Assembly (NCBI RefSeq): GCF_900163695.1
Contig: NZ_FUIC01000027.1
Span: 94,807 to 158,806 of the forward strand
Length of the DNA stretch: 64,000 nucleotides
From: Gulosibacter sp. 10
GTDB taxonomy: Bacteria; Actinomycetota; Actinomycetes; Actinomycetales; Microbacteriaceae
Direction: 5' to 3'
The notes under the pieces are model-generated. The model did no database searches. It saw only the letters and a program-made list of their open reading frames with translations, and had not been told where the DNA came from. Shown here piece by piece: positions 1-64,000 of this stretch. A program made the translations under genes and the position numbers. The stretch's first letter is position 1. Each line of letters opens with the position of its first letter.

Positions 1-591
1 GATAAGGGCGCCGTGATCCTGGCCTCCAACCACCTCTCGGTCATCGACTCCTTCCTGCTGCCCATCGTCATCAAGCGCCGGGTGAACTTCCTCGCGAAGT
101 CCGAGTACTTCACCGGCAAGGGGATCAAGGGCGCGATGGTGCGCTGGTTCTTCACGACCACCGGGATGCTGCCCATCGATCGCTCCGGAGGCAAGGCCTC
201 GGAGGCCTCGCTCCGCACGGGGCTCGAGCTGCTCGAGCGCGAGGGCTGCCTCGGCATCTACCCCGAGGGCACCCGCAGCCCGGATGCGCGGCTGTACCGC
301 GGCCGCACGGGCATCGCCCGGATGGTGCTCGAGGCGGAGACGAACGTCGTGGTCGTCCCCGTGGTCATGGTCGACACCGAGAAGGTCATGCCGATCGGCG
401 CGAAGCGGCCGAAGGCCGGGAAGATCGGCGTCAAGGTGGGCAAGCCCATGGACTTCTCGCGCTACCGGGGGATGCAGCCCGGGCGCTTCGTCCTCCGCTC
501 GGTCACCGACGAGATCATGTCCGAGATCGCCGCCCTCTCGGACCAGGACTACGCTGATATCTACGCGCCGAAGAAGCGCCCCGCGGCGTAG
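1..591 (+). CDS. plsC: 1-acyl-sn-glycerol-3-phosphate acyltransferase (PlsC family), 5' end outside window
   Basis: The reading frame is open from base 1, so the true start lies upstream; 196 residues are visible. The acyltransferase motif HX4D is present (H11 to D16 of the visible part, in NHLSVID) and so is the substrate-binding PEGTRS motif (about visible residues 88-93). These are hallmarks of the PlsC family, which acylates lysophosphatidic acid to phosphatidic acid at the inner membrane face. The likely missing N-terminal part is short, as PlsC proteins are usually 230-260 residues. The gene lies 65 bp upstream of aroG on the same strand. In mycobacteria an acyltransferase of this type also lies near aroG, pknL and idsA, so the neighbourhood is conserved. 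Exact acyl specificity cannot be read from sequence. Confidence 0.88.
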   Translation, partial: DKGAVILASNHLSVIDSFLLPIVIKRRVNFLAKSEYFTGKGIKGAMVRWFFTTTGMLPIDRSGGKASEASLRTGLELLEREGCLGIYPEGTRSPDARLYRGRTGIARMVLEAETNVVVVPVVMVDTEKVMPIGAKRPKAGKIGVKVGKPMDFSRYRGMQPGRFVLRSVTDEIMSEIAALSDQDYADIYAPKKRPAA

Positions 592-656
592 CGCCATCGG
601 CGCCGCCCGTCTTTCTTCCATCCACCCCAATTCCAGCGACATCAAAAAAGGGAACC

Positions 657-2057
657 ATGACGATTACCCAGCAGCTTCAGCAACAGGTGAGCGCAGCGGC
701 GGGCCTCGACGCCTGGCGCGAGCTCCCGATCCGTCAGCAGCCGAACTGGCCTGACAAGCAAGCTGCCGCCGCCATCGCCGAGCAGATCGCGACGCGCCCG
801 CCGCTCGTGTTCGCCGGGGAAGTGGATCGTCTCCGGGAGCGGCTGGGCCAGGCCGCCGCCGGCAACGCGTTCGTGCTGCAGGGCGGCGACTGCGCCGAGA
901 CCTTCGCCGGCGCCACCGCGGACAAGATCCGCGCCCGGGTCTCGACCATCCTGCAGATGGCGCTCGTCCTCACCTACGGCGCCTCGATGCCGGTCGTGAA
1001 GATGGGCCGCATGGCCGGGCAGTTCGCGAAGCCCCGCTCGAAGGACACCGAGACGCGGGACGGCGTCACGCTGCCCGCCTACCGCGGCGACATCGTGAAC
1101 GGCTTCGCCTTCACGGAGGAGTCGCGCACGCCGGATCCGCAGCGCCTGCTCGACGGCTACCACGTGGCGGTCTCGACGCTCAACCTCATCCGCTCGTTCA
1201 CGACCGGCGGCTTCGCCGACATGCGCGAGGTGCACTCCTGGAACCAGGGCTTCGCGAAGAACCCCGCCAACGCCCGCTACGACCTGATGGCCCGGGAGAT
1301 CGACCGCGCGCTCAAGTTCATGACCGCCACGGGCGCCGACTTCGAGGCACTCAAGGAGGTCGAGTTCTACGTCGGGCACGAGGGCCTGCTGCTCGAGTAC
1401 GAGCGCGCCATGACGCGCATCGACTCGCGCACGAAGCTGCCCTACGACACGTCGGCGCACTTCATCTGGATCGGCGAGCGCACGCGCGATCTCGACGAGG
1501 CGCACATGGACTTCTTCTCGCGGGTCAAGAACCCCATCGGCGTCAAGCTCGGCCCCGGCACGGACACCGAGACGATGCTGCGCATCATCGATAAGCTCGA
1601 CCCCGAGCGCGAGCCGGGCCGCCTCACCTTCATCACCCGCATGGGCGCCCAGAAGATCGGCGACGTGCTCCCGGGCCTGCTCGAGTCGATCAAGGCGGAG
1701 GGCTCGACGCCGCTGTGGATCACCGATCCCATGCACGGCAACGGGTTCACCACGGAGCGCGGCTACAAGACCCGCAACTTCGACGACATCGTAACCGAGG
1801 TGAAGGACTTCTTCGCAGCCCACAAGGCGGCCGGGACGCACCCGGGCGGCATCCACGTGGAGCTCACGGGCGACGACGTCGCGGAGTGCCTCGGCGGCTC
1901 CGACCGGGTCGACGAGGCCGCGCTCGAGACGCGCTACGAGTCGCAGTGCGACCCGCGCCTCAACCACAAGCAGTCGCTCGAGCTGTCCTTCCTCGTGGCG
2001 GAGCTGCTGCAGCAGTTCCCCTCGGCCGAGGTGCCGGTGGGCCAGGACAACTGGTAG
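657..2057 (+). CDS. aroG: Class II 3-deoxy-7-phosphoheptulonate synthase (DAHP synthase)
   Basis: This 466-residue protein is a plant/actinobacterial class II DAHP synthase. It condenses phosphoenolpyruvate and erythrose 4-phosphate in the first step of the shikimate pathway. Class II signatures are visible: the early FVLQGGDCAETF block with the metal-binding Cys, VKMGRMAGQFAKPRS, YRGDIVNG, and the late HGNGF and GIHVELTGDDVAECLGG blocks. The length fits the class II family (about 450-475) and is far from class I enzymes (about 350). The ATG is preceded by AAGGGAACC. A strong hairpin terminator follows 11 bp after the stop. It stands as a single gene between plsC and the divergent pknL. Class II enzymes are often feedback-regulated by aromatic amino acids, but nothing in the 65-bp leader shows an attenuator. 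Confidence 0.96.
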   Translation: MTITQQLQQQVSAAAGLDAWRELPIRQQPNWPDKQAAAAIAEQIATRPPLVFAGEVDRLRERLGQAAAGNAFVLQGGDCAETFAGATADKIRARVSTILQMALVLTYGASMPVVKMGRMAGQFAKPRSKDTETRDGVTLPAYRGDIVNGFAFTEESRTPDPQRLLDGYHVAVSTLNLIRSFTTGGFADMREVHSWNQGFAKNPANARYDLMAREIDRALKFMTATGADFEALKEVEFYVGHEGLLLEYERAMTRIDSRTKLPYDTSAHFIWIGERTRDLDEAHMDFFSRVKNPIGVKLGPGTDTETMLRIIDKLDPEREPGRLTFITRMGAQKIGDVLPGLLESIKAEGSTPLWITDPMHGNGFTTERGYKTRNFDDIVTEVKDFFAAHKAAGTHPGGIHVELTGDDVAECLGGSDRVDEAALETRYESQCDPRLNHKQSLELSFLVAELLQQFPSAEVPVGQDNW

Positions 2058-2068
2058 CCCGAGGCTCG

Positions 2069-2110
2069 CGCGGAGGCGCCCCGTCGATTCGGCGGGGCGC
2101 CTCCGCGTTT
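2069..2110 (+). terminator. Intrinsic terminator of aroG
   Basis: A perfect 15-bp inverted repeat (2069-2083 with 2093-2107) and a 9-nt loop are followed by TTT. It sits 11 bp past the aroG stop and faces the convergent pknL gene, whose end is at 2260. Confidence 0.85.
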
Positions 2111-2259
2111 CCGGCGGGGACCGCAATGGCGACGCGGACACGTGCTCCGCGAGGGACGGATGACCGCGCACGTCCCGACACGGGAGTACGGCGCCCGGAC
2201 CGGTCCTGCCGCGGCGAAGCCCCCTGCCGCGGCCGCGGCGGCGAGGAGTCCCGCCGCGG

Positions 2260-4245
2260 CTAGAACTCGTAGGTCGCCTGGATCGACACCGTCGAGCCGC
2301 GCTCGATCTCGTCGCCTCCAGACGGCGACTGGGCGGAGACGACCGCGTCCTCGAGCAGCACCGAGGGGATCGAGTGCGAGACGGAGAACCCGGCGCCCTC
2401 GAGCGCCGAGATGGCGTCCTCCGCGTCCATGCCCACGACATCGGGCACCTCGACGAGGTCGGGGCCGAGCGAGACCACGAGGCCGATGTCGGCTCCCGGA
2501 CGGATCGGGCCCTCGCCGTTCGACTGGCTGATCACCACGCCGGCGGGGATATCGGAGCTGTACTGCTCGTCGGCCACCACGCCGTTGAGACCGACCGCCT
2601 CGAGGCTGGCCACGGCCTCCTCCTGCGACTGCCCCGCGACCTCGGGCACCGGCCCCGCGGAGAGCACGAGCCGGATGACCGACTGCTCCGCCATCTGGTC
2701 GGGGAGCGCCTCGCCCGCCTCGTCGGTCGCGTAGAGCACCGTATCGGCGTCGGCGGAGTCGAAGACCACCGCCTCCTGCTCCTGCTCGTCGCTGTAGACG
2801 AATCCGGCCTCCTCGATCGCGGCCACGGCCTCCTCGCGGGACTTGCCCGCGAGGCTCGGGACGGTGAGGATCTCGGGACCGCCGGAGACGATGAGCGCGA
2901 TGGCCGAGTCGGGCGCGAGCCTCGTGTCGGCCCCCGGATCCATCGCCATGACGACGCCCTCGGCGACGTCGAGGGAGTGCTCCACCGAGACGTCGCCGAC
3001 GACGAAGCCCTGCGCGGCGATCTGCGAGGCCGCTTCGTCCTGGGTCTGGCCGACGACGTCGGGGGCGGCGAGGTAGGAGCCGGGGCCGTACCCCTGCCAC
3101 CAGCCGATGCCGCCGGCGAGGGCCATGAGCAGCAGCACGACGAGGGCGGCGACGATGCCCGAGCGGCGCTTCTGCCGGTTGATCTTCTCGAGGCGCACCG
3201 CGGCGAGCGGTGCGCCGTCGGTCTCGGGCGCCGTCACGGCGGCGCCGCCGAGCGCGGCCTCGACCGAGGACGGGTCGGTGGGGGTGGTGAGGCGGTCCCA
3301 GTCGGATGACGGCTCGTGGGTCTCGGCCAGCAGCTGCGTCTCGGGATCGACGGGCACCGGCGTGAGCCGCGCGGTCGGGGGAACGGTCGCGCTCGAGGAC
3401 TCCGCGATGTCCCGCTCGGCCTGGCGGAGCGCCGCGAGCATCGCGCCGGCGTCGGCCGGGCGGTCCTCGGGCTCGCGCTCGGTGGCCCAGACGACGAGGT
3501 CGTCGAGCTCCCGCGGCAGCCCCGGCTGATGCTCGCTCGGGGGCGGCACGTTGTCGTTGGCGTGGCGGTAGGCGATGTTCACCGGCTCGTCGCCGCGGTA
3601 CGGCTGCTCGCCCACGAGCATCTCGTACATCATGATGCCGGCGGAGTAGATGTCGGAGCGGACATCGGCCGTGCCCTGCGTGACGAGCTCGGGCGCGAGA
3701 TAGGCGATGGTGCCGAGGAGCACCGAGCCGGAGACGGTGTTGGAGGTCGTGGCGCGCGCGAGCCCGAAGTCCGAGAGCTTGATGCGGCCGTCGTCGGCGA
3801 GCAGCACGTTCTCGGGCTTGATGTCGCGGTGGATGATGCCCTGCCGGTGGGCGACCTGCAGGCCGGCGAGCACGGCATCCATGATGTCGATGGTCTGCTC
3901 CACCGTGAGCCGGTGGTGGTCGTGGAGGAGATCGCGCAGCGTGATGCCGGGCACGTACTCCATGACGATGTACGCGAGCCCCTCGTCCTCGCCCTGGTCG
4001 TACACGTTGACGAGGTTCGGATGGGCGAGCTTGGCGGCGGCCTTGCCCTCGCGGATGAACCTGGCGCGGAACGCGTCGTCGGCCGCGAGGTGGTCGTGCA
4101 TGATCTTGACCGCGACCCGGCGCTCCAGCCGGAGATCGGTGGCCACGTACACCGTGGCCATCCCGCCCCTGGCGATGAGCGAGCGCACCTGGTAACGGCC
4201 GTCGATAAGACGGCCGATCAGGGTATCCGGGTTGGCGGGGCTCAC
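2260..4245 (-). CDS. pknL: Membrane Ser/Thr protein kinase with four PASTA repeats (PknL/PknB type)
   Basis: The 661-residue protein has an N-terminal kinase domain (about residues 10-280). It carries the Gly-rich loop ARGGMATVY, catalytic K47 in AVKIM, HRDIKPEN, the DFG motif and GTIAYLAPE in the activation segment. A basic linker and one transmembrane helix (about 357-380) lead to four extracellular PASTA repeats, each starting with a PxVxG-like turn (PDVVG, PSLAG, PEVAG, PDVVG). PASTA domains bind peptidoglycan fragments or lipid II, so this kinase likely links wall status to cytoplasmic phosphorylation. It is divergent from a small DNA-binding gene resembling Rv2175c, the known PknL substrate, and that context is why I prefer the name pknL over pknB. 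The GTG start has no Shine-Dalgarno sequence and lies 7 nt after the -10 hexamer TACCCT, so the mRNA is probably leaderless. Confidence 0.9.
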   Translation of the reverse strand: MSPANPDTLIGRLIDGRYQVRSLIARGGMATVYVATDLRLERRVAVKIMHDHLAADDAFRARFIREGKAAAKLAHPNLVNVYDQGEDEGLAYIVMEYVPGITLRDLLHDHHRLTVEQTIDIMDAVLAGLQVAHRQGIIHRDIKPENVLLADDGRIKLSDFGLARATTSNTVSGSVLLGTIAYLAPELVTQGTADVRSDIYSAGIMMYEMLVGEQPYRGDEPVNIAYRHANDNVPPPSEHQPGLPRELDDLVVWATEREPEDRPADAGAMLAALRQAERDIAESSSATVPPTARLTPVPVDPETQLLAETHEPSSDWDRLTTPTDPSSVEAALGGAAVTAPETDGAPLAAVRLEKINRQKRRSGIVAALVVLLLMALAGGIGWWQGYGPGSYLAAPDVVGQTQDEAASQIAAQGFVVGDVSVEHSLDVAEGVVMAMDPGADTRLAPDSAIALIVSGGPEILTVPSLAGKSREEAVAAIEEAGFVYSDEQEQEAVVFDSADADTVLYATDEAGEALPDQMAEQSVIRLVLSAGPVPEVAGQSQEEAVASLEAVGLNGVVADEQYSSDIPAGVVISQSNGEGPIRPGADIGLVVSLGPDLVEVPDVVGMDAEDAISALEGAGFSVSHSIPSVLLEDAVVSAQSPSGGDEIERGSTVSIQATYEF

Positions 4246-4252
4246 GAAGGCG

Positions 4253-4258
4253 AGGGTA
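4253..4258 (-). promoter_or_regulatory. -10 hexamer of a leaderless pknL promoter
   Basis: On the minus strand TACCCT ends exactly 7 nt before the GTG start of pknL, with no ribosome binding site between. This matches the actinobacterial leaderless layout. No convincing -35 box is visible. Confidence 0.55.
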
Positions 4259-4323
4259 GCCGTCTTTGGCGGAAAAATCGGACTGAAACTCCGATCCGCC
4301 CCGCAGCGGGTGCGCGCATCTGC

Positions 4324-4329
4324 GACTAT
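4324..4329 (+). promoter_or_regulatory. Possible -10 hexamer for the Rv2175c-like gene
   Basis: GACTAT, which fits the loose nANNNT pattern, ends 6 nt before the GTG at 4336. There is no Shine-Dalgarno sequence, so a leaderless transcript is plausible. The 90-bp gap to pknL would then hold two back-to-back promoters. Confidence 0.4.
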
Positions 4330-4335
4330 TGAATC

Positions 4336-4680
4336 GTGTCAACGCAATACGCAACTACAGAATGGTTCACCCTTCCCGAGGCGGCCGCCGAGCTGGGCGT
4401 CTCCTCGGGCCGGCTCCACCGGCTCCGGGAGGAGCGGTTCCTGCTCGCCGTCAAGCACGACGGGCAGCCGAGGATCCCGAAGGACTTCATCCGGGACGGC
4501 GAACCCCTGGCCGGACTGCGCGGGACGCTGACGCTCCTGGCCGATCACGGCGTCGTCGACCACGAGGCCATGGAGTGGCTGCTCTCGGTGGACGAGTCGC
4601 TCGGGATGACGCCCACCCAGGCGCTGCAGGAGGGGCGGAAGTCCTCGGTGCGCCGCTCGGTGCAGCTCCTCGCGATCTGA
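4336..4680 (+). CDS. Small helix-turn-helix DNA-binding protein, Rv2175c-like
   Basis: This 114-residue protein starts with a winged HTH-like segment (FTLPEAAAELGVSSGRLHRL). The later conserved block is PRIPKDFIRDGEPLAGLRGTLTLLADHGVVDHEAMEWLL. Layout and motif order match mycobacterial Rv2175c, a DNA-binding protein phosphorylated by PknL on an N-terminal threonine. Here the N-terminal tail is short but still carries Thr3, Thr7 and Thr8. It is transcribed divergently from the PASTA kinase, as in mycobacteria, which supports a kinase-substrate pair. GTG is used as the start and there is no ribosome binding site. The family assignment rests on my memory of the Rv2175c sequence and on synteny. 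Its DNA target is unknown. Confidence 0.75.
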   Translation: MSTQYATTEWFTLPEAAAELGVSSGRLHRLREERFLLAVKHDGQPRIPKDFIRDGEPLAGLRGTLTLLADHGVVDHEAMEWLLSVDESLGMTPTQALQEGRKSSVRRSVQLLAI

Positions 4681-4715
4681 ACGATCCGGCGGGCCCCGCC
4701 GAGCGGGTTCCGCCG

Positions 4716-5804
4716 TCAGCGCTCGCGCCGGGCGGCGGCCGTGGCGAGCGCGCGGAAGCGCTCGCGCGAGGCCTCGTCGAGGTCGATCGCGTCCATCGCG
4801 GCGAGCGCCTCCTCGAGCCAGGCCTGGATGCGCAGCTCGACGGCCTCGAGGGCGCCGAGGCGCTCCAGGTCGCGCTGCATCCGGCCGATCTCGGCGGGCT
4901 GCAGATCGGCCGCCCCGAGCCGCTGCTCGAAGAAGTCCCGCGTCGACGCGTCGGCGCGGCGCTCGAGCTCGGCGATGAGCAGGGTCCGCTTGCCCTCGCG
5001 CAGGTCGTCGCCCGAGGGCTTGCCGGTGACGCGCTCGTCGCCGAAGACGCCGAGCACGTCGTCGCGGAGCTGGAAGGCGAGTCCGAGGGGGAGCCCCATC
5101 GCCCGCACCCGGCCCACGAGCGCGTCGTCCGCGCCGGCGAGCCGCGCGCCGATGACGAGCGGGGCCTCCACCGAGTAGCGGGCCGACTTCGACGTCGCGA
5201 CGGCGATGGCCCGGTCCGCGCGCTCGTCGCGCGGGATGCGCTGCCATGAGCTCTCCGCCGCCACGTCGAGGACCTGCCCGGCGGTGACCTCCGTGCGCAT
5301 CCGCACGAACTCCGCGGTCGCCGCCGCGGCGCGCTCGGGGCGCACCCGCCCCGCCCCCTCGATGCGGAGGTCGTCGCTCCACATCAGGAGCAGATCGCCG
5401 GCGAGGATCGCGGCGGAGACGCCGAAGTGCTCGGCGTCGCCCACCCAGCCGCGGTCCTCGTGGAGCCGCTCGAACACGCGATGGGTCGAGGGCCGGCCGC
5501 GACGCGTGTCGGAGCGGTCGAGGATGTCGTCGTGCACGAGCGCGGCGGCGTGGAAGAGCTCGAGGGAGGCGGCGAAGGCCACCACGGCCTCGGGCAGGCC
5601 CGGGTCCGCGTCGGCGGCGGGCATCCGCGCGCCGGCGGCGAGGAACTGCGCGCGCGTGCGCTTGCCGCCGGAGGTGAAGGCCTCGAGCTGGTCGAGCAGG
5701 ACGCCGAGCTCGGGCCCCATCGCGAGCAGCGCTGGTCGGTGCTCGTCGAAGAGGGATTCGAGGCGGGCGGCGATGGACTCGACGAGGGGGAGACTTTCAG
5801 GCAC
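4716..5804 (-). CDS. idsA: Polyprenyl diphosphate synthase (IdsA / GGPP synthase type)
   Basis: The 362-residue trans-isoprenyl diphosphate synthase builds C15-C20 or longer prenyl chains from IPP and an allylic primer. The first Asp-rich motif is in LVHDDILDRSD and the second in FQLRDDVLGVFGDE; both bind Mg-diphosphate. GGKRTR near the N-terminus is the IPP-binding motif. I chose the GTG at 5804 because the protein then begins just before the first helix and because TAAGGT, a good -10, ends 7 nt upstream. The longer frame upstream has no coding character and would cross the DUF3040 gene. Product length cannot be deduced. Proximity to cell wall genes fits a role in isoprenoid lipid carriers, menaquinone or carotenoids. 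It converges on the Rv2175c-like gene with only 35 bp between the stops. Confidence 0.9.
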   Translation of the reverse strand: MPESLPLVESIAARLESLFDEHRPALLAMGPELGVLLDQLEAFTSGGKRTRAQFLAAGARMPAADADPGLPEAVVAFAASLELFHAAALVHDDILDRSDTRRGRPSTHRVFERLHEDRGWVGDAEHFGVSAAILAGDLLLMWSDDLRIEGAGRVRPERAAAATAEFVRMRTEVTAGQVLDVAAESSWQRIPRDERADRAIAVATSKSARYSVEAPLVIGARLAGADDALVGRVRAMGLPLGLAFQLRDDVLGVFGDERVTGKPSGDDLREGKRTLLIAELERRADASTRDFFEQRLGAADLQPAEIGRMQRDLERLGALEAVELRIQAWLEEALAAMDAIDLDEASRERFRALATAAARRER

Positions 5805-5811
5805 GCTCCCA

Positions 5812-5817
5812 ACCTTA
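5812..5817 (-). promoter_or_regulatory. -10 hexamer of a leaderless idsA promoter
   Basis: TAAGGT on the minus strand ends 7 nt before the GTG start codon. It overlaps the divergent promoter region of the DUF3040 gene. Confidence 0.5.
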
Positions 5818-5832
5818 TAAGGGTGCGCGCCG

Positions 5833-5838
5833 TACAAT
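5833..5838 (+). promoter_or_regulatory. -10 hexamer upstream of the DUF3040 gene
   Basis: TACAAT is a near-consensus -10 box. The expected transcript would have a leader of about 44 nt containing the GAGGGAATC ribosome binding region of the gene at 5889. The -35 region is poorly conserved. Confidence 0.5.
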
Positions 5839-5888
5839 GGAAAGTCACGAACGGACGGCGGGCCGGGCCCGCAGAGCGCGAGGGAATC

Positions 5889-6290
5889 ATGGCACTTTCT
5901 GAGCAGGAGCAGCGATTGCTCGAGGAGATGGAGCGCAGCCTCTATCAGAACGATGCGGATGTGGTGTCGACCACGCCCAAGAGCGGCGGCGGCATCTCCG
6001 CGAAGGCGATCACCATCATCGTGCTGTCGATCGTCCTCGGAGTCGCGGTCGTGGTGGCGGGCATCGCGTTCCGCGTGCCGTGGCTCGGCCTGGTCGGCTT
6101 CGTGCTGATGATCGCCGGCATCATGTGGGCGATCCGCGGAAACGGCGGCGGCGGCGAGGAGTCCGTCTCCGCCGGGCCGACGCCGGCCAGCGGCGGCAAG
6201 GGCGCCGGCCGCAAGCCCGCGAAGAGCGGCGGTTCGTTCATGGGCAGGCTCGAAGACCGATGGGAGCGGCGACAGGACGGCGACCTCTAG
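5889..6290 (+). CDS. DUF3040 small membrane protein
   Basis: This 133-residue protein begins with MALSEQEQRLLEEMERSLY, the signature N-terminus of actinobacterial DUF3040 proteins. Two hydrophobic helices follow (about 37-57 and 62-82), then a Gly/Ser/Lys-rich cytoplasmic tail. Function is unknown. The family is consistently found next to mraZ at the head of actinobacterial division clusters, as here. The ATG is preceded by GAGGG at good spacing. A very strong terminator follows, so the gene forms its own transcript and is not fused to the mraZ operon. Confidence 0.88.
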   Translation: MALSEQEQRLLEEMERSLYQNDADVVSTTPKSGGGISAKAITIIVLSIVLGVAVVVAGIAFRVPWLGLVGFVLMIAGIMWAIRGNGGGGEESVSAGPTPASGGKGAGRKPAKSGGSFMGRLEDRWERRQDGDL

Positions 6291-6309
6291 CCGCCCCACT
6301 TCCCTCCCC

Positions 6310-6353
6310 AACGCCCCCGGGGCCGATCGAAGGATCGGCCCCGGGGGCGTTTT
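6310..6353 (+). terminator. Strong intrinsic terminator after the DUF3040 gene
   Basis: A perfect 19-bp inverted repeat (6310-6328 with 6333-6351) has a GAAG tetraloop and a run of four T (6350-6353). It isolates the mraZ operon from upstream transcription. Confidence 0.93.
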
Positions 6354-6384
6354 CCATGCCTTTTTCCGGCTACCGCGCTCCACG

Positions 6385-6448
6385 GGAGGGAAATTCCCTC
6401 CACATCCCTCCCCACGGCTGCATGGCAGTGCTTTCAAGGGAACTGCCA
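6385..6448 (+). other. Two inverted repeats in the mraZ upstream region
   Basis: The first is an 8-bp palindrome with a single central base (GGAGGGAA at 6385-6392 and its complement at 6394-6401). The second is a 7-bp inverted repeat with a 12-nt spacer (TGGCAGT at 6423-6429, ACTGCCA at 6442-6448). Both lie between the DUF3040 terminator and the MraZ boxes and could be regulator sites. No regulator can be named. Confidence 0.4.
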
Positions 6449-6486
6449 GGAAGCGGAGTGCGGAAAAGGGGACTTGGGGCTGGTCT

Positions 6487-6520
6487 GTGGGGTGATGTGG
6501 AGTAAAGTGGGGGCCGGTGG
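6487..6520 (+). promoter_or_regulatory. MraZ operator: four GTGG repeats with exact 10-bp spacing
   Basis: GTGG begins at 6487, 6497, 6507 and 6517, so four direct repeats lie on one face of the helix directly upstream of mraZ. MraZ proteins are known to bind tandem TGGGN or GTGG-type repeats with 10-bp periodicity in their own promoter. The hexamer TAAAGT (6503-6508) between repeats could be the -10 box, so MraZ binding would cover it and give autorepression. A 30-bp leader separates the array from the start codon. Confidence 0.85.
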
Positions 6521-6550
6521 AATCCCCGGGAGAGCGAAGGAGGGCGGGTC

Positions 6551-6982
6551 ATGTTCCTCGGCACGTACTCGCCCAAGCTCGACGACAAGGGGCGGCTCAT
6601 CCTTCCCGCCAAGTTCCGAGAGGACCTGGCGGAGGGGGTCGTGCTCACGCGCGGCCAGGAGCGCTGCATCTACGTGTTCTCGAACGCCGAGTTCGAGGGC
6701 TTCCACGCGCAGATCCGCCAGGCGCCCGTCACCAGCAAGCAGGCCCGCGACTACCTGCGGCTGCTGCTCTCGGGCGCGCACGCCGAGACCCCCGACAAGC
6801 AGGGGCGCATCACGATCCCCGCGCAGCTGCGCAAGTACGCCGGACTGGACCGGGAGCTCGCCGTCATCGGTGCCGGCACCCGGGCGGAGATCTGGGATTC
6901 GAATGCTTGGAACGACTACGTCGAGGCCAACGAGGCCTCGTTCTCGGAGACCGCGGAGGAGGTGATCCCGGGACTGCTCTAG
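6551..6982 (+). CDS. mraZ: MraZ transcriptional regulator of the division and cell wall operon
   Basis: The 143-residue protein carries two SpoVT/AbrB-like DNA-binding repeats. The first ([23 protein letters not shown]) opens the protein; the second ([18 protein letters not shown]) lies around residues 80-98. Length and layout are those of standard MraZ, which oligomerises into a ring and binds repeated GTGG/TGGG boxes in its own promoter. Such boxes occur at 6487-6520. It is the first gene of the division cluster, followed after 127 bp by rsmH. The ATG has a purine-rich AGGGCGGGTC upstream. Confidence 0.96.
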
Positions 6983-7010
6983 TCCGACTTCGAGGACTCC
7001 GGCCGTTCGA

Positions 7011-7096
7011 CGCTCTGAGGCACCTTCCCCGGCAGCAGAGCGGAGCACGGCTCGGGTTCTGGAAGCTCGGACGCTCGACCCCTCGAGTCTCGAGCG
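7011..7096 (+). ncRNA. Structured leader upstream of rsmH, candidate mraW RNA motif
   Basis: The 127-bp gap between mraZ and rsmH can fold into at least three stems: 7011-7017 with 7036-7042 (7 bp, 18-nt C-rich loop), 7043-7046 with 7050-7053, and 7072-7078 with 7090-7096 (7 bp). The last stem ends 6 nt before the CGGAGG ribosome binding site. A conserved cis-regulatory RNA called the mraW motif has been described in this position in actinobacteria. I recognise the location and the style of structure, but cannot test covariance here. Confidence 0.5.
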
Positions 7097-7109
7097 AATC
7101 CGGAGGACC

Positions 7110-8078
7110 ATGAAGGATCACGACGACATCGCCGCCATCCACACGCCCGTCATGCTCGACCGCGTCGTCGCGCTCGTGGCGCCCGCGCTCGACCATGAGG
7201 GCGCGGTGTACGTGGACGGCACCCTCGGCATGGGCGGGCACGCGGAGGCGGTGCTGCGGGCCTGCCCCGGGGCCCGGCTGATCGGCTTCGACCGGGATGC
7301 CGACGCGATCGAGATCGCCTCGGCCCGGCTGGCCCCCTTCGGGGAGCGCGTGCGCACGGTGCATGCGGTGTACGACGAGCTGGCCGACCGCCTGGACGAT
7401 CTCGGGGTCGAGCGGATCGACGCGGCCTTCTTCGACCTCGGCGTCTCATCGCTGCAGCTCGACGAGGCCGAGCGCGGGTTCTCGTACATGCGGGACGCGC
7501 CGCTGGACATGCGCATGGACCGGCAGCACGGCGAGACCGCCGCGGAGGTGCTCGCCGCCCTCGGCGAGCGGGAGCTGCGCGACCTCTTCCACCGCTATGG
7601 CGACGAGAAGCTCGCGGGCCGCTATGCCGCGGCCATCGTCGCGGCGCGCGCCGAGGCGCCCATCCGCACGACGGGCCGGCTCGTCGAGATCCTGCAGGCG
7701 GCCACGCCCGCCGCGCGCCGGAACTCGGGGCACCCCGCCAAGCGGGTCTTCCAGGCGCTGCGCATCCGCGTGAACGGCGAGCTCGACGCCCTCGAGGCGG
7801 CGCTGCCGCAGGCCATGGACCGCCTCCGCGTCGGCGGCCGCCTCGTCGTGGAGGCGTACCAGTCGCTCGAAGACCGCTTCGTGAAGCGCACCTTCGCGGA
7901 TGCGTGCGAGAGCAGCGCCCCCCGCGACCTCCCCTTCGTGCCCGAAGAGATGCAGCCCCGATTCCGCCTCCTCACCCGGGGAGCGGAACAGGCCCCCGAC
8001 GAGGAGGCCAACCTCAACCCCCGAGCCAAGCCCGTACGACTGCGGGCGATCGAACGAATCCGGAGCCGGAACGCATGA
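7110..8078 (+). CDS. rsmH: 16S rRNA (cytosine(1402)-N4)-methyltransferase
   Basis: The 322-residue protein is RsmH (formerly MraW), which methylates N4 of C1402 in the ribosomal P site using S-adenosylmethionine. The SAM-binding loop YVDGTLGMGGHAEAVL and the FFDLGVSSLQLDEAERGFSY block are both present, as is the late VEAYQSLEDRFVKR segment. The length is typical. The ATG follows a good GGAGG site. The last bases overlap the next start codon (ATGA at 8075-8078), so translation of the FtsL-like gene is probably coupled. A structured leader precedes the gene. Confidence 0.96.
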   Translation: MKDHDDIAAIHTPVMLDRVVALVAPALDHEGAVYVDGTLGMGGHAEAVLRACPGARLIGFDRDADAIEIASARLAPFGERVRTVHAVYDELADRLDDLGVERIDAAFFDLGVSSLQLDEAERGFSYMRDAPLDMRMDRQHGETAAEVLAALGERELRDLFHRYGDEKLAGRYAAAIVAARAEAPIRTTGRLVEILQAATPAARRNSGHPAKRVFQALRIRVNGELDALEAALPQAMDRLRVGGRLVVEAYQSLEDRFVKRTFADACESSAPRDLPFVPEEMQPRFRLLTRGAEQAPDEEANLNPRAKPVRLRAIERIRSRNA

Positions 8079-8629
8079 GCGCAGCCACCCGCATCGCTCC
8101 CGCGCGGGAGCAGCCGACCAGGACCACCGAAACCGGCGGGGCGCGGCCCCGCCTGCGCCTCGTCGAGGGGCTCCGCGGCGTCGCGAGGATCTCGCAGCGC
8201 GGGGTCTGGGTCGCCCTGGGGCTCATCGCGATCGCCTTCGTCGTGCAGCTGTGGCTCAGCTCGGTCATCGTCGAGGACGCCTACCGGGCCGATACGCTCG
8301 AGCAGCAGCACATCGAGCTCGAGCGCGAGCACACCGCCGCGCTGGAGCAGGCCAACGCCGCCGCCTCGCCCCAGCACCTCGCCTCCGAGGCGACCGAGCT
8401 GGGCATGGTGCCGGCGGGCGGCAGCGCGTTCCTCGACCTCGACTCGAACTCGGTGGTGTCCGACGGCGCGAGCACGGCGCCGTTGTCGGCTGTCGAGCCG
8501 GATCTCGTGGGCAACGCGGTGCTCGATCCCGAGGCGGAGTTGCGCGAGGACGCCGGAGCGTCGGAGGAGAATCCGGCGCAGCCTGCCGTACCGTCTGAGT
8601 TCGAAATGGACTCGCCGAGCACGCGATAG
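8075..8629 (+). CDS. ftsL: FtsL-like septum formation protein
   Basis: The protein has 184 residues, with a basic cytoplasmic N-terminus, one transmembrane helix (about 44-66) and then a heptad-like stretch rich in Leu, Glu and Gln (about 70-105). A long acidic extracytoplasmic tail of low complexity follows. This bitopic coiled-coil layout and the position between rsmH and ftsI identify it as the FtsL equivalent, which bridges FtsQ/FtsB and the FtsW-FtsI synthase. Primary sequence is poorly conserved in this family, so the call depends on topology and synteny. The ATG overlaps the rsmH stop. The tail of about 75 residues is longer than in most FtsL proteins. Confidence 0.78.
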   Translation: MSAATRIAPAREQPTRTTETGGARPRLRLVEGLRGVARISQRGVWVALGLIAIAFVVQLWLSSVIVEDAYRADTLEQQHIELEREHTAALEQANAAASPQHLASEATELGMVPAGGSAFLDLDSNSVVSDGASTAPLSAVEPDLVGNAVLDPEAELREDAGASEENPAQPAVPSEFEMDSPSTR

Positions 8630-8670
8630 ACCGTCCGATGCGCCGCCGAGAATGACGAAAGGGAAGGGAC

Positions 8671-10455
8671 TTGGCCTCAGCCCGCCAGAAGAATCTGCGC
8701 TCCACCTTCCCGATGATCGCGGTGGGCCTCGTGGTGATCGTCGTCCTGCTGCGGCTGTTCAACCTGCAGGTCGTGGAGGCCGCGACCATCAACTCCGAGG
8801 CGGACGGCCGCCGCGGCGTCGTCTCCACGCTGTGGGGCACCCGCGGCTCCATCGTGGATGCGAACGGGAATGAGCTGGCGAGCTCCGTGGACCGCTTCCA
8901 CGTGACCTACGCCCCCGTGAACATGAGCGACTTCCCCGTCATCAACCCCGCCACCGACGAGGAGGAGACCGTCACGGTCGAGGACTCGCTCGCGGCCATC
9001 GCGGAGATCACCTATCAGGACCCGCAGGAGCTGCTCACGAGCGTCGAGGCGACGGTGGCGGCGAATCCCGAATCGCAGTTCGGCTACCTCGCGAGAAGCA
9101 TCACGCTCGAGCAGTACCAGGAGATCCGGGATCTGCGCATCCCGTGGGTCTACTTCGAGCGCCTGCCGCAGCGGGTGTACCCGAACGGGGCCGTGGCCGG
9201 GAACGTCACCGGCTTCATGGGGGACGACGGCCCCCTGGCCGGGATCGAGCTGCAGTACGACTCCTGCCTGGCCGGGCAGAACGGCGAGGAGACGTTCATC
9301 CGCTCGCGGGACGGGGTCGCGATCCCCGGCTCGGTGGTGACGCTCACCGAGCCGACGCAGGGCGGCACCATCCACACGACGATCGATCTCGACACCGACT
9401 GGCGCATGCGCCAGATCCTCGCCGAGCAGGTCGAGGAGATGGAGGCGAAGTACGGCACCCTCACCGTGGTCGAGATCGCCACGGGCGAGATCGTCTCCGC
9501 CGCGGAGTACCCCGGCGTCGACCCGAACCCGGACGCCTTCACCGAGGTCGATCCCGAGTACCGCGGCGCGCTCACGTTCTCCGCACCCTACGAGCCCGGC
9601 TCGATCATGAAGCCCGTCACCGCGGCGATGGCCTACGACGCCGGGGTGGTCTCGCCCGACGAGACGATCCGCGTGCCCGACACCTGGCCGGGCTCCGAGG
9701 CGGAGTTCGGCGACGACGTGTCGCACGCGCCGGCCGATATGAACATGAACGGCGTCATGGCGGTGTCCTCGAACGTGGGCATCGTGATGTTCGGTCAGCG
9801 CATGGACTCGGCCACGCGGTACCAGTACCTGCAGGACTTCGGCTTCGGCTCGCAGACCGGCGTGGGTTTCATCGGCGAGGAGCCGGGGCTGCTGTACCCG
9901 CCCGAGCAGTGGGACTCGCACACGAACCTGAGCATCATGTTCGGCCAGGGCGTCTCGACGACGGCAGCGCAGATGGCGGGCGCGTACCAGATCCTCGGCA
10001 ACGGCGGCACCCAGGTGCCGCTGCAGCTCGTGTCGGGGTGCGAGGCGGCGGACGGCACCATGACCGAGGTTCCGGACGGGCAGACCCAGCAGGTGGTGTC
10101 GGCGGAGGCCGCCGCGCTCTCCCTCGAGGCGATGGAGGCGACCGCGACGACCGGCTCGGTGGCCGACCAGGTGCAGGTTCCGGGGTATCGTGTCGGGATC
10201 AAGACCGGTACCGCGCAGGTGGTCGATCCCGAGACCGGCCTGTACGAGGAGGACAGCTACATCACGTCGATGGCCGGCGTCGCGCCGATCGACGATCCCA
10301 AGTACGTCGTGCTGGTGACCCTGGCCAACCCGGTTAAGATCACTGGTAGCGCCGCGACCGCTCCGGCCTGGCAACAGGCGATGTCGTACGTGCTCGCCGC
10401 CAACGAGGTGGCGCCGTCACCGCAGCCGTGGCCCGAGATCACGGTCGAGAACTAG
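8671..10455 (+). CDS. ftsI: Septal peptidoglycan transpeptidase, penicillin-binding protein FtsI (PBP3)
   Basis: The 594-residue class B penicillin-binding protein has an N-terminal membrane anchor (about 15-35), a pedestal domain and a C-terminal transpeptidase domain. The active-site motifs are visible: S311-x-x-K in PGSIMKP, the SSN triad at 366-368, and KTG at 511-513. It crosslinks septal peptidoglycan with FtsW. The start is TTG at 8671 with GGGAAGGGA just upstream; the protein then begins MASARQKNLRSTF and leads directly to the anchor. It is 41 bp after the ftsL-like gene and 16 bp before the murE-like gene. The organism likely has B-type peptidoglycan, so the substrate stem peptide may be unusual. 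Confidence 0.96.
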   Translation: MASARQKNLRSTFPMIAVGLVVIVVLLRLFNLQVVEAATINSEADGRRGVVSTLWGTRGSIVDANGNELASSVDRFHVTYAPVNMSDFPVINPATDEEETVTVEDSLAAIAEITYQDPQELLTSVEATVAANPESQFGYLARSITLEQYQEIRDLRIPWVYFERLPQRVYPNGAVAGNVTGFMGDDGPLAGIELQYDSCLAGQNGEETFIRSRDGVAIPGSVVTLTEPTQGGTIHTTIDLDTDWRMRQILAEQVEEMEAKYGTLTVVEIATGEIVSAAEYPGVDPNPDAFTEVDPEYRGALTFSAPYEPGSIMKPVTAAMAYDAGVVSPDETIRVPDTWPGSEAEFGDDVSHAPADMNMNGVMAVSSNVGIVMFGQRMDSATRYQYLQDFGFGSQTGVGFIGEEPGLLYPPEQWDSHTNLSIMFGQGVSTTAAQMAGAYQILGNGGTQVPLQLVSGCEAADGTMTEVPDGQTQQVVSAEAAALSLEAMEATATTGSVADQVQVPGYRVGIKTGTAQVVDPETGLYEEDSYITSMAGVAPIDDPKYVVLVTLANPVKITGSAATAPAWQQAMSYVLAANEVAPSPQPWPEITVEN

Positions 10456-10471
10456 AACACCGCAGGAAAGC

Positions 10472-11557
10472 ATGCCCCGATCCAGCCTTCGTCCGCACCA
10501 TCCCCGGGCGCGCATCCTCTCCGAGATGTGCGCCGAGTTCGGGATCGAACCCGTGAGCGACGGCTTCGACGCCGACCAGGTCGAGGTCACCGGCGCGGTG
10601 AGCGCCGCGGACGGCGTGGAGGAGGGCGACATCTACGTGGCCGCGCCGAGGTGGGTCGACGCCCCCGGCGAGGCGTTCGCGACCGCGGTGGAGCGCGGCG
10701 CATCCTGCATCCTCACGGACGCCTCCCTCGCGCCGTACGCGGAGGGACTCGACGTGCCCGTGCTCGTCGTGGAGGACGCGCGGCTCGCGCTGGGCCACAT
10801 CGCGCAGTGGGTCTACCGCACCGACCCGAAGACGCCCCGGCTGATCGGGGTCACCGGCTCCCTCGGCAAGACCTCGATCGTCTACCTCCTCGACAACCTG
10901 CTCGACGCGCTCGGGGTGAAGACCGGCATGTCGACGAACCGGCAGCGCCACGTGGGCGAGGAGCGCATGGACGCCGGCGGGCTCGCGCCCGAGGCCGACG
11001 AGCTGCACGCGATGCTCGCGCGGATGCGCGAGGTCGGCGTGCACGTCGCCGCCGTCGAGCTGACGGACGAGGCGGTCTCGGAGCACCACATCGCGGGGCT
11101 GTACTTCGACGTGGTCGGCTATCCCGACGCCGGGACGGCGCTCGAGGGCGGCGCGGCCGCCCGGTTCGAGGCCTCCGTGCAGCTGTTCGCCCCGGAGCAC
11201 GCCCAGCGGGGCGTGGTGAACGTCGACGGGGAGATGGGGCGCCGGCTCGTCGAGGAGACGCGCATCCCGGTGACGACCATCGCCTCCGCCGCCGGCGAGG
11301 GCGCCGACTGGTGGGTCGAGTCGGAGCCCCTCGACGAGGGCATCCGGTTCACGATGCACGGCCCGGAGGACCGCGAGCTCCGCTCCTGGACCTCCCAGGA
11401 GGGCCCCTACGCAGCGATCAACGCGGGTTCCGCGGTCCTCATGCTGGACAGTGCGGGCTGGGACGTCGAGCAGATCCAAGCCGCCCTCGACCGAGTCGAC
11501 GGCATCCACCTCGCCGCGGAGGGATCCGCGGCGCCAGAGAGCAGGGGGAGCGCATGA
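10472..11557 (+). CDS. MurE-like protein lacking the C-terminal ligase domain; probable pseudoenzyme
   Basis: This 361-residue gene occupies the murE slot between ftsI and murF, but MurE is normally about 490-520 residues. The N-terminal and central domains are recognisable. GDIYVAAP matches the MurE GDLFVALPG block, and a P-loop remains (GSLGKTS, K133). Catalytic features are eroded. The MEVSSHAL motif reads VELTDEAV (195-202), the DHLDYHG metal-binding stretch is absent, and the lysine normally carbamylated before LF is Ser235 (FEASVQLF). The frame ends about where the C-terminal domain should begin, at VDGIHL in place of VPGRFE. There is no frameshift: start, ribosome binding site and ATGA coupling to murF are all intact. 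A working MurE must then be encoded elsewhere. Function here is unknown. Confidence 0.8.
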   Translation: MPRSSLRPHHPRARILSEMCAEFGIEPVSDGFDADQVEVTGAVSAADGVEEGDIYVAAPRWVDAPGEAFATAVERGASCILTDASLAPYAEGLDVPVLVVEDARLALGHIAQWVYRTDPKTPRLIGVTGSLGKTSIVYLLDNLLDALGVKTGMSTNRQRHVGEERMDAGGLAPEADELHAMLARMREVGVHVAAVELTDEAVSEHHIAGLYFDVVGYPDAGTALEGGAAARFEASVQLFAPEHAQRGVVNVDGEMGRRLVEETRIPVTTIASAAGEGADWWVESEPLDEGIRFTMHGPEDRELRSWTSQEGPYAAINAGSAVLMLDSAGWDVEQIQAALDRVDGIHLAAEGSAAPESRGSA

Positions 11558-12972
11558 TCCCGATGACGCTCGGCGAGATCGCCGACCGCCTATCCGGCCG
11601 TCTCGTCACGACTGAGTCCACCGATGCCGGCGCCGTCGTCCGCGGCCGGAGCGACACCGACTCGCGCAATATCGGCGCCGGCGACATCTTCTTCGCGAAG
11701 CCGGGGGAGGCCACCGACGGGCACCTGTTCGCGCCGAAGGCCGAGCAGCAGGGCGCGGCGCTGGCCGTGGTCGAGCGCGAGCTCGAGCTCGGCATCCCGC
11801 AGATCGTCGTGGAGGACGTCGTCGCGGCGCTCGGGGCGCTGGCCACCGAGGTCGTCGCCCGCGTCCGCGCGCTCGGCCGCATGCGCGTCGTGGCGGTCAC
11901 CGGGTCGAACGGGAAGACCACGACGAAGAACCTCCTGAAGGCGATCTTCGAGCGGCACGGCAACGTGGTCGCGCCGATCGCCTCCTTCAACAACGAGGTC
12001 GGCGCGCCGACCACCTTCCTCCAGGTGGACGAGGGCACCGACACCCTCATCGCCGAGATGGGCGCCAGCAAGGTGGGCGAGATCCGCACCCTCACGGAGA
12101 TGGCGCGGCCCGACATCGGCATCGTCCTGATGGTCGGCCTCGCCCACGCGGGCGAGTTCGGCGGCATCGAGAGGATCGAGCAGGCCAAGTCCGAGATGAT
12201 CGAGGCCCTGCGCGAGGGCGGCATCGCGGTGCTCAACGCCGACGACCCGCGCGTCGCCCGCATGGCGGCCAAGGCCCCCGGCCGGATCGTGCGCTTCGGG
12301 CGCGGCGAGCAGGCCGACGTGCGGGCGAGCGGCATCGAGGTCTCCCAGGAGGGGACCCGCTTCGTGCTGCACGTGCCCGATCACGAGCCGGTCCAGGTGC
12401 GCTTCCCGGTCATCGGCGAGCACCACGTGATGAACGCCCTGGCGGCGACGGCGGCGGCGTACGCCGCCGGCATCCCGGCGACGGACGTCGTCGCCACGCT
12501 CGCCGAGGTGACCCGCGCCGAGCGCTGGCGCATGGAGCTCCTCGTCCGGGAGCCCATCACGGTCATCAACGACGCCTACAACGCCAACCCCAACTCGATG
12601 GCCGCGGCGCTCCGCACGCTCGCGCAGATCGCCCGGCCCGGGCAGCGCACCGTCGCGGTGCTCGGCGAGATGAGCGAGCTGGGCGAGCAGTCGGTCGCCG
12701 AGCACGACAAGCTCGGCGAGCTCGCCGTGCGCCTCGGCATCGCCCAGACCGTCGTCGTGGGGCGCGGGGCCCGGCCGCTCTACCTGGCGGCGGTGGCGCA
12801 GGGGAGCTGGGATAATGAGGCGACGTTCGTCGAGGACGCGGATGAGGCCTTCGACTTCCTCCGCGACTACCTGCGCAGCGGGGACCTCGTGCTCGTGAAA
12901 TCCTCCAACTCGGCCGGCCTGCGGGTACTGGGCGACCGGATCGGAGACTATGTGAAGGGACTCCTCGCTTGA
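11554..12972 (+). CDS. murF: UDP-N-acetylmuramoyl-tripeptide--D-alanyl-D-alanine ligase
   Basis: The 472-residue MurF adds D-Ala-D-Ala to the UDP-MurNAc-tripeptide in the cytoplasm. The ATP-binding loop GSNGKTTTK (117-125), the FNNEVGAP block and the C-terminal [13 protein letters not shown] motif are all intact, in contrast to the preceding MurE-like gene. ATG at 11554 overlaps the upstream stop as ATGA. A second Met lies three codons downstream and could be the actual start. The 3' end overlaps mraY (TTGA). Since the gene is normal, the pathway upstream of it must supply a tripeptide from a MurE encoded outside this window. Confidence 0.96.
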
Positions 12973-14078
12973 TCGCAATACTCGCGGCCGGTGCAATCGG
13001 CATGCTGTTCACGCTCTTGCTCACGCCGGTGTTCATCAAGATGTTCAACCGGCTCCGCTGGGGGCAGTACATCCGCGAGGACGGGCCCAAGGAGCACTAC
13101 GCGAAGCGGGGCACGCCCACGATGGGCGGCATCGTGTTCGTCCTCGGCGCCACCGTGGCCTACTTCGCGGCCACGCTGCTGACCGGGGAGCTGCCCACGG
13201 CTGCGGGGCTCGTCGTCGTGTTCATGATGCTCGGCCACGCCCTGATCGGCTTCATCGACGACTTCCTCAAGGTGCGCAAGCACCAGTCGCTCGGCCTCGG
13301 CGGCTGGCAGAAGATCCTCGGCCAGGTCATCGTCTCGTCGATCTTCGCCCTCATCGGGCTCCAGTTCGCAAACGAGCAGGGCATCCCGCTCGTCTCGAGC
13401 TCGATCTCGATCATCCGCGACACCGGCTTCGACTTCATGATGTTCGGAGCCGTCATCGGGACGATCCTCGTGGTGCTGTGGATCGTGCTCATCACCACCG
13501 CCACCTCGAACGCCGTGAACGTCACCGACGGGCTCGACGGCCTCGCCACCGGCGCCTCCATCTTCGCGATCGGCTCCTACGGCGTCATCGGCTACTGGCA
13601 GTTCAACCAGGCCTGCGGCACCGACCGGCTCAACCCCTCGGTGGTCCAGGCCTGCTACGAGGTGTACGCGCCGCTGGACCTCTCGATCGTCGCGGCCGCC
13701 ATCGTCGGCGCCCTCGTCGGCTTCCTCTGGTGGAACACCTCGCCCGCGCAGCTGTTCATGGGCGACACCGGCTCGCTCGCGCTGGGCGGCGCGCTCGCCG
13801 CGTTCGCGATCCTCACCCGCACCGAGCTGCTGCTCGTGGTCATCGCGGGCCTGTTCGTGATCGACACGGGCTCGGTCATCGTGCAGCGCCTGTACTTCAA
13901 GCTCACCGGCGGCAGGCGCATCTTCCTGATGAGCCCCATCCACCATCATTACGAGCTCAAGGGCTGGGCCGAGCAGACCGTGGTCGTGCGCTTCTGGATC
14001 ATCGGCGGCCTCTTCGCCGTGATCGGCGTCGCGCTCTTCTACGCCGAGTGGTCGCTCATGAGTGGGGTGCTCACCTGA
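12969..14078 (+). CDS. mraY: Phospho-N-acetylmuramoyl-pentapeptide transferase
   Basis: The 369-residue polytopic membrane enzyme transfers phospho-MurNAc-pentapeptide to undecaprenyl phosphate, making lipid I. About ten hydrophobic helices are present, with the family motifs [15 protein letters not shown] (catalytic Asp pair), [25 protein letters not shown] and the [12 protein letters not shown] loop. TTG is the start codon and overlaps the murF stop as TTGA. Length is slightly above average because of an extracytoplasmic insertion containing two cysteines around residues 215-235 ([18 protein letters not shown]). These two Cys could form a disulfide, a detail common in actinobacterial MraY. 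Confidence 0.95.
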
Positions 14079-15604
14079 TGGCCGCGCCGCTCGATGCGCT
14101 CACGAGCTGGCACGCGGACTGGAAGGGGCTGCGCGTCGCGGTGCTCGGCCTCGGCATGACCGGCTTCTCGGTGGCCGACACCCTCGCCGAGCTCGGCTGC
14201 GAGGTGCTCGTGGTCGCCGGCGCGCCCGACGCCGACCGCGAGCAGATCCTGCAGGTGCTCGGCGTGCCCGTGGTCATCGCGGAGGACGCCGACGCGGTGC
14301 CGGACCGGCTGCGCGGGTTCGGCGCCGACCTGGTGATCGCCTCGCCCGGCTATCCGCCCCACCACGCGCTGCTGCGCTGGGCCGCCGCGGAGGGCGTCCC
14401 GGTGTGGGGCGATATCGAGCTCGCGTGGCGGCTGCGCGACAAGGTCGGCGCGCCCTCCGAGTGGGTGCTCGTGACGGGGACCAATGGCAAGACCACCACC
14501 ACCCAGCTGGCCGCGCACATGATCGCCGCGGGCGGCGCGCGGGTCGCGCCGGCCGGGAACATCGGCATCCCGGTGCTCGACGCGGTCCGCGACCCCGAGG
14601 GGTTCGACGTGCTGGTGGTCGAGATCTCGAGCTATCAGCTCCACCACATCCGCACCGTGTCGCCGTGGGCGGCGGTCGTGCTCAACGTGGCCCGCGATCA
14701 CATCGACTGGCACGGCTCGTACGAGGCCTACCGCGAGGCGAAGGGGCGCGCCTACGAGCGCACCCGGGTCGCCTGCGTCTACAACCTCGCCGATGAGACC
14801 ACCCGGCGCCTCGTCGAGGAGGCCGACGTGGCGGAGGGCGCCCGCGCGATCGGGTTCGGCGTGGACGTCCCCGCCGTGAGCGACTTCGGGGTGGTCGACG
14901 GGATCCTCGTCGACCGCGCGTTCCTGGCGGAGCGGCGCTCGAACGCGCTCGAGCTCGCGACGCTCGACGACCTCCGCGAGCGGGGGCTCGGCGCGCGGCA
15001 CCTCGTGGAGGACGTGCTCGCGGCGGCCGCCCTCGCGCGCTCGCTCGACGTGCCGCCCGCGGCCATCCGCGAGGCCATCCGCAGCTTCTCCCCGGACGCG
15101 CACCGCAACGAGCGGGTGCTCGAGTCCGAGGAGATCCTCTGGATCGACGACTCCAAGGCGACCAACGCCCATGCGGCGGACGCCTCGCTGCGGGCCTACC
15201 GCTCGGTCGTCTGGGTGCTCGGCGGGCTGCTCAAGGGCGTGGACATCTCGCCCCTCATCGCCGAGCACGCGGGCCGGCTCCGCGCGGCGATCCTCATCGG
15301 CGCCGACCGCCGGCCCCTCCTCGAGGCGTTCGCGCAACACGCGCCCGGCGTGCCGGTGATCGAGGTGGACGTGAGCGACACTGATGCGGTGATGCCGCGG
15401 GCCGCCGCCGAGGCGCGCCGGCTCGCGCAGGCGGGGGACACCGTGCTCCTCGCCCCGGCCGCCGCCTCCATGGACCAGTTCGCGAGCTATTCCGATCGCG
15501 GCGACCGCTTCCAGCGGGCCGTCCTCGAATCGACAGGGAAGGGAGTGGACGACGATGCAGACCACTCCGAGACGACCGGGGACGGGAGCGGCCACGGCGC
15601 CTGA
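14078..15604 (+). CDS. murD: UDP-N-acetylmuramoylalanine--D-glutamate ligase
   Basis: This 508-residue Mur ligase adds D-Glu to UDP-MurNAc-L-Ala. It has the N-terminal Rossmann-like UDP domain (AVLGLGMTGFSVADTL), the P-loop VTGTNGKTTTT, the central VEISSYQLHHI and NVARDHIDWHGSYEAYREAKGRAY blocks carrying the carbamylated Lys, and the C-terminal DDSKATNAHAAD motif. All expected catalytic elements are intact. That makes the missing equivalents in the MurE-like gene more striking. ATG overlaps the mraY stop (TGATG). The 3' end overlaps ftsW by 50 nt. Confidence 0.95.
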   Translation: MAAPLDALTSWHADWKGLRVAVLGLGMTGFSVADTLAELGCEVLVVAGAPDADREQILQVLGVPVVIAEDADAVPDRLRGFGADLVIASPGYPPHHALLRWAAAEGVPVWGDIELAWRLRDKVGAPSEWVLVTGTNGKTTTTQLAAHMIAAGGARVAPAGNIGIPVLDAVRDPEGFDVLVVEISSYQLHHIRTVSPWAAVVLNVARDHIDWHGSYEAYREAKGRAYERTRVACVYNLADETTRRLVEEADVAEGARAIGFGVDVPAVSDFGVVDGILVDRAFLAERRSNALELATLDDLRERGLGARHLVEDVLAAAALARSLDVPPAAIREAIRSFSPDAHRNERVLESEEILWIDDSKATNAHAADASLRAYRSVVWVLGGLLKGVDISPLIAEHAGRLRAAILIGADRRPLLEAFAQHAPGVPVIEVDVSDTDAVMPRAAAEARRLAQAGDTVLLAPAAASMDQFASYSDRGDRFQRAVLESTGKGVDDDADHSETTGDGSGHGA

Positions 15605-16850
15605 GCGCGAGGGCGTGCAGACCCTCGCGGAGGCGCCGAAGGGCCGCTCCTTCCGGGTCCGGCTCCCCAAGGCGGATACGCCCGCGAACCTGAACAGCAC
15701 GCTGCTCGTCGCGATCGTGCTGCTGCTGGTGGGCTTCGGGCTCATGATGGTGCTCTCGAGCTCGGCGGTCGAGGAGTTCGCCGCCGGCCGGGCCTTCTCC
15801 TCGAAGTTCCTCCGGCAGGCGATCTTCGCCGCCATCGGGTTCCCCGTCATGTACGCGATCTCGCGCATCCCGCTGCAGTGGCTCACCGGCAACTTCGCGT
15901 GGGTGGCCCTCGTGGCGGTGATGGGCCTGCAGGCGCTCGTGTTCACGCCCCTCGGCGTGGAGATCAACGGGAACCGGGCGTGGCTGGACTTCGGCGTCAC
16001 CACCGCGCAGCCGGCCGAGTTCGCGAAGCTGGCGCTGTGCCTGTGGCTCGGCATGATGACCATCCGGCTCGGCCGCCGCATGGACGACTGGAAGCAGGTC
16101 TGGCTCCCGATGGGCGGCCCGGTGCTCGTCGTGCTCGCGCTCGCCATGCTCGGCAAGGACCTCGGCACCGTGATGGTCATGGGCGCGGTGGTCCTCGGCG
16201 CCCTCTGGTTCGGGGGCATGAAGATCCGCTACCTCGTCACGGCCGGGATCCTCGCCGTCGGCGGCGCGATCGCGATGGCGATCATCTCGCCGAACCGCGT
16301 GGCGCGCATCACCTCCTTCTTCGAGGGGGACTGCGACTACGAGGGGCTCTGCTGGCAGACGGCCCACGGCTTCTACGCGCTGGCGAGCGGCGGCGTCTTC
16401 GGGCAGGGGCTCGGCAACTCCACGGCGAAGTGGTCGTGGCTGCCCGAGGCCGACAACGACTACATCTTCGCGATCATCGGCGAGGAGTTCGGACTGCTCG
16501 GCTGCGCCGCGGTCGTGCTGATGTTCGCCGCGCTCGGGCTCGTGCTGGTCCGCATCTGGCGCCAGACCGAGAACCCCGCCGGCCGGGTGATCGTCGGCGG
16601 CGTCTTCTCCTGGCTCATGTTCCAGGCGTTCGTGAACATCGCCGTGGTCATCGGCCTCCTGCCGGTGCTCGGCGTGCCGCTGCCCTTCCTCTCCTCGGGC
16701 GGCTCGGCGCTCGTCACGACGCTGGCCGCCATCGGGCTGGTCCTCGCGGTGACCCGTGAGAACGCGGCCCGCGAGCCCGACCGGGCCCCGACCCGATCCA
16801 CCGCACCGGGGCGCGGGCCCCGGTCCACGAGAAAGCGACACACCGCATGA
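15555..16850 (+). CDS. ftsW: Septal peptidoglycan polymerase FtsW (SEDS family)
   Basis: This 431-residue SEDS glycosyltransferase has about ten transmembrane helices beginning near residue 48. Family motifs include NGNRAWLDFG, QPAEFAKLAL, GKDLGTVMVMG with the catalytic Asp region, and PLPFLSSGGSALV near the C-terminus. It polymerises lipid II at the septum with FtsI. The chosen ATG overlaps murD by 50 nt; in-frame GTG codons shortly downstream are possible alternatives, so the cytoplasmic N-terminus may be shorter. The C-terminal tail is basic and disordered (RAPTRSTAPGRGPRSTRKR). The stop overlaps the murG ATG. Confidence 0.94.
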   Translation: MQTTPRRPGTGAATAPEREGVQTLAEAPKGRSFRVRLPKADTPANLNSTLLVAIVLLLVGFGLMMVLSSSAVEEFAAGRAFSSKFLRQAIFAAIGFPVMYAISRIPLQWLTGNFAWVALVAVMGLQALVFTPLGVEINGNRAWLDFGVTTAQPAEFAKLALCLWLGMMTIRLGRRMDDWKQVWLPMGGPVLVVLALAMLGKDLGTVMVMGAVVLGALWFGGMKIRYLVTAGILAVGGAIAMAIISPNRVARITSFFEGDCDYEGLCWQTAHGFYALASGGVFGQGLGNSTAKWSWLPEADNDYIFAIIGEEFGLLGCAAVVLMFAALGLVLVRIWRQTENPAGRVIVGGVFSWLMFQAFVNIAVVIGLLPVLGVPLPFLSSGGSALVTTLAAIGLVLAVTRENAAREPDRAPTRSTAPGRGPRSTRKRHTA

Positions 16851-17929
16851 GCATCTATCTCCTCGCCGGCGGCGGCACGGCCGGGCACGTCAACCCCCTG
16901 CTGGCCACGGCGGATGCGATCCGCGCGGAGCATCCCGAGGCCGAGATCGTCGTGCTCGGCACCCGGGAGGGGCTCGAGTCGAGGCTCGTGCCCGAACGGG
17001 GGTACGAGCTCCTCACCGTCGACAAGGTGCCCTTCCCGCGTCGCCCGGATCTCGCGGCCCTCCGCTTCCCCGCACGGTTCCGGAAGGCGGTGCGGGCCGC
17101 GCGCCGCATCATCGCGGAGCGGGGCGTGGACGTCGTCGTGGGCTTCGGCGGCTTCGCCTCGACCCCCGCGTACGTGGCTGCCCGCGGGCGGGTGCCCGTG
17201 GTCGTGCACGAGGCGAACACCCTGCCCGGGCTCGCGAACAAGCTCGGCGCGCGCTGGGCGGCGGCGACCGCGATGGTGTTCGAGAACACGCCGCTGCGCG
17301 GGGGCCGGGTGGTCGGCATGCCGCTGCGCCGCGAGATCGCGGACCTCGACCGGGCGGCCGCCCGGGACGAGGCGATCCGGTACTTCGGCCTCGACCCCGA
17401 GCGCAGGACGCTGGTGGTGACGGGCGGCTCGCAGGGCGCCAGGCGCATCAACGAGACGATCCGGGCGCTCGGCCCGCGGATCGCGGGGGAGCGGCACGGG
17501 GAGCACGACTGGCAGGTCGTGCACATCGTGGGGCGGATCTCGCCCTTCGAGGATCCGCACCTGCCCGGCTATCACGTCGTCGAGTACTGCGACCGCATGG
17601 ACCTCGCCTTCGCGGCCGCCGACCTCATCATCTCCCGGGCTGGGGCCTCGACCGTCTCGGAGCTCGCGGCGGTCGGGCTCCCCGCCCTGTACGTGCCCTA
17701 CCCGGTCGGCAACGGCGAGCAGGCGAAGAACATCGCGACCTTCCTCGAGGCCGATGCGGCGCTGACGATCCGCGACGCCGAGTTCCTGCCGGAGCCCGCC
17801 GCCGCCGTGATCCTGCCGCTCCTGGCGGACGAGGCGCGCCTCGAGGCGCTCGGCAGGCGGGCCGGCGAGCTCGGCATCCGGGACGCGGCGGAGCGCATGG
17901 TCGCCCTGATCGACGGCACGCTACGCTAA
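16847..17929 (+). CDS. murG: UDP-GlcNAc--lipid I N-acetylglucosaminyltransferase
   Basis: The 360-residue GT28 enzyme converts lipid I to lipid II on the inner membrane face. It has the N-terminal GGGTAGHVNPLLA loop, the VGFGGFASTPAYVAA block and the UDP-GlcNAc-binding motifs TGGSQGARRINE and SRAGASTVSELAAVGLPALYVPYP. ATG overlaps the ftsW stop (ATGA). Length is typical. murC follows after 66 bp. Confidence 0.96.
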   Translation: MSIYLLAGGGTAGHVNPLLATADAIRAEHPEAEIVVLGTREGLESRLVPERGYELLTVDKVPFPRRPDLAALRFPARFRKAVRAARRIIAERGVDVVVGFGGFASTPAYVAARGRVPVVVHEANTLPGLANKLGARWAAATAMVFENTPLRGGRVVGMPLRREIADLDRAAARDEAIRYFGLDPERRTLVVTGGSQGARRINETIRALGPRIAGERHGEHDWQVVHIVGRISPFEDPHLPGYHVVEYCDRMDLAFAAADLIISRAGASTVSELAAVGLPALYVPYPVGNGEQAKNIATFLEADAALTIRDAEFLPEPAAAVILPLLADEARLEALGRRAGELGIRDAAERMVALIDGTLR

Positions 17930-17995
17930 GACCCGAATGCGCCCCGCCGGGCCCTCCCGGCCCCGTGCGCACCGACCGCATAAGGAGCACTCGAC

Positions 17996-19420
17996 TTGAT
18001 TAGTCCGGACGCACAGGCACAGATCCCCGAGCGGATCGAGAAGGTCCACTTCATCGGCATCGGCGGGTCGGGGATGAGCGGCATCGCGCGCATGTTCCTC
18101 GGCCGGGGCGTCGCGGTCTCGGGCTCCGACCGCTCGGCGAACTCCGCCACGGAAGCGCTCGGCGAGGCCGGCGCCGAGATCTTCATCGGCCACGACGCGG
18201 CGCACCTCGCGGAGGACGTCGACACCGTGGTGGTGACCTCGGCGCTGTGGCCCGACAACCCCGAGCTCGTGCTCGCGAAGCGGCGCGGCCTGCACGTCCT
18301 CCACCGCTCCCAGGCGCTGGTCTGGCTCACCCGCGGCTCGCGGCTGGTCTCGGTGGCGGGCGCGCACGGCAAGACCACCTCCACGGGCATGATCGCGAGC
18401 GCGCTGCTCGAGCTCGGCGCCGACCCCAGCTTCGTCAACGGCGGCGTCATCCAGTCGCTCGGGACGAACGAGCACGACGGCGCCGACGCCGAGTTCGTGG
18501 TCGAGGCCGACGAGTCCGACGGCTCCTTCCTCTTCTACGACACCGCGATCGCGCTCATCACGAACATCGACAACGACCACCTCGACCACTACGGCACCGA
18601 GGAGGCCTTCGAGGAGGCGTTCCGGCAGTTCGCCGACCGGGCCTCCGAGGCCGTGGTCATCTCCTCCGACGACGAGCAGGCGCGCGCGCTCACCGGGCGG
18701 CTCTCGCATCCGCGCATCGTCACGTTCGGCGAGGACGAATCGGCGGTCGTGCGGGTGGACGGCATCGAGGGCTCGGGCGCCGGGGTGCGCTTCGACATCG
18801 AGTACCGCGGCGAGCGGGCGGCCGGGGAGCTCGCCGTCCCCGGCAGGCACAACGCCCTCAACGCGGCGGGTGCGACGGCCGTGCTGCTCCAGCTCGGCTA
18901 CCCGCTGGCGGATGCGGTCGCCTCGCTGCGGGCGTTCGGCGGGACGAAGCGCCGCTTCGACCTCCAGGGCGTCGTGGGCGGCGTCTCGGTCTACGACGAC
19001 TACGCGCACCACCCCGCCGAGGTCGAGGCCGCGCTCTCCGCGGCCCGGTCGGTGGTCGGCGAGGGCCGCATCATCGCGGTGCATCAGCCGCACCTCTACT
19101 CGCGCACCCGGGCGATGAGCGACGTGTTCGCCGAGGTCTACGAGCGCCTCGCCGACCACACGATCGTGCTCGACGTCGACGGCGCTCGGGAGGACCCGGT
19201 GCCGGGCGTGACGGGGGAGTTCGTCTCGCGGGAGTTCCGGGATCCGAGCCGCGTCGAGTACCGGCCGGACTGGGGGGAGGCCGCCCGCGCGGCGGCCGCC
19301 CGGTCGGAGCCGGGGGACTTCGTCATCACCTTCGGATGCGGCAACGTGTACCGGATCGTGCCGCAGCTGCTCGCGGCGCTGGAGTCCGCGTACGGCCCCG
19401 AGGCGCCGAAGGTCGCGTAG
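17996..19420 (+). CDS. murC: UDP-N-acetylmuramate--L-alanine ligase
   Basis: The 474-residue ligase attaches L-Ala to UDP-MurNAc, the first peptide step of wall precursor synthesis. It opens with the diagnostic [14 protein letters not shown] block, has the P-loop [12 protein letters not shown], the [11 protein letters not shown] and [11 protein letters not shown] central motifs and [13 protein letters not shown] in the C-terminal domain. The start is TTG, with AAGGAG 8 nt upstream. All motifs expected in a working Mur ligase are intact. Confidence 0.96.
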
Positions 19421-19423
19421 CCG

Positions 19424-20209
19424 ATGGCCGAGGAGCAGTCCGAGCGGCGCGGCGGCCCGTTCGCGTACTGGCGGGCGGCCTTCGCGAAACGGCATCACGA
19501 GCATCGCGAGGTGCGGCGCTTCACCCGCGGCCGCCGGCGCCGGCTGACGGGCTGGCTCATCGCCGGCGGCACGGCGCTCTTCCTGGCCGCGTTCGTGGCG
19601 ATCGCCATCCTGTCGCCCATCATGTCGGTGCGGGACATCCGCATCGAGGGGGCGGAGCGCCTCGACCCCGAGGAGCTCTCGGCGGCGCTGGCCGATCTCG
19701 AGGGCGCCCCCCTCGCGCAGCTGCAGGCCCAGGACGTGGGCGAGCGCCTCGAGCAGTTCGATCTCGTGCAGAGCTACTCCGTGCAGCGGCTGCCGCCCTC
19801 CGAGCTCGTCGTGCGCATCGTCGAACGGGTCCCCGTGGGCGTCGTGGTCTCGGACGACCGCATCGACGTGGTCGACGCCGCGGGCGTCACGCTGTGGAGC
19901 GACGCGGAGGCGGGGGCGAGCCTGCCGGTGATCCGGGTCGAGGGCGACACGGCCTCCACGGCCTTCGCCGGGGCCGCGCACGTCTCGCTCTCGCTCCCGG
20001 CGGAGCTCCGCGCCGAGGTGGAGGCGATCACGGCGAGCTCGCCCGAGGATGTGCGGCTCGAGCTGCGCGACGGCACCGAGGTGCTGTGGGGGAGCGTGGA
20101 CGATTCGGCGCACAAGGCGAGGGTCTTCGACTCCCTCCGCATCGCGACGGCGGACCAGGGCGTGACCCTCTACGACGTGTCGAGCCCGGAGCGCCCGGTC
20201 ACCCGCTGA
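19424..20209 (+). CDS. ftsQ: Cell division protein FtsQ
   Basis: The 261-residue bitopic protein has a basic cytoplasmic N-terminus and one membrane helix (about 45-68). An extracytoplasmic POTRA domain (from IMSVRDIRIEGAERLDPEEL) and a beta domain follow. It joins FtsL/FtsB-type partners in the divisome. It starts 3 bp after murC and sits before ftsZ, the expected slot. The short C-terminus is usual for actinobacteria. Confidence 0.93.
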   Translation: MAEEQSERRGGPFAYWRAAFAKRHHEHREVRRFTRGRRRRLTGWLIAGGTALFLAAFVAIAILSPIMSVRDIRIEGAERLDPEELSAALADLEGAPLAQLQAQDVGERLEQFDLVQSYSVQRLPPSELVVRIVERVPVGVVVSDDRIDVVDAAGVTLWSDAEAGASLPVIRVEGDTASTAFAGAAHVSLSLPAELRAEVEAITASSPEDVRLELRDGTEVLWGSVDDSAHKARVFDSLRIATADQGVTLYDVSSPERPVTR

Positions 20210-20443
20210 GCATCCGCGGGCGCCCCGCAACCCTCAAGCGCGGGTTGAGACGAGTTTCGGAACTCGCGCAACACGCCCCGCCGCGTGAATGCTCTCCGGA
20301 GCCTCGCCGCCTAGCGTTTCCAGAGCAACACCACCCGACCGAAGAGCTCTTCCCTTAAACCGCAACTCGAAGGTTCGCAACGCGCGACCGGACACGGCGC
20401 GGCCAGCAGGGCGAGAGTGCGACCACGACAAGGGGACTGTCAC
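20210..20443 (+). promoter_or_regulatory. ftsQ-ftsZ intergenic region with hairpin and candidate ftsZ promoter
   Basis: This 234-bp gap is the longest in the division cluster after the mraZ promoter. It holds a perfect 6-bp hairpin with TCGG loop (20251-20256 with 20261-20266) and a CTCAA/TTGAG inverted pair (20233-20237, 20245-20249). The -10-like hexamer TAGCGT (20312-20317) would give a leader of about 120 nt. An AAGGGG site precedes the ftsZ GTG. Separate ftsZ promoters in this gap are known in related actinobacteria. Confidence 0.5.
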
Positions 20444-21754
20444 GTGTCGAACACCACCTCGCAAACCAATAACTACCTCGCCGTCATCAAGGTCGTCGGC
20501 GTCGGCGGCGGCGGCGTCAACGCCGTCAACCGCATGATCGAGATCGGTCTGCGCGGCGTCGAGTTCATCGCCATCAACACCGACGCGCAGGCGCTGCTCA
20601 TGTCGGACGCGGACGTCAAGCTCGACGTCGGGCGCGAGCTCACCAAGGGACTCGGCGCGGGCGCCGATCCCGAGATCGGGCGCCGCGCCGCCGAGGACCA
20701 CGTCGAGGAGATCGAGGAGGCGCTCGCCGGGGCCGACATGGTGTTCGTGACCGCCGGCGAGGGCGGCGGCTCCGGTACCGGCGGCGCCCCCGTCGTCGCG
20801 CGCATCGCCAAGTCCATCGGCGCGCTGACCATCGGCGTGGTGACCAAGCCGTTCAGCTTCGAGGGCCGCCGCCGCATGGACCAGGCCGAGCAGGGCGTCG
20901 CCGCGCTCAAGGAGCAGGTCGACGCGCTCATCGTTGTCCCCAACGATCGGCTGCTCGCCATCAGCGACCGCGGCATCTCGATGCTCGAGGCGTTCGCCAC
21001 GGCCGACCAGGTCCTGCTCGCCGGCGTCCAGGGCATCACCGACCTCATCACCAACCCCGGCGTCATCAACGTCGACTTCGCGGACGTGAAGTCGGTCATG
21101 CAGGGCGCCGGGTCCGCGCTCATGGGCATCGGCACCTCGAGAGGCGCGGACCGATCCGTCAAGGCGGCCGAGCTCGCGGTCGCCTCGCCGCTGCTGGAGG
21201 CCTCCATCGAGGGCGCCCATGGCGTGCTCATGTCGGTGCAGGGCGGGTCGAACCTCGGCATGTTCGAGGTGGCGGAGGCCGCACAGCTCGTCCGCGACGC
21301 CGTGCACGAGGGCGCCAACATCATCCTCGGCACGGCGGTCGACGACACGCTCGGCGACGAGGTGCGGGTCACCGTGATCGCCGCCGGCTTCGACGGGGGC
21401 GACCCCAAGCCCCGCACCGACGGCAATGCCCAGGCGACGCTCGAGGACACGCTCGGCAGCGGCAGTCTCGCGGCGCCCTCGGAGCTGCCCTCGCTCGCCG
21501 ACGCCACCGCGCGCAATCAGGGCGGGGACCAGCAGGCGGAACCCGAGCAGCGGCCGGTCGACCCGGCCCCCGCCAAGGCGGAGGCGCCCGAGCGGCCCAC
21601 GGCCCCGGCGCAGAACACCGCCGCCGAGGAGCCCCCGCGCCTCGGCCAGAGCCCGGCCTGGTCGACCGCCGAGGCGCCGACGGTCTCCCCGCGGCAGACC
21701 GAGTCCTTCAACGACGACGACTCGGACCTCGACATCCCCGAGTTCCTGCGCTAG
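20444..21754 (+). CDS. ftsZ: Cell division GTPase FtsZ
   Basis: The 436-residue tubulin homologue forms the Z ring. The core contains [16 protein letters not shown], the GTP-binding [15 protein letters not shown] loop and the T7-loop region [17 protein letters not shown] Pro/Ala/Glu-rich linker of about 100 residues leads to the conserved C-terminal peptide DLDIPEFLR, which docks SepF and FtsW-type partners. I chose the GTG at 20444 because translation then begins [18 protein letters not shown], as in related FtsZ, and AAGGGG precedes it. sepF lies two genes downstream. Confidence 0.97.
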
Positions 21755-21764
21755 GGAGGGCCCG

Positions 21765-22499
21765 TTGACCGACGGATCCGACGAGCGGCGGGCGCGCGAG
21801 GAGGGCGACCTCGAAGCGCGCCTGCTGCGCGTACGGGAGGAGATCGCCGACGCGGCGCGGCAGGCGGGTCGCGATGCGCGGGAGCTGACGCTCATCGCGG
21901 TGACGAAGTTCCACCCCGTGGAGCTGCTCGACGCCCTCTACGAGCTCGGCATCCGCGAGTTCGGCGAGAACCGGCATCCCGAGTCGCGGACGAAGGCCGA
22001 GCACCTGCACGGCCGCCACCCGGACGCGCGACTCCACTTCATCGGGCAGCTGCAGCGCAAGAAGGCCCGGCAGGTGGGCCGCTACGCCGACATGCTCCAG
22101 TCGGTCGACCGCCCCGAGCTCGTCGAGGCGCTGGCATCGCTCGAGCGCGACGCCCCGAGCGCCGGGAGGCCGCTGCCCGTGCTGCTGCAGCTCTCGCTCG
22201 ACGGCGATCCCGCCCGCGGCGGAGTCCCCCTCGACGCCGCGGCACCGCTGGCGGAGTCGGTGGCGGCGACGCCCGCGCTCGAGCTCCGGGGCGTGATGGC
22301 GGTGGCCCCGCTCGGCGCGGATCCGGACGCGGCCTTCGAGCGGACGAGGCTCGCCTCCGAGCGCATCCGCGGGGTGGTGCCGGGGGCGGACATCATCTCG
22401 GCGGGGATGAGCCACGACTTCCGCTCAGCGATTTCACAGGGTGCGACACACCTGCGAATCGGCGCGGCAATCACGGGAAAGCGGCCCGAGCGCCCGTAA
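21765..22499 (+). CDS. yggS: PLP homeostasis protein, YggS family
   Basis: This 244-residue alanine-racemase-like TIM-barrel protein binds pyridoxal phosphate through the Lys in IAVTKFHP. GIREFGENRHPE, LHFIGQLQRKKAR and the late SAGMSHDFRSAISQGATHLRIGAAITG are the expected family blocks. It buffers PLP and affects amino acid metabolism; no catalytic reaction is known. TTG start with AGGGAGGG just upstream, 10 bp after ftsZ. In many actinobacteria a YfiH/PgeF gene lies between ftsZ and yggS; here it is missing. Confidence 0.9.
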   Translation: MTDGSDERRAREEGDLEARLLRVREEIADAARQAGRDARELTLIAVTKFHPVELLDALYELGIREFGENRHPESRTKAEHLHGRHPDARLHFIGQLQRKKARQVGRYADMLQSVDRPELVEALASLERDAPSAGRPLPVLLQLSLDGDPARGGVPLDAAAPLAESVAATPALELRGVMAVAPLGADPDAAFERTRLASERIRGVVPGADIISAGMSHDFRSAISQGATHLRIGAAITGKRPERP

Positions 22500-22540
22500 C
22501 GTATTCGGCACGGCACATTTCGTCTAAGGAGGCAGCAACG

Positions 22541-23065
22541 ATGGCCAATCCGATTCGCAACGCCATGGTCTACCTCGGTCTCGCCGAGGAGCAGGAATCC
22601 GAGCAGGCGGTGAACCAGACCGCCTCGAGGGAGCGGCAGCAGTCCATCCCCACCGAGAACGTCGAGCCGGCGCCCCGCGAGGAGCGGCCCGCGCCCGTCA
22701 CCCCGATCAACCGCGCGGCCGCGAGCGCCCCCGCAGCGCCCAAGCCGGCCGCGAAGCCGACCCCGATCCCCAATGCAGTTGGAGCGATGAACGAAATCCT
22801 TACCGTCCACCCGAAGGCCTATGACAAGGATGCTCAGCTCATCGCCGAGTCCTTCCGCGACGGGGTGCCCGTCATCATGAACCTCTCGCAGATGACCGAC
22901 GCCGACGCCCGGCGCATCATCGACTTCGCCTCGGGGCTGACCCAGGGGCTCAACGGCAAGATCGAGCGCGTGACGAACCGCGTGTTCCTGCTCACCCCGG
23001 AGCACGTGAACGTGCACGGCGAGGAGCAGGGCAAGCCCTCCGAGGACCCCACCTTCTTCGCCTAG
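22541..23065 (+). CDS. sepF: Cell division protein SepF
   Basis: The 174-residue SepF has an N-terminal membrane-binding amphipathic start (MANPIRNAMVYLGLAEE), a Pro/Ala-rich linker and the C-terminal SepF fold (ILTVHPKAYDKDAQLIAESF through RVFLLTPEHVNVHGEE). It tethers FtsZ to the membrane in organisms without FtsA. A consensus-like AAGGAGG precedes the ATG. A strong terminator follows. Confidence 0.95.
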   Translation: MANPIRNAMVYLGLAEEQESEQAVNQTASRERQQSIPTENVEPAPREERPAPVTPINRAAASAPAAPKPAAKPTPIPNAVGAMNEILTVHPKAYDKDAQLIAESFRDGVPVIMNLSQMTDADARRIIDFASGLTQGLNGKIERVTNRVFLLTPEHVNVHGEEQGKPSEDPTFFA

Positions 23066-23096
23066 CCCCGACCGGGCCGGCGGCGATGTGCCGATA

Positions 23097-23135
23097 CGCC
23101 GAGAGCGTACCCGCGGGTACGCTCTCGGCGTTCTT
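23097..23135 (+). terminator. Intrinsic terminator after sepF
   Basis: A perfect 15-bp stem (23097-23111 with 23116-23130), a CGCG loop and TTCTT downstream form a strong terminator. It ends the division operon before yggT. Confidence 0.88.
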
Positions 23136-23212
23136 CGTCCGTGGCTGCGAGAATGGACCGCAGCGCCCGGTCCCCGGTCCGCGCCAGTTCCCGGAGAGAA
23201 AGATCCTCGACG

Positions 23213-23515
23213 TTGCTCATCCTTGCTCAAGCGCTCCTCCTGGTCATCAGCCTCTACCTGGCGGTGATGTGGATTCGGTTCATCCTCGACTGGGCGCGGG
23301 TGCTCGCACCGCGGTTCCGGCCCCGGGGCATCCTGCTCGTGCTCTTCGAGTTCGTCTACACGCTCACCGACCCGCCGCTGAAGTTCCTGCGGCGCTGGAT
23401 CAAGCCCCTGCGGGTCGGCCCGGTCGCGCTCGACCTGGCCTGGATCGTGCTGCTGTTCGGCATCCTGCTGCTGCGCTACGGCGTGCAGATCTGGATCTTC
23501 ACGGGGCTGCGGTAG
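23213..23515 (+). CDS. YggT family membrane protein
   Basis: The protein has about 100 residues and two hydrophobic helices, with the family block FVYTLTDPPLKFLRRWIKPLR between them. YggT proteins lie beside sepF and divIVA in Gram-positives and are linked to division or wall synthesis, but their biochemical role is unknown. The start is uncertain. TTG at 23213 gives the usual length, while an in-frame GTG at 23141 and ATG at 23153 would add an arginine-rich N-terminus. The gene begins after the sepF terminator, so it needs its own promoter, which I cannot place. Confidence 0.82.
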   Translation: MLILAQALLLVISLYLAVMWIRFILDWARVLAPRFRPRGILLVLFEFVYTLTDPPLKFLRRWIKPLRVGPVALDLAWIVLLFGILLLRYGVQIWIFTGLR

Positions 23516-23660
23516 CGGGCCCGCGCGGCTCGTGCGCACGCCGACGGCTCCTGCGTCTTCCGTGGCCGATGTGACGCGCGAGGCGGTTGTGCCGTAATGT
23601 GATCGTTACGCGTTTTGAGCGAACCACGCTCGGAACAGTGCCCCGCGGGGAAACTCGCGA

Positions 23661-23666
23661 TAGGGT
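23661..23666 (+). promoter_or_regulatory. Candidate divIVA promoter -10 box
   Basis: TAGGGT is a common actinobacterial -10 hexamer and lies 38 bp before the divIVA ATG. Further upstream CGTAA/TTACG (23593-23597, 23606-23610) forms a short inverted repeat containing TGTGATC, which resembles half of a CRP/GlxR site. That part is weak. Confidence 0.4.
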
Positions 23667-23703
23667 TTCACCACTGACCGCAAGCCGTACAGAAAGGGCC
23701 GCC

Positions 23704-24426
23704 ATGGCACTGACTCCGGAAGACGTTGTCAATAAGCGCTTTCAGCAGACCAAGTTCCGTGAAGGTTACGACCAGGACGAGGTGGACGACTTCCTTGACG
23801 AGGTCGTCGTCGAGCTCCGTCGTCTGACCGCCGAGAACGAGCAGCTCCGCGCTGAGAACGAAGAGCTCCGTGCCGCCGCCTCCGCCGCGCCCCAGGCCGC
23901 CGCGGAACCCGTCGCCGAGCCCGCCGCGGTCGAGCCCGAGCCCGCACCGGTCCCCGAGCCGGCGCCGGCGCCGGCCCCTGCGGTCGAGCTGCCCGCGCAG
24001 GGCGACGACGCCGAGACCTCCTCCTCGCTGCTGGTCCTCGCCCGTCGCCTGCACGACGAGCACGTGGCCGAGGGCGCCCGCAAGCGCGACGAACTCATCG
24101 CCGAGGCCGAGTCGCGCGCCGGCACGCTCGTGCGGGAGGCGGAGAGCGAGTCCCGCCGGCTCCAGGAGGAGTCCGAGGGGCGCGCCCAGCAGATCGTCCG
24201 GGATGCGGAGCAGCACGCGCAGAAGGTCGTCGGCGAGGCCGAGACCAAGGAGCGCGAGATCCTCTCGAACCTCGAGACGAGCAAGAGCAAGCTCGAGGAG
24301 CGCATCGAGGAGCTGCGCGTATTCGAGCGCGACTACCGCACCAACCTGCGCAGCTACATCGAGAGCCAGCTGAACGATCTCAACGTGTCGAACGCCGAGT
24401 TCGACGGCGCCGCCGGCACCCGCTAG
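23704..24426 (+). CDS. divIVA: DivIVA / Wag31 polar growth and division protein
   Basis: This 240-residue coiled-coil protein opens with the DivIVA membrane-binding domain ([34 protein letters not shown]). A first coiled coil (about 35-60) is followed by a Pro/Ala/Glu-rich linker (about 62-98) and a long second coiled coil (about 105-215). It marks the poles and recruits wall synthesis in actinobacteria. In mycobacteria Wag31 is a substrate of PASTA-type kinases, so the PknL-like kinase in this window could act on it. The ATG is preceded by AGAAAGG. lspA follows after 6 bp. Confidence 0.94.
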
Positions 24427-24432
24427 CCCCGG

Positions 24433-24999
24433 GTGACCGAGCGCATCGATACCGAGCGACCGCGATCGTCGCCGCATCGGCCCACCGTGGCCATGCTGGC
24501 GGGGATCGCGGTTCTCTGGTTCGCCGTCGATCAGCTGCTCAAGCAGCTCGTCGCCTCGACGATGACCGAGCATCAGCGCATCGAGGTCATCGGCGAGGCG
24601 CTCCAATGGGTGTACGTCCGCAACCCCGGGGCCGCGTTCTCCATCGCCTCCGGCCAGACCTGGATCATGACGCTCGTGGCCTCCGCGGTCGTGGTCGCCG
24701 TCGCGATCCTCGCGCGGCGCATCCGCTCGCGGCTCTGGGCGGTGGTGTTCGGCATGGTGCTCGGCGGGGCGCTGGGCAACCTCTTCGACCGCCTCTTCCG
24801 CGAGCCCGGATTCTTCCAGGGCGAGGTGGTGGACTACATCTACACGCCGTGGATGATGCCGGCGATCTACAACTTCGCGGACATCGGGGTCGTCGTCGGC
24901 ATGATCGCCTTCGTACTGCTCACCCTGTTCGACGTGCAGCTCGACGGCACCCGGCTCAGGCGGGGCCGGAAGGACGCCGAAGAAGAGGCATCGGCATGA
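24433..24999 (+). CDS. lspA: Lipoprotein signal peptidase II
   Basis: The 188-residue membrane aspartyl protease cleaves prolipoprotein signal peptides after diacylglyceryl modification. It has four transmembrane helices. The catalytic Asp residues are in [10 protein letters not shown] and YNFADIGV, and the RNPGAAFSI block is typical. GTG start at 24433; no clear Shine-Dalgarno, so translation may depend on readthrough from divIVA 6 bp upstream. Substrates in this window include the solute-binding lipoprotein at 33449 and CtaC. The stop overlaps the next ATG. Confidence 0.94.
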
Positions 25000-25925
25000 T
25001 GGAATCGCGGATGCTGCCGGTCCCCGACGGCCTCGACGGCGCCCGCGTCGACGCGGGGGTCTCCAAGCTGCTCGGCTTCAGCCGGACGCGCGTCGCGCAG
25101 CTCGCCGAGCAGGGGAGCATCCGGCTCGACGGCCGGGCGGTGGGCAAGTCGGATCACCTCGTCGCCGGCGCGATGCTCGACGTCGAGTGGGAGCCGGAGC
25201 GCCCCGTGACGGTCGAACCGATCGAGGTGCCTGAGCTCCAGATCGTGCACGACGAGCCCTCGTTCGTCGTCGTCATGAAACCGGTCGGGGTCGCCGCGCA
25301 TCCCTCCGTCGGCTGGACGGGCCCCACTGTCCTCGGGGCGCTCGCCGCCGCGGGGTTCCGCATCTCCACCTCGGGCCAGCCGGAGCGGCAGGGCATCGTG
25401 CACCGGCTCGACGTCGGCACCTCCGGGCTCATGGTCGTCGCCAAGACGGAGCGCGCCTACTCGGTGCTCAAGCAGGCCTTCCGGGACCGCACGGTGCACA
25501 AGGTCTACCACGCCGTCATCCAGGGCCTGCTCGACCCGCTCGCCGGCACGATCGACGCCCCGATCGGCCGGGCCCCGGGCGCGACCTGGAAGTTCGGCGT
25601 CGTGGCCGACGGCAAGCCGTCGATCACCCACTACGAGACCCTCGAGGCCTTCCGCCGCGGCTCGCTCGTGGAGATCCATCTCGAGACGGGGCGGACGCAT
25701 CAGATCCGCGTGCACATGTCGGCCCAGCACCATCCGTGCATGGGCGATCCGCTCTACGGCGCGGATCCGCGGCTCGCCGCGGCGCTCGGGCTCGAGCGCC
25801 AGTGGCTGCACGCCGTCGAGCTCGGCTTCACGCATCCGGAATCGGGGGAGCGGGTCGCCTTCGTCTCGGAGTACCCGGCGGACCTGCAGGACGCCCTCGA
25901 CACGCTGCGCGCCGGGCGGGTCTAG
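24996..25925 (+). CDS. RluA/RluD family 23S rRNA pseudouridine synthase
   Basis: This 309-residue protein has an N-terminal S4 RNA-binding domain (about 15-75) and a pseudouridine synthase domain with the catalytic Asp in [31 protein letters not shown] and [14 protein letters not shown] are the other family blocks. It is the usual lspA neighbour and most likely modifies 23S rRNA like RluD, but the exact uridines cannot be read from sequence. ATG overlaps the lspA stop (ATGA); a second ATG follows immediately. Confidence 0.92.
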
Positions 25926-25957
25926 GCGCGACCCGCCGAGCCCGTCGGGGCCGTCAG

Positions 25958-25963
25958 TAGGAT
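25958..25963 (+). promoter_or_regulatory. -10 hexamer of the dnaE promoter
   Basis: TAGGAT lies about 31 bp before the dnaE TTG start, leaving room for a short leader with the CTGGAGG ribosome binding site. No clear -35 box. Confidence 0.5.
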
Positions 25964-25993
25964 GGATACCCCGCATCTTCCTGGAGGTTCAAT

Positions 25994-28900
25994 TTGGGCG
26001 CCAACGACCAGTTCGTGCATCTGCACAACCACACCGAGTACTCCATGCTCGACGGCGCGGCGAAGATCGACGAGCTGATCAAGACCGCCGCGGAGATGGG
26101 CATGCCGGCCATCGCCACGACCGACCACGGCAACATGTTCTCGGCGTACGAGTTCTACCGCACGGCGAAGAAGTACGACATCAAGCCGATCATCGGCACG
26201 GAGGCCTATCTCACCCCGGGCACGCACCGCGGCGACAAGTCCCGGGTGCAGTGGGGCAACGGCGGCGGCGACGACGTCTCGGGCGGCGGCGCCTACACGC
26301 ACATGACGATGGTCGCGGAGACCACGGAGGGGATGCACAACCTCTTCCGGCTCTCGAGCTACGCCTCGATCGAGGGCCAGTACTTCAAGCCCCGGATGGA
26401 CCGCGAGCTGCTGCAGCGGTACGCGAAGGGCGTGATCGCGACCACCGGCTGCCCCTCGGGCGAGGTGCAGACCCGGCTGCGGCTCGGCCAGTGGGACGCG
26501 GCCGTCAAGGCGGCGGGGGAGTTCCAGGACATCTTCGGGAAGGAGAACTTCTTCCTCGAGCTGATGGACCACGGCATCTCCATCGAGCGGCGGGTGCGCG
26601 ACGACCTGCTCAAGCTCGGCAAGCACCTCGACATCCGCCCGCTCGTGACGAACGACCTCCACTACACGCACAAGGAGGACGCGGTGCACCAGGAGGCGCT
26701 GCTGTGCGTGCAGTCGGGCTCGACCCTCGACGACCCGCACCGGTTCAAGTTCGACGGCGAGGGGTACTACCTCAAGTCGGCGGAGCAGATGCGGCACCTG
26801 TGGTCCGATTTCCCCGAGGCCTGCGACGAGACGCTCGCGATCGCCGAGCGCTGCACCGCGGAGTTCGACGAGTCGGCGAACTACATGCCCCGCTTCCCGG
26901 TGCCCGAGGGGCACACCGAGGCGAGCTGGTTCCACGAGGAGGTGCAGCGCGGGCTGCACTACCGCTACGGCGAGACCATCCCCGACGAGTCGCAGGCCCA
27001 GGCGGACTACGAGACCGGCATCATCACCCAGATGGGCTTCCCGGGGTACTTCCTGGTCGTCGCCGACTACATCCAGTGGGCCAAGGACAACGGCATCCGG
27101 GTGGGCCCGGGCCGCGGCTCCGGCGCCGGCTCGATGTGCGCCTACGCGCTGCGGATCACCGACCTCGACCCGCTCCAGCACGGCCTCTTCTTCGAGCGCT
27201 TCCTCAACCCGGACCGCGTCTCGATGCCCGACTTCGACATCGACTTCGACGACCGCCGGCGCTCCGAGGTGATCCGCTACGTCACCGAGAAGTACGGCGA
27301 CGAGCGCGTCGCCCAGATCGTGACGTACGGCACGATCAAGTCGAAGCAGGCGCTCAAGGACGCCTCGCGCGTGCTCGGCTACCCGTTCTCGGTGGGCGAC
27401 CAGCTCACCAAGGCGATGCCGGACGCGGTCATGGGCAAGGACATCCCCCTCGCCGGCGTCTACGACCCGGACCACGAGCGGTACAAGGAGGCCGGGGAGA
27501 TGCGCGCCGTCATCGACGCGAACCCCGACTTCCAGAAGGTCTTCGAGACCGCCAAGGGCCTCGAGGGGCTGAAGCGCCAGTGGGGCGTGCACGCCGCCGG
27601 CGTGATCATGTCCTCGGAGCCGATCATCGACGTGATCCCGCTCATGAAGCGCGAGCAGGACGGCCAGATCGTCACGCAGTTCGACTACCCCTCCTGCGAG
27701 TCGCTCGGCCTGATCAAGATGGACTTCCTCGGGCTGCGGAACCTCACGATCCTGTCGGACGCCATCGAGAACATCGAGGACAACCGGGACGAGACGATCG
27801 ACCTCGAGACGCTGCCGCTCGAGGACGAGGGCACCTACCAGCTGCTGAGCCGCGGCGACACGCTCGGTGTCTTCCAGCTCGACGGCGACGGGCTCCGGAG
27901 CCTGCTGCGGCTCATGAAGCCGGACAGCTTCGAGGACGTCTCGGCGACGATCGCGCTCTACCGCCCCGGGCCCATGGGCGCGAACTCGCACACGAACTAC
28001 GCGATGCGCAAGAACGGGCAGCAGCAGATCACGCCCATCCACCCCGAGCTCGAGGAGCCGCTCAAGGAGATCCTCGCCGAGTCCTACGGCCTCATCATCT
28101 ACCAGGAGCAGGTGATGGCCATCGCGCAGAAGGTGGCGGGCTACTCGCTGGGACAGGCAGACCTGCTCCGCCGGGCGATGGGCAAGAAGAAGAAGGCCGA
28201 GCTGGACAAGCAGTTCGACCGCTTCAAGCAGGGCATGAACGACAACGGCTTCTCGGACGCCGCCGTCCAGGCGCTGTGGGACATCCTGCTGCCCTTCTCG
28301 GACTACGCCTTCAACAAGGCGCACTCGGCGGCCTACGGCGTCGTGTCCTTCTGGACCGGCTACCTCAAATGCCACTACGGCCCCGAGTACATGGCCGCGC
28401 TGCTCACCTCGGTGGGCGACTCGCGCGACAAGCTCGCGGAGTACCTCAACGAGTGCCGGCACATGAAGATCCAGGTGCTCGCCCCCGATGTGAACGAGTC
28501 GACGCTGCGCTTCCGCGCGGTCGGCCAGGACATCCGCTTCGGGCTGGGCGCCGTGCGCAACGTCGGCGCCCAGGTCGTGGCCGACATCGTCCGCGAGCGC
28601 GAGGAGCACGGCAAGTTCGCCTCCTTCCACGACTTCCTCAAACGCGTATCGCTGAACGTGCTGAACCGTCGCACCGTCGAATCGCTCATCAAGGCCGGGG
28701 CCTTCGACTCGATGGGGTACACGCGCCGGGCCCTCGTCGAGATCCACGAGTCGGCCATCGACGCCGCCGTCTCGCGCAAGCGCAACGAGGCCCACGGCCA
28801 GGTCGACCTCTTCGCCGGCCTCATGGAGTTCGAGGAGGAGGAATCGGTCGTCCCCGCGCGTCCCGAGTTCACGCGGCGCGACAAGCTCGCCTTCGAGCGG

Positions 28901-29500
28901 GACATGCTCGGCCTGTACGTCTCGGACCACCCCCTCAAGGGGCTCGAGGTCGAGCTCTCGAAGCTCAGCGCGATGCCCATCCTCAACCTGCTCGGCGACA
29001 CGACCGTGCGCGATGGCGAGCAGGTGCAGATCGCGGGGCTCATCACGACGGTGCAGCATCGCATCGCCCGCAATTCCGGCAACCCCTACGCGCTCGTGAC
29101 GGTCGAGGACTTCGGCGGCGAGATCACCGTGATGTTCCTCGGCAAGACCTACCTCGAATACCAGGCCGAGCTGCAGAGCGACGCCATCGCGGTGGTCCGC
29201 GGGCGGGCGCAGCATCGCGACGACGGGCTGAACATCACCGCGCAGGGGCTGACGATCCCCAACCTCTCGGTGGGGGAGGACCGCCCCGTCACGCTCACGA
29301 TCCCCGATACCCGGGCCACCGAGACGCTCGTGCAGGGCCTCGACGAGCTGCTGCGCCGCAACGCGGGCGAATCGGAGGTGCTGCTGCGGCTGCAGACGCC
29401 GCAGTCGATCCGCAAGTTCGAGCTGCCGCACCGGGTCGAGGCGGGCTCGGCGCTGTTCTCCGAGCTCGCCGCGCTGCTCGGACCGGGATGCGTGGAGTAG
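25994..29500 (+). CDS. dnaE: DNA polymerase III subunit alpha (replicative)
   Basis: The 1168-residue protein is a DnaE1-type C-family polymerase, the replicative catalytic subunit. An N-terminal PHP domain begins FVHLHNHTEYSMLDG, which keeps the His pattern of actinobacterial DnaE1 proofreading PHP domains. The polymerase active site contains GPGRGSGAGS and the catalytic Asp cluster PDFDIDFDDRRR. Then come the FNKAHSAAYG block, helix-hairpin-helix and a C-terminal OB fold (VQIAGLITTVQHR). TTG start with GGAGG 8 nt upstream. The length is typical for DnaE1 and excludes DnaE2. Confidence 0.97.
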   Translation: MGANDQFVHLHNHTEYSMLDGAAKIDELIKTAAEMGMPAIATTDHGNMFSAYEFYRTAKKYDIKPIIGTEAYLTPGTHRGDKSRVQWGNGGGDDVSGGGAYTHMTMVAETTEGMHNLFRLSSYASIEGQYFKPRMDRELLQRYAKGVIATTGCPSGEVQTRLRLGQWDAAVKAAGEFQDIFGKENFFLELMDHGISIERRVRDDLLKLGKHLDIRPLVTNDLHYTHKEDAVHQEALLCVQSGSTLDDPHRFKFDGEGYYLKSAEQMRHLWSDFPEACDETLAIAERCTAEFDESANYMPRFPVPEGHTEASWFHEEVQRGLHYRYGETIPDESQAQADYETGIITQMGFPGYFLVVADYIQWAKDNGIRVGPGRGSGAGSMCAYALRITDLDPLQHGLFFERFLNPDRVSMPDFDIDFDDRRRSEVIRYVTEKYGDERVAQIVTYGTIKSKQALKDASRVLGYPFSVGDQLTKAMPDAVMGKDIPLAGVYDPDHERYKEAGEMRAVIDANPDFQKVFETAKGLEGLKRQWGVHAAGVIMSSEPIIDVIPLMKREQDGQIVTQFDYPSCESLGLIKMDFLGLRNLTILSDAIENIEDNRDETIDLETLPLEDEGTYQLLSRGDTLGVFQLDGDGLRSLLRLMKPDSFEDVSATIALYRPGPMGANSHTNYAMRKNGQQQITPIHPELEEPLKEILAESYGLIIYQEQVMAIAQKVAGYSLGQADLLRRAMGKKKKAELDKQFDRFKQGMNDNGFSDAAVQALWDILLPFSDYAFNKAHSAAYGVVSFWTGYLKCHYGPEYMAALLTSVGDSRDKLAEYLNECRHMKIQVLAPDVNESTLRFRAVGQDIRFGLGAVRNVGAQVVADIVREREEHGKFASFHDFLKRVSLNVLNRRTVESLIKAGAFDSMGYTRRALVEIHESAIDAAVSRKRNEAHGQVDLFAGLMEFEEEESVVPARPEFTRRDKLAFERDMLGLYVSDHPLKGLEVELSKLSAMPILNLLGDTTVRDGEQVQIAGLITTVQHRIARNSGNPYALVTVEDFGGEITVMFLGKTYLEYQAELQSDAIAVVRGRAQHRDDGLNITAQGLTIPNLSVGEDRPVTLTIPDTRATETLVQGLDELLRRNAGESEVLLRLQTPQSIRKFELPHRVEAGSALFSELAALLGPGCVE

Positions 29501-29523
29501 GGGCGGAGGCGCCTCGTCGCGCA

Positions 29524-29529
29524 TAGAAT
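29524..29529 (+). promoter_or_regulatory. -10 hexamer of the hisD promoter
   Basis: TAGAAT ends 9 nt before the first of two adjacent ATG codons of hisD. No ribosome binding site is present, so the transcript is leaderless or nearly so. Confidence 0.5.
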
Positions 29530-29538
29530 GGGGTCATC

Positions 29539-30879
29539 ATGATGCAGACGATCGATCTGCGCGGCCGTGACCTCTCCACGAGCGAGCTGCGCGCCACCCT
29601 TCCCCGCCCCGAGCTCGACGTGACGGAGGCCCTCGAGGGGGCGACCAGCCTCATCCGGGACGTGTGGGAGCGCGGGGAGTCGGCGCTCCTCGAGCAGGCC
29701 GAGCGCTTCGACCGGGCCCGTCCCGAGCGCATCCGCGCCGAGCGCGCCGAGATCGACCGCGCCGTGGCGGAGCTCGACGGCGAGGTGCGCGCGGCCCTCG
29801 AGGAGATGATCGCCAGGGTCCGCAAGGGCTCGGCGGCGCAGGTGCCGCCGCCGGTGCGGACCGAGCTCGCCCCCGGCGCGGTGATCGAGCAGCGCTGGGA
29901 GCCGGTCGAACGGGTCGGACTCTACGTGCCTGGCGGCAAGGCCGTCTACCCCTCCAGCGTGGTGATGAACGTCGTCTCGGCGCAGGCCGCCGGGGTGCGC
30001 TCGATCGCGATCGCCTCGCCGCCGCAGGCCGAGTTCGGCGGCGCGGTCCACCCCACCATCCTCGCCGCGGCGGGGCTGCTCGGCGTGCACGAGGTGTACG
30101 CGATGGGCGGTGCGGGCGCCGTCGGCGCCCTCGCGCACGGCGTGGCCTCGCTCGGGCTCGAGCCGGTGGACGTGGTCACCGGCCCCGGCAACGTGTGGGT
30201 GGCGGCCGCCAAGCGCGCCGTCTCGTCCGTGGTGGGCATCGACGCCGAGGCCGGGCCGACGGAGGTGCTGATCATCGCGGACGGCACGGCCGACGTCGAG
30301 CTCGTCGCCGCCGACCTGCTCGGGCAGGCGGAGCACGACGAGCTGGCCTCGGCCGTGCTCGTCACCGACGACGCCGCGTTCGCCGGGCGCGTGGACGAGG
30401 CGGTCGAGCGGATCACCGGCGCGACCAAGCACCGCGATCGCGCGGAGGCCTCGCTGCGGGGACGCCAGTCGGCGCTCGTGCTCGTCGACGACCTCGCCGA
30501 GGCGGCCCGGGTCTCGAACGCCTACGGCCCCGAGCACCTCGAGATCCAGACGGCGGACGACGAGTCCGTGCTCGCGGGCATCACGAGCGCCGGCGCGATC
30601 TTCATGGGCCCCTATTCCCCGGTGCCGCTCGGCGACTACATCGCGGGCTCGAACCACGTGCTCCCCACGGGCGGCCAGGCGATCCACTCGTCGGGCCTCG
30701 GCGCGCACACCTTCCTGCGGGCCCAGCAGGTGATCCGCTACGACCGCGCCGCCCTCGACGCCGTGCGCGGACACGTGCGCGCGATCGCGGTCGCCGAGGA
30801 CCTGCCCGCCCACGCCGACGGCGTCGACGCCCGGTACGGGGAGGGCCCCGCCGCCGCGCGCTCCGACACCGGCAACTGA
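29539..30879 (+). CDS. hisD: Histidinol dehydrogenase
   Basis: The 446-residue zinc enzyme oxidises L-histidinol to L-histidine in two NAD-dependent steps. [19 protein letters not shown], the [13 protein letters not shown] block, [12 protein letters not shown] and [21 protein letters not shown] are family signatures and carry the active-site Glu/His residues and zinc ligands. It stands apart from other his genes here. The start is one of two consecutive ATG codons. nrdR follows after 13 bp, so the two may be cotranscribed. Confidence 0.96.
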
Positions 30880-30892
30880 CGAGGAGACCCCT

Positions 30893-31402
30893 GTGCACTG
30901 CCCCTTCTGCCGACACGACGACTCGCGCGTGGTGGATTCGCGCCTCATCGACGACGGGAACGCGATCAGGCGGCGACGCCAGTGCCCGAACTGCTCCAAG
31001 CGCTTCTCGACCATCGAGACCGCCAGTCTCAACGTGATCAAGCGCACCGGGGTCGCCGAGCCCTTCTCGCGCGACAAGGTGGTCTCGGGGGTGCGGAAGG
31101 CCTGCCAGGGTCGCCCCGTCACCGACGCCGATCTCGCCCAGCTCGCCCAGAAGGTCGAGGAGCGCATCCGCGCGAGCGGCAGCTCGCAGGTCGAGGCCAA
31201 CGACATCGGCCTCGCGATCCTGCCCTTCCTCCGGGAGCTCGACGACGTGGCCTATCTGCGATTCGCCAGCGTGTACCAGAGCTTCGCCTCGGTCGAGGAC
31301 TTCGAGCAGGCCATCGACCGGCTGAAGACCGACGGCCTCACCCCCAAGTACGCGAACGAGGATCTCGACGACGAAGCCGTCGATGACGCCGCCGATCGCT
31401 GA
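30893..31402 (+). CDS. nrdR: Transcriptional repressor of ribonucleotide reductase genes
   Basis: The 169-residue NrdR has an N-terminal zinc ribbon (C3, C6, C31, C34) followed by an ATP-cone domain ([20 protein letters not shown]). It senses ATP/dATP and represses nrd operons. GTG start with GAGGAG upstream. It lies 13 bp after hisD and 31 bp before pyrD. Confidence 0.95.
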
Positions 31403-31433
31403 CCGACCCCGACAACGAAGGACTCCTCCGACC

Positions 31434-32480
31434 GTGCTGACCCGTGGAGCGCGCTGCGCCTATCGAATCGTCTTCAACTCGGTGCTCCGGCGCATGGACG
31501 CCGAGCGCGCGCACGCCTTCGCGGCGAACGTGATCCGCATGATCGGCGGCAACGCGATCCTGCGCCGGCTCGCGACCGCGGTCGCGCGGCCCGACCCGTC
31601 GCTGCGGGTGCGCGCGCTGGGGCTCGAGTTCCCCTCGCCGTTCGGCCTCGCGGCCGGGTTCGACAAGAACGCCGCCATGATCGACGGGCTCGCCGCGATC
31701 GGGTTCGGGCACGTGGAGGTGGGCACCGTCACCCCGCTCGCGCAGCCGGGCAACCCCCGGCCCCGCATGTACCGCATCCCGCGCGACCGCGCGCTCATCA
31801 ACCGGATGGGCTTCAACAACGACGGCGCGCAGGCCGCCGCGGACGCGGTGGGGAGGCGACGTACCGACAGCGCGATCGTCGGCGTCAACATCGGCAAGAA
31901 CAAGGCGACGCCCGCCGAGCGGGCGGTGGACGACTACGTCGCGGCGGCCAGGGCGGTGCGGGCCGTCGCCGACTACCTCGTGATCAACGTCTCCTCGCCG
32001 AACACCCCGGGGCTGCGCGGCCTGCAGGAGCTCGACGCGCTCGAGCCGATCCTGCGCGAGACGAAGGCCGCGGCGGAGGGCGTGCCGCTGCTGCTGAAGA
32101 TCGCGCCGGACCTCGAGGACGAGGCGATCCGCCGCATCTGCGGGCTCGTGGTCGAGGTCGGCCTCGACGGGCTGATCGCGACCAACACCACGATCGCGCG
32201 CGAGCCCCTCAGCGAACGGGCGCGCGTGGTCGAGGCCTACGGCGCCGGCGGGCTGTCGGGGCGGCCCCTGCGCCGGCGCTCGCTCGAGGTGCTCGAGGTG
32301 GTCCGGGCGGCGCTGCCCGAGGACTGCTGCATCATCTCCGCCGGCGGGGTGACGGACGCCCACGACGTCCGGGAGCGCCTCGAGGCCGGCGCGACGCTCG
32401 TGCAGGGCTTCACCGCGTTCATCTACGAGGGCCCGCTGTGGGCGGCCTCGATCAACCGCGGGCTCGTCGGGAAGCGCTGA
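31434..32480 (+). CDS. pyrD: Dihydroorotate dehydrogenase (quinone), class 2
   Basis: The FMN enzyme of 348 residues oxidises dihydroorotate to orotate with menaquinone/quinone as acceptor in pyrimidine synthesis. GLAAGFDKNAAMIDGL, GTVTPLAQPGNPRPR, NRMGFNNDGA, the catalytic Ser in NVSSPNTPGLRGLQ and TNTTIAR are class 2 hallmarks, and the N-terminal amphipathic helix that contacts the membrane is present. I prefer the GTG at 31434 because class 2 PyrD starts just before this helix. An in-frame ATG at 31383 inside nrdR would add 17 unconserved residues. Confidence 0.94.
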   Translation: MLTRGARCAYRIVFNSVLRRMDAERAHAFAANVIRMIGGNAILRRLATAVARPDPSLRVRALGLEFPSPFGLAAGFDKNAAMIDGLAAIGFGHVEVGTVTPLAQPGNPRPRMYRIPRDRALINRMGFNNDGAQAAADAVGRRRTDSAIVGVNIGKNKATPAERAVDDYVAAARAVRAVADYLVINVSSPNTPGLRGLQELDALEPILRETKAAAEGVPLLLKIAPDLEDEAIRRICGLVVEVGLDGLIATNTTIAREPLSERARVVEAYGAGGLSGRPLRRRSLEVLEVVRAALPEDCCIISAGGVTDAHDVRERLEAGATLVQGFTAFIYEGPLWAASINRGLVGKR

Positions 32481-32486
32481 AGACAG

Positions 32487-32524
32487 GGGCGCGGGGCCGG
32501 TTCCCCCGAACCGGCCCCGCGCCC
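32487..32524. terminator. Bidirectional terminator between pyrD and the DUF3043 gene
   Basis: A perfect 17-bp inverted repeat (32487-32503 with 32508-32524) with a CCCC loop lies in the 55-bp gap between two convergent genes. It has no T-run on either strand, but the stem is very stable. Confidence 0.75.
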
Positions 32525-32535
32525 GCGCCCCGGAC

Positions 32536-33120
32536 TCAGCGGCCCGTGAACTCGACCTTCGTGAAGCGCTTGACCTGCGGCTTGGGCATGCGCATGAACC
32601 GCATCTGCATCGATCGCCCGACGGCGCCGAGGATGAAGCCCTTCTCGACGCGGTCCTGGCCCACCACCTCGGCCACGCGCTTGCGGACGATCCGGCCGTA
32701 GACGATGCCCTCGATGATGCAGACCGCGAGGAAGGACCAGATGAAGGCCATGGCCCAGATCGCCGCGTACGTGGTGGGGAAGAACGTGGCGATGATCACG
32801 AGGAACATGAGCGGGATGAGCAGCTCTCCGAGGGTGAAGCGGGAATCGATGTAGTCCCGCAGGAACCGCTTCTGCGGGCCGCGCTCGTTCGGCCGCAGGT
32901 AGCGGTCGTCGCCGCGCGCCATCCCCTCGCGGGCCTCCGCCTGCTGCATGCGGGTCCTGGCCTGCGCCTGCCGGCGCGCCTCCTTGCGGTCCTCGGGCAC
33001 GAGCGGCCGGAAGTTGGCGGCCTGCGCGTCGCGACGGCGGGGCGTCGGCCCCTTCTTGCCGCTCCCGGACTTGGGGGCGTCCTGGGGGGTCTCCTCGCGT
33101 GCCGGTTCTTGCTTGGCCAT
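32536..33120 (-). CDS. DUF3043 membrane protein
   Basis: The 194-residue protein has a long charged cytoplasmic N-terminus rich in Lys, Arg and Gln. The conserved core RRRDAQAANFRPLVPEDRKEARR is followed by YLRPNERGPQKRFLRDYIDSRF. Two transmembrane helices follow at about 112-150, then a basic C-terminus. This is the pattern of actinobacterial DUF3043, whose function is unknown. The ATG at 33120 is preceded by AAGGA on the minus strand. It is convergent with pyrD. Confidence 0.85.
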   Translation of the reverse strand: MAKQEPAREETPQDAPKSGSGKKGPTPRRRDAQAANFRPLVPEDRKEARRQAQARTRMQQAEAREGMARGDDRYLRPNERGPQKRFLRDYIDSRFTLGELLIPLMFLVIIATFFPTTYAAIWAMAFIWSFLAVCIIEGIVYGRIVRKRVAEVVGQDRVEKGFILGAVGRSMQMRFMRMPKPQVKRFTKVEFTGR

Positions 33121-33448
33121 GAGTTCCTTCGTCGGTGATGGGAGGGAGAAAGCGGAAGGGCTGCGCCCGTAACCTCTCAAGCTTAACCCGTGGCGCGCGC
33201 CGCCCGGGGCGAGGGGCGAGCGCTCGCAGCGAACGCCGCCACTATCAGGTGCGGCGGCGCGAATCGACTCGGCCGGGCGAACATGACGCGGCATGACGCA
33301 GATGACGGCATGCGTCGCCGGATTACGTAACAATTCACCGGGCCGACGCGCGGCTTCCTAGGCTCTCACCAGCGCGGCGGACCGGATTCCGCCGCAGACG
33401 GTATCCACCACGCTCTCGGCTCGATCGCCGAAGGACCGGAAGGCTTCG
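33121..33448 (+). promoter_or_regulatory. Intergenic region upstream of the ABC/monooxygenase operon
   Basis: This 328-bp divergent region holds no gene. On the minus strand TAAGCT (about 33180-33185) could be the DUF3043 -10 box. On the plus strand three ATGACG direct repeats start at 33283, 33293 and 33302, with a related ATGCGTC at 33310, spaced 8-10 bp, which looks like an activator or repressor site. TAACAAT (33328-33334) is a possible -10. The leader then contains an 8-bp hairpin (33374-33381 with 33388-33395) and a GGAAGG site before the gene at 33449. I recognise no known riboswitch. Confidence 0.45.
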
Positions 33449-35044
33449 ATGACACATCGCACGCGCATCCTCACGACCGTGGCCGCCACCTCCGCGGCAA
33501 TGCTGCTGCTGGCCGGGTGCGGCGGCAACGGGGGCGGCGGGGGAGACGCCGCCGGCGAGCCGGTGCAGGGCGGCACGCTCGCGTTCGGCATCCCCGACGA
33601 CATGGGCTGCATCGACCCGCAGCAGGTCTCCAGCAACGACAACATCAACATGGCGAAGCAGACCGTGGCCTCGCTGACGGCGCAGGACCCGGAGACCTCC
33701 GAGATCGTCCCGTGGCTCGCCGAGGCGTGGGAGATCAACGACGACTCGACCGAGTTCACGTTCACCCTCAAGGAGGGGACGAGCTTCGCCGACGGCACGC
33801 CGATCGACGCCGAGGCCGTGAAGGCCAACCTCGAGGCGATCCAGGGGCTCGCCGAGGCCTCGCCGCTCGGGGCGACCTACCTCGAGGACCTCTCGGAGAT
33901 CGAGGTGGTCGACCCGCAGACGGTGACCATCCGCTTCGCGGAGCCCTCCGCCCAGTTCCTGCAGGCGACCAGCACGCACGCGCTCGGGCTGCTGAGCGTC
34001 GACTCGCTCGACCTCTCGCTCGAGGAGCGCTGCGCCGGCGACTACGTGGGCTCGGGGCCGTTCACGCTGGTGGAGTACACGCCCGAGAGCTCCGCGGAGT
34101 TCGCCGGCCGCGAGGACTACGCATGGGCCCCCGCCTACGCCGAGAACCAGGGCGCGCCCTATCTCGCGACCCTGCAGTTCACGGTCATCCCGGAGGCGTC
34201 CACGCTCACCGGCGCGCTGCAGTCGGATCAGATCCAGTCCTCGGCGAACATCTCCCCGCTCGACCAGCAGGTGCTGGCCGACGCCGGCTTCAGTCTCGAG
34301 AACCGGGCGAATCCCGGCATGGTCTACTCGTGGGTCCCGAACCACGACCACCCGGTCTCGGGCGACCCCGCCGTGCGCGAGGCGATGATCCACGCGCTCG
34401 ACCGCGACGCGTTCGTCGAGCTGCTCACCGAGGACGACCGCCCCGCGACCTCCCTGCTGTCCGACGTCACGCCGAACTACACCGACCACTCCGAGCTGCT
34501 CTCCCATGACTCCGGCCACGCCGAGCAGGTGCTCGAGGACGCGGGCTGGATCGAGGGCGAGGACGGCATCCGCGAACGCGACGGCGAACGGCTGACCTTC
34601 ACCGTGGACTACTGGCAGCCCACGACCGATCAGCTGCAGCTCATGCAGCAGCAGCTGCGCGAGGTCGGCATCGACATGCAGCTCAACCTCATCACCGTGT
34701 CCGAGATGTTCTCGACGATCAACGACGAGGGCAACACCGGCCAGTGGGCGAACCTGACCCGCGCCGACGCGGACGTGCTCCGCTCGAGCCTCGGGGACAA
34801 CGCGCTCTACACCAGCCACCGCGACAACCCCGAGGCGGACGGGCACATGATCGCGCAGTCCCAGATCACCGACCCCGAGGAGCGCCAGGTGGAGGTCGAC
34901 GCGGCGGTCGAGAGCTTCCTCGAGAACGCGGACGTCATCCCCGTGTTCCAGCTGTCGACCACGATCGCCTCGACCCCGACCACCCACGGCGTCTCGTTCG
35001 ACGGCTCGAGCCGCATCGAGTTCCAGAGCGCCTGGACGGAATAG
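33449..35044 (+). CDS. ABC transporter substrate-binding lipoprotein (family 5, Opp/Dpp/Nik type)
   Basis: The 531-residue exported lipoprotein has a lipobox LLAGC with Cys24, then a Gly-rich spacer. The mature fold is that of peptide/nickel/glutathione solute-binding proteins. GGTLAFGIPDD, the early LAEAWEINDDSTEFTFTLKEGTSFADGTPI block and the late repeat of AVREAMIHALDRDAF are family features. It captures the substrate for the permeases encoded next. Ligand cannot be named: these proteins bind peptides, opines, metals or small organics. Tight linkage to two flavin monooxygenase genes suggests a non-peptide organic compound. I recall a curated subfamily that pairs such a binding protein with a luciferase-like monooxygenase (Klebsiella KPN_01854/01858), but cannot verify membership here. 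Confidence 0.9.
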   Translation: MTHRTRILTTVAATSAAMLLLAGCGGNGGGGGDAAGEPVQGGTLAFGIPDDMGCIDPQQVSSNDNINMAKQTVASLTAQDPETSEIVPWLAEAWEINDDSTEFTFTLKEGTSFADGTPIDAEAVKANLEAIQGLAEASPLGATYLEDLSEIEVVDPQTVTIRFAEPSAQFLQATSTHALGLLSVDSLDLSLEERCAGDYVGSGPFTLVEYTPESSAEFAGREDYAWAPAYAENQGAPYLATLQFTVIPEASTLTGALQSDQIQSSANISPLDQQVLADAGFSLENRANPGMVYSWVPNHDHPVSGDPAVREAMIHALDRDAFVELLTEDDRPATSLLSDVTPNYTDHSELLSHDSGHAEQVLEDAGWIEGEDGIRERDGERLTFTVDYWQPTTDQLQLMQQQLREVGIDMQLNLITVSEMFSTINDEGNTGQWANLTRADADVLRSSLGDNALYTSHRDNPEADGHMIAQSQITDPEERQVEVDAAVESFLENADVIPVFQLSTTIASTPTTHGVSFDGSSRIEFQSAWTE

Positions 35045-35047
35045 CGG

Positions 35048-35992
35048 ATGGCGGGATACATCCTCCGACGAGTCGGATTCGGCCTCTTCATCGTGTGGGC
35101 CGCGTTCACCATCGTCTTCGGGATCCTCTACCTGCTGCCGGGCGACCCGGTCGCCGCCGCGGTGGGCGCCTCCGGGGTGGGCAGCGAGGCGGCGATCGAG
35201 CAGCGCCGCGAGGAGCTCGGCTTCAACCGGCCCTGGTACGAGCAGTACTTCTCGGCCCTCGTCGCCGCGATCACGGGCGGCTTCGGGCGGACCATCGCCA
35301 CGAACGAGGTCGCGCTCGACGTCATCCTCCGGGCCCTGCCCAACACGCTGCAGCTCGCGGGCCTCGCACTCGTGTTCACCGTGGTCATCGGGGTGGGCGT
35401 CGCGGTGCTCGCGACCCTGCCTCGCGCCGGGTGGCTGCGCCGGCTCATCGCCGGGCTGCCGCCGGTGGCGGTCGCGATCCCGACCTTCTGGCTCGGCATC
35501 GTGCTGCTTCAGGTGTTCTCCTTCGGGCTGGGCTGGTTCCCGGCCTTCGACCGCAACGACTTCCCCTCGCTCGTGCTGCCGGCGCTCACGCTCGGCATCG
35601 CGACCGGCTCGTACCTCGCGCAGGTGCTGACGGCCGGGCTCCGCACGGAGATGGCCTCGCCCTATATCGAGCAGGTGCGCGCCAAGGGCGCCTCCCGCAG
35701 CCGTCAGGTGTTCGGCCACGCCCTCCGCAACGCCGCCCTCCCCGGCCTGAACATCGCAGGCGTGCTCGTCGGGGGCCTCGTCGGGGGCACCGTGGTGACC
35801 GAGACCGTGTTCTCGCGCGACGGTCTGGGACGGGTGATGATCGATGCGGTGAACAAGCAGGAGACCCCGATCGTGCTGGGGGTCGTGGTGCTCGCGGCCG
35901 TCACCTTCGTGATCGTCACGCTGCTCGTCGACCTCATCACCCCGCTCATCGACCGCCGCATCGTCGTCCGCGCGCAGCGGGCGAGCGCCTAG
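35048..35992 (+). CDS. ABC transporter permease (DppB/OppB type)
   Basis: This 314-residue permease has about six transmembrane helices. The N-terminal block MAGYILRRVGFGLFIVWAAFTI and the periplasmic LLPGDPVAAA are typical of DppB-type subunits. The EAA loop is the segment QVRAKGASRSRQVFGHALRNAALPG, which contacts the ATPase. Starts 3 bp after the binding-protein stop. Forms the channel with the next gene product. Confidence 0.92.
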   Translation: MAGYILRRVGFGLFIVWAAFTIVFGILYLLPGDPVAAAVGASGVGSEAAIEQRREELGFNRPWYEQYFSALVAAITGGFGRTIATNEVALDVILRALPNTLQLAGLALVFTVVIGVGVAVLATLPRAGWLRRLIAGLPPVAVAIPTFWLGIVLLQVFSFGLGWFPAFDRNDFPSLVLPALTLGIATGSYLAQVLTAGLRTEMASPYIEQVRAKGASRSRQVFGHALRNAALPGLNIAGVLVGGLVGGTVVTETVFSRDGLGRVMIDAVNKQETPIVLGVVVLAAVTFVIVTLLVDLITPLIDRRIVVRAQRASA

Positions 35993-36008
35993 GAACGGAG
36001 GGAAGACC

Positions 36009-36899
36009 ATGAGTGAAGCAGTCGCCACCGCGGCCGTGCCCGCGCCCGTCGAGCCCTCGGGGCCGCGTCGCCGGGCGACGCTCGGCCGCGGACGCCGGGT
36101 GCTCGGCAACCTCGGGCTCGGACTCGCGATCCTCGTACTGCTCGTCGTGATCGCGTGGGCGATCTGGCCGGGCTTCTTCGCCCCCTACGACCCGCGGCAG
36201 CCGATCTCGGGCGCCCGGCTGCTGCCTCCCGGGGGCGAGCACCTGTTCGGCACCGACAACCTCAGCCAGGACCTCTATTCGCGCATGGTGCACGGCACGC
36301 GGGCCTCGCTGAGCGCGGCGGCCCTCGCCGTGGCGTGCGGATTCGTCGCGGGCAGCCTGCTGGGGCTCCTCGCGGGCTACCTCCGCGGCTGGATCGACGA
36401 GGCGCTCATGCGCGTCGTCGACGTGCTGCTCGCGATCCCCGCCATCCTCCTCTCGCTCGCGATCGTGGCGGCGCTCGGCTTCGGGACGCTCAACGTGGCG
36501 ATCGCGGTCGGCGTGACCTCGACGGCGGCGTTCGCGCGCGTCATGCGCTCGTCGACGCTCCGCGGCGCCGAGGCGGTCTACGTGGAGGCGGCGCGCATGA
36601 GCGGGGCGCGGTGGTACACGGTGATCGGCAGGCACGTGCTGCCGAACTCGATCGCGCCCGTGCTCGCCATGGCGGCGCTGGAGTTCGGCACGGCCCTGCT
36701 CGCGATCTCGGCGCTGAGCTATCTCGGCTTCGGCGCGCCGCCGGACGTTCCGGAATGGGGCGCCCAGGTCGCCGCCGGGCGCGACTACATCTCGACCGCC
36801 GGCTGGCTCACCGCCCTCCCCGGTCTCGTGATCGTCGCGGTCGTGCTCTCGGCGAGCGTGATCTCGAGCCGGCTCAACCGATTGGACCGCGGACGGTGA
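36009..36899 (+). CDS. ABC transporter permease (DppC/OppC type)
   Basis: The 296-residue second permease has an N-terminal cytoplasmic extension, then a first helix (about 36-58). HLFGTDNLSQDLYSRMVHGTRASL is the diagnostic block of DppC-type subunits. The EAA loop is VEAARMSGARWYTVIGRHVLPNS. GGAGGGAAGACC precedes the ATG, so translation is efficient. The stop overlaps the next start (GTGA), typical of a single operon. Confidence 0.92.
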   Translation: MSEAVATAAVPAPVEPSGPRRRATLGRGRRVLGNLGLGLAILVLLVVIAWAIWPGFFAPYDPRQPISGARLLPPGGEHLFGTDNLSQDLYSRMVHGTRASLSAAALAVACGFVAGSLLGLLAGYLRGWIDEALMRVVDVLLAIPAILLSLAIVAALGFGTLNVAIAVGVTSTAAFARVMRSSTLRGAEAVYVEAARMSGARWYTVIGRHVLPNSIAPVLAMAALEFGTALLAISALSYLGFGAPPDVPEWGAQVAAGRDYISTAGWLTALPGLVIVAVVLSASVISSRLNRLDRGR

Positions 36900-38581
36900 C
36901 CCCCGAAACGACGATGGAGAACGAAGTGACCCCACAGCCCGTCCGGGACGAGTCCCCGTGTCGCGCATTGCTCGAGATCGAGGATCTGCACGTGGACTAC
37001 GTCGTCGGCGGCCGCGAGGCCCCCGCCGTGCGCGGCGTCGATCTCGAGATCGGCCGGGGCGAGATCGTCGCGATCGTGGGGGAGTCCGGCTCGGGCAAGT
37101 CGACGGTCGCCCGCTCGATCCTCCACCTGCTCGCGGGCAACGCCCGGGTCCGCGCGGGCGGGCTCCGCTTCGACGGCCGCGATCTGCAGGGGCTCGGCCG
37201 CCGCGAGTGGCGGGACGTCCGGGGCCGGGAGATCGCGCTGGTGCCGCAGGACCCCACGCTGTCGCTCGACCCGCTGCTGCCGGTCGGCCGCCAGGTGGCC
37301 GAGACGCTGCGCATCCACGGCCTCGCGGAGAAGGCGGCCGCCGAGGAGCGGGCGGTGGCGCTGCTGGCCGAGGCCGGCATCCCCGAGCCCGCCGAGCGGG
37401 CGGGGCAGCTGCCCTCGGAGTTCTCGGGCGGCATGCGGCAGCGGGCGCTGATCGCCTCCGCGCTGGCCGGCGACCCGAAGCTGCTCATCGCCGACGAGCC
37501 CACCTCCGCGCTCGACGTCACCGTGCAGCGGCAGATCCTCGACCGGATCGAGGAGCTCCGCCGCGAGCGGGGCATCGCGGTGCTGCTCATCACGCACGAC
37601 CTGGGCGTCGCGGCCGACCGCGCCGATCGCGTGGTCGTGATGCAGCAGGGCGGGATCGTCGAGGCCGGCAGCGCCGAGCAGGTGCTGGCGAACCCCTCGC
37701 ATCCCTACACCAGGCGGCTCGTGGCCGCGGCGCCGGGGCTGAGCGCCGCCCGGGTGACCGAGCGGACCCCCGAGCCCGCGCCCGAGGCGCGGACGCTGCT
37801 GCGGCTCACCGACCTGCACAAGGAGTTCCGGGTGCGCGGCAGCGCGGAGACGGTGCGGGCCGTGGACGGCGTGAGCCTCGACATCCGCGAGGGCGAGACC
37901 TACGCGCTCGTCGGCGAGTCGGGATCCGGCAAGTCCACGACCGCGCGCCTGGCGCTGCACCTCGAACGCGCCGATGCGGGGCGGATCGAGTTCGCCGGCG
38001 AGGACGTCACGGGCTTCCGCGGGGAGCCCCTCCGCAGGCTGCGCCGCCGGTTCCAGCTCGTGCACCAGAGCCCGTTCGCCTCGCTGGACCCCGCGATGCG
38101 CATCGCCGAGATCGTCCGTGAGCCGCTGCGCTCCTTCAAGATCGGCACCAGGGCGGCGCAGCGCGAGCGCGTGGCCGAGCTCGTCGACGCGGTGTCGCTG
38201 CCCGCCGACGTGCTGTGGCGCCGGCCGGAGGAGCTCTCGGGAGGCCAGCGCCAGCGCGTGGCCATCGCCCGGGCGCTCGCCACCGAGCCGGAGTGCATCG
38301 TCCTCGACGAGGCCGTCTCGGCGCTCGACGTCTCCGTGCAGGCGCAGGTGCTCGAACTGCTCGCTCGGCTGCAGCGGGAGACCGGCGTCGCCTACCTCTT
38401 CATCACGCACGACCTCGGCGTCGTCCGCGAGATCTCGCATCGGGTCGGCGTGCTCCGGCGCGGCGAGCTCGTCGAGACCGGGCGCACCGACGAGGTCCTC
38501 GCGCACCCCGAGCATCCCTACACCCGATCGCTGATCGACGCGATCCCCGGCACCCGCCTCAACGGATCGACGAAGGAGTAA
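36896..38581 (+). CDS. Fused double ATP-binding protein of a peptide/nickel-type ABC transporter
   Basis: The 561-residue protein joins DppD-like and DppF-like ATPases in one chain. Domain 1 has Walker A GESGSGKST (K68), signature FSGGMRQR and Walker B LLIADEPTSALD. Domain 2 has Walker A GESGSGKST (K346), signature LSGGQRQR and Walker B CIVLDEAVSALD. The second has Ala in place of the common Pro after Glu, which still keeps the catalytic Glu. The first start (GTG 36896) overlaps the permease stop. Later in-frame starts are ATG 36914 and GTG 36926, the last with GGAG 6 nt upstream, so the N-terminus may be up to 10 residues shorter. Confidence 0.93.
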   Translation: MTPETTMENEVTPQPVRDESPCRALLEIEDLHVDYVVGGREAPAVRGVDLEIGRGEIVAIVGESGSGKSTVARSILHLLAGNARVRAGGLRFDGRDLQGLGRREWRDVRGREIALVPQDPTLSLDPLLPVGRQVAETLRIHGLAEKAAAEERAVALLAEAGIPEPAERAGQLPSEFSGGMRQRALIASALAGDPKLLIADEPTSALDVTVQRQILDRIEELRRERGIAVLLITHDLGVAADRADRVVVMQQGGIVEAGSAEQVLANPSHPYTRRLVAAAPGLSAARVTERTPEPAPEARTLLRLTDLHKEFRVRGSAETVRAVDGVSLDIREGETYALVGESGSGKSTTARLALHLERADAGRIEFAGEDVTGFRGEPLRRLRRRFQLVHQSPFASLDPAMRIAEIVREPLRSFKIGTRAAQRERVAELVDAVSLPADVLWRRPEELSGGQRQRVAIARALATEPECIVLDEAVSALDVSVQAQVLELLARLQRETGVAYLFITHDLGVVREISHRVGVLRRGELVETGRTDEVLAHPEHPYTRSLIDAIPGTRLNGSTKE

Positions 38582-38584
38582 GTC

Positions 38585-39751
38585 ATGACCCGCACCCAGT
38601 TCGGCCTCGCACTCGGGGTCAACGGCCTCGGATGGGATCCTGCGGCCGGCGGCGGCGCCGGCGCCGCCGACCCGGCGTTCTGGTCGCGCACGGCGATCGC
38701 CGCCGAGGCCGCCGGCTTCGACGTGCTCACCTTCGAGGACGCCCCCGCGCTCGCCGCCGGCTCCGGCCAGCCGGCGCGACTCGACTCCTTCTCGCTCGCG
38801 AGCTGGCTCGCGCCGCAGACGAGCCGCATCGGCCTCGTCCCCGCGGGCACGACCGCGCTGCAGGAGCCCTTCCACGTCGCGACCGCGACGCAGACCCTCG
38901 ACTTCGCCTCCCTCGGCCGCGCCGGGCTGCGCCTGCGGATCGGGCTCGCCGAGGAGGAGTTCGCCGCCTACGGCAAGGAGGGCTTCGGCCGCATCGAGGA
39001 GATCAACGCGCTGCCCGAGGCCGAGCGGGACGCGGTGCTCCGCCGCCCGTTCGACGAGGCGCTGGAATTCGCGCAGATCGTCCGGCTGCTCTGGGACTCG
39101 TGGCAGGACGACGCCGAGATCCGCGACGTCGCGACGGGCCGCTTCCTCGACGCGGACCGCATCCACAACCCCGAGTTCCGCGGGCGGTTCCTGTCGGTGC
39201 ACGGCGCGTCGATCACGCCGCGGTCGCCGCAGGGCCAGCCGCCGGTCTTCGCGCTCGCGCACCAGCGCATCCCCTACGAGTTCGCCGCCGCCACCGCCGA
39301 CGTGGCCTTCATCACCCCCTTCGACGACGCCGACCTCGACGCGCGCCGCGCCGAGGCGCTGGCGGCGATCGACCGGACGGGCAGAACCGGGCAGCCCCTG
39401 CAGCTCTGGGCGGACATCGCCGTCTCATTGACGGGGGATCGCGGCGCCGCGGCGCCGACCGCGCTCGACACCGGGGTCTACGCGTCGTCCGCCGCGGAGC
39501 TCGTCGACCGCATCCTCGCCTGGCGCGAGCGCGGCATCGAGGGCATCCGGCTGCGCCCGCTCGACACCGAGCGCGATCTCGAGCGCCTGGCCGAGGAGGT
39601 GCTGCCCGCCCTCCGCGAGGCGGGCGCGGCGCCGGCGTCCGAGACCGGGACGCTCCGCGATCGACTCGGCCTGCCCGAGGCCGCGAACCGCTTCACCGGC
39701 GAAGCACCGTTCACCGCAGCATTCAACGCGCCCGAGGAGGCCCGCGCATGA
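38585..39751 (+). CDS. Luciferase-like FMN-dependent monooxygenase (LLM class), first of two
   Basis: This 388-residue protein has the F420/FMN-type TIM-barrel of bacterial luciferases. It begins TQFGLALGVNGLGWDP; SRIGLVPAGTTALQEPFHVATATQTLDFASLGRAGLRLRIG is the conserved strand-helix block, and PPVFALAHQRIPYEFAAATADVAFITP lies in the second half. LLM enzymes use reduced flavin to cleave C-S, C-N or C-C bonds or to oxidise aldehydes. AAGGAG precedes the ATG. It is coupled to the second monooxygenase through ATGA. It differs from that partner in length and motifs, so the two likely catalyse successive steps and are not a recent duplication. Confidence 0.9.
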   Translation: MTRTQFGLALGVNGLGWDPAAGGGAGAADPAFWSRTAIAAEAAGFDVLTFEDAPALAAGSGQPARLDSFSLASWLAPQTSRIGLVPAGTTALQEPFHVATATQTLDFASLGRAGLRLRIGLAEEEFAAYGKEGFGRIEEINALPEAERDAVLRRPFDEALEFAQIVRLLWDSWQDDAEIRDVATGRFLDADRIHNPEFRGRFLSVHGASITPRSPQGQPPVFALAHQRIPYEFAAATADVAFITPFDDADLDARRAEALAAIDRTGRTGQPLQLWADIAVSLTGDRGAAAPTALDTGVYASSAAELVDRILAWRERGIEGIRLRPLDTERDLERLAEEVLPALREAGAAPASETGTLRDRLGLPEAANRFTGEAPFTAAFNAPEEARA

Positions 39752-41079
39752 CCAGCCACCGCCAGATCCGCTTCGCCGCCCACTTCCCGGGCGTCAACCA
39801 GCAGACCGTGTGGTCGGACCCGGCCTCCGGCAGCCAGATCGCGTTCGAGTCCTTCCGCCGCTTCGCGGAGGTCGCCGAGCGCGGGCTCATGGACTACGTC
39901 TTCCTCGCCGAGGGGCTCCGGCTGCGCGAGCAGAACGGCCGGCTGCACGAGCTCGACGTGGCGGGACGCCCCAACACGGTGGGGATCCTCTCCGCGCTCG
40001 CCGCGGTCACCGAGCACATCGGGCTCATCGGCACGCTGTCGGCCACCTTCAACGAGCCCGCCGACCTGGCCCGCCAGCTGCAGACGCTCAACGTGCTCTC
40101 GAACGGCCGGGCCGGGTGGAACATCGTCACCACCTCGAACGAGTTCACCGGCGCGAACTTCCGCCGCGGCTACTACCTGCCGCCCGAGCAGCGGTACCCG
40201 CGGGCGCAGGCCGTCGTGGACGCCGCGCGGGGCATCTGGCGGGCGAAGCCGGGCGACCCGGCCACCGAGGTGGCCACCGGCCACGAGTTCTTCGAGATCC
40301 GGACCACCGGGACGATCCCCGCCGAGCCCGGCTTCGAGCCGGTGCTGGTGCAGGCGGGCATGTCGGAGGTCGGCCGGGACTTCGCGGCGACCAACGCCGA
40401 CGTGATCTTCTCGCACTACGCGGACCTCGAGCAGGCGCGCGCCTTCCGGGAGGACGTCTCGCGGCGGCTGCTCGAGCGGGGCCGCCGGCCCGAGGACCTC
40501 AAGGTGATGCCCGCCACGGCGTTCGCGATCGGCGACACCCCCGAGGAGGCGCAGGAGCGCTCGCTCGAGATCCGCCGCGCGCAGGTGAGCCCGCAGACCG
40601 CGATCTCCTACATCGAGCAGGTGTGGGGCCGCGACCTGTCGGACCACGACCCGGACGGGCCGCTGCCGTCCTTCGACCCCGCCGACGACCACGTCGCCGC
40701 GGGCTGGGTGAACACCTACCAGGACCGTCACGCCCGGGCCGCGGCCTGGCGGGAGCTGTCGGAGCGCGAGCATCTCTCGATCCGGGATATCGCGATCCGC
40801 GAGTACGGCGGGCCGAACTTCGTCGGCACGCCCGAGCAGATCGCGGACGAGATGATCCGCGCCGTCGACGGCGGCGCGGCGGACGGCTTCACCCTCATCG
40901 GGCACCTCGTGCCGGACGGCCTGCTCGAGTTCGTCGAGCGGGTCGTCCCGATCCTGCAGGAGCGCGGGGCCTACCGCACCGAGTACCCCGAGCGGGCGTC
41001 GCTGCGCGAGCTCATGGGTACCCGGGCCGCGCCATTCGACGTCGACCGGGTGCGGTCGCGCCCGGAGGCCCGGGTATGA
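39748..41079 (+). CDS. NtaA/SnaA/DszA-type FMN-dependent monooxygenase (LLM class), second of two
   Basis: The 443-residue enzyme is longer than the first LLM protein and belongs to the NtaA/SnaA/SoxA(DszA) subgroup. It has the typical opening RQIRFAAHFPGVNQQTVW and the block SNGRAGWNIVTTSNEFTGANF, with RYPRAQAVVDAARGIW and the later FVGTPEQIADEM. Known members oxidise nitrilotriacetate, sulfones, dimethyl sulfide or long alkanes using FMNH2 from a separate reductase. The substrate is unknown here. ATG overlaps the upstream stop, and its own stop overlaps the next ATG, so three genes are translationally coupled. No flavin reductase gene of the usual small type lies in this operon. Confidence 0.92.
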   Translation: MTSHRQIRFAAHFPGVNQQTVWSDPASGSQIAFESFRRFAEVAERGLMDYVFLAEGLRLREQNGRLHELDVAGRPNTVGILSALAAVTEHIGLIGTLSATFNEPADLARQLQTLNVLSNGRAGWNIVTTSNEFTGANFRRGYYLPPEQRYPRAQAVVDAARGIWRAKPGDPATEVATGHEFFEIRTTGTIPAEPGFEPVLVQAGMSEVGRDFAATNADVIFSHYADLEQARAFREDVSRRLLERGRRPEDLKVMPATAFAIGDTPEEAQERSLEIRRAQVSPQTAISYIEQVWGRDLSDHDPDGPLPSFDPADDHVAAGWVNTYQDRHARAAAWRELSEREHLSIRDIAIREYGGPNFVGTPEQIADEMIRAVDGGAADGFTLIGHLVPDGLLEFVERVVPILQERGAYRTEYPERASLRELMGTRAAPFDVDRVRSRPEARV

Positions 41080-43145
41080 CCGGACCCACGCGTCGCGCGG
41101 CCAGGCTCGTCGACCACGACGGGCACCTCGCGACGCGCTGCATCACCTTCGTGGGGGCGGGACCGCGCACTGCCGGGATCGTCGAGCGGCTCATCGCGAG
41201 CCAGCCCGAGATCGACGACCGCCCGCTCATCCTGCACCTGATCGACCCGCACCCGCCCGGCGCGGGCCGGATCTGGCGCGACGCCCAGTCGAGCCTGCTC
41301 AAGCTCAACTCGATGGCCTGCGACATCACCATGTTCACGGACGAGTCCTGCACGATCGACGGCCCGGTGCGCCCGGGGCCGACGCTCGCGGAATGGGCGG
41401 AGCAGGTGCGCGCCGGGCGCATCCGGGGCGTGGACCTCGACGAGGGGACCTCGCCGGCCCTCCGTCTCGAGCTCGAGGAGCTCGGGCCGACGAGCTTCCC
41501 CTCGCGACGGCTGCACGAGCGCTACATGACGTGGTTCCTCGAGCAGGCCGTGGACGGCCTCGGCGCCGGATCGAAGGTCATGTGGCACCGGGACGAGGTC
41601 GTGCGCGTGAGCGACGACCCCTGCGGCGCGCAGGTGGTCACGCTCGCGAGCGGCGACGAGCTCACGACCGACCTCGTCATCTACTCCTTCGGCCACCTCG
41701 GCAGCGAGCTCATGGGAGAGGGCAAGTACCTCCTCGACTTCGCGGCGATGAAGGGCGCCAAGTACCTCGAGCCCTGCTATACGGCGGATGCCGACCTCGA
41801 CCGCTTCGAGCCCGGCGAGGAGGTCCTCGTGCGGGGCATGGGCCTCGCCGCGATCGACCTGCTCGTGCTCATGAACGAGGGGCGCGGCGGCCGGTTCGTC
41901 CGCGAGGACGGGCGCCTGCGCTACCACCCCTCCGGCCGCGAGTCCACGCTGCTGCTCGGCTCGCGCCGCGGCGTGCCGTACCGCTCGAAGGTGTCCTCCG
42001 TGCCGCGCGGCGACGCGTACGCGCCCCGCTACTTCACGGCGGACATCGCGAAGCGGATCGCCGCGACCACCCGCGGCCTCGACTTCAGCGACCACCTGTA
42101 TCCGCTCATCCGCCGGGAGCTGCTGCACGGCTACTACCTCGAGCTCTTCACCGGCTCGCCCGACCGCGTGGCCATGCCCTGGGAGGACTTCCGCGAGGGG
42201 CTCGACCATCTCGATCTCGACGGGGCGCCGTTCCACGAGCTCGTGGCCCGGGCGGTGCCGGACGAGGCCGACCGGCTCGACCTCGCGCGCTTCGACAGGC
42301 CCCTCGCCGGGGTGGAGTTCGAGTCCGCCGAGGAGCTGCAGTGCTGGACCCGGGAGTACGTGCTCGACAACGTCGAGCGCAGCACGGATCCGCGCTACTC
42401 GGAGTGGCAGGCGCTGTTCAACGCGATGCTCTTCGCCTACCTCGCCGCCTCGGAGATTTCCACCTCGCCTAATTGGGACGGCACGTCCTACGTGCGCGAG
42501 TACCAGCGGCGCTGGTACAAGTTCTTCAGCTACGTCGGCTCGGGGCCGCCGCCGGAGCGGCTCGAGGAGCTCGTCGCGCTCTCGGAGGCGGGGGTCGTCG
42601 AATTCCTGGGCGCGGGCGTGCTCGTGCATGCGGATCCGGAGACGGGCGAGTTCGTGGCGCGGAGCGCGAGCGTGCCCGGCGAGCGCCGCACCCGCGCGCT
42701 CATCGACGCCTGGCTCCCCGAGGCGAGCATCGAGCACACCGATTCGCCGGTGCTCCGGGATCTGATCGGCTCGGGGGTCGGCCGCGAGCAGCAGGTGGGC
42801 CCCGTCACGAGCGGCCTGGTCGAGGTGCGGCAGTCCGACGCGCGCGTGATCCGCCGAGGCGGCGGCGTCCACCCCCGCCGGTTCGCGGTCGGCCCGGGCA
42901 CCAGCCGGCCGAACGCGGGCGCGTTCTCGCGCCCGCGCATCAACGCCCTCGCGTTCCGGGAGTGGGACTCGGTGGCCCGGGCCGTGCTGCTGGAGCTGCG
43001 GCGCATCCGGGACGAGGCCGGGACGCCGTACGAGCCCCCGGCCTCCGAGCGGCCCGAGCGGGATCCGCAGGATCTGGCCGACGCGTTCGACTCGGCGGCC
43101 TACTACACCCCCGACGCCGGTGCGGAGGACCTCGTCGGCCGCTGA
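41076..43145 (+). CDS. Large FAD/NAD(P)-binding protein of unknown function, last gene of the operon
   Basis: The 689-residue protein starts with a dinucleotide-binding motif (GAGPRTAG at 27-34 in ITFVGAGPRTAGIVERL). The layout WRDAQSSLLKLNSMACDITMF and the later FPSRRLHERYMTWFLEQA resemble the NAD_binding_9 family of FAD/NAD(P)-binding proteins, related to N-hydroxylating monooxygenases and siderophore hydroxylases. LVIYSFGHLGSELMG and VRGMGLAAIDLLVLM look like the second nucleotide-binding strand region. The C-terminal 250 residues have no motif I can name. Coupling to the NtaA-type monooxygenase by ATGA argues for joint action, for instance flavin reduction or a further hydroxylation. Not a transporter part. 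Confidence 0.78.
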   Translation: MTGPTRRAARLVDHDGHLATRCITFVGAGPRTAGIVERLIASQPEIDDRPLILHLIDPHPPGAGRIWRDAQSSLLKLNSMACDITMFTDESCTIDGPVRPGPTLAEWAEQVRAGRIRGVDLDEGTSPALRLELEELGPTSFPSRRLHERYMTWFLEQAVDGLGAGSKVMWHRDEVVRVSDDPCGAQVVTLASGDELTTDLVIYSFGHLGSELMGEGKYLLDFAAMKGAKYLEPCYTADADLDRFEPGEEVLVRGMGLAAIDLLVLMNEGRGGRFVREDGRLRYHPSGRESTLLLGSRRGVPYRSKVSSVPRGDAYAPRYFTADIAKRIAATTRGLDFSDHLYPLIRRELLHGYYLELFTGSPDRVAMPWEDFREGLDHLDLDGAPFHELVARAVPDEADRLDLARFDRPLAGVEFESAEELQCWTREYVLDNVERSTDPRYSEWQALFNAMLFAYLAASEISTSPNWDGTSYVREYQRRWYKFFSYVGSGPPPERLEELVALSEAGVVEFLGAGVLVHADPETGEFVARSASVPGERRTRALIDAWLPEASIEHTDSPVLRDLIGSGVGREQQVGPVTSGLVEVRQSDARVIRRGGGVHPRRFAVGPGTSRPNAGAFSRPRINALAFREWDSVARAVLLELRRIRDEAGTPYEPPASERPERDPQDLADAFDSAAYYTPDAGAEDLVGR

Positions 43146-43151
43146 TCCCCA

Positions 43152-43157
43152 TAAGCT
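43152..43157 (+). promoter_or_regulatory. -10 hexamer of a leaderless promoter for the M20 peptidase
   Basis: TAAGCT ends 7 nt before the ATG at 43165; no ribosome binding site is present. It lies directly after the stop of the preceding operon, so the peptidase probably has its own transcript. Confidence 0.55.
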
Positions 43158-43164
43158 GTGGTGC

Positions 43165-44577
43165 ATGACTGAATCTTCTGCAGAGGACATCGGGGCGGAT
43201 CTCCGCGAACGCGTGCGGCTCGGGATGCCGGACGTGATCGCCCGCCTGTGCGATCTCGTCCGCATCCCCTCCGTGAGCTGGGACGAGTTCGACCGCGAGC
43301 CGGTGCGCCGCAGCGCGGAGGCCGTCGCGGGCCTGCTCGAGGCGACCGGGCTGTTCGACTCGATCGAGGTGCGGCAGTACGACGACGTCGAGGGCCGCCC
43401 GGGGCAGCCCGCGGTGCTCGCGCACCGACCGCCGCTCGAGGGCCGGCCCACGGTGCTGCTGTACGCGCACCACGACGTCCAGCCGCCCGGGGACCCGGCC
43501 GACTGGCGCACGCCCGCCTTCGAGCCCACCGTGATCGGCGACCGCCTGTACGGCCGCGGGGCGAGCGACGACAAGTCCGGGGTGCTCGTGCACATCGGCG
43601 CCCTCGAGGCGCTCCGCGACGTGCTGGAGTCGCGCGGCGAGCCGCTCGGCGTCGGGATCTCGGTGCTCGTCGAGGGCGAGGAGGAGAACGGCTCGCGCAG
43701 CTTCGACCGCTTCCTCGAGCACCACCGCCGCGAGCTCGAGGCGGACTACATCATCGTCGCCGACAGCGACAACGTCTCGGCCGAGACCCCGTCGCTCACC
43801 GTGGCCCTGCGGGGCAACGTCGCGTTCAACCTGCGCATCCGCACGCTGGAGCACGCCTCGCACTCGGGCATGTACGGCGGCCTGGCGCCGGACGCGATGC
43901 TCGCGGCCGTCCGGCTGCTGAACACGCTCTGGGACGAGCACGGCGCCGTGGCGGTGCCCGGGCTGCGCTCCTACGACGGGGAGGTGCCCGAGGCCGATGC
44001 CGAGGAGCTGGCCGCGGAGGCCGGCGTCCTCGGCGGCCGGCTCATCGGCACCGGGCCGCTCAACTCGCGCATGTGGTTCCAGCCCTCGATCACCGTGACG
44101 GGCATCGACGCGCCCGATGTCGCGAACGCCTCGAACACGCTGCTGCCCGAGGTGCGCGTCCGCATCTCCGGCCGGGTGGCCCCGGGGCAGACGGGGGAGT
44201 CGTACGCCGAGGCGCTGCTCGCGCACCTGCGCGCGAACGCGCCGTTCGGGGCGCGGCTCGAGGTCGAGTCGATGGACATCGGCGAGCCGTTCCTCGTCGA
44301 CCCCGACGCGGAGGGCGTGGCGCGGATGACCCGCGCGATGGGCGAGGCCTGGGGCCGGCCGGCCGGCCGCACCGGCATCGGCGGCTCGATCCCCATGATC
44401 TCGAGCCTCGTGGAGACGTTCCCCGCCGCGCAGGTGCTCGTCACCGGCGTCGAGGATCCGGGGACGCTCGCGCACTCGCCGAACGAGTCCCAGCACCTCG
44501 GCGTGCTCCGGCGCGCGATCGAGAGCGAGGCGAGATTCCTCGCGGGATTGCTCGCCGCGGGCGCGGACGGGGAATAA
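43165..44577 (+). CDS. M20 family metallopeptidase (dipeptidase)
   Basis: The 470-residue zinc peptidase has the M20 ligands in LLYAHHDVQP (His), GRGASDDKSG (Asp), the catalytic and ligand Glu pair in VEGEEENGS, DSD further on, and the terminal His in LAHSPNES. A lid/dimerisation domain lies between about residues 210 and 330. M20 enzymes of this length are usually dipeptidases or related amidohydrolases. I chose ATG 43165 because it lies 7 nt after a -10 box and because upstream residues are unconserved. It may act on an imported product of the preceding transporter operon, but it has its own promoter and this link is speculative. Confidence 0.9.
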   Translation: MTESSAEDIGADLRERVRLGMPDVIARLCDLVRIPSVSWDEFDREPVRRSAEAVAGLLEATGLFDSIEVRQYDDVEGRPGQPAVLAHRPPLEGRPTVLLYAHHDVQPPGDPADWRTPAFEPTVIGDRLYGRGASDDKSGVLVHIGALEALRDVLESRGEPLGVGISVLVEGEEENGSRSFDRFLEHHRRELEADYIIVADSDNVSAETPSLTVALRGNVAFNLRIRTLEHASHSGMYGGLAPDAMLAAVRLLNTLWDEHGAVAVPGLRSYDGEVPEADAEELAAEAGVLGGRLIGTGPLNSRMWFQPSITVTGIDAPDVANASNTLLPEVRVRISGRVAPGQTGESYAEALLAHLRANAPFGARLEVESMDIGEPFLVDPDAEGVARMTRAMGEAWGRPAGRTGIGGSIPMISSLVETFPAAQVLVTGVEDPGTLAHSPNESQHLGVLRRAIESEARFLAGLLAAGADGE

Positions 44578-44653
44578 TCGAATCGACGACGGCGTTATGC
44601 AGTTGAAGACGCGGGAGCCGCGTCGGACGCCGTCCCAGGACAATGGAGGAAGC

Positions 44654-45019
44654 ATGACGACCACGCTTGAGGGCATCACCGTGACGGAGAACACGCACAA
44701 CGTCGCGCTCACCGCGACGGCGGTCGAGAAGGTGAAGGCCCTGCTGAACCAGGAGGGACGGAGCGACCTGCGCCTGCGCATCGCGGTGCAGCCGGGCGGC
44801 TGCTCGGGGCTCATCTACCAGCTCTACTTCGACGAGCGCGAGCTCGAGAACGACGCCTGCGTCGACTTCGACGGCGTCGAGCTCATCGTCGACGAGATGA
44901 GCGCGCCGTACCTCGACGGAGCGCAGATCGACTTCTCCGACACGATCGAGAAGCAGGGCTTCTCGATCGACAACCCGAACGCCTCGGGCAGCTGCGCCTG
45001 CGGCGATTCGTTCCACTAG
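44654..45019 (+). CDS. erpA: Iron-sulfur cluster insertion protein ErpA (A-type carrier)
   Basis: The 121-residue A-type carrier has the three conserved cysteines, one in QPGGCSGLIY and two in SCACGDSF. It delivers Fe-S clusters to apo-proteins. One client in this window would be the Rieske protein QcrA. An in-frame upstream ATG at 44597 is possible, but 44654 has a strong GGAGGA site and gives the family length. Terminated by an unusually long hairpin. Confidence 0.93.
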   Translation: MTTTLEGITVTENTHNVALTATAVEKVKALLNQEGRSDLRLRIAVQPGGCSGLIYQLYFDERELENDACVDFDGVELIVDEMSAPYLDGAQIDFSDTIEKQGFSIDNPNASGSCACGDSFH

Positions 45020-45039
45020 CGATGGCCGTCGACGCGCCG

Positions 45040-45092
45040 AAACGCACCGCGGGTGCGCGCATCCTCCCGATGCGCGCACCCGCGGTGCGTTT
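45040..45092 (+). terminator. Very long hairpin terminator after erpA
   Basis: A perfect 24-bp stem (45040-45063 with 45069-45092) has a 5-nt loop and ends in a short T-run (45090-45092). It separates erpA from the ctaC promoter. Confidence 0.9.
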
Positions 45093-45161
45093 CCCTCCGA
45101 AGCCCGGCGGATGCTCGCCACGCGGGCGCCCCGGCGTGACGAGCCCCTGACCAAAACGGGC

Positions 45162-45167
45162 TACACT
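45162..45167 (+). promoter_or_regulatory. -10 hexamer of the ctaC-ctaD-ctaF promoter
   Basis: TACACT lies 37 bp before the preferred ctaC GTG. The leader would be about 30 nt and includes the AAAGG ribosome binding site. Confidence 0.5.
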
Positions 45168-45204
45168 GGGAATCATCTGTATGCGTCTTCTCGAAAGGTC
45201 CAAC

Positions 45205-46122
45205 GTGCGGAAGAACCACCGGAAAAAGTGGACAGCGCTGTCGCTCGGCTCTGTCCTTGCGCTCGTGCTCGCCGGATGCACGGCGCAGGAGCTCAACGGC
45301 TACATGCCGGGTCTTCCTGGCACCACCGATATCGGTGACATCATCGCGAACTTCTGGGTGCACTCGTGGATCGTGCTGCTCGCGATCGGCTTCCTGGTCT
45401 GGGGCCTGCTCATCTGGGCGAACGTGGTGTACCGCCGCCGGAAGAACGAGACCGGCATGCCGGTGCAGATGCGCTACCACATGCCGATCGAGATCCTCTT
45501 CACGGTCATCCCGGTGATCCTCGTCGGCGGCTTCTTCGCCTTCACCGCCCGCGACCAGGCCGTGGCGCAGGAGGTCTACAGCGAGGAGGAGACCGAGGTC
45601 TACATCGAGGTCTACGGCAAGCAGTGGGCCTGGGACTTCAACTACCTCGAGACGGGCAGCGCCGAGTACGACGGCGGCGTCTACTACGAGGGCGTCCAGG
45701 CGGTCGAGCTCACGGACGAGGAGGGCGCCACGACCGGCGAGATCGACCACGGCCAGCTGCCGAAGCTCTACGTCCCGGTCGGCGCGAACGTCACGATCGA
45801 CCTGAAGTCGCGCGATGTGGCCCACTCGTTCTGGGTCCCCGACTTCCACTACAAGCAGGACACGATCCCGGGCCAGACCAACCAGTTCTCGTTCGTGCCC
45901 GAGCGCGAGGGCGTGTACATGGGCAAGTGCGCCGAGCTCTGCGGCGAGTACCACTCGATGATGCTCTTCGAGGTGCACGTGGTCTCGCAGGAGGAGTACA
46001 ACGCCTACATCGAGTCGCTGCGCGAGGCCGGCAACGAGGGCGCGCTCGGCGACGAGTACAACCGCAACCAGCACAACCCGGGCGACAGCGTTCCGGTCAT
46101 CGAACACGACGAACAGCACTAG
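45205..46122 (+). CDS. ctaC: Cytochrome c oxidase subunit II
   Basis: Subunit II of the aa3 oxidase accepts electrons at CuA. The N-terminus is a lipoprotein signal (LVLAGC, Cys25), then two transmembrane helices (about 47-70 and 90-112). The extracellular cupredoxin domain has the CuA ligands His in AHSFWVPDF and Cys, Cys, His, Met in GKCAELCGEYHSMM. I chose the GTG at 45205, which has AAAGG upstream and leaves an ordinary signal peptide; ATG 45181 would add eight residues. Spans 305 residues. Cotranscribed with ctaD 12 bp downstream. Confidence 0.95.
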   Translation: MRKNHRKKWTALSLGSVLALVLAGCTAQELNGYMPGLPGTTDIGDIIANFWVHSWIVLLAIGFLVWGLLIWANVVYRRRKNETGMPVQMRYHMPIEILFTVIPVILVGGFFAFTARDQAVAQEVYSEEETEVYIEVYGKQWAWDFNYLETGSAEYDGGVYYEGVQAVELTDEEGATTGEIDHGQLPKLYVPVGANVTIDLKSRDVAHSFWVPDFHYKQDTIPGQTNQFSFVPEREGVYMGKCAELCGEYHSMMLFEVHVVSQEEYNAYIESLREAGNEGALGDEYNRNQHNPGDSVPVIEHDEQH

Positions 46123-46134
46123 GCGAGGGTGAGA

Positions 46135-47853
46135 ATGACTTCGACTTTGAACAGGCCCGCTGCCTCGGGCGCCGAGGCGGCACCCGAACGAGACCTCTCG
46201 GTCAACAAGGCGGGGAAGAAGGGCAACCTCCTCCTCAACATGCTGACCACCACCGACCACAAGATGATCGGGTACATGTACCTGGCCTCCTCGGTCGTGT
46301 GGTTCTGCATCGGCGGCGTCATGGCGCTGCTCATCCGCGGCCAGCTCTTCGCCCCCGGCATGGAGATGATCGCGACCAAGGAGCAGTACAACCAGCTGTT
46401 CACCATGCACGGCACGATCATGCTGCTCATGTTCGCGACCCCGCTGTTCTCCGGCTTCGCGAACGCGCTGCTGCCGCTGCAGATCGGCACCGCGGATGTG
46501 GCGTTCCCGCGCCTCAACGCGTTCGCGTACTGGCTCTACTCCTTCGGCGCGATCATCGCGGTCATGGGCTTCCTGACCCCGCAGGGCGCGGCCTCCTTCG
46601 GCTGGACCGCGTACACGCCGCTGTCGCTGACGACGTTCTCCCCGGGCATCGGCGGGAACCTGTGGATCGCGGGCCTCGCGCTGACCGGCTACGGCACCAT
46701 CTTCGGCGCCGTGAACTTCATCACCACCATCATCACGATGCGCGCTCCGGGCATGACGATGTGGCGCATGCCGGTGTTCACCTGGAACACCCTGATCACC
46801 TCGATCCTCGTGCTCTTCGCGTTCCCGGTCCTCACCGTCGCGTGGTTCGCGCTGCTCATGGACCGCGTGTTCCTGACGCACATCTACGACGTCGACTTAG
46901 GCGGGGCGATCCTCTACCAGCATCTGTTCTGGTTCTTCGGCCATCCGGAGGTGTACGTCATCGCGCTGCCGTTCTTCGGCATCGTCTCGGAGATCTTCCC
47001 GGTGTTCAGCCGCAAGCCGATCTTCGGGTACAAGACGCTCGTCCTCGCGACCATCGCGATCGCCGCGCTCTCGGCCTCGGTGTGGGCGCACCACATGTAC
47101 GTCACCGGCTCGGTGCTGCTGCCCTTCTTCGCGCTCATGACGATGCTCATCGCGGTGCCGACGGGCGTGAAGATCTTCAACTGGCTCGGCACGATGTGGC
47201 GGGGCTCGATCACCTTCGAGACCCCCATGCTCTGGTCGCTGGGCTTCCTCGTGAGCTTCGTCTTCGGCGGTCTCACGGGCGTCATCCTCGCGTCGCCGCT
47301 GCTCGACTTCCACGTCTCCGACACCTACTTCGTGGTCGCGCACTTCCACTACGTGATCTTCGGCACGGTCGTCTTCGCCATGTTCGCGGGCTTCTACTTC
47401 TGGTGGCCGAAGTGGACGGGCAAGATGCTCAACGAGCGCCTCGGCAAGATCCACTTCTGGATCCTCTTCATCGGCTTCCACATGACGTTCCTCGTGCAGC
47501 ACTGGCTCGGCGTCATGGGCATGCCCCGCCGCTACTACACGTACCAGCCGGAGGACAACTTCACGTGGATGAACCAGGTGTCGACCATCGGCGCGATCAT
47601 CCTGGCGATCTCGATGATCCCGTTCTTCCTGAACGTGTTCCTCACGCACCGCCGGGGCAAGAAGGTCACCGTCAACGACCCGTGGGGCTACGGCGGCTCG
47701 CTCGAGTGGGCGACCAGCTGCCCGCCGCCGCGCCACAACTTCACGTCGATTCCGCGCATCCGCTCGGAGCGCCCGGCCTTCGACCTCAACCACCCCGAGT
47801 ACTCGGCTCCCGGTTCGCACGATGAACCCGTCGCCGCTGGCGGAAAGGCTTAG
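46135..47853 (+). CDS. ctaD: Cytochrome c oxidase subunit I
   Basis: This 572-residue subunit has twelve transmembrane helices and carries heme a and the a3-CuB centre. Ligands are visible in the [12 protein letters not shown] His, HPEVYV (CuB His and cross-linked Tyr), WAHHMYVTG (CuB His pair) and [12 protein letters not shown] (heme His). The start is ATG 46135 with GAGGG 5 nt upstream; GTG 46129 is in frame too. C-terminal extension [27 protein letters not shown] is the actinobacterial type that contacts the bc complex. Confidence 0.97.
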
Positions 47854-47864
47854 GTAGCAGCAAG

Positions 47865-48284
47865 ATGCGCACAACTCGCAATATCCTCTGGGGACTCACC
47901 GTCTTCTACGCCCTGATGGCGGTCATCTACTCCGCCTGGACCGGGTTCATCGAGAAGGAGCTGGAATGGGTCGGGGCCGTGGCCTTCGTGCTGATGACCC
48001 TGTTCACCGCCTTCATCGCGTGGTACCTGGGGCTGGAGAACAAGCCGTTCTCCCGGAAGCCGCTGCCCGAAGACCGTGAGAACGCGGAGATCGCGGACGC
48101 CGACGAGGACCTCGGCTTCTTCATGCCGAGCTCGATGTGGCCAGTGGTCACGGCGGCGGGCGTGGGCCTGGTCTTCGCGAGCATCGCCGTGGGGTGGTGG
48201 CCCGCGTTCTGGTTCGCGCCGGCCGCGATCGTCGGCCTGCTGGGCTGGATGTTCGAGACCTACCGGGGCAAGTTCGGCCACTAG
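47865..48284 (+). CDS. ctaF: Cytochrome c oxidase subunit IV (actinobacterial CtaF)
   Basis: The 139-residue protein has four hydrophobic helices with a charged central loop (RKPLPEDRENAEIADADEDLGFF). This layout, length and place after ctaD match actinobacterial CtaF, the small aa3 subunit of the supercomplex. Starts 11 bp after ctaD. It is the last gene of the + block. Confidence 0.92.
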   Translation: MRTTRNILWGLTVFYALMAVIYSAWTGFIEKELEWVGAVAFVLMTLFTAFIAWYLGLENKPFSRKPLPEDRENAEIADADEDLGFFMPSSMWPVVTAAGVGLVFASIAVGWWPAFWFAPAAIVGLLGWMFETYRGKFGH

Positions 48285-48326
48285 CCGCTCTCCCGCCCAC
48301 GAAGGGGCCCGCTCGGGCTCGTCGCA

Positions 48327-48332
48327 TACACT
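48327..48332 (+). promoter_or_regulatory. -10 hexamer of a leaderless promoter for the AlkZ-like gene
   Basis: TACACT ends 7 nt before the ATG at 48340 with no Shine-Dalgarno sequence. Confidence 0.55.
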
Positions 48333-48339
48333 GTGCGAC

Positions 48340-49464
48340 ATGTCTGAGCAGGCCCCTTCGGCGTTTCCGCGCATCGCCCACCTCCGATATCTGGCCCAGG
48401 GGCTGGCGCCCGGACGGCAGGATGCGACGGCGTTCGACGCGGCGCGCAGGCTGCTGTGCACGCAGGGGCAGCACCTCGGCGGGGTGGTGGCGGCGCTGGC
48501 GCTGCGCAGCGGAGGAGACGCCGCCGCGGTGGAGGCCGCCTTCGACCGGGGTGAGATCGTCCGCGGCTATCCGATGCGGGGCACGGTCTTCGCGGCCCCC
48601 GCCGAGGACCTGCAGTGGATGAACGCCCTGGGCGGCGCGCGCTCGGTGCGGAGCGCGAATCGCCGGCGCGAGCAGCTCGGGCTCTCCGAGCCGCTGCTGG
48701 AGCGCATCGAGGGGGAGATCCTCGACATCCTCGCCGGCTCCGAGCGGGGCGCGCTGTCGCGCACCGAGATCGCGGAGGCGCTCGAGGCGCGGGGCATCCC
48801 GCTCGAGGCCCCGCAGCGCTACCACGTGTTCTTCACCCTCATCGCCCTCGGCCGGCTCGTCTACGGGCCGCTGCGGGGCTCCGAGCACCTCGTGGTCGAC
48901 GCCGCCTCCTGGCTGCCGGAGACGAGCACGCTCGAGGCGCGCTTCAACGGCGACGAGCTCGCCGCGATCGCCGAATGGCTGCACCGCTACCTCCGCGGCC
49001 ACGGCCCGGCCACCATCCGCGACTTCGCGTGGTGGACGAAGCTGCCGCTCGGCCGCATCCGGAAGGCGGCCGAGGCGCGGCCGCTCGAGACGGAGCTGGA
49101 GGGCTACGGCGCGGACCCCTCGGGCGAGGCGCTGTGGGGCGCTCCCGGGCTCCGGGAGGCCGCGGCCGGGGTGGAGGAGGAGCTCGTCGCCCCGCGCCTC
49201 CTGCCGCCCTTCGACGAGCTCCTGCTCGGGTACGGCGAGCGGGGCGCGATCGTGCACGAGGACCACCACCGGCGCATCGACCCGGCGCGGAACGGCGTGT
49301 TCAAGCCGGTCGTCTACGTCGACGGCCGCCTGATCGGCACCTGGTCGGCGAAGACCTCCGGAAGATCGCGGCGATTCGAGTTCCTGCCCTTCGAGGCGGA
49401 TGCGGCGGGTCCGGCCGCCGCGGCGCTCGAGGCCGTGCACGCCGACTACCCGCATCGGGGCTGA
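48340..49464 (+). CDS. Winged-helix protein of the HTH_42 / AlkZ-like DNA glycosylase family
   Basis: This 374-residue protein has the fold pattern of the family formerly called winged helix DNA-binding domain (HTH_42/DUF1006). Segments LCTQGQHLGGVVAALALR and MRGTVFAAPAEDLQW match the two N-terminal signature blocks. The catalytic Q-x-Q motif of AlkZ-type glycosylases is present as Q42-G43-Q44. Known family members excise bulky or crosslinked alkylated bases. ERGALSRTEIAEAL and FTLIALGRLVYGP belong to winged-helix repeats, and RLLPPFDELLLGYGER is the conserved C-terminal block. Its position between the two halves of the respiratory gene set is probably incidental, because it has its own leaderless promoter. 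Confidence 0.82.
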   Translation: MSEQAPSAFPRIAHLRYLAQGLAPGRQDATAFDAARRLLCTQGQHLGGVVAALALRSGGDAAAVEAAFDRGEIVRGYPMRGTVFAAPAEDLQWMNALGGARSVRSANRRREQLGLSEPLLERIEGEILDILAGSERGALSRTEIAEALEARGIPLEAPQRYHVFFTLIALGRLVYGPLRGSEHLVVDAASWLPETSTLEARFNGDELAAIAEWLHRYLRGHGPATIRDFAWWTKLPLGRIRKAAEARPLETELEGYGADPSGEALWGAPGLREAAAGVEEELVAPRLLPPFDELLLGYGERGAIVHEDHHRRIDPARNGVFKPVVYVDGRLIGTWSAKTSGRSRRFEFLPFEADAAGPAAAALEAVHADYPHRG

Positions 49465-49650
49465 GACCGGCTGACGCGCCGGAGGCGATCCGGGCGGCCT
49501 CCTCGAGATACGAACCCGACGATCAGTCCGGACCACGGGCCCGACGACGGGCCCTCGAGCACGGGCCCGGCGATGACCCAGGGGCCCGCAGCCCCGGCGG
49601 TCGGCCCCTGGCCACGCACCCGACCAACGGCCCCGAGCCGAGGCGCAAAC

Positions 49651-49689
49651 GACCGCGGCCCCGGGAGCAGTGCTCCCGGGGCCGCGGTC
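49651..49689. terminator. Terminator between the convergent AlkZ-like gene and qcrB
   Basis: A perfect 18-bp stem (49651-49668 with 49672-49689) and 3-nt loop lie 15 bp beyond the qcrB stop. On the minus strand it is followed by GTTTG. It probably ends the ctaE-qcrCAB transcript and may also stop the gene on the other strand. Confidence 0.85.
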
Positions 49690-49703
49690 GAAGCGGTGAG
49701 CGG

Positions 49704-51314
49704 CTAGTGCAGCTCGCCGTGGTCGTGCTTGGCGGCCTCGACCTCGGCGCGCGTCGTGGCCTCGATGCGGTCCGCGTAGAACCACCGCGACAGGCGTGCG
49801 CGCATCTTGCCCTTGGTCTTGCCGGTCTCGGGGTCGACGTAGGGCTTGACCGGGGTGTACGTGTCGAAGTTGTTGATCGCGAACTGCTCCTCGTCCGTGA
49901 GCGGCACGTGCACCTCCTGGAACTCGCCGTGGGGGAGCCGGATGATGCGGCCCGACTCGTGGCCGTGGAGGGCCAGGGTGCGGTCGTGGCGCTGCAGCGC
50001 GATGCATGCGCGGTGCGTGATGATGAAGACGATCACCGTGCCCGCGGTCATCCAGAACTGCAGGATGTGGATCACGTGCTCCATCGCCATGGAGAAGTGG
50101 GTGGCGATGAGGTCCGAGGAGGCCGCGGCCCACATCGACGCGTAGAAGCTCATCCAGGCGGCGCCGAGCGCGGTGCGGAACGGGGCGTTGCGCGGACGGT
50201 CGAGCAGGTGGTGCTCGCGCTTGTCGCCGGTGATCCACGACTCGAGGAACGGGTACACGAACAGGCCGATGACGAAGATGCCCATGAGCAGGAACGGCAC
50301 CAGGATCGCCAGCGAGAGCGTGTAGTTGCCGAGCGCGATTTCCCAGCCGGGCGGGATCAGTCGGAGCGCGCCGTCGCCGAAGCCGATGTACCAGTCTGGC
50401 TGGGTGCCGGCCGACACGGGCGACGGGTCGTAGGGCCCGTAGTTCCAGACCGGGTTGATCTGGAAGAGCGAGGCGATGAGGAAGATCAGGCCGAGGACGA
50501 TGAACATGAAGCCGACGGCCTTGCCCGCGAACACGGGGAGGACGGGGTTGCCGACGACGTTCTGCTCGGTGCGGCCCGGGCCGGCCCACTGGGTGTGCTT
50601 GTGCACGACCATGAGCAGGAGGTGCAGCACGAGGAACGCGATGAGCAGCGCCGGCAGGATCATGATGTGCAGCGAGTAGAGCCGCGGCACGATGTCGCCG
50701 CCCGGGAACTCGCCGCCGAAGAGCAGGAACGATATCCAGGTGCCGATGAGCGGCACGGCCTTGATCATGCCGTCGACGATGCGCAGACCGTTGCCCGAGA
50801 GCAGGTCGTCGGGGAGCGAGTAGCCGGAGAAGCCCTCGAGCATCGCGAGGATCCACAGCACGAGGCCGATGATCCAGTTGAGCTCGCGCGGCTTGCGGAA
50901 GGCGCCGGTGAAGAACACGCGGGCCATGTGCAGCATGATCGAGGACACGAACAGCAGCGCTGCCCAGTGGTGGACCTGGCGCATGAGCAGGCCGCCGCGG
51001 ACGTCGAAGGAGATGTCGAGGGTCGAGGCCATCGCCGCCGACATCCCGACGCCCTTGAGCGGCACGTACTGCCCCTCGTAGGTGACGTGCGCCATCGACG
51101 GGTCGAAGAAGAACGTGAGGAACGTGCCCGAGAGGAGGATGGCGATGAAGCTGTACAGCGCCACCTCGCCGAGCATGAACGACCAGTGGTCGGGGAAGAT
51201 CTTGCGGCCGAACTCCTTGACGGCGCCCGAGATGCTGGTGCGCTCGTCGATCCAGACGGACGCCTTGGCGATGGCGCTGTCCTCGGCGACCGGTGCCTTA
51301 TACGTTGTAGTCAT
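49704..51314 (-). CDS. qcrB: Cytochrome bc complex cytochrome b subunit
   Basis: The 536-residue subunit has eight or nine transmembrane helices and holds the two b hemes. The heme His pairs are in MRQVHHWAALLFVSSIMLHMARV and RLYSLHIMILPALLIAFLVLHLLLMVVHKH. It has the quinol-site NPVW region and the long actinobacterial C-terminal extension (about 120 residues past helix 8). ATG at 51314 follows GGGAG and overlaps the end of qcrA by 17 nt. It is the last gene of the minus-strand block. Confidence 0.96.
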   Translation of the reverse strand: MTTTYKAPVAEDSAIAKASVWIDERTSISGAVKEFGRKIFPDHWSFMLGEVALYSFIAILLSGTFLTFFFDPSMAHVTYEGQYVPLKGVGMSAAMASTLDISFDVRGGLLMRQVHHWAALLFVSSIMLHMARVFFTGAFRKPRELNWIIGLVLWILAMLEGFSGYSLPDDLLSGNGLRIVDGMIKAVPLIGTWISFLLFGGEFPGGDIVPRLYSLHIMILPALLIAFLVLHLLLMVVHKHTQWAGPGRTEQNVVGNPVLPVFAGKAVGFMFIVLGLIFLIASLFQINPVWNYGPYDPSPVSAGTQPDWYIGFGDGALRLIPPGWEIALGNYTLSLAILVPFLLMGIFVIGLFVYPFLESWITGDKREHHLLDRPRNAPFRTALGAAWMSFYASMWAAASSDLIATHFSMAMEHVIHILQFWMTAGTVIVFIITHRACIALQRHDRTLALHGHESGRIIRLPHGEFQEVHVPLTDEEQFAINNFDTYTPVKPYVDPETGKTKGKMRARLSRWFYADRIEATTRAEVEAAKHDHGELH

Positions 51315-52383
51315 GACGACGCTCCCAGAAGGTCGGGCCAACAGGTTCGTGGAAGTCGCTCTGCGCGACGAGGTAGCCTTCGCCGTCCACCTCGATGGGG
51401 AGCTGGGGGAGCGGGCGGCCCGCGGGGCCGAAGATGACCTCGCAGTGGTTCGTCACGTCGAACTGCGACTGGTGGCAGGGGCACAGCAGGTGATGCGTCT
51501 GCTGCTCGTAGAGGGCCACGGGGCAGCCCACGTGCGTGCAGACCTTCGAGTAGGCCACGATGCCGTGGTACGACCAGTCCTTGCGCTCGGGCTTCTCGTT
51601 GAGGCGGTCCTCGGGGAGGCGCATGAGCAGCACGATGGCCTTGGCCTTCGCGTTGAGCATCTCCTCGCCGTGGTGCATCTCCGTCAGCGTCTCGGGGATC
51701 ACGTGGAAGGCCGAGCCGATGGTGACGTCCGAGGCCTTGATGGGTGTGCCGGAGGGGTCGCGCACGAGGCGGACGCCCTTGTCCCACATGGTCTCGTGGA
51801 GGAGGTCCACGGGGTGCTCGTTGTTGCCGTTGTAGAGGTCGCGGAACAGCACGATGCCGGGCAGCGGCAGCGCGAGCACGGCGGTGATGAGCGAGTTGCG
51901 CAGCAGCTTGCGGCGCGAGAAGCCGGACTCGTCGTTTGCCTTCGCGAAGATCTCGGTGACGCGCTGGGCCGTCGCGGGGGAGGCGCCCGTCTTGTGGCGG
52001 GCCTCGGACAGCTCCTCATCCTTCATGAGGTACTTCGCCCAGGCCACGGCGCCCACGCCGAGGGACAGCATGCCGAGCGCGATGCCGGCGCCGAGGAGGA
52101 AGCTGTGCAGGCGCACGCTCGTGATGTCCTCGCGGTCGATCGGCCAGATGAAGTACGCGAACATCGCGAAGAGGGTGCAGGCGAGGGAGACCCAGAAGAG
52201 CAGCGTGATGACCCGCGCGGCGTTCTTCTCCTTCTTCGGATCGCTGTCGGTGACCCGATGCCCGTGCTCGGGCATGCCCGGATCCTCGTAGGCGTCGTTC
52301 GAGACGAGCGCCGTACCGGAATCGACCGAGCGATCGGACGAATTGGCGGTTCGGAGCTCCCCGCCGTGTTCGTCTTCAGCCAT
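51298..52383 (-). CDS. qcrA: Rieske iron-sulfur subunit of the bc complex
   Basis: The 361-residue protein has an N-terminal region with three transmembrane helices, as in actinobacterial QcrA, and a Rieske domain. The 2Fe-2S ligands are in CTHVGC and CPCHQSQF. ATG at 52383 is preceded by AAAGGGACAACC. In contrast to mitochondrial Rieske proteins, the membrane part is long and part of the supercomplex. The 57-bp gap to qcrC contains nothing notable. Confidence 0.96.
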   Translation of the reverse strand: MAEDEHGGELRTANSSDRSVDSGTALVSNDAYEDPGMPEHGHRVTDSDPKKEKNAARVITLLFWVSLACTLFAMFAYFIWPIDREDITSVRLHSFLLGAGIALGMLSLGVGAVAWAKYLMKDEELSEARHKTGASPATAQRVTEIFAKANDESGFSRRKLLRNSLITAVLALPLPGIVLFRDLYNGNNEHPVDLLHETMWDKGVRLVRDPSGTPIKASDVTIGSAFHVIPETLTEMHHGEEMLNAKAKAIVLLMRLPEDRLNEKPERKDWSYHGIVAYSKVCTHVGCPVALYEQQTHHLLCPCHQSQFDVTNHCEVIFGPAGRPLPQLPIEVDGEGYLVAQSDFHEPVGPTFWERRHDYNV

Positions 52384-52439
52384 GGTTGTCCCTTTCTGGG
52401 TTAAGGATGAGTGAAAGCTAAGTTGAGGGCGCGCCGCTG

Positions 52440-53276
52440 CTAGTTGGGGCGCGAGGTGAGCCAGATGGCGAAGCCGACAGAGGCTCCGATGCCGAACACC
52501 CAGATGAAGAGCCCCTCTGCGACGGGGCCGACCCCGCCGAGGTTGTAGCCGCCGACCATGTTGGTGTTCTCGGTCATCCAGCGGATGGCCGTGATGATGT
52601 CGGCCTTGTCCTGCGGGCTGAGGTTCGTGTCGCTGAAGACCGGCATGTTCTGCGGGCCCGTCTGCATGGCCTCGTAGATGTGCGCGGGCTCGACCGTCTG
52701 CAGCTCGGGGGCGTACTTGCCCTCGGTGAGCGCACCGCCGGCCGCGGCCACGTTGTGGCACATCGCGCAGTTGATGCGGAATAGCTCGGCGCCGTGGGCG
52801 GCGTCGCCGTCGGCCTGGAGGTACTGGTCCTCGGGGATCGCGGGGCCGGGGGCCAGGGAGGCGACGTACGCGGCGAGCTGCAGGGTCTGCGTCTCATCGA
52901 ACTGCTGCGGCTTGGCGGGGGCCTGGGGTGCGTTCGACTGCATCGGCATGCGGCCGGTGCCGACCTGGAAGTGGACGGCCGCGGCGCCGACGCCGATGAG
53001 GCTCGGGCCCTCGGAGGTGCCGACCGCGTCGATGCCGTGGCACGTCGCGCAGTTCGCGTTGAAGAGCTTCTCGCCCTCCGCGATGGTCTGCGTGGACGTC
53101 ATGTCGACGTCCACGGTGTCTTCCGCCGCGTTTGCGACCAGCGTGTCGACCGCGCCGTAGGCGCCGCCCGTCAGCAGCAGCCCGAGGCTCAGCAGAGCCG
53201 CGGTGGCGAGGGGGGTGCGGCGGGCCCGTTTGCGTGACTTCTTCGCGGCGGGACGATGCTTGGTTGCAAGTGACAT
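52440..53276 (-). CDS. qcrC: Diheme cytochrome c subunit of the bc complex
   Basis: The 278-residue protein has an N-terminal signal anchor (about 20-45), two heme c sites (NCATCHG and NCAMCHN) and a C-terminal transmembrane helix (about 250-272). Two fused cytochrome c domains replace soluble cytochrome c in actinobacteria and pass electrons from the Rieske protein directly to CtaC. Located 33 bp after ctaE. Confidence 0.96.
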   Translation of the reverse strand: MSLATKHRPAAKKSRKRARRTPLATAALLSLGLLLTGGAYGAVDTLVANAAEDTVDVDMTSTQTIAEGEKLFNANCATCHGIDAVGTSEGPSLIGVGAAAVHFQVGTGRMPMQSNAPQAPAKPQQFDETQTLQLAAYVASLAPGPAIPEDQYLQADGDAAHGAELFRINCAMCHNVAAAGGALTEGKYAPELQTVEPAHIYEAMQTGPQNMPVFSDTNLSPQDKADIITAIRWMTENTNMVGGYNLGGVGPVAEGLFIWVFGIGASVGFAIWLTSRPN

Positions 53277-53309
53277 TGGAAAATCTCTCTCGACAGGGAC
53301 GGCTGGCCG

Positions 53310-53933
53310 CTAGGCGATGTAGGGGAGGATGTAGATGACGAAGAAGAGGCCCACCCAGACCACGTCAACGAAGTGCCAGTAGTACGAGATCGCCATTGCA
53401 CTGTGGGTCTCGCGCTGGCCCATCTTCCTCACGGCGTAGATCCGCACGATCACCACGAAGAAGGCGAGGATGCCGCCGAGCACGTGGAGGCCGTGGAAGC
53501 CGGTGGCCATGAAGAAGGAGCTGGTGAAGCTGTTGAGGTTGAGCACGTAGCCCTCGCTCACGAGCGTGGCGTACTCCCAGACCTGACCGGCCATGAAGAC
53601 CGAGCCGAGGAAGGCCGAGAGGTAGTACCACTCGACGCAGCCCCAGCGCTTGCCGTCGCGGAAGGCCTGGCCGCGCTCGGCCGCCATCACGCCGATCTGG
53701 CAGGTCACCGAGCTGGAGACCAGGATCGCGGTGTTCACGGCGGCGAACGGGATGTTCATGATGTCGTGGCCGGCCGCGAACTGCTCCGGCGCCATCGCGC
53801 GAAGCGTGAAGTAGATCGCGAAGAGCCCTGCGAAGAACATCACTTCCGAGCCGAGCCACACGATGGTGCCGATGGCTACGGTGTTTGGACGGTGCACCCG
53901 AGGTGCCGTTGATGCAGGATTGAGGGAAGTCAC
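53310..53933 (-). CDS. ctaE: Cytochrome c oxidase subunit III
   Basis: The 207-residue subunit III has five transmembrane helices with the family blocks WLGSEVMFFAGLFAIYF and FFMATGFHGLHVLGG and ends YYWHFVDVVWVGLFFVIYILPY. I start at the GTG (53933) because CATAAT ends 7 nt before it, giving a leaderless mRNA, and because the protein then begins MTSLNPAS like mycobacterial CtaE. An ATG 9 nt upstream overlaps the -10 box. First gene of the ctaE-qcrCAB block, divergent from trpD. Confidence 0.93.
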   Translation of the reverse strand: MTSLNPASTAPRVHRPNTVAIGTIVWLGSEVMFFAGLFAIYFTLRAMAPEQFAAGHDIMNIPFAAVNTAILVSSSVTCQIGVMAAERGQAFRDGKRWGCVEWYYLSAFLGSVFMAGQVWEYATLVSEGYVLNLNSFTSSFFMATGFHGLHVLGGILAFFVVIVRIYAVRKMGQRETHSAMAISYYWHFVDVVWVGLFFVIYILPYIA

Positions 53934-53940
53934 GTGTTCC

Positions 53941-53946
53941 ATTATG
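53941..53946 (-). promoter_or_regulatory. -10 hexamer of a leaderless ctaE-qcrCAB promoter
   Basis: CATAAT on the minus strand ends 7 nt before the ctaE GTG. No ribosome binding site. Confidence 0.55.
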
Positions 53947-54043
53947 ACGGATTTCCCAGGTTCGCCAAGTTTGCACGCGCGGGCGAGTCTCGCTATTCCC
54001 GATCCCCCTTCGCCGCCGGTTCGGCGGGCTCTTCGGGCGGGGC

Positions 54044-54049
54044 TAGAAT
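54044..54049 (+). promoter_or_regulatory. -10 hexamer of a leaderless trpD promoter
   Basis: TAGAAT ends exactly 7 nt before the trpD ATG at 54057 and there is no Shine-Dalgarno sequence. Confidence 0.6.
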
Positions 54050-54056
54050 TTCCCGC

Positions 54057-55127
54057 ATGACGGATCTCATGACCTGGCCGGCGATGCTCGACTCCCTCCT
54101 GAACGGCGAGGACCTCTCGGTCCGCCAGGCGACCTGGGCGATGGAGCAGGTCATGCGCGGCGAGGTCACGGAGGCCCAGCTCGCGGCGTGGCTCGTCGCC
54201 CTGCGCGCCAAGGGGGAGACCGTCGAGGAGCTGGTCGGCTTCCGGGACGCGGTGCTCGCGCACGCGGCCCCCACCGACATGTCCACCTGGGGCGTCGACA
54301 TCGTGGGCACGGGCGGCGACATGGTCGGCACCGTGAACGTCTCGACCATGTCCTCGTTCGTGATCGCGGGCTCGGGCGTGCCGGTGCTCAAGCACGGCGG
54401 CCGGGCCGCCTCGGCCAAGTCCGGCGCCTCGGACGTGCTCTCGGCGCTCGGGGTGGTGCACGGAGCCGACGTCGAGACGCAGCGGCGCGTGTTCGAGGAG
54501 ACGGGCATGACCTTCCTCTACGCCTCCCTCTTCCACCCGGGCTTCGCGCACGCGGGGCCCGTGCGCAAGCAGCTCGGGGTCTCCACCGTCTTCAACTACC
54601 TCGGGCCGCTCACCAACCCCACCCGCGCCGAGGCCTCGGCGGTGGGCGTGGCCCGCCGCGAGGCGATCCCGCTCATCGTGGGCGTGTTCCGCACCCGGGG
54701 CGCCGCGGCGCTCGTGTTCCGCGGGGACGACGGCCTCGACGAGCTGACCATCACCGGGTACTCGCACATCTGGGAGGTCGTCCGCGGCGATGTGGCCGAG
54801 CACGACGTCCACCCGCGGGATCTCGGCCTCGGCACCTACGAGGTGGACGAGATCCTCGGCGGTACGCCGGAGGAGAACGCGGCGGTGGCGCGCGAGACGC
54901 TCGGCGGAGGCGGCCGCCCGGCGGTGCGCGATATCGTGCTGCTCAACTCCGCGGCGGGCATGGTCGCCTACGACCTCGCGAAGAACCCCGACTCCTCGGA
55001 GCGGCCCATCCGGGACCGGCTCGCCGAGAAGATCGAGGTTGCCCGTGCCACGATTGACTCGGGAGCGGCGCTGGAGCAGCTCGACCGCTTCGTCGCGGCG
55101 ACGAAGCGGTTCGCAGCCGAGCAGTAG
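54057..55127 (+). CDS. trpD: Anthranilate phosphoribosyltransferase
   Basis: The 356-residue enzyme transfers phosphoribosyl to anthranilate in tryptophan synthesis. The PRPP motif GTGGDMVGTVNVST and the KHGGRAASAKSGASDVL loop are intact, as are FNYLGPLTNPTRAEA and the metal-binding DGLDELT. ATG 54057 is chosen on the leaderless promoter and the family length; the frame upstream is not conserved. It stands apart from other trp genes, as is common in actinobacteria, and lies next to ctaE as in many relatives. ptsH follows after 40 bp. Confidence 0.96.
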   Translation: MTDLMTWPAMLDSLLNGEDLSVRQATWAMEQVMRGEVTEAQLAAWLVALRAKGETVEELVGFRDAVLAHAAPTDMSTWGVDIVGTGGDMVGTVNVSTMSSFVIAGSGVPVLKHGGRAASAKSGASDVLSALGVVHGADVETQRRVFEETGMTFLYASLFHPGFAHAGPVRKQLGVSTVFNYLGPLTNPTRAEASAVGVARREAIPLIVGVFRTRGAAALVFRGDDGLDELTITGYSHIWEVVRGDVAEHDVHPRDLGLGTYEVDEILGGTPEENAAVARETLGGGGRPAVRDIVLLNSAAGMVAYDLAKNPDSSERPIRDRLAEKIEVARATIDSGAALEQLDRFVAATKRFAAEQ

Positions 55128-55167
55128 CCGCATCCACCCAACCGACCCACCAGGCGAAGGAATCACC

Positions 55168-55428
55168 ATGGCCGATGTAATCAGCAAGACCGTCACCCTG
55201 ACCAACGAGACCGGGCTGCACGCCCGCCCCGCCTCGGAGTTCGTGAAGGCCGCGAGCTCCTACGACGCGGACGTGAAGGTGAACGGCGTCGACGCCAAGA
55301 GCCTGCTCGGCATCATGGCCATGGGGGCCAAGAAGGGCACCGAGCTCGAGATCGCGGCCTCGGGCGCGCAGGCGCAGGATGCCGTCGACGGCCTCGTCGC
55401 GCTCGTGGAGTCCGGCTTCGGCGAGTAG
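55168..55428 (+). CDS. ptsH: Phosphocarrier protein HPr
   Basis: The 86-residue HPr has the phosphorylatable His18 in TGLHARPAS and a Ser at position 45 (AKSLLGIM), the regulatory serine position. It passes phosphate from Enzyme I to sugar-specific EII proteins. No Enzyme I gene is near. GAAGGAATCACC precedes the ATG. Confidence 0.95.
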   Translation: MADVISKTVTLTNETGLHARPASEFVKAASSYDADVKVNGVDAKSLLGIMAMGAKKGTELEIAASGAQAQDAVDGLVALVESGFGE

Positions 55429-55449
55429 TCCCGCCGCCCAGGCGGACGA

Positions 55450-55486
55450 GCCACCCCGGCCGGCGCGGCAGCGCGGCCGGGGTGGC
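55450..55486 (+). terminator. Probable terminator after ptsH
   Basis: A perfect 13-bp stem (55450-55462 with 55474-55486) and 11-nt loop lie 21 bp after the ptsH stop. There is no T-run, and the -10 box of the next gene begins 2 bp downstream. Confidence 0.55.
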
Positions 55487-55487
55487 C

Positions 55488-55493
55488 TACACT
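55488..55493 (+). promoter_or_regulatory. -10 hexamer for the membrane protein / MFS pair
   Basis: TACACT ends 8 nt before the ATG at 55502. GGGGGCG in between is too close to serve as a normal ribosome binding site, so a leaderless transcript is likely. Confidence 0.45.
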
Positions 55494-55501
55494 TGGGGGC
55501 G

Positions 55502-56005
55502 ATGTCCAGGTCTTCACAAGCAGCGCCGGGCCCGCGGGTCGCCGCGTGGTACATCCGCAGCCCGCTCGCGCGGACCACGGTCTCGATCATCGCGCTCACC
55601 TTCACGGCGTGGGTCGTCTCGTTCTTCCTCATCGTCTACACCACGGAATCCGGGGCCGCCTCCCTCGAGGCCCGGGGGTTCGGTCCGCTGCTGCTGAGCT
55701 GGCTCGCCCTGTCGGCGGTGGTGTCGGGCGGCTACGGGCTCGGCTACCTGGTGCTGCGGAACCTCGCGGACGGCCAGCGCATGTACCGCAGGCAGGAGGT
55801 GGTCAAGCTCGCGCTCGCCGAGTCGATCGCCTCGATGTGCGGCGGCTTCGCGATCGGCTTCCTCCCGATGATCATGATGGCGGACCTCTTCCTCATGCTC
55901 GCCTGGACCTTCGCGGTGGGCATCCTCTTCTCCTTCGCGGTGATCATGCCCCGGTACGCGCAGGGCTGGCAGCGGGCGCTCGACGAGGGCTACGGGCATG
56001 AATAG
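55502..56005 (+). CDS. Small four-helix membrane protein, unknown function
   Basis: The 167-residue protein has a short polar N-terminus and four hydrophobic helices (about 23-45, 62-82, 105-125, 130-148). A charged RNLADGQRMYRRQEVVKLAL loop sits between helices 2 and 3. I recognise no family. Its last codons overlap the start of the MFS gene, so the two are translationally coupled and may work together. Confidence 0.7.
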   Translation: MSRSSQAAPGPRVAAWYIRSPLARTTVSIIALTFTAWVVSFFLIVYTTESGAASLEARGFGPLLLSWLALSAVVSGGYGLGYLVLRNLADGQRMYRRQEVVKLALAESIASMCGGFAIGFLPMIMMADLFLMLAWTFAVGILFSFAVIMPRYAQGWQRALDEGYGHE

Positions 56006-57215
56006 CCCGGGCGCGCGGGGAACGGCGCGCCCGGATCGGCTGTGGACCCCGCCCTTCGCGGGCGTGATGGTGCTCAACGGCGTCACCATGCTGAACTTCC
56101 TCTTCCTCATGTCCTCGATGACGGGGTACGCGGTGTCGGCCTTCGGCGCGGGGGAGACGCAGGCGGGCCTGGCGGCGGGCACGTTCGTGCTCGGCGCGCT
56201 GCTGGCCCGGGTGTTCGTGGGCAAGTTCACCGACCTCGTCGGCAGGCGGCGGATGCTCGTCATCGCGGCCGCGATCATGCTGCTCGGCTCCTTCGGCTAC
56301 TTCCTCGCGAGCGCCTTCCCGCTCCTCGTCCTCGTCCGAGCGGTCCAGGGCGCAGCGTTCGGCGCCGTGTCCAACGTGGCGAGCACGGTCTCGATGTCGA
56401 TGATCCCCGTCTCGCGCCGGGGCGAGGGCGTGGGGTGGTTCACGCTCTCCGTGACGATCTCGCAGGCGATCGGCCCGGCGCTGGGCCTGTGGCTGATGTC
56501 CTACGGCGACTACCGGATCCTCTTCGGCGTCGGCGCAGGCCTGTGCTGCGTCGCGGCGCTCCTCGCCCTGCTGCTGCCGATCGAGGAGATCGCGCTGTCG
56601 GCGGGCGACCGGGCGGCGCTGCGCAGCTGGCGCCTCGACCGCATCCTCGAGCCCCGGGCCCTGGCGATGGGCTGCCTCGCGCTGCTCGTGGTGCTGCCCT
56701 GGTCGGGCATCCTCACCTTCATGAACGGCTACGCCGAGGAGGCCGGCCTGCTGCCGTTCGCGAGCGCCTTCTTCCTCGTCTACGCCGCCGGCCTCGCGGT
56801 GGCGCGGCCGATCGCGGGCCGGCTGCTCGACCGGCTGAGCGACAACGCCGTGATCCTGCCCGCGCTGCTCGCGCACGTGCTCGCGCTCGTCCTCTTCGCG
56901 CTCAAGCTCGGCCCCGCGGGGTTCTTCGCGAGCGCGGTGCTGCTCGCGTTCGGCTACGGCTCCCTCGTCCCGCTGTGGCAGGCGATCGCGGTGCGGCGGA
57001 CTCCCGCGGCCCGCACGTCGATGGCGATCTCGACCTTCTACATCGGCCTCGACCTGGGCACGGGCGCGGGGCCGGTCGTGCTCGGCGCCGTGATCGGCCT
57101 CGGCCTGGCCTATCGGGACCTGTTCTGGCTGCTCGCGGCCTGGTCGGCGCTCGTCGCGGCCGTCTACCTGCTGCTGCACGGGCGCACCGCGGCGCCTCGC
57201 GCCCGTCGTCGCTGA
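55998..57215 (+). CDS. Major facilitator superfamily transporter
   Basis: The 405-residue protein has about twelve transmembrane helices. The MFS signature between helices 2 and 3 is [13 protein letters not shown]. The second half has the related [10 protein letters not shown]. Sequence is of the drug/small-molecule exporter type, but substrate is unknown. ATG lies within the end of the upstream membrane protein gene (8-nt overlap). It ends 80 bp before the thiolase gene of the paa cluster and is not clearly part of it. Confidence 0.88.
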
Positions 57216-57247
57216 GGGCGCGCCCGGGGCCTACTTTCCTGACCGTG

Positions 57248-57260
57248 CGTACAGTAATGT
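57248..57260 (+). promoter_or_regulatory. paa thiolase promoter region with conserved motif CGTACAGTAATG
   Basis: The 12-mer at 57248-57259 is the reverse complement, with one mismatch, of a 12-mer in the paaZ promoter (60229-60240). It overlaps candidate -10 hexamers TACAGT and TAATGT. The pair probably marks the operator of the TetR-family regulator encoded at 62456. A GAAGGAG site follows before the thiolase ATG. Confidence 0.5.
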
Positions 57261-57294
57261 AGGGCTCGAGGTTCGAAGACGAAGGAGTTCTCCC

Positions 57295-58512
57295 ATGCCC
57301 GAAGCGTTCATCATCGACGGCGTCCGCACCGCCGTCGGACGATACGGGGGCGCGCTCTCCGGAGTGCGGCCGGACGACCTCGCGGCCGTGGTGATCGGCG
57401 AGGCGGTGCGCCGCGCGGGCATCGACCCCGAGGCCGTCGACGAGGTGATCCTCGGCAACGCCAACGGCGCCGGCGAGGAGAACCGGAACGTCGCCCGCAT
57501 GGCCTGGCTGCTCGCGGGGCTGCCGGACTCGGTGCCCGGATTCACGGTCAACCGGCTGTGCGCATCCGGCATGACCGCGATCACCGCCGCCTCGCAGATG
57601 ATCCGCGCCGGAGACGCCGATCTCGTGGTGGTCGGCGGCGTGGAGTCGATGACGCGCGCGCCGTGGGTCATGGCGAAGCCCGGCGCGCCCTGGGCGAAGC
57701 CGGGCGAGGTGCACGACACCTCGATCGGCTGGCGCTTCCCGAACCCGAGATTCGAGGAGGGGCCGCTCTCGCGCGAGGGCAGGGCGACGTTCTCGATGCC
57801 GGAGACGGCGGAGGAGGTCGCGGAGCGGTTCGGGATCGGCCGCGAGGATGCCGACGCTTTCGCGGTGCGCTCCCACGAGCGGGCCTTCGCGGCGATCGCC
57901 GCGGGCCGGTTCGACCGGGAGATCGTGCCGGTCGAGGCGGCCGGGCGGAAGGGCGCGGTGACGGTGGTCGACCGGGACGAGGGGCCCCGGGAGGGCACCA
58001 CGCTCGAGGTGCTGGCCCGGCTGCGCCCGGTCGTGAAGCCGGGCGGGGTGGTCACGGCGGGCAACTCCTCCTCGCTCAACGACGGCGCCTCGGCGCTCGT
58101 GATCGCCTCGGACGCCGCCGTCGAGCGGCACGGGCTCGCGCCGCGCGCCCGGATCGTCGGCGGCGCCTCGGCGGGCGTGGCCCCCGAGATCATGGGCATT
58201 GGGCCCGTGCCGGCCACCCGCAAGGCGCTCGCCCGGGCGGGCTGGGGCATCGGCGATCTGGGCGCCGTCGAGCTCAACGAGGCGTTCGCGACCCAGTCGC
58301 TCGCGACCATCCGCGAGCTGGCGCTCGACGAGGCGGTGGTCAACGCGAACGGCGGGGCGATCGCGCTCGGGCATCCGCTGGGCTCCTCGGGGGCGCGGAT
58401 CGTCGTCACCCTCCTCAACCGGCTGGAGCAGGAGGGCGCGGCGCGCGGGCTCGCCACGATGTGCGTCGGGGTGGGGCAGGGGTCCGCGCTGCTGCTGGAG
58501 CGCGCGGCATGA
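57295..58512 (+). CDS. paaJ: Acyl-CoA thiolase of the phenylacetate cluster (3-oxoadipyl-CoA/acetyl-CoA C-acyltransferase)
   Basis: This 405-residue thiolase has the nucleophile Cys in NRLCASGM, His in [17 protein letters not shown] and the second Cys in TMCVGVGQG. Within a paa cluster the expected role is the final thiolysis of 3-oxoadipyl-CoA to succinyl-CoA and acetyl-CoA, and of 3-oxo-5,6-dehydrosuberyl-CoA. Generic beta-ketothiolase activity cannot be excluded on sequence alone. AAGGAG precedes the ATG. Coupled to the hydratase by ATGA. Confidence 0.88.
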
Positions 58513-59327
58513 GCGGCGGCGAGGGCGTCCCGAGCGGGTTCGAGCGGCTGCGGGTCGAGTACGGCCCGGACCGGGCCACGGTGCTGCTCGACCACGCCGC
58601 GACCCGCAACGCGATCGACCTGCGGATGGTCGAGGAGCTGCACGCCGTCTGCGCGGAGCTCGAGCGCGCGCCGAGGATCCTCATCATCGCGGGGGCGAAC
58701 GGGCTGTTCGCGTCGGGCGCGGATATCGCGCAGCTGCGCGAGCGGCGGCGCGAGGACGCGCTGGCGGGCATCAACGCGACGATCTTCGAGCGCATCGCGA
58801 GGCTCCCCATGCCGGTCATCGCGGCGATCGAGCGGTACGCGCTCGGCGGCGGCGCGGAGCTCGCCTACGCCGCGGACTTCCGCATCGCCACCCCGGACGT
58901 GCGCATCGGCAACCCGGAGACCGGCCTCGGGATCATGGCCGCGGCGGGGGCGACCTGGCGGCTGCGCGAGCTCGTCGGCGAGCCGCTGGCGAAGGAGATC
59001 CTGCTCGCCGGCCGGCAGCTCGACGCGGAGGAGGCGCTCGCCTGCCGGCTGATCGGGGAGGTGCACGAGGCCGAGGCGCTGCTCGACGCCGCGAACGCCC
59101 TGGCGGACCGCATCGCGGAGCAGGACCCGCTCGCGGTGCGGATCACGAAGTCGGTCTTCCACACGCCGCGGGAGGTGCATCCCCTCATCGACTCGCTCGC
59201 GCAGGGCATGCTCTTCGAATCCGAGGCGAAGTTCGAGCGGATGCAGGAGTTCCTCGACGCCCGCGAGTCCCGGCGGCGGCGCCGGGCGGAGCGGGCGCAG
59301 GAGCACGAGGACGGGAGCGGAGCATGA
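58509..59327 (+). CDS. Enoyl-CoA hydratase/isomerase of the phenylacetate cluster (PaaF/PaaG type)
   Basis: The 272-residue crotonase-fold protein has the oxyanion-hole segment [15 protein letters not shown] and the second one [14 protein letters not shown]. The two acidic catalytic positions are both kept (Glu in GGGAEL and Glu in GNPETGLG). The usual LIPGAGGT stretch reads GIMAAAGAT here, a departure near the active site. It could be the 2,3-dehydroadipyl-CoA hydratase (PaaF) or the ring isomerase (PaaG); sequence does not decide. C-terminus is highly basic. Overlaps genes on both sides by ATGA. Confidence 0.87.
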
Positions 59328-60184
59328 TCGAGGAAATCGGATTCCCCGGGCGAGTCGGCGTCATCGGCGGCGGCCGGATGGGCGGGGGGATCGCGCACGC
59401 GTTCCTGCTGGCGGGCTCGGAGGTCGCGGTGATCGAGCGCGACGAGGCGGCCGCGGCGGCCGCGCGGGACAGGATCGCCGGCTCGGTCCGGCGATCCGTC
59501 GAGCGCGGGGCCGAGGGCGTGGACGAGGCCGAGGCGCTCGGCCGGCTCGAGACGGCCGCGGGCTACGAGGCGCTCGCCTCGGCGCAGCTCGTCGTCGAGG
59601 CGGTTTTCGAGGACTTCCGGGTGAAGGCGGATGCGCTGCGCCGGGCCGAGGCGAGCACGGCCGCGGGCACGGTGCTCGCCTCGAACACCTCGTCGATCTC
59701 GCTCGGCGAGCTCTCGGCGGCGCTCTCCCGGCCGGCCGACTTCCTGGGCCTGCACTTCTTCAACCCGGTGCCGGTCTCGGCGCTCGTCGAGGTCGTCATC
59801 GCGCCGGGCACCTCGCGGGCGCTCGCCGAGTCCGCGCCCGAGTGGGTGCGGCGGCTCGGGAAGACGCCCGTCGTGGTCCGGGACGCGCCGGGATTCGCGT
59901 CCTCGCGGCTCGGCGTCGCGCTCGCGCTCGAGGCGATGCGGATGGTCGAGGAGGGCGTGGCGAGCCCGGAGGACATCGACGCCGCGATGGAGCTCGGCTA
60001 CCGGCACCCCTCCGGGCCGCTCCGGACGACCGATATCGTCGGGCTCGACGTCCGGCTCGGCATCGCCGAGTACCTCGCGGCGCAGCTCGGGGACCGGTTC
60101 GAGCCGCCGCGGATCCTGCGGGAGAAGGTCGCCCGAGGGGAGCTCGGGAAGAAGTCCGGGCGCGGCTTCTACGACTGGGCGTAG
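59324..60184 (+). CDS. paaH: 3-hydroxyacyl-CoA dehydrogenase of the phenylacetate cluster
   Basis: The 286-residue protein has the NAD-binding GVIGGGRMGGGIAHAF motif, VVEAVFEDFRVKA, SNTSSIS and the catalytic His in LGLHFFNPVPV. The C-terminal helical domain ends KKSGRGFYDW. Expected reaction is oxidation of 3-hydroxyadipyl-CoA. Single-domain length, so it is the PaaH type and not a fused multifunctional enzyme. ATG overlaps the hydratase stop. Confidence 0.9.
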   Translation: MIEEIGFPGRVGVIGGGRMGGGIAHAFLLAGSEVAVIERDEAAAAAARDRIAGSVRRSVERGAEGVDEAEALGRLETAAGYEALASAQLVVEAVFEDFRVKADALRRAEASTAAGTVLASNTSSISLGELSAALSRPADFLGLHFFNPVPVSALVEVVIAPGTSRALAESAPEWVRRLGKTPVVVRDAPGFASSRLGVALALEAMRMVEEGVASPEDIDAAMELGYRHPSGPLRTTDIVGLDVRLGIAEYLAAQLGDRFEPPRILREKVARGELGKKSGRGFYDWA

Positions 60185-60213
60185 CGCGGCGCTCGCCCGG
60201 GGCGGGGTTCTCG

Positions 60214-60252
60214 CGTACGCTGGAGATGCATTACTGAACGAACGGTTGGTAA
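60214..60252 (+). promoter_or_regulatory. paaZ promoter with TetR-type operator
   Basis: TACGCT (60214-60219) is a possible -10 box. Just downstream, 60229-60252 holds CATTACTGAACG followed by AACGGTTGGTAA, an imperfect palindrome (TTAC/GTAA ends at 60231-60234 and 60249-60252). The first 12 bases recur in inverted orientation before the thiolase gene. A TetR-family repressor bound here would block transcription of paaZ. A long leader of about 95 nt follows with GAGGAGG. Confidence 0.55.
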
Positions 60253-60317
60253 AGATGCCGGCCGTCGAGGCGAGGGACCGATCGCGCGACGAGGCGCGAC
60301 GAGGAGGACGGACGAGG

Positions 60318-62432
60318 ATGACCGAGACGACGACCGCAGCCGATTTCGTGCCGAGCTTCGTGCGCGGCGACTGGTGGACGCCCGCCCCCGGGGCCTGGGC
60401 CACGCCGATCCGCGACACCTCCACCGGCGAGGAGATCGCCCTGGTCCCGAGCGAGGGCCTCCCGATCGCCGCGGCGGTGGACCACGCGCGCGGGGCGGGG
60501 CGCGAACGGCTGGGCGAGCTCACGATCCACCAGCGCGCGCTCAGGCTCAAGGAGCTCGCGCTGCACCTGAACGAGCGCAAGGCCGAGCTCTACGAGCTCT
60601 CGCAGCGCAACGGCGCGACGAAGGGGGACTGCTTCTTCGACGTCGACGGCGGCATCGGCGTGCTCTTCACGATGAGCTCGAAGGCCCGTCGCGAGCTGCC
60701 GAACTCGAACGTCGTGATCGACGGCGCCCTCGAGCCGCTCTCGAAGGACGGCTCCTTCTCGGGCGAGCACATCTACACGCGCATCCCCGGCATCGCGGTC
60801 GAGATCAACGCCTTCAACTTCCCGGTGTGGGGGATGCTCGAGAAGTTCGCGCCCGCCTTCATCGCCGGGGTGCCGAGCATCGTCAAGCCGGCCACCCCCA
60901 CGAGCAACATCACCGCGGCCTGCGTGCGGCTCATCGTCGAGTCGGGCATCCTCCCGGACGGCGCGCTGCAGCTCATCGCCGGCTCCGCGCGCGACCTGCT
61001 CGACCACCTCGACTATCGCGATATGGTGGCGTTCACGGGCTCGAAGCGCACCGCCGACGCGCTGCGCCGGCACCCGAACGTCCAGGAGGGCGGGGTGCGG
61101 TTCACCGCGGAGGCCGACTCGCTCAACGCGGCGATCCTGGGGCCGGACGTCACGACGGAGGCCCCGGAGTTCGCGGCGTTCGTGCGCGCCGTGGTCACCG
61201 AGATGCAGGTGAAGGCCGGGCAGAAATGCACGGCGATCCGGAGGGTGATCGTGCCGCACGCCCTCGTCGAGCCCGTGATCGAGGCCGTCTCCGCGCGGCT
61301 GCGCGAGAAGGTCCGGGTGGGCGACCCGCGGGCGGAGGGCATCACGATGGGCGCCCTCGCCTCCTTCGACCAGCTCGCGGACGTGCGCGCCGCGGTCGAC
61401 TCCCTCGTCGAGGCGGGCGGGCGGGTCGCGTACGGCAGCACCGACTGGCCGGACGCGACTGCGGGGGCGTTCATCGAGCCCGTCGTGCTGCGGTGGGACG
61501 ACAACCGCGCGGAGGCGCTGCACGCGACCGAGGCCTTCGGCCCCGTGACCTCGGTGCTCGGCTACGACACGCCGCAGGAGGCGGCCGAGCTCGCGGCCCT
61601 CGGCGCCGGCTCGCTCGTCGCGACCGTGTGCACCTTCGACATGGAGGTCGCCGGCACGATCGGCCGCGCCATCGCGGGGCACCACGGACGCATCCACCTG
61701 CTCAACCGCGAGAACGCGCGGACCTCGACCGGGCACGGCTCGCCCATGCCGCACCTCGTGCACGGCGGTCCCGGCCGGGCGGGCGGCGGCGAGGAGCTCG
61801 GCGGCGTGCGGGGCATCCTCCACTGCATGCAGCGCACGGCGGTGCAGGGCACCCCGGACCTGCTCACGGCGGTCACCGGGGTGTGGCACCGCGGCGCGGC
61901 GCAGCGGCGCGTCGGCGCCCCCGAGTTCGGCGGCGCCCCCGAGGGGGAGGGCGGCGCGGCGCACCCCTTCCGCAAGGCGCTCGACGCGCTCCGCATCGGC
62001 GACGCGTTCGTCTCGCCGCTCCGCCGCGTCCGCGCGGAGGATATCGCGGAGTTCGCCCGGACGACCGGCGACGTGTTCTACGCGCACACCGAGCCGGCCG
62101 CGGCCGAGGCGAACCCCTTCTTCCCGGGGATCGTCGCCCACGGCTACCTGCTGGTGAGCTGGGCGGCGGGCGAGTTCGTCGCGCCCGGGCGCAGCGCGGT
62201 GCTCGCGAACTACGGCCTCGAGCACCTCCGGTTCCTGACCCCCGTCGCGGTGGACGACTCCCTCCGGGTCGAGCTCACCGCCAAGCGCATCACGCCGCGC
62301 GAGACGGACGACTACGGCGAGGTGGTGTGGGACGCGGTGCTCTACAACCAGCACGACGAGATGGTCGCGACCTACGACGTGCTGACGCTGGTCGGCAAGC
62401 GCGAGGAGCAGTCCCTCGGGGGCGGCGAGTAG
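60318..62432 (+). CDS. paaZ: Bifunctional oxepin-CoA hydrolase / 3-oxo-5,6-dehydrosuberyl-CoA semialdehyde dehydrogenase
   Basis: This 704-residue fusion protein has an N-terminal aldehyde dehydrogenase domain (about 10-530) with general-base Glu265 (FTAEADSLN) and nucleophile Cys304 (AGQKCTAIRR). The C-terminal MaoC-like hydratase domain (about 560-700) has the D-x4-H dyad at D585 and H590 (DVFYAH) and FFPGIVAHGYL. It opens the oxepin ring and oxidises the resulting aldehyde in the aerobic phenylacetate pathway. ATG 60318 has GACGAGG adjacent and GAGGAGG further up; ATG 60255 would add 21 basic residues and lies next to the operator. Confidence 0.95.
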   Translation: MTETTTAADFVPSFVRGDWWTPAPGAWATPIRDTSTGEEIALVPSEGLPIAAAVDHARGAGRERLGELTIHQRALRLKELALHLNERKAELYELSQRNGATKGDCFFDVDGGIGVLFTMSSKARRELPNSNVVIDGALEPLSKDGSFSGEHIYTRIPGIAVEINAFNFPVWGMLEKFAPAFIAGVPSIVKPATPTSNITAACVRLIVESGILPDGALQLIAGSARDLLDHLDYRDMVAFTGSKRTADALRRHPNVQEGGVRFTAEADSLNAAILGPDVTTEAPEFAAFVRAVVTEMQVKAGQKCTAIRRVIVPHALVEPVIEAVSARLREKVRVGDPRAEGITMGALASFDQLADVRAAVDSLVEAGGRVAYGSTDWPDATAGAFIEPVVLRWDDNRAEALHATEAFGPVTSVLGYDTPQEAAELAALGAGSLVATVCTFDMEVAGTIGRAIAGHHGRIHLLNRENARTSTGHGSPMPHLVHGGPGRAGGGEELGGVRGILHCMQRTAVQGTPDLLTAVTGVWHRGAAQRRVGAPEFGGAPEGEGGAAHPFRKALDALRIGDAFVSPLRRVRAEDIAEFARTTGDVFYAHTEPAAAEANPFFPGIVAHGYLLVSWAAGEFVAPGRSAVLANYGLEHLRFLTPVAVDDSLRVELTAKRITPRETDDYGEVVWDAVLYNQHDEMVATYDVLTLVGKREEQSLGGGE

Positions 62433-62455
62433 GCGACCGGCGGGGCGGCCGCCGG

Positions 62456-63064
62456 TCAGCGGGGCCGGAGCCCGTCGAAGACGAGGCCGACCACGAGGTC
62501 GCCGAGCGCATCTGCGTCGAGGGATCCGCCGGGCCGGTACCACTCGGTGATCGAGTTCACCATGCCGAACACGAGCCGCGTGGCGGTCTTCGGGTCGATC
62601 TCGGCCCTGAGCTCGCCGGCCTCGTCGGCGTCGCGGACGAGGTCCGCGACGGCGCGGTCGAAGCGGCGGCGCCGGGCCAGGGCCTCGCGCTCGAGCTCGG
62701 TGTTGCCGCGCAGCCGCAGCAGCAGCGTCACCGATTCGAGCTCCCGCACGAGCGCGTGCACCGTGCCGCGCAGCACGAACTCGAGCCGGGCGGTGATCGG
62801 CTCGGCGGCGGGCTGCCCCGCGAGGACGGTCTCGAGGGAGGAGAGCGCGCGGTCCAGCGCGCTCGCGAGGAGGTCCTCCTTGCTCGCGACGTGGTGGTAG
62901 ATCGCGGATTTCGAGACCCCGAGCCGCTCCGCGATCATGCCGACGGTGGTGGCCTCGTATCCGTGCTGGTTGAACAGCTCGACGGCCGCCGTGATGACGT
63001 CCCGCCGGTCGTTGCCCGGTCGTCCCCGCTTCGGCGTCTTGGTGATGGTCTCGTTCGAGGTCAT
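62456..63064 (-). CDS. TetR/AcrR family regulator, probable repressor of the paa genes
   Basis: This 202-residue protein has an N-terminal helix-turn-helix domain (VITAAVELFNQHGYEATTVGMIAERLGVSKSAIYHHVASKEDLL) and an all-helical ligand domain. Convergent with paaZ and downstream of paaK on the same strand. Regulators of this type (PaaR) control phenylacetate genes and respond to phenylacetyl-CoA. The likely operators are at 57248 and 60229. The in-frame extension upstream of 63064 is basic and unconserved. Basic N-terminal tail KTPKRGRPGN is typical. Confidence 0.88.
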   Translation of the reverse strand: MTSNETITKTPKRGRPGNDRRDVITAAVELFNQHGYEATTVGMIAERLGVSKSAIYHHVASKEDLLASALDRALSSLETVLAGQPAAEPITARLEFVLRGTVHALVRELESVTLLLRLRGNTELEREALARRRRFDRAVADLVRDADEAGELRAEIDPKTATRLVFGMVNSITEWYRPGGSLDADALGDLVVGLVFDGLRPR

Positions 63065-63115
63065 GGCTCTCTCTGCTCGCGCGATGCGATCCCGCGGATG
63101 CGCCGGGATCCGAGA

Positions 63116-63146
63116 ACGGGTGGCGGCGAAGAACGCCGCCACCCGT
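63116..63146 (-). terminator. Terminator after paaK, upstream of the TetR gene
   Basis: A perfect 13-bp stem (63116-63128 with 63134-63146) with a 5-nt loop lies just past the paaK stop on the minus strand. A second 7-bp inverted repeat, GATCCCG (63088-63094) with CGGGATC (63104-63110), lies nearer the TetR gene and may be a regulator site. Confidence 0.65.
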
Positions 63147-63163
63147 GCCCGCGCCGCACCGTC

Positions 63164-64000
63164 TCAGTGCGATCGCTCGTGCCGAGGATACTCGCTGACA
63201 TCGCGGTCGCGATAGTCGTGCACTCGCTTGGCCTTGCCCTCGGAGCGGGGCAGCGTGTCGGGCTCGACCACGCAGACCCGCACGCTGGAGCCGATGGTGA
63301 GCTTGATCGACTCCTGCAGGCCCCGCCCGCAGGCCTCGCCCGCGGCGGCGTCGAACTCGGGCCGGCGCTCGATCACGACGGTGAGCTCGTCGAGCCGCTT
63401 CGGGCGGGTGAGCTCGAGGTGGTACTGGGGCGCGAGCGCCTCCTGCCGCAGCGCGAGCTCCTCGATCTGCGAGGGGAAGAGGTTGACGCCGCGGAGGATG
63501 ATCATGTCGTCGGTGCGCGAGCGGACCTTCTGCATCCGGCGCATGGCGGGCCGCGCGTCTCCGGGCAGCAGCCGGGAGAGGTCCTTGGTCCGATAGCGGA
63601 TGATCGGCATCGCCTCGCGGGTGAGCGAGGTGAACACGAGCTCGCCCTCCTCGCCGTCGGGCAGCACCCGGTCGAGCCGGTCGGGGTCGACGATCTCGGG
63701 GAGGAAGAGATCCTCCCACACGGTGGAGCCCTGCTGGTGCTCCGCCGACTCGCCCGCGACCCCGGGGCCCATGAGCTCCGAGAGCCCGTAGATGTCCACG
63801 GCCTTGACGCCGAGGCCCCGCTCGAGCTCCTGCCGGACCTCCTCGGACCAGGGCTCCGCGCCGAGGATGGCGATCTCGATCGGGGTATCGGTCGGATCCA
63901 TGCCGTTGCCGCGCATGTAGTCGAGGATCGTGAGCAGATAGGACGGGGTGCACATGATGATCCGCGAGCCGAAGTCCTTCATGAGCTGCACCTGCCGCGG
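63164..64000 (-). CDS. paaK: Phenylacetate--CoA ligase, N-terminal part outside window
   Basis: The frame is open to the window end, leaving about 278 C-terminal residues of an enzyme usually near 435. It has the adenylate-forming motifs YGLSELMGPGVAGES, RYRTKDLSRLLPGD, and the GVNLFPSQIEE hinge motif that follows RSRTDDMIILR. The C-terminal Lys is in SEGKAKRVHDYRDR. It activates phenylacetate to phenylacetyl-CoA, the pathway inducer. Minus strand, followed by a terminator and the TetR gene; other paa genes may lie beyond the window. Confidence 0.94.
   Translation of the reverse strand, partial: PRQVQLMKDFGSRIIMCTPSYLLTILDYMRGNGMDPTDTPIEIAILGAEPWSEEVRQELERGLGVKAVDIYGLSELMGPGVAGESAEHQQGSTVWEDLFLPEIVDPDRLDRVLPDGEEGELVFTSLTREAMPIIRYRTKDLSRLLPGDARPAMRRMQKVRSRTDDMIILRGVNLFPSQIEELALRQEALAPQYHLELTRPKRLDELTVVIERRPEFDAAAGEACGRGLQESIKLTIGSSVRVCVVEPDTLPRSEGKAKRVHDYRDRDVSEYPRHERSH

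Follow-up and report, generated by a model that had tools for sequence, protein, structure and literature searches.

In the window, the 64,000-nucleotide stretch of Gulosibacter sp. 10 DNA that was analysed, the murE slot of the dcw cluster is occupied by a gene of 361 codons, here called pseudo-murE (Table 1). As the first-pass annotation had described, it is preceded by a ribosome binding site, is coupled to murF by an overlap of stop and start codons, and encodes no C-terminal ligase domain. What is left is a UDP-binding-type domain 1 and an ATP-binding-type central domain: a Pfam scan of the 361-residue protein found Mur_ligase_M (PF08245, 41.2 bits), and neither Mur_ligase nor Mur_ligase_C matched. 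DUF1727, the domain of a short second 'murE' that we take to be MurT-type, is absent from the Pfam matches up to an E-value of 1. The MurE model TIGR01085 gives 104 bits, below its cut-off of 257.3, and NF001124 gives 133.8 bits against a cut-off of 476, which is missed also by p2 (412.6) and p3 (424), two full-length MurEs described below; TIGR01085 is thus the fairer MurE test. That the decay is specific to the murE slot holds as well, since MurF, MurD and MurC, along with MraY and FtsW, pass their NCBIfam cut-offs. MurG lies slightly below its own (248.5 vs 250.25), and FtsI matches PBP models with scores under their cut-offs.

Table 1. Coordinates of the genes and motifs discussed; entries without a locus number refer to the window
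Feature	Position	Strand	Remarks
ftsI (PBP, 594 aa)	8671..10455	+	upstream neighbour; PBP models
Shine-Dalgarno-like AGGAAA of pseudo-murE	10464..10469	+	just 5' of ATG
pseudo-murE (dcw-slot MurE pseudoenzyme)	10472..11557	+	361 aa; between ftsI and murF
residues 5-26, S(L/I)RPHHxxARxLSE(M/L)CAxFG segment	10484..10549	+	R7, P8, H10, L16, F23 in 9/9 degenerate proteins
residues 104-118, RLALGHxAxWVYRTD segment	10781..10825	+	A106, L107, G108 in 9/9 degenerate proteins
P-loop GSLGKTS, residues 129-135	10856..10876	+	Asn of GTNGKT lost; Lys and Thr retained (8/9 degenerate proteins)
VELTDEAV, residues 195-202	11054..11077	+	replaces IEVSAQA(V/L)
Ser235 at the carbamylated-lysine position	11174..11176	+	K in 22/22 intact dcw-type MurEs and 13/13 p2
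ATGA overlap, pseudo-murE stop / murF start	11554..11557	+	
murF	11554..12972	+	intact downstream neighbour; TIGR01143 403.8 bits, cut-off 288.6
p2	L094:8434-10107; also L095, L096, L097, L110, L111, L112		beside nrdHIE
p3, 509 aa	L099:6229-7755 (G000 contig 49)		adjoins Clp-type ATPase gene (Pfam)
dcw murE of G004	L018:1417-2541		
g6 degenerate ORFs	L149:838-2061 (G146), L153:673-1689 (G090), L166 (G190)		

The gene was compared across all 11 Gulosibacter genomes (G000-G010), of which G000 is the window's own; G001 is G. bifidus, G002 G. chungangensis, G003 G. faecalis, G005 G. macacae, G006 G. molinativorax ON4T, G007 G. sediminis and G008 strain ACHW.36C. Some '[Zimmermannella]' species have since been transferred to Gulosibacter, according to the portion of PMC6113628 consulted. 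The dcw murE of G009 is known as two pieces at contig ends and stands outside the Shine-Dalgarno comparison, the species tree and the dN/dS pairs. AGGAA precedes nine of the ten dcw murE genes compared, the exception being G004. The ATGA overlap with murF is found in the window, G002 and G004, and a gap of 52-56 nt separates the two genes in G003, G007 and G008.

Catalytic motifs and overall fold

The motifs were read against 22 intact dcw-type MurEs, of which G001, G010, G133 and G177 had their dcw position checked by synteny and the rest are dcw-type by tree; 20 of them, from other Microbacteriaceae genera, were chosen from the best-scoring loci and are not a random sample. In this alignment the pseudoenzyme has serine in place of the carbamylated lysine, the DHLDxx loop (DHLDD) is missing, EVSAQ has become ELTDE, and only the GKT part of the P-loop is left, the asparagine of GTNGKT being Leu131. 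The DxxPR motif of amino-acid specificity is absent together with the whole C-terminal region. The loss of the asparagine is the weakest of these signs of decay, given that aspartate takes its place in three of the 13 otherwise complete-looking p2 proteins. The first-pass annotation had called the gene a MurE pseudoenzyme with decayed central motifs, and the 22-sequence alignment agrees: the protein is homologous to MurE, essential catalytic residues are missing, and it is probably without ligase activity. A DSR motif, whose loss had been counted as a further sign, is missing from 21 of the 22 intact proteins and found in one, so that its absence says nothing on decay and the argument was dropped.

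A second set of residues separates the degenerate proteins from one another. The window's clade (G000, G002, G006) no longer has HG(A), LTT of the LTTPE motif or the arginine of RHR, all three of which we take to be UDP-MurNAc contacts, and G004 too has lost HG(A) and LTT; HGA, LTTPE and the RHR arginine are retained in G003, G005, G007 and G008. What the degenerate proteins share is found elsewhere. Among 81 columns invariant in the 22 intact MurEs, 28 are retained in all nine degenerate proteins, including (window numbering) R7, P8, H10, L16, F23, G41, G52, D53, A106, L107, G108, H179, A183, R184, E187, E196, P241, R264, P266, A278 and W280. None of the 13 p2 proteins has H10, F23 or R264, so these three seem unnecessary for ligation; the His and Phe in question belong to an RPxHP...F signature and are lacking from p2 in 13 of 13.

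When solved structures are ranked by sequence or by fold, mycobacterial MurEs come first and the plant MurE-like protein PAP11 takes third place. With MurE of M. tuberculosis (2wtz/2xja) and M. thermoresistibile (8g6p) the pseudoenzyme shares the gene slot and the first two domains, the fold comparison giving identities of 27% and 25%; it differs from them in the C-terminal ligase domain, the carbamylated-lysine position, the DHLD loop and the P-loop asparagine. An AF2 model, built from a small alignment of 6 eligible sequences, has a mean pLDDT of 51.7; its Foldseek match to MurE (E 3.1e-19, TM 0.57) fits the fold family, and the model is too poor for reading surface patches.

MurE paralogues and the history of the slot in Gulosibacter

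If the dcw copy is inactive a real MurE must exist elsewhere, as the first-pass annotation had argued, and a search of the window's genome (3.65 Mb, 55 contigs) gave two full-length candidates: p2 (P0002, contig 43), with 342.7 bits to TIGR01085, and p3 (P0003, contig 49), with 398 bits. P0002 has GTNGKT, EVSAQ, DHLDDY, the lysine, DYGHTP and DYNPRFEDP. Throughout the genus p2 retains the lysine, DHLD and DYNPR, with GTDGKT in G004, G005 and G009. It is a paralogue of the pseudoenzyme, present in Gulosibacter and genus g67, with the same domain order and 38% identity over the common part; in contrast to the pseudoenzyme, all 13 p2 proteins retain the lysine, DHLD loop and DYNPR (GTDGKT replacing GTNGKT in three). 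p3 occurs in five of the 11 genomes and gave no match in four of the nine whose dcw MurE is degenerate; p2 is therefore the better candidate for the working MurE genus-wide and probably is that enzyme. p3 itself, read by eye, has the lysine and MEVSSHSL but TEDDLK where DxxPR is expected, a MurE class with a possibly unusual amino-acid choice; the sole MurE above the cut-off in G146 and in G231 resembles p3 by eye.

Degenerate MurEs occupy the dcw slot in nine of the 11 Gulosibacter genomes, a recurrence beyond chance. Intact p2 is present in all nine, and in neither of the two genomes whose dcw MurE is intact (G001, G010). The lysine, the DHLD loop and the GTNGKT asparagine are lost in every one of the nine degenerate proteins; those of G003, G007 and G008 are full length though catalytically dead in their motifs, and the C-terminal domain is gone in G000, G002, G004, G005, G006 and G009. 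A final REAGW is retained in G005 and G009 and fits an internal in-frame deletion. The decay is graded, with catalysis lost first at full length and the C-terminal domain afterwards. The dcw MurE of G004 is the most decayed in the genus, with no P-loop, no clear Shine-Dalgarno sequence and a very long branch, its frame still open; it may be on the way to a true pseudogene.

A species tree was built from seven dcw proteins of 10 Gulosibacter and two g67 genomes; the G004 murG (133 aa available) was left out of it, and murC and ftsQ were excluded from counts since a number of loci break off within these genes or ahead of them. It places G001/G010 within the genus beside G003/G007/G008 (support 100; root next to G004/G005, 80), and the MurE gene tree, from which the long-branched p3 was omitted, recovers the same pairing with support 99. 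In the MurE tree the Gulosibacter dcw MurEs form a clade with support 100 that includes the pseudoenzyme. Since the intact pair is nested inside the genus, at least two losses of catalysis must have occurred, except in the case that G001/G010 had an intact copy restored to them. The p2 lineage stands apart from all dcw-type MurEs (support 100) and is common to genus g67, where both copies are intact in four of the five genomes examined and the fifth (G133) has the dcw copy only. Overall, this pattern fits a reciprocal loss, of p2 in the bifidus lineage and of dcw catalysis in the others.

The genomic neighbourhood of p2 can be followed through the genus, with names in the nrd region taken from Pfam matches of the G006 proteins. 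p2 adjoins nrdH in all seven Gulosibacter loci read (G000, G002, G003, G004, G005, G006, G008) and is followed by an MFS gene in six, G002 being the exception. G177 of genus g67 has an nrdH-MFS junction without p2, while the nrdH site of G001 and G010 has neither p2 nor the MFS gene, with no MFS match above threshold anywhere in either genome. Loss of the MFS gene is no proof in itself, because G002 retains p2 without it.

The first-pass annotation had looked for the reason in the B-type peptidoglycan of the family. This is not supported, as the motifs are kept in 20 of 20 dcw-type MurEs of other family genera, chosen from the best-scoring loci, and in G. bifidus; the presence of p2 is a better correlate of dcw decay. 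The diamino acid is no guide either: the consulted part of PMC6113628 gives 'DAB or D-ornithine' for the genus, a genus-level entry that fails to separate species with and without the pseudoenzyme.

Selection on the remaining domains and their possible role

Constraint on the remaining protein was estimated between Gulosibacter pairs by NG86 counting. For the one truly close pair, G007-G008, dN/dS of residues 1-345 is 0.094 [0.056-0.142], compared with 0.330 [0.188-0.568] for the C-terminal domain and 0.048 for six neighbouring genes; for G003-G008, which shares branches with the former, the values are 0.256 [0.186-0.343], 0.788 [0.538-1.174] and 0.178. The sharpest data thus concern full-length proteins and not the truncated form of the window. 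Permuting codons between the segments gives p about 0.001 for either pair. The domain pattern is opposite in p2, whose C-terminal domain is the most constrained part (0.023 vs 0.073 for G007-G008; 0.109 vs 0.275 for G003-G008), whereas that of the pseudoenzyme drifts; in the intact dcw MurE of G001-G010 dN/dS is even by domain (0.070, 0.048, 0.058). The differences between G007 and G008 arose in an already inactive protein, because their common catalytic losses predate the split. The dS of residues 1-345 is no lower than that of the C-terminal part in either pair, so the constraint acts on the protein and an overlapping gene or RNA constraint need not be invoked. In the window's clade the G000-G006 pair, at high dS, gives 0.292 [0.214-0.394] for residues 1-345, next to 0.305 for p2 and 0.196 for six neighbours. 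Residues 1-345 are thus under purifying selection after the loss, at about the strength of p2, and less sharply so for the window's clade. Of the original argument that an intact frame implies selection for a non-catalytic role, the selection is backed by dN/dS; the open frame alone is no proof.

Conservation in the same six species shows where the pseudoenzyme departs from p2. Over the whole common length it is the less conserved of the two (identity 0.47 vs 0.59), yet it exceeds p2 in the N-terminal 25 columns (reference 16-40, the residues 5-26 segment; 0.66 vs 0.29) and in reference columns 111-130 (0.72 vs 0.58). The two are about equal in columns 41-70 and 331-362, and in the remaining stretches the pseudoenzyme lies below p2, lowest from DHLD to the lysine (0.22 vs 0.71). 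Retention of dcw-specific as against MurE-shared residues makes a weak contrast, Fisher p ranging from 0.017 to 0.34 over four cut-offs (retained/lost 7/5 and 22/32, p 0.34; 6/6 and 15/39, 0.17; 11/5 and 22/32, 0.085; 10/6 and 15/39, 0.017). A comparison in which degenerate N-termini were more alike than intact ones (0.61 and 0.59 vs 0.44) was discarded as confounded, six sequences of one genus being set against eight from across the family.

The safest conclusion is that selection maintains the first two domains of the pseudoenzyme for a function other than catalysis. Our main reading, to which we give a probability of roughly 0.6, is that a MurE-derived pseudoenzyme was kept in the dcw cluster for an adaptor- or scaffold-type role while catalysis moved to p2. 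The Gulosibacter ancestor would have had two working MurEs, the dcw copy and p2, the latter inserted next to nrdHIEF. The ligase reaction would then have passed to p2 in most lineages, and the dcw copy would have shed first the catalytic residues and later the C-terminal domain, its first two domains being retained by purifying selection for a non-catalytic job. That function is probably protein docking in the wall or division machinery, with the RPHHxxARxLSE segment and the domain 1/2 region binding a putative partner that belongs to the divisome or acts in the cytoplasmic Mur steps; candidates are FtsI, FtsW, MurG, MurF and proteins of the SepF or Wag31 type. A scaffold role is favoured because the dcw location is kept, because the signature of the best-kept N-terminal segment is absent from p2, and because Mur synthetases of M. 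tuberculosis interacted with FtsZ, FtsW, FtsQ, Wag31 and a SepF orthologue (PMC3605390, in the part consulted). The same part of that source counts against it in reporting Mur-Mur interactions as absent, and so does G004, with no P-loop, no clear Shine-Dalgarno sequence and a long branch.

The docking function would be one that intact actinobacterial MurE also performs besides catalysis. Taken further, the dcw MurE of actinobacteria might always have had two jobs, ligation and N-terminal docking, which Gulosibacter split between two proteins; this wider claim is tentative, and the odds are rather against it. The gene is missing from related genera, so a docking role, if there is one, cannot be universal.

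The strongest rival, in our view an unlikely one, makes the pseudoenzyme a regulatory subunit of p2 (or MurF) that binds p2 and tunes its activity by ATP through the P-loop. Pseudoenzymes often regulate their active paralogue, and the strict co-occurrence with p2 (9/9) and the P-loop Lys and Thr kept in eight of nine proteins would suit such a subunit; G004, however, has both the ORF and p2 but no P-loop, and other genomes of the family have their MurE elsewhere with the slot empty. Improbable, too, is a relic in slow decay, made redundant by p2, whose similarity to MurE is left over without present function. The loss of catalytic residues and finally of an entire domain, the advanced state of G004, the overall conservation below p2 and the complete disappearance of the ORF in related genera would all be expected of it. 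A relic is hard to reconcile with the dN/dS of 0.094 since the G007/G008 split, near the 0.073 of p2, with open frames in eight complete genes and both G009 pieces across at least two independent lineages, or with a Shine-Dalgarno sequence retained in every gene compared except that of G004. Less credible still is a sensor of UDP-MurNAc-dipeptide or another nucleotide, or a protein with residual ATPase or altered ligase activity: the P-loop in eight of nine proteins and the HGA and LTTPE of G003, G005, G007 and G008 would allow it, but the lysine, the DHLD loop and the C-terminal domain are missing, and HG(A) and LTT are lost in G004 and, with the RHR arginine, in the window species and its two closest relatives, which disfavours the UDP-MurNAc-peptide sensor that the first-pass annotation had proposed.

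Several known systems resemble the pseudoenzyme in part. That a MurE homologue can be put to new use within another machine has a precedent in PAP11, angiosperm MurE being a functionally divergent, peripheral component of the plastid polymerase; PAP11 is a plant plastid protein whose polymerase contact runs partly through the C-terminal domain that the pseudoenzyme does not have (PMC12681378, in the part consulted), and no observation ties the Gulosibacter protein to RNA polymerase. In Bordetella a MurE-MurF fusion and a MurG scaffold offer a precedent for MurE in Mur assemblies, where it is physically grouped with neighbouring Mur enzymes; that MurE is active and fused to MurF (PMC6420597, in the passages available), whereas the Gulosibacter protein is a separate polypeptide without the catalytic motifs, and its gene is joined to murF by translational coupling only. 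Relatives of Streptomyces, again in Actinobacteria, have a second MurE-like protein of about 400 residues with DUF1727 at its C-terminus (PMC7601586, in the part consulted). No such domain was found in the pseudoenzyme, whose gene occupies the murE slot of the dcw cluster and whose place in the tree is among the dcw MurEs. In the literature searched, with most subscription journals outside the search, no paper joining 'MurE' and 'pseudoenzyme' was found, and among the matches listed for a second, truncated or homologous MurE, those consulted for a second murE concern that DUF1727 protein (PMC7601586) or point mutations and describe nothing of this kind.

Whether Mur ligases are also structural members of a wall-building complex has long been asked, and the essential nature of the genes makes the question difficult to approach by experiment. 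In Gulosibacter, evolution seems to have separated the presumed structural part from catalysis on at least two occasions, in named, deposited species and with the intact sister G. bifidus as a control. If p2 works as MurE, pseudo-murE should be removable without stopping peptidoglycan precursor synthesis, and any phenotype would report the non-catalytic role; if the two-job reading is true, Gulosibacter would be a natural separation-of-function variant in which the docking role can be seen by itself.

The murE slot in other Microbacteriaceae

Among 249 Microbacteriaceae genomes, 17 from 9 genera (L144-L160) have no p2-type match at E 1e-60. In 15 of these ftsI is followed by murF with at most about 130 nt between them and the slot ORF is gone; 14 of the 15 have a full-length MurE above the cut-off elsewhere, the exception being G196 (93% complete). 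The operon therefore needs no ORF there, and the least likely explanation, that the frame is kept in cis to couple ribosomes to murF or prevent polarity while the protein itself is idle, is suggested by the ATGA overlap in the window, G002 and G004 and is contradicted by these 15 genomes, by the 52-56 nt gaps to murF in G003, G007 and G008, and by amino-acid-level constraint at normal dS. Matches to TIGR01085 below the cut-off near murF in the 17 genomes were considered as further pseudo-MurEs and rejected, as they are MurF, MurD and MurC. MurE replacement appears to have happened repeatedly in the family, and once catalysis moves away deletion of the dcw copy is the commoner outcome in these genomes, from which Gulosibacter differs.

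The remaining two genomes, G090 and G146, still have a degenerate ORF in the slot and a full MurE elsewhere; the ftsI part of the G090 stretch examined is too short to be called. The two scanned ORFs of genus g6 matched no NCBIfam (E 1e-8) or Pfam (E 1e-5) family. With the ORF of G190, counted by match alone with its neighbours unchecked, MurE-like ORFs that degenerated independently of those in Gulosibacter form a second set in the small genomes of g6, in three of five genomes and 31-32% alike.
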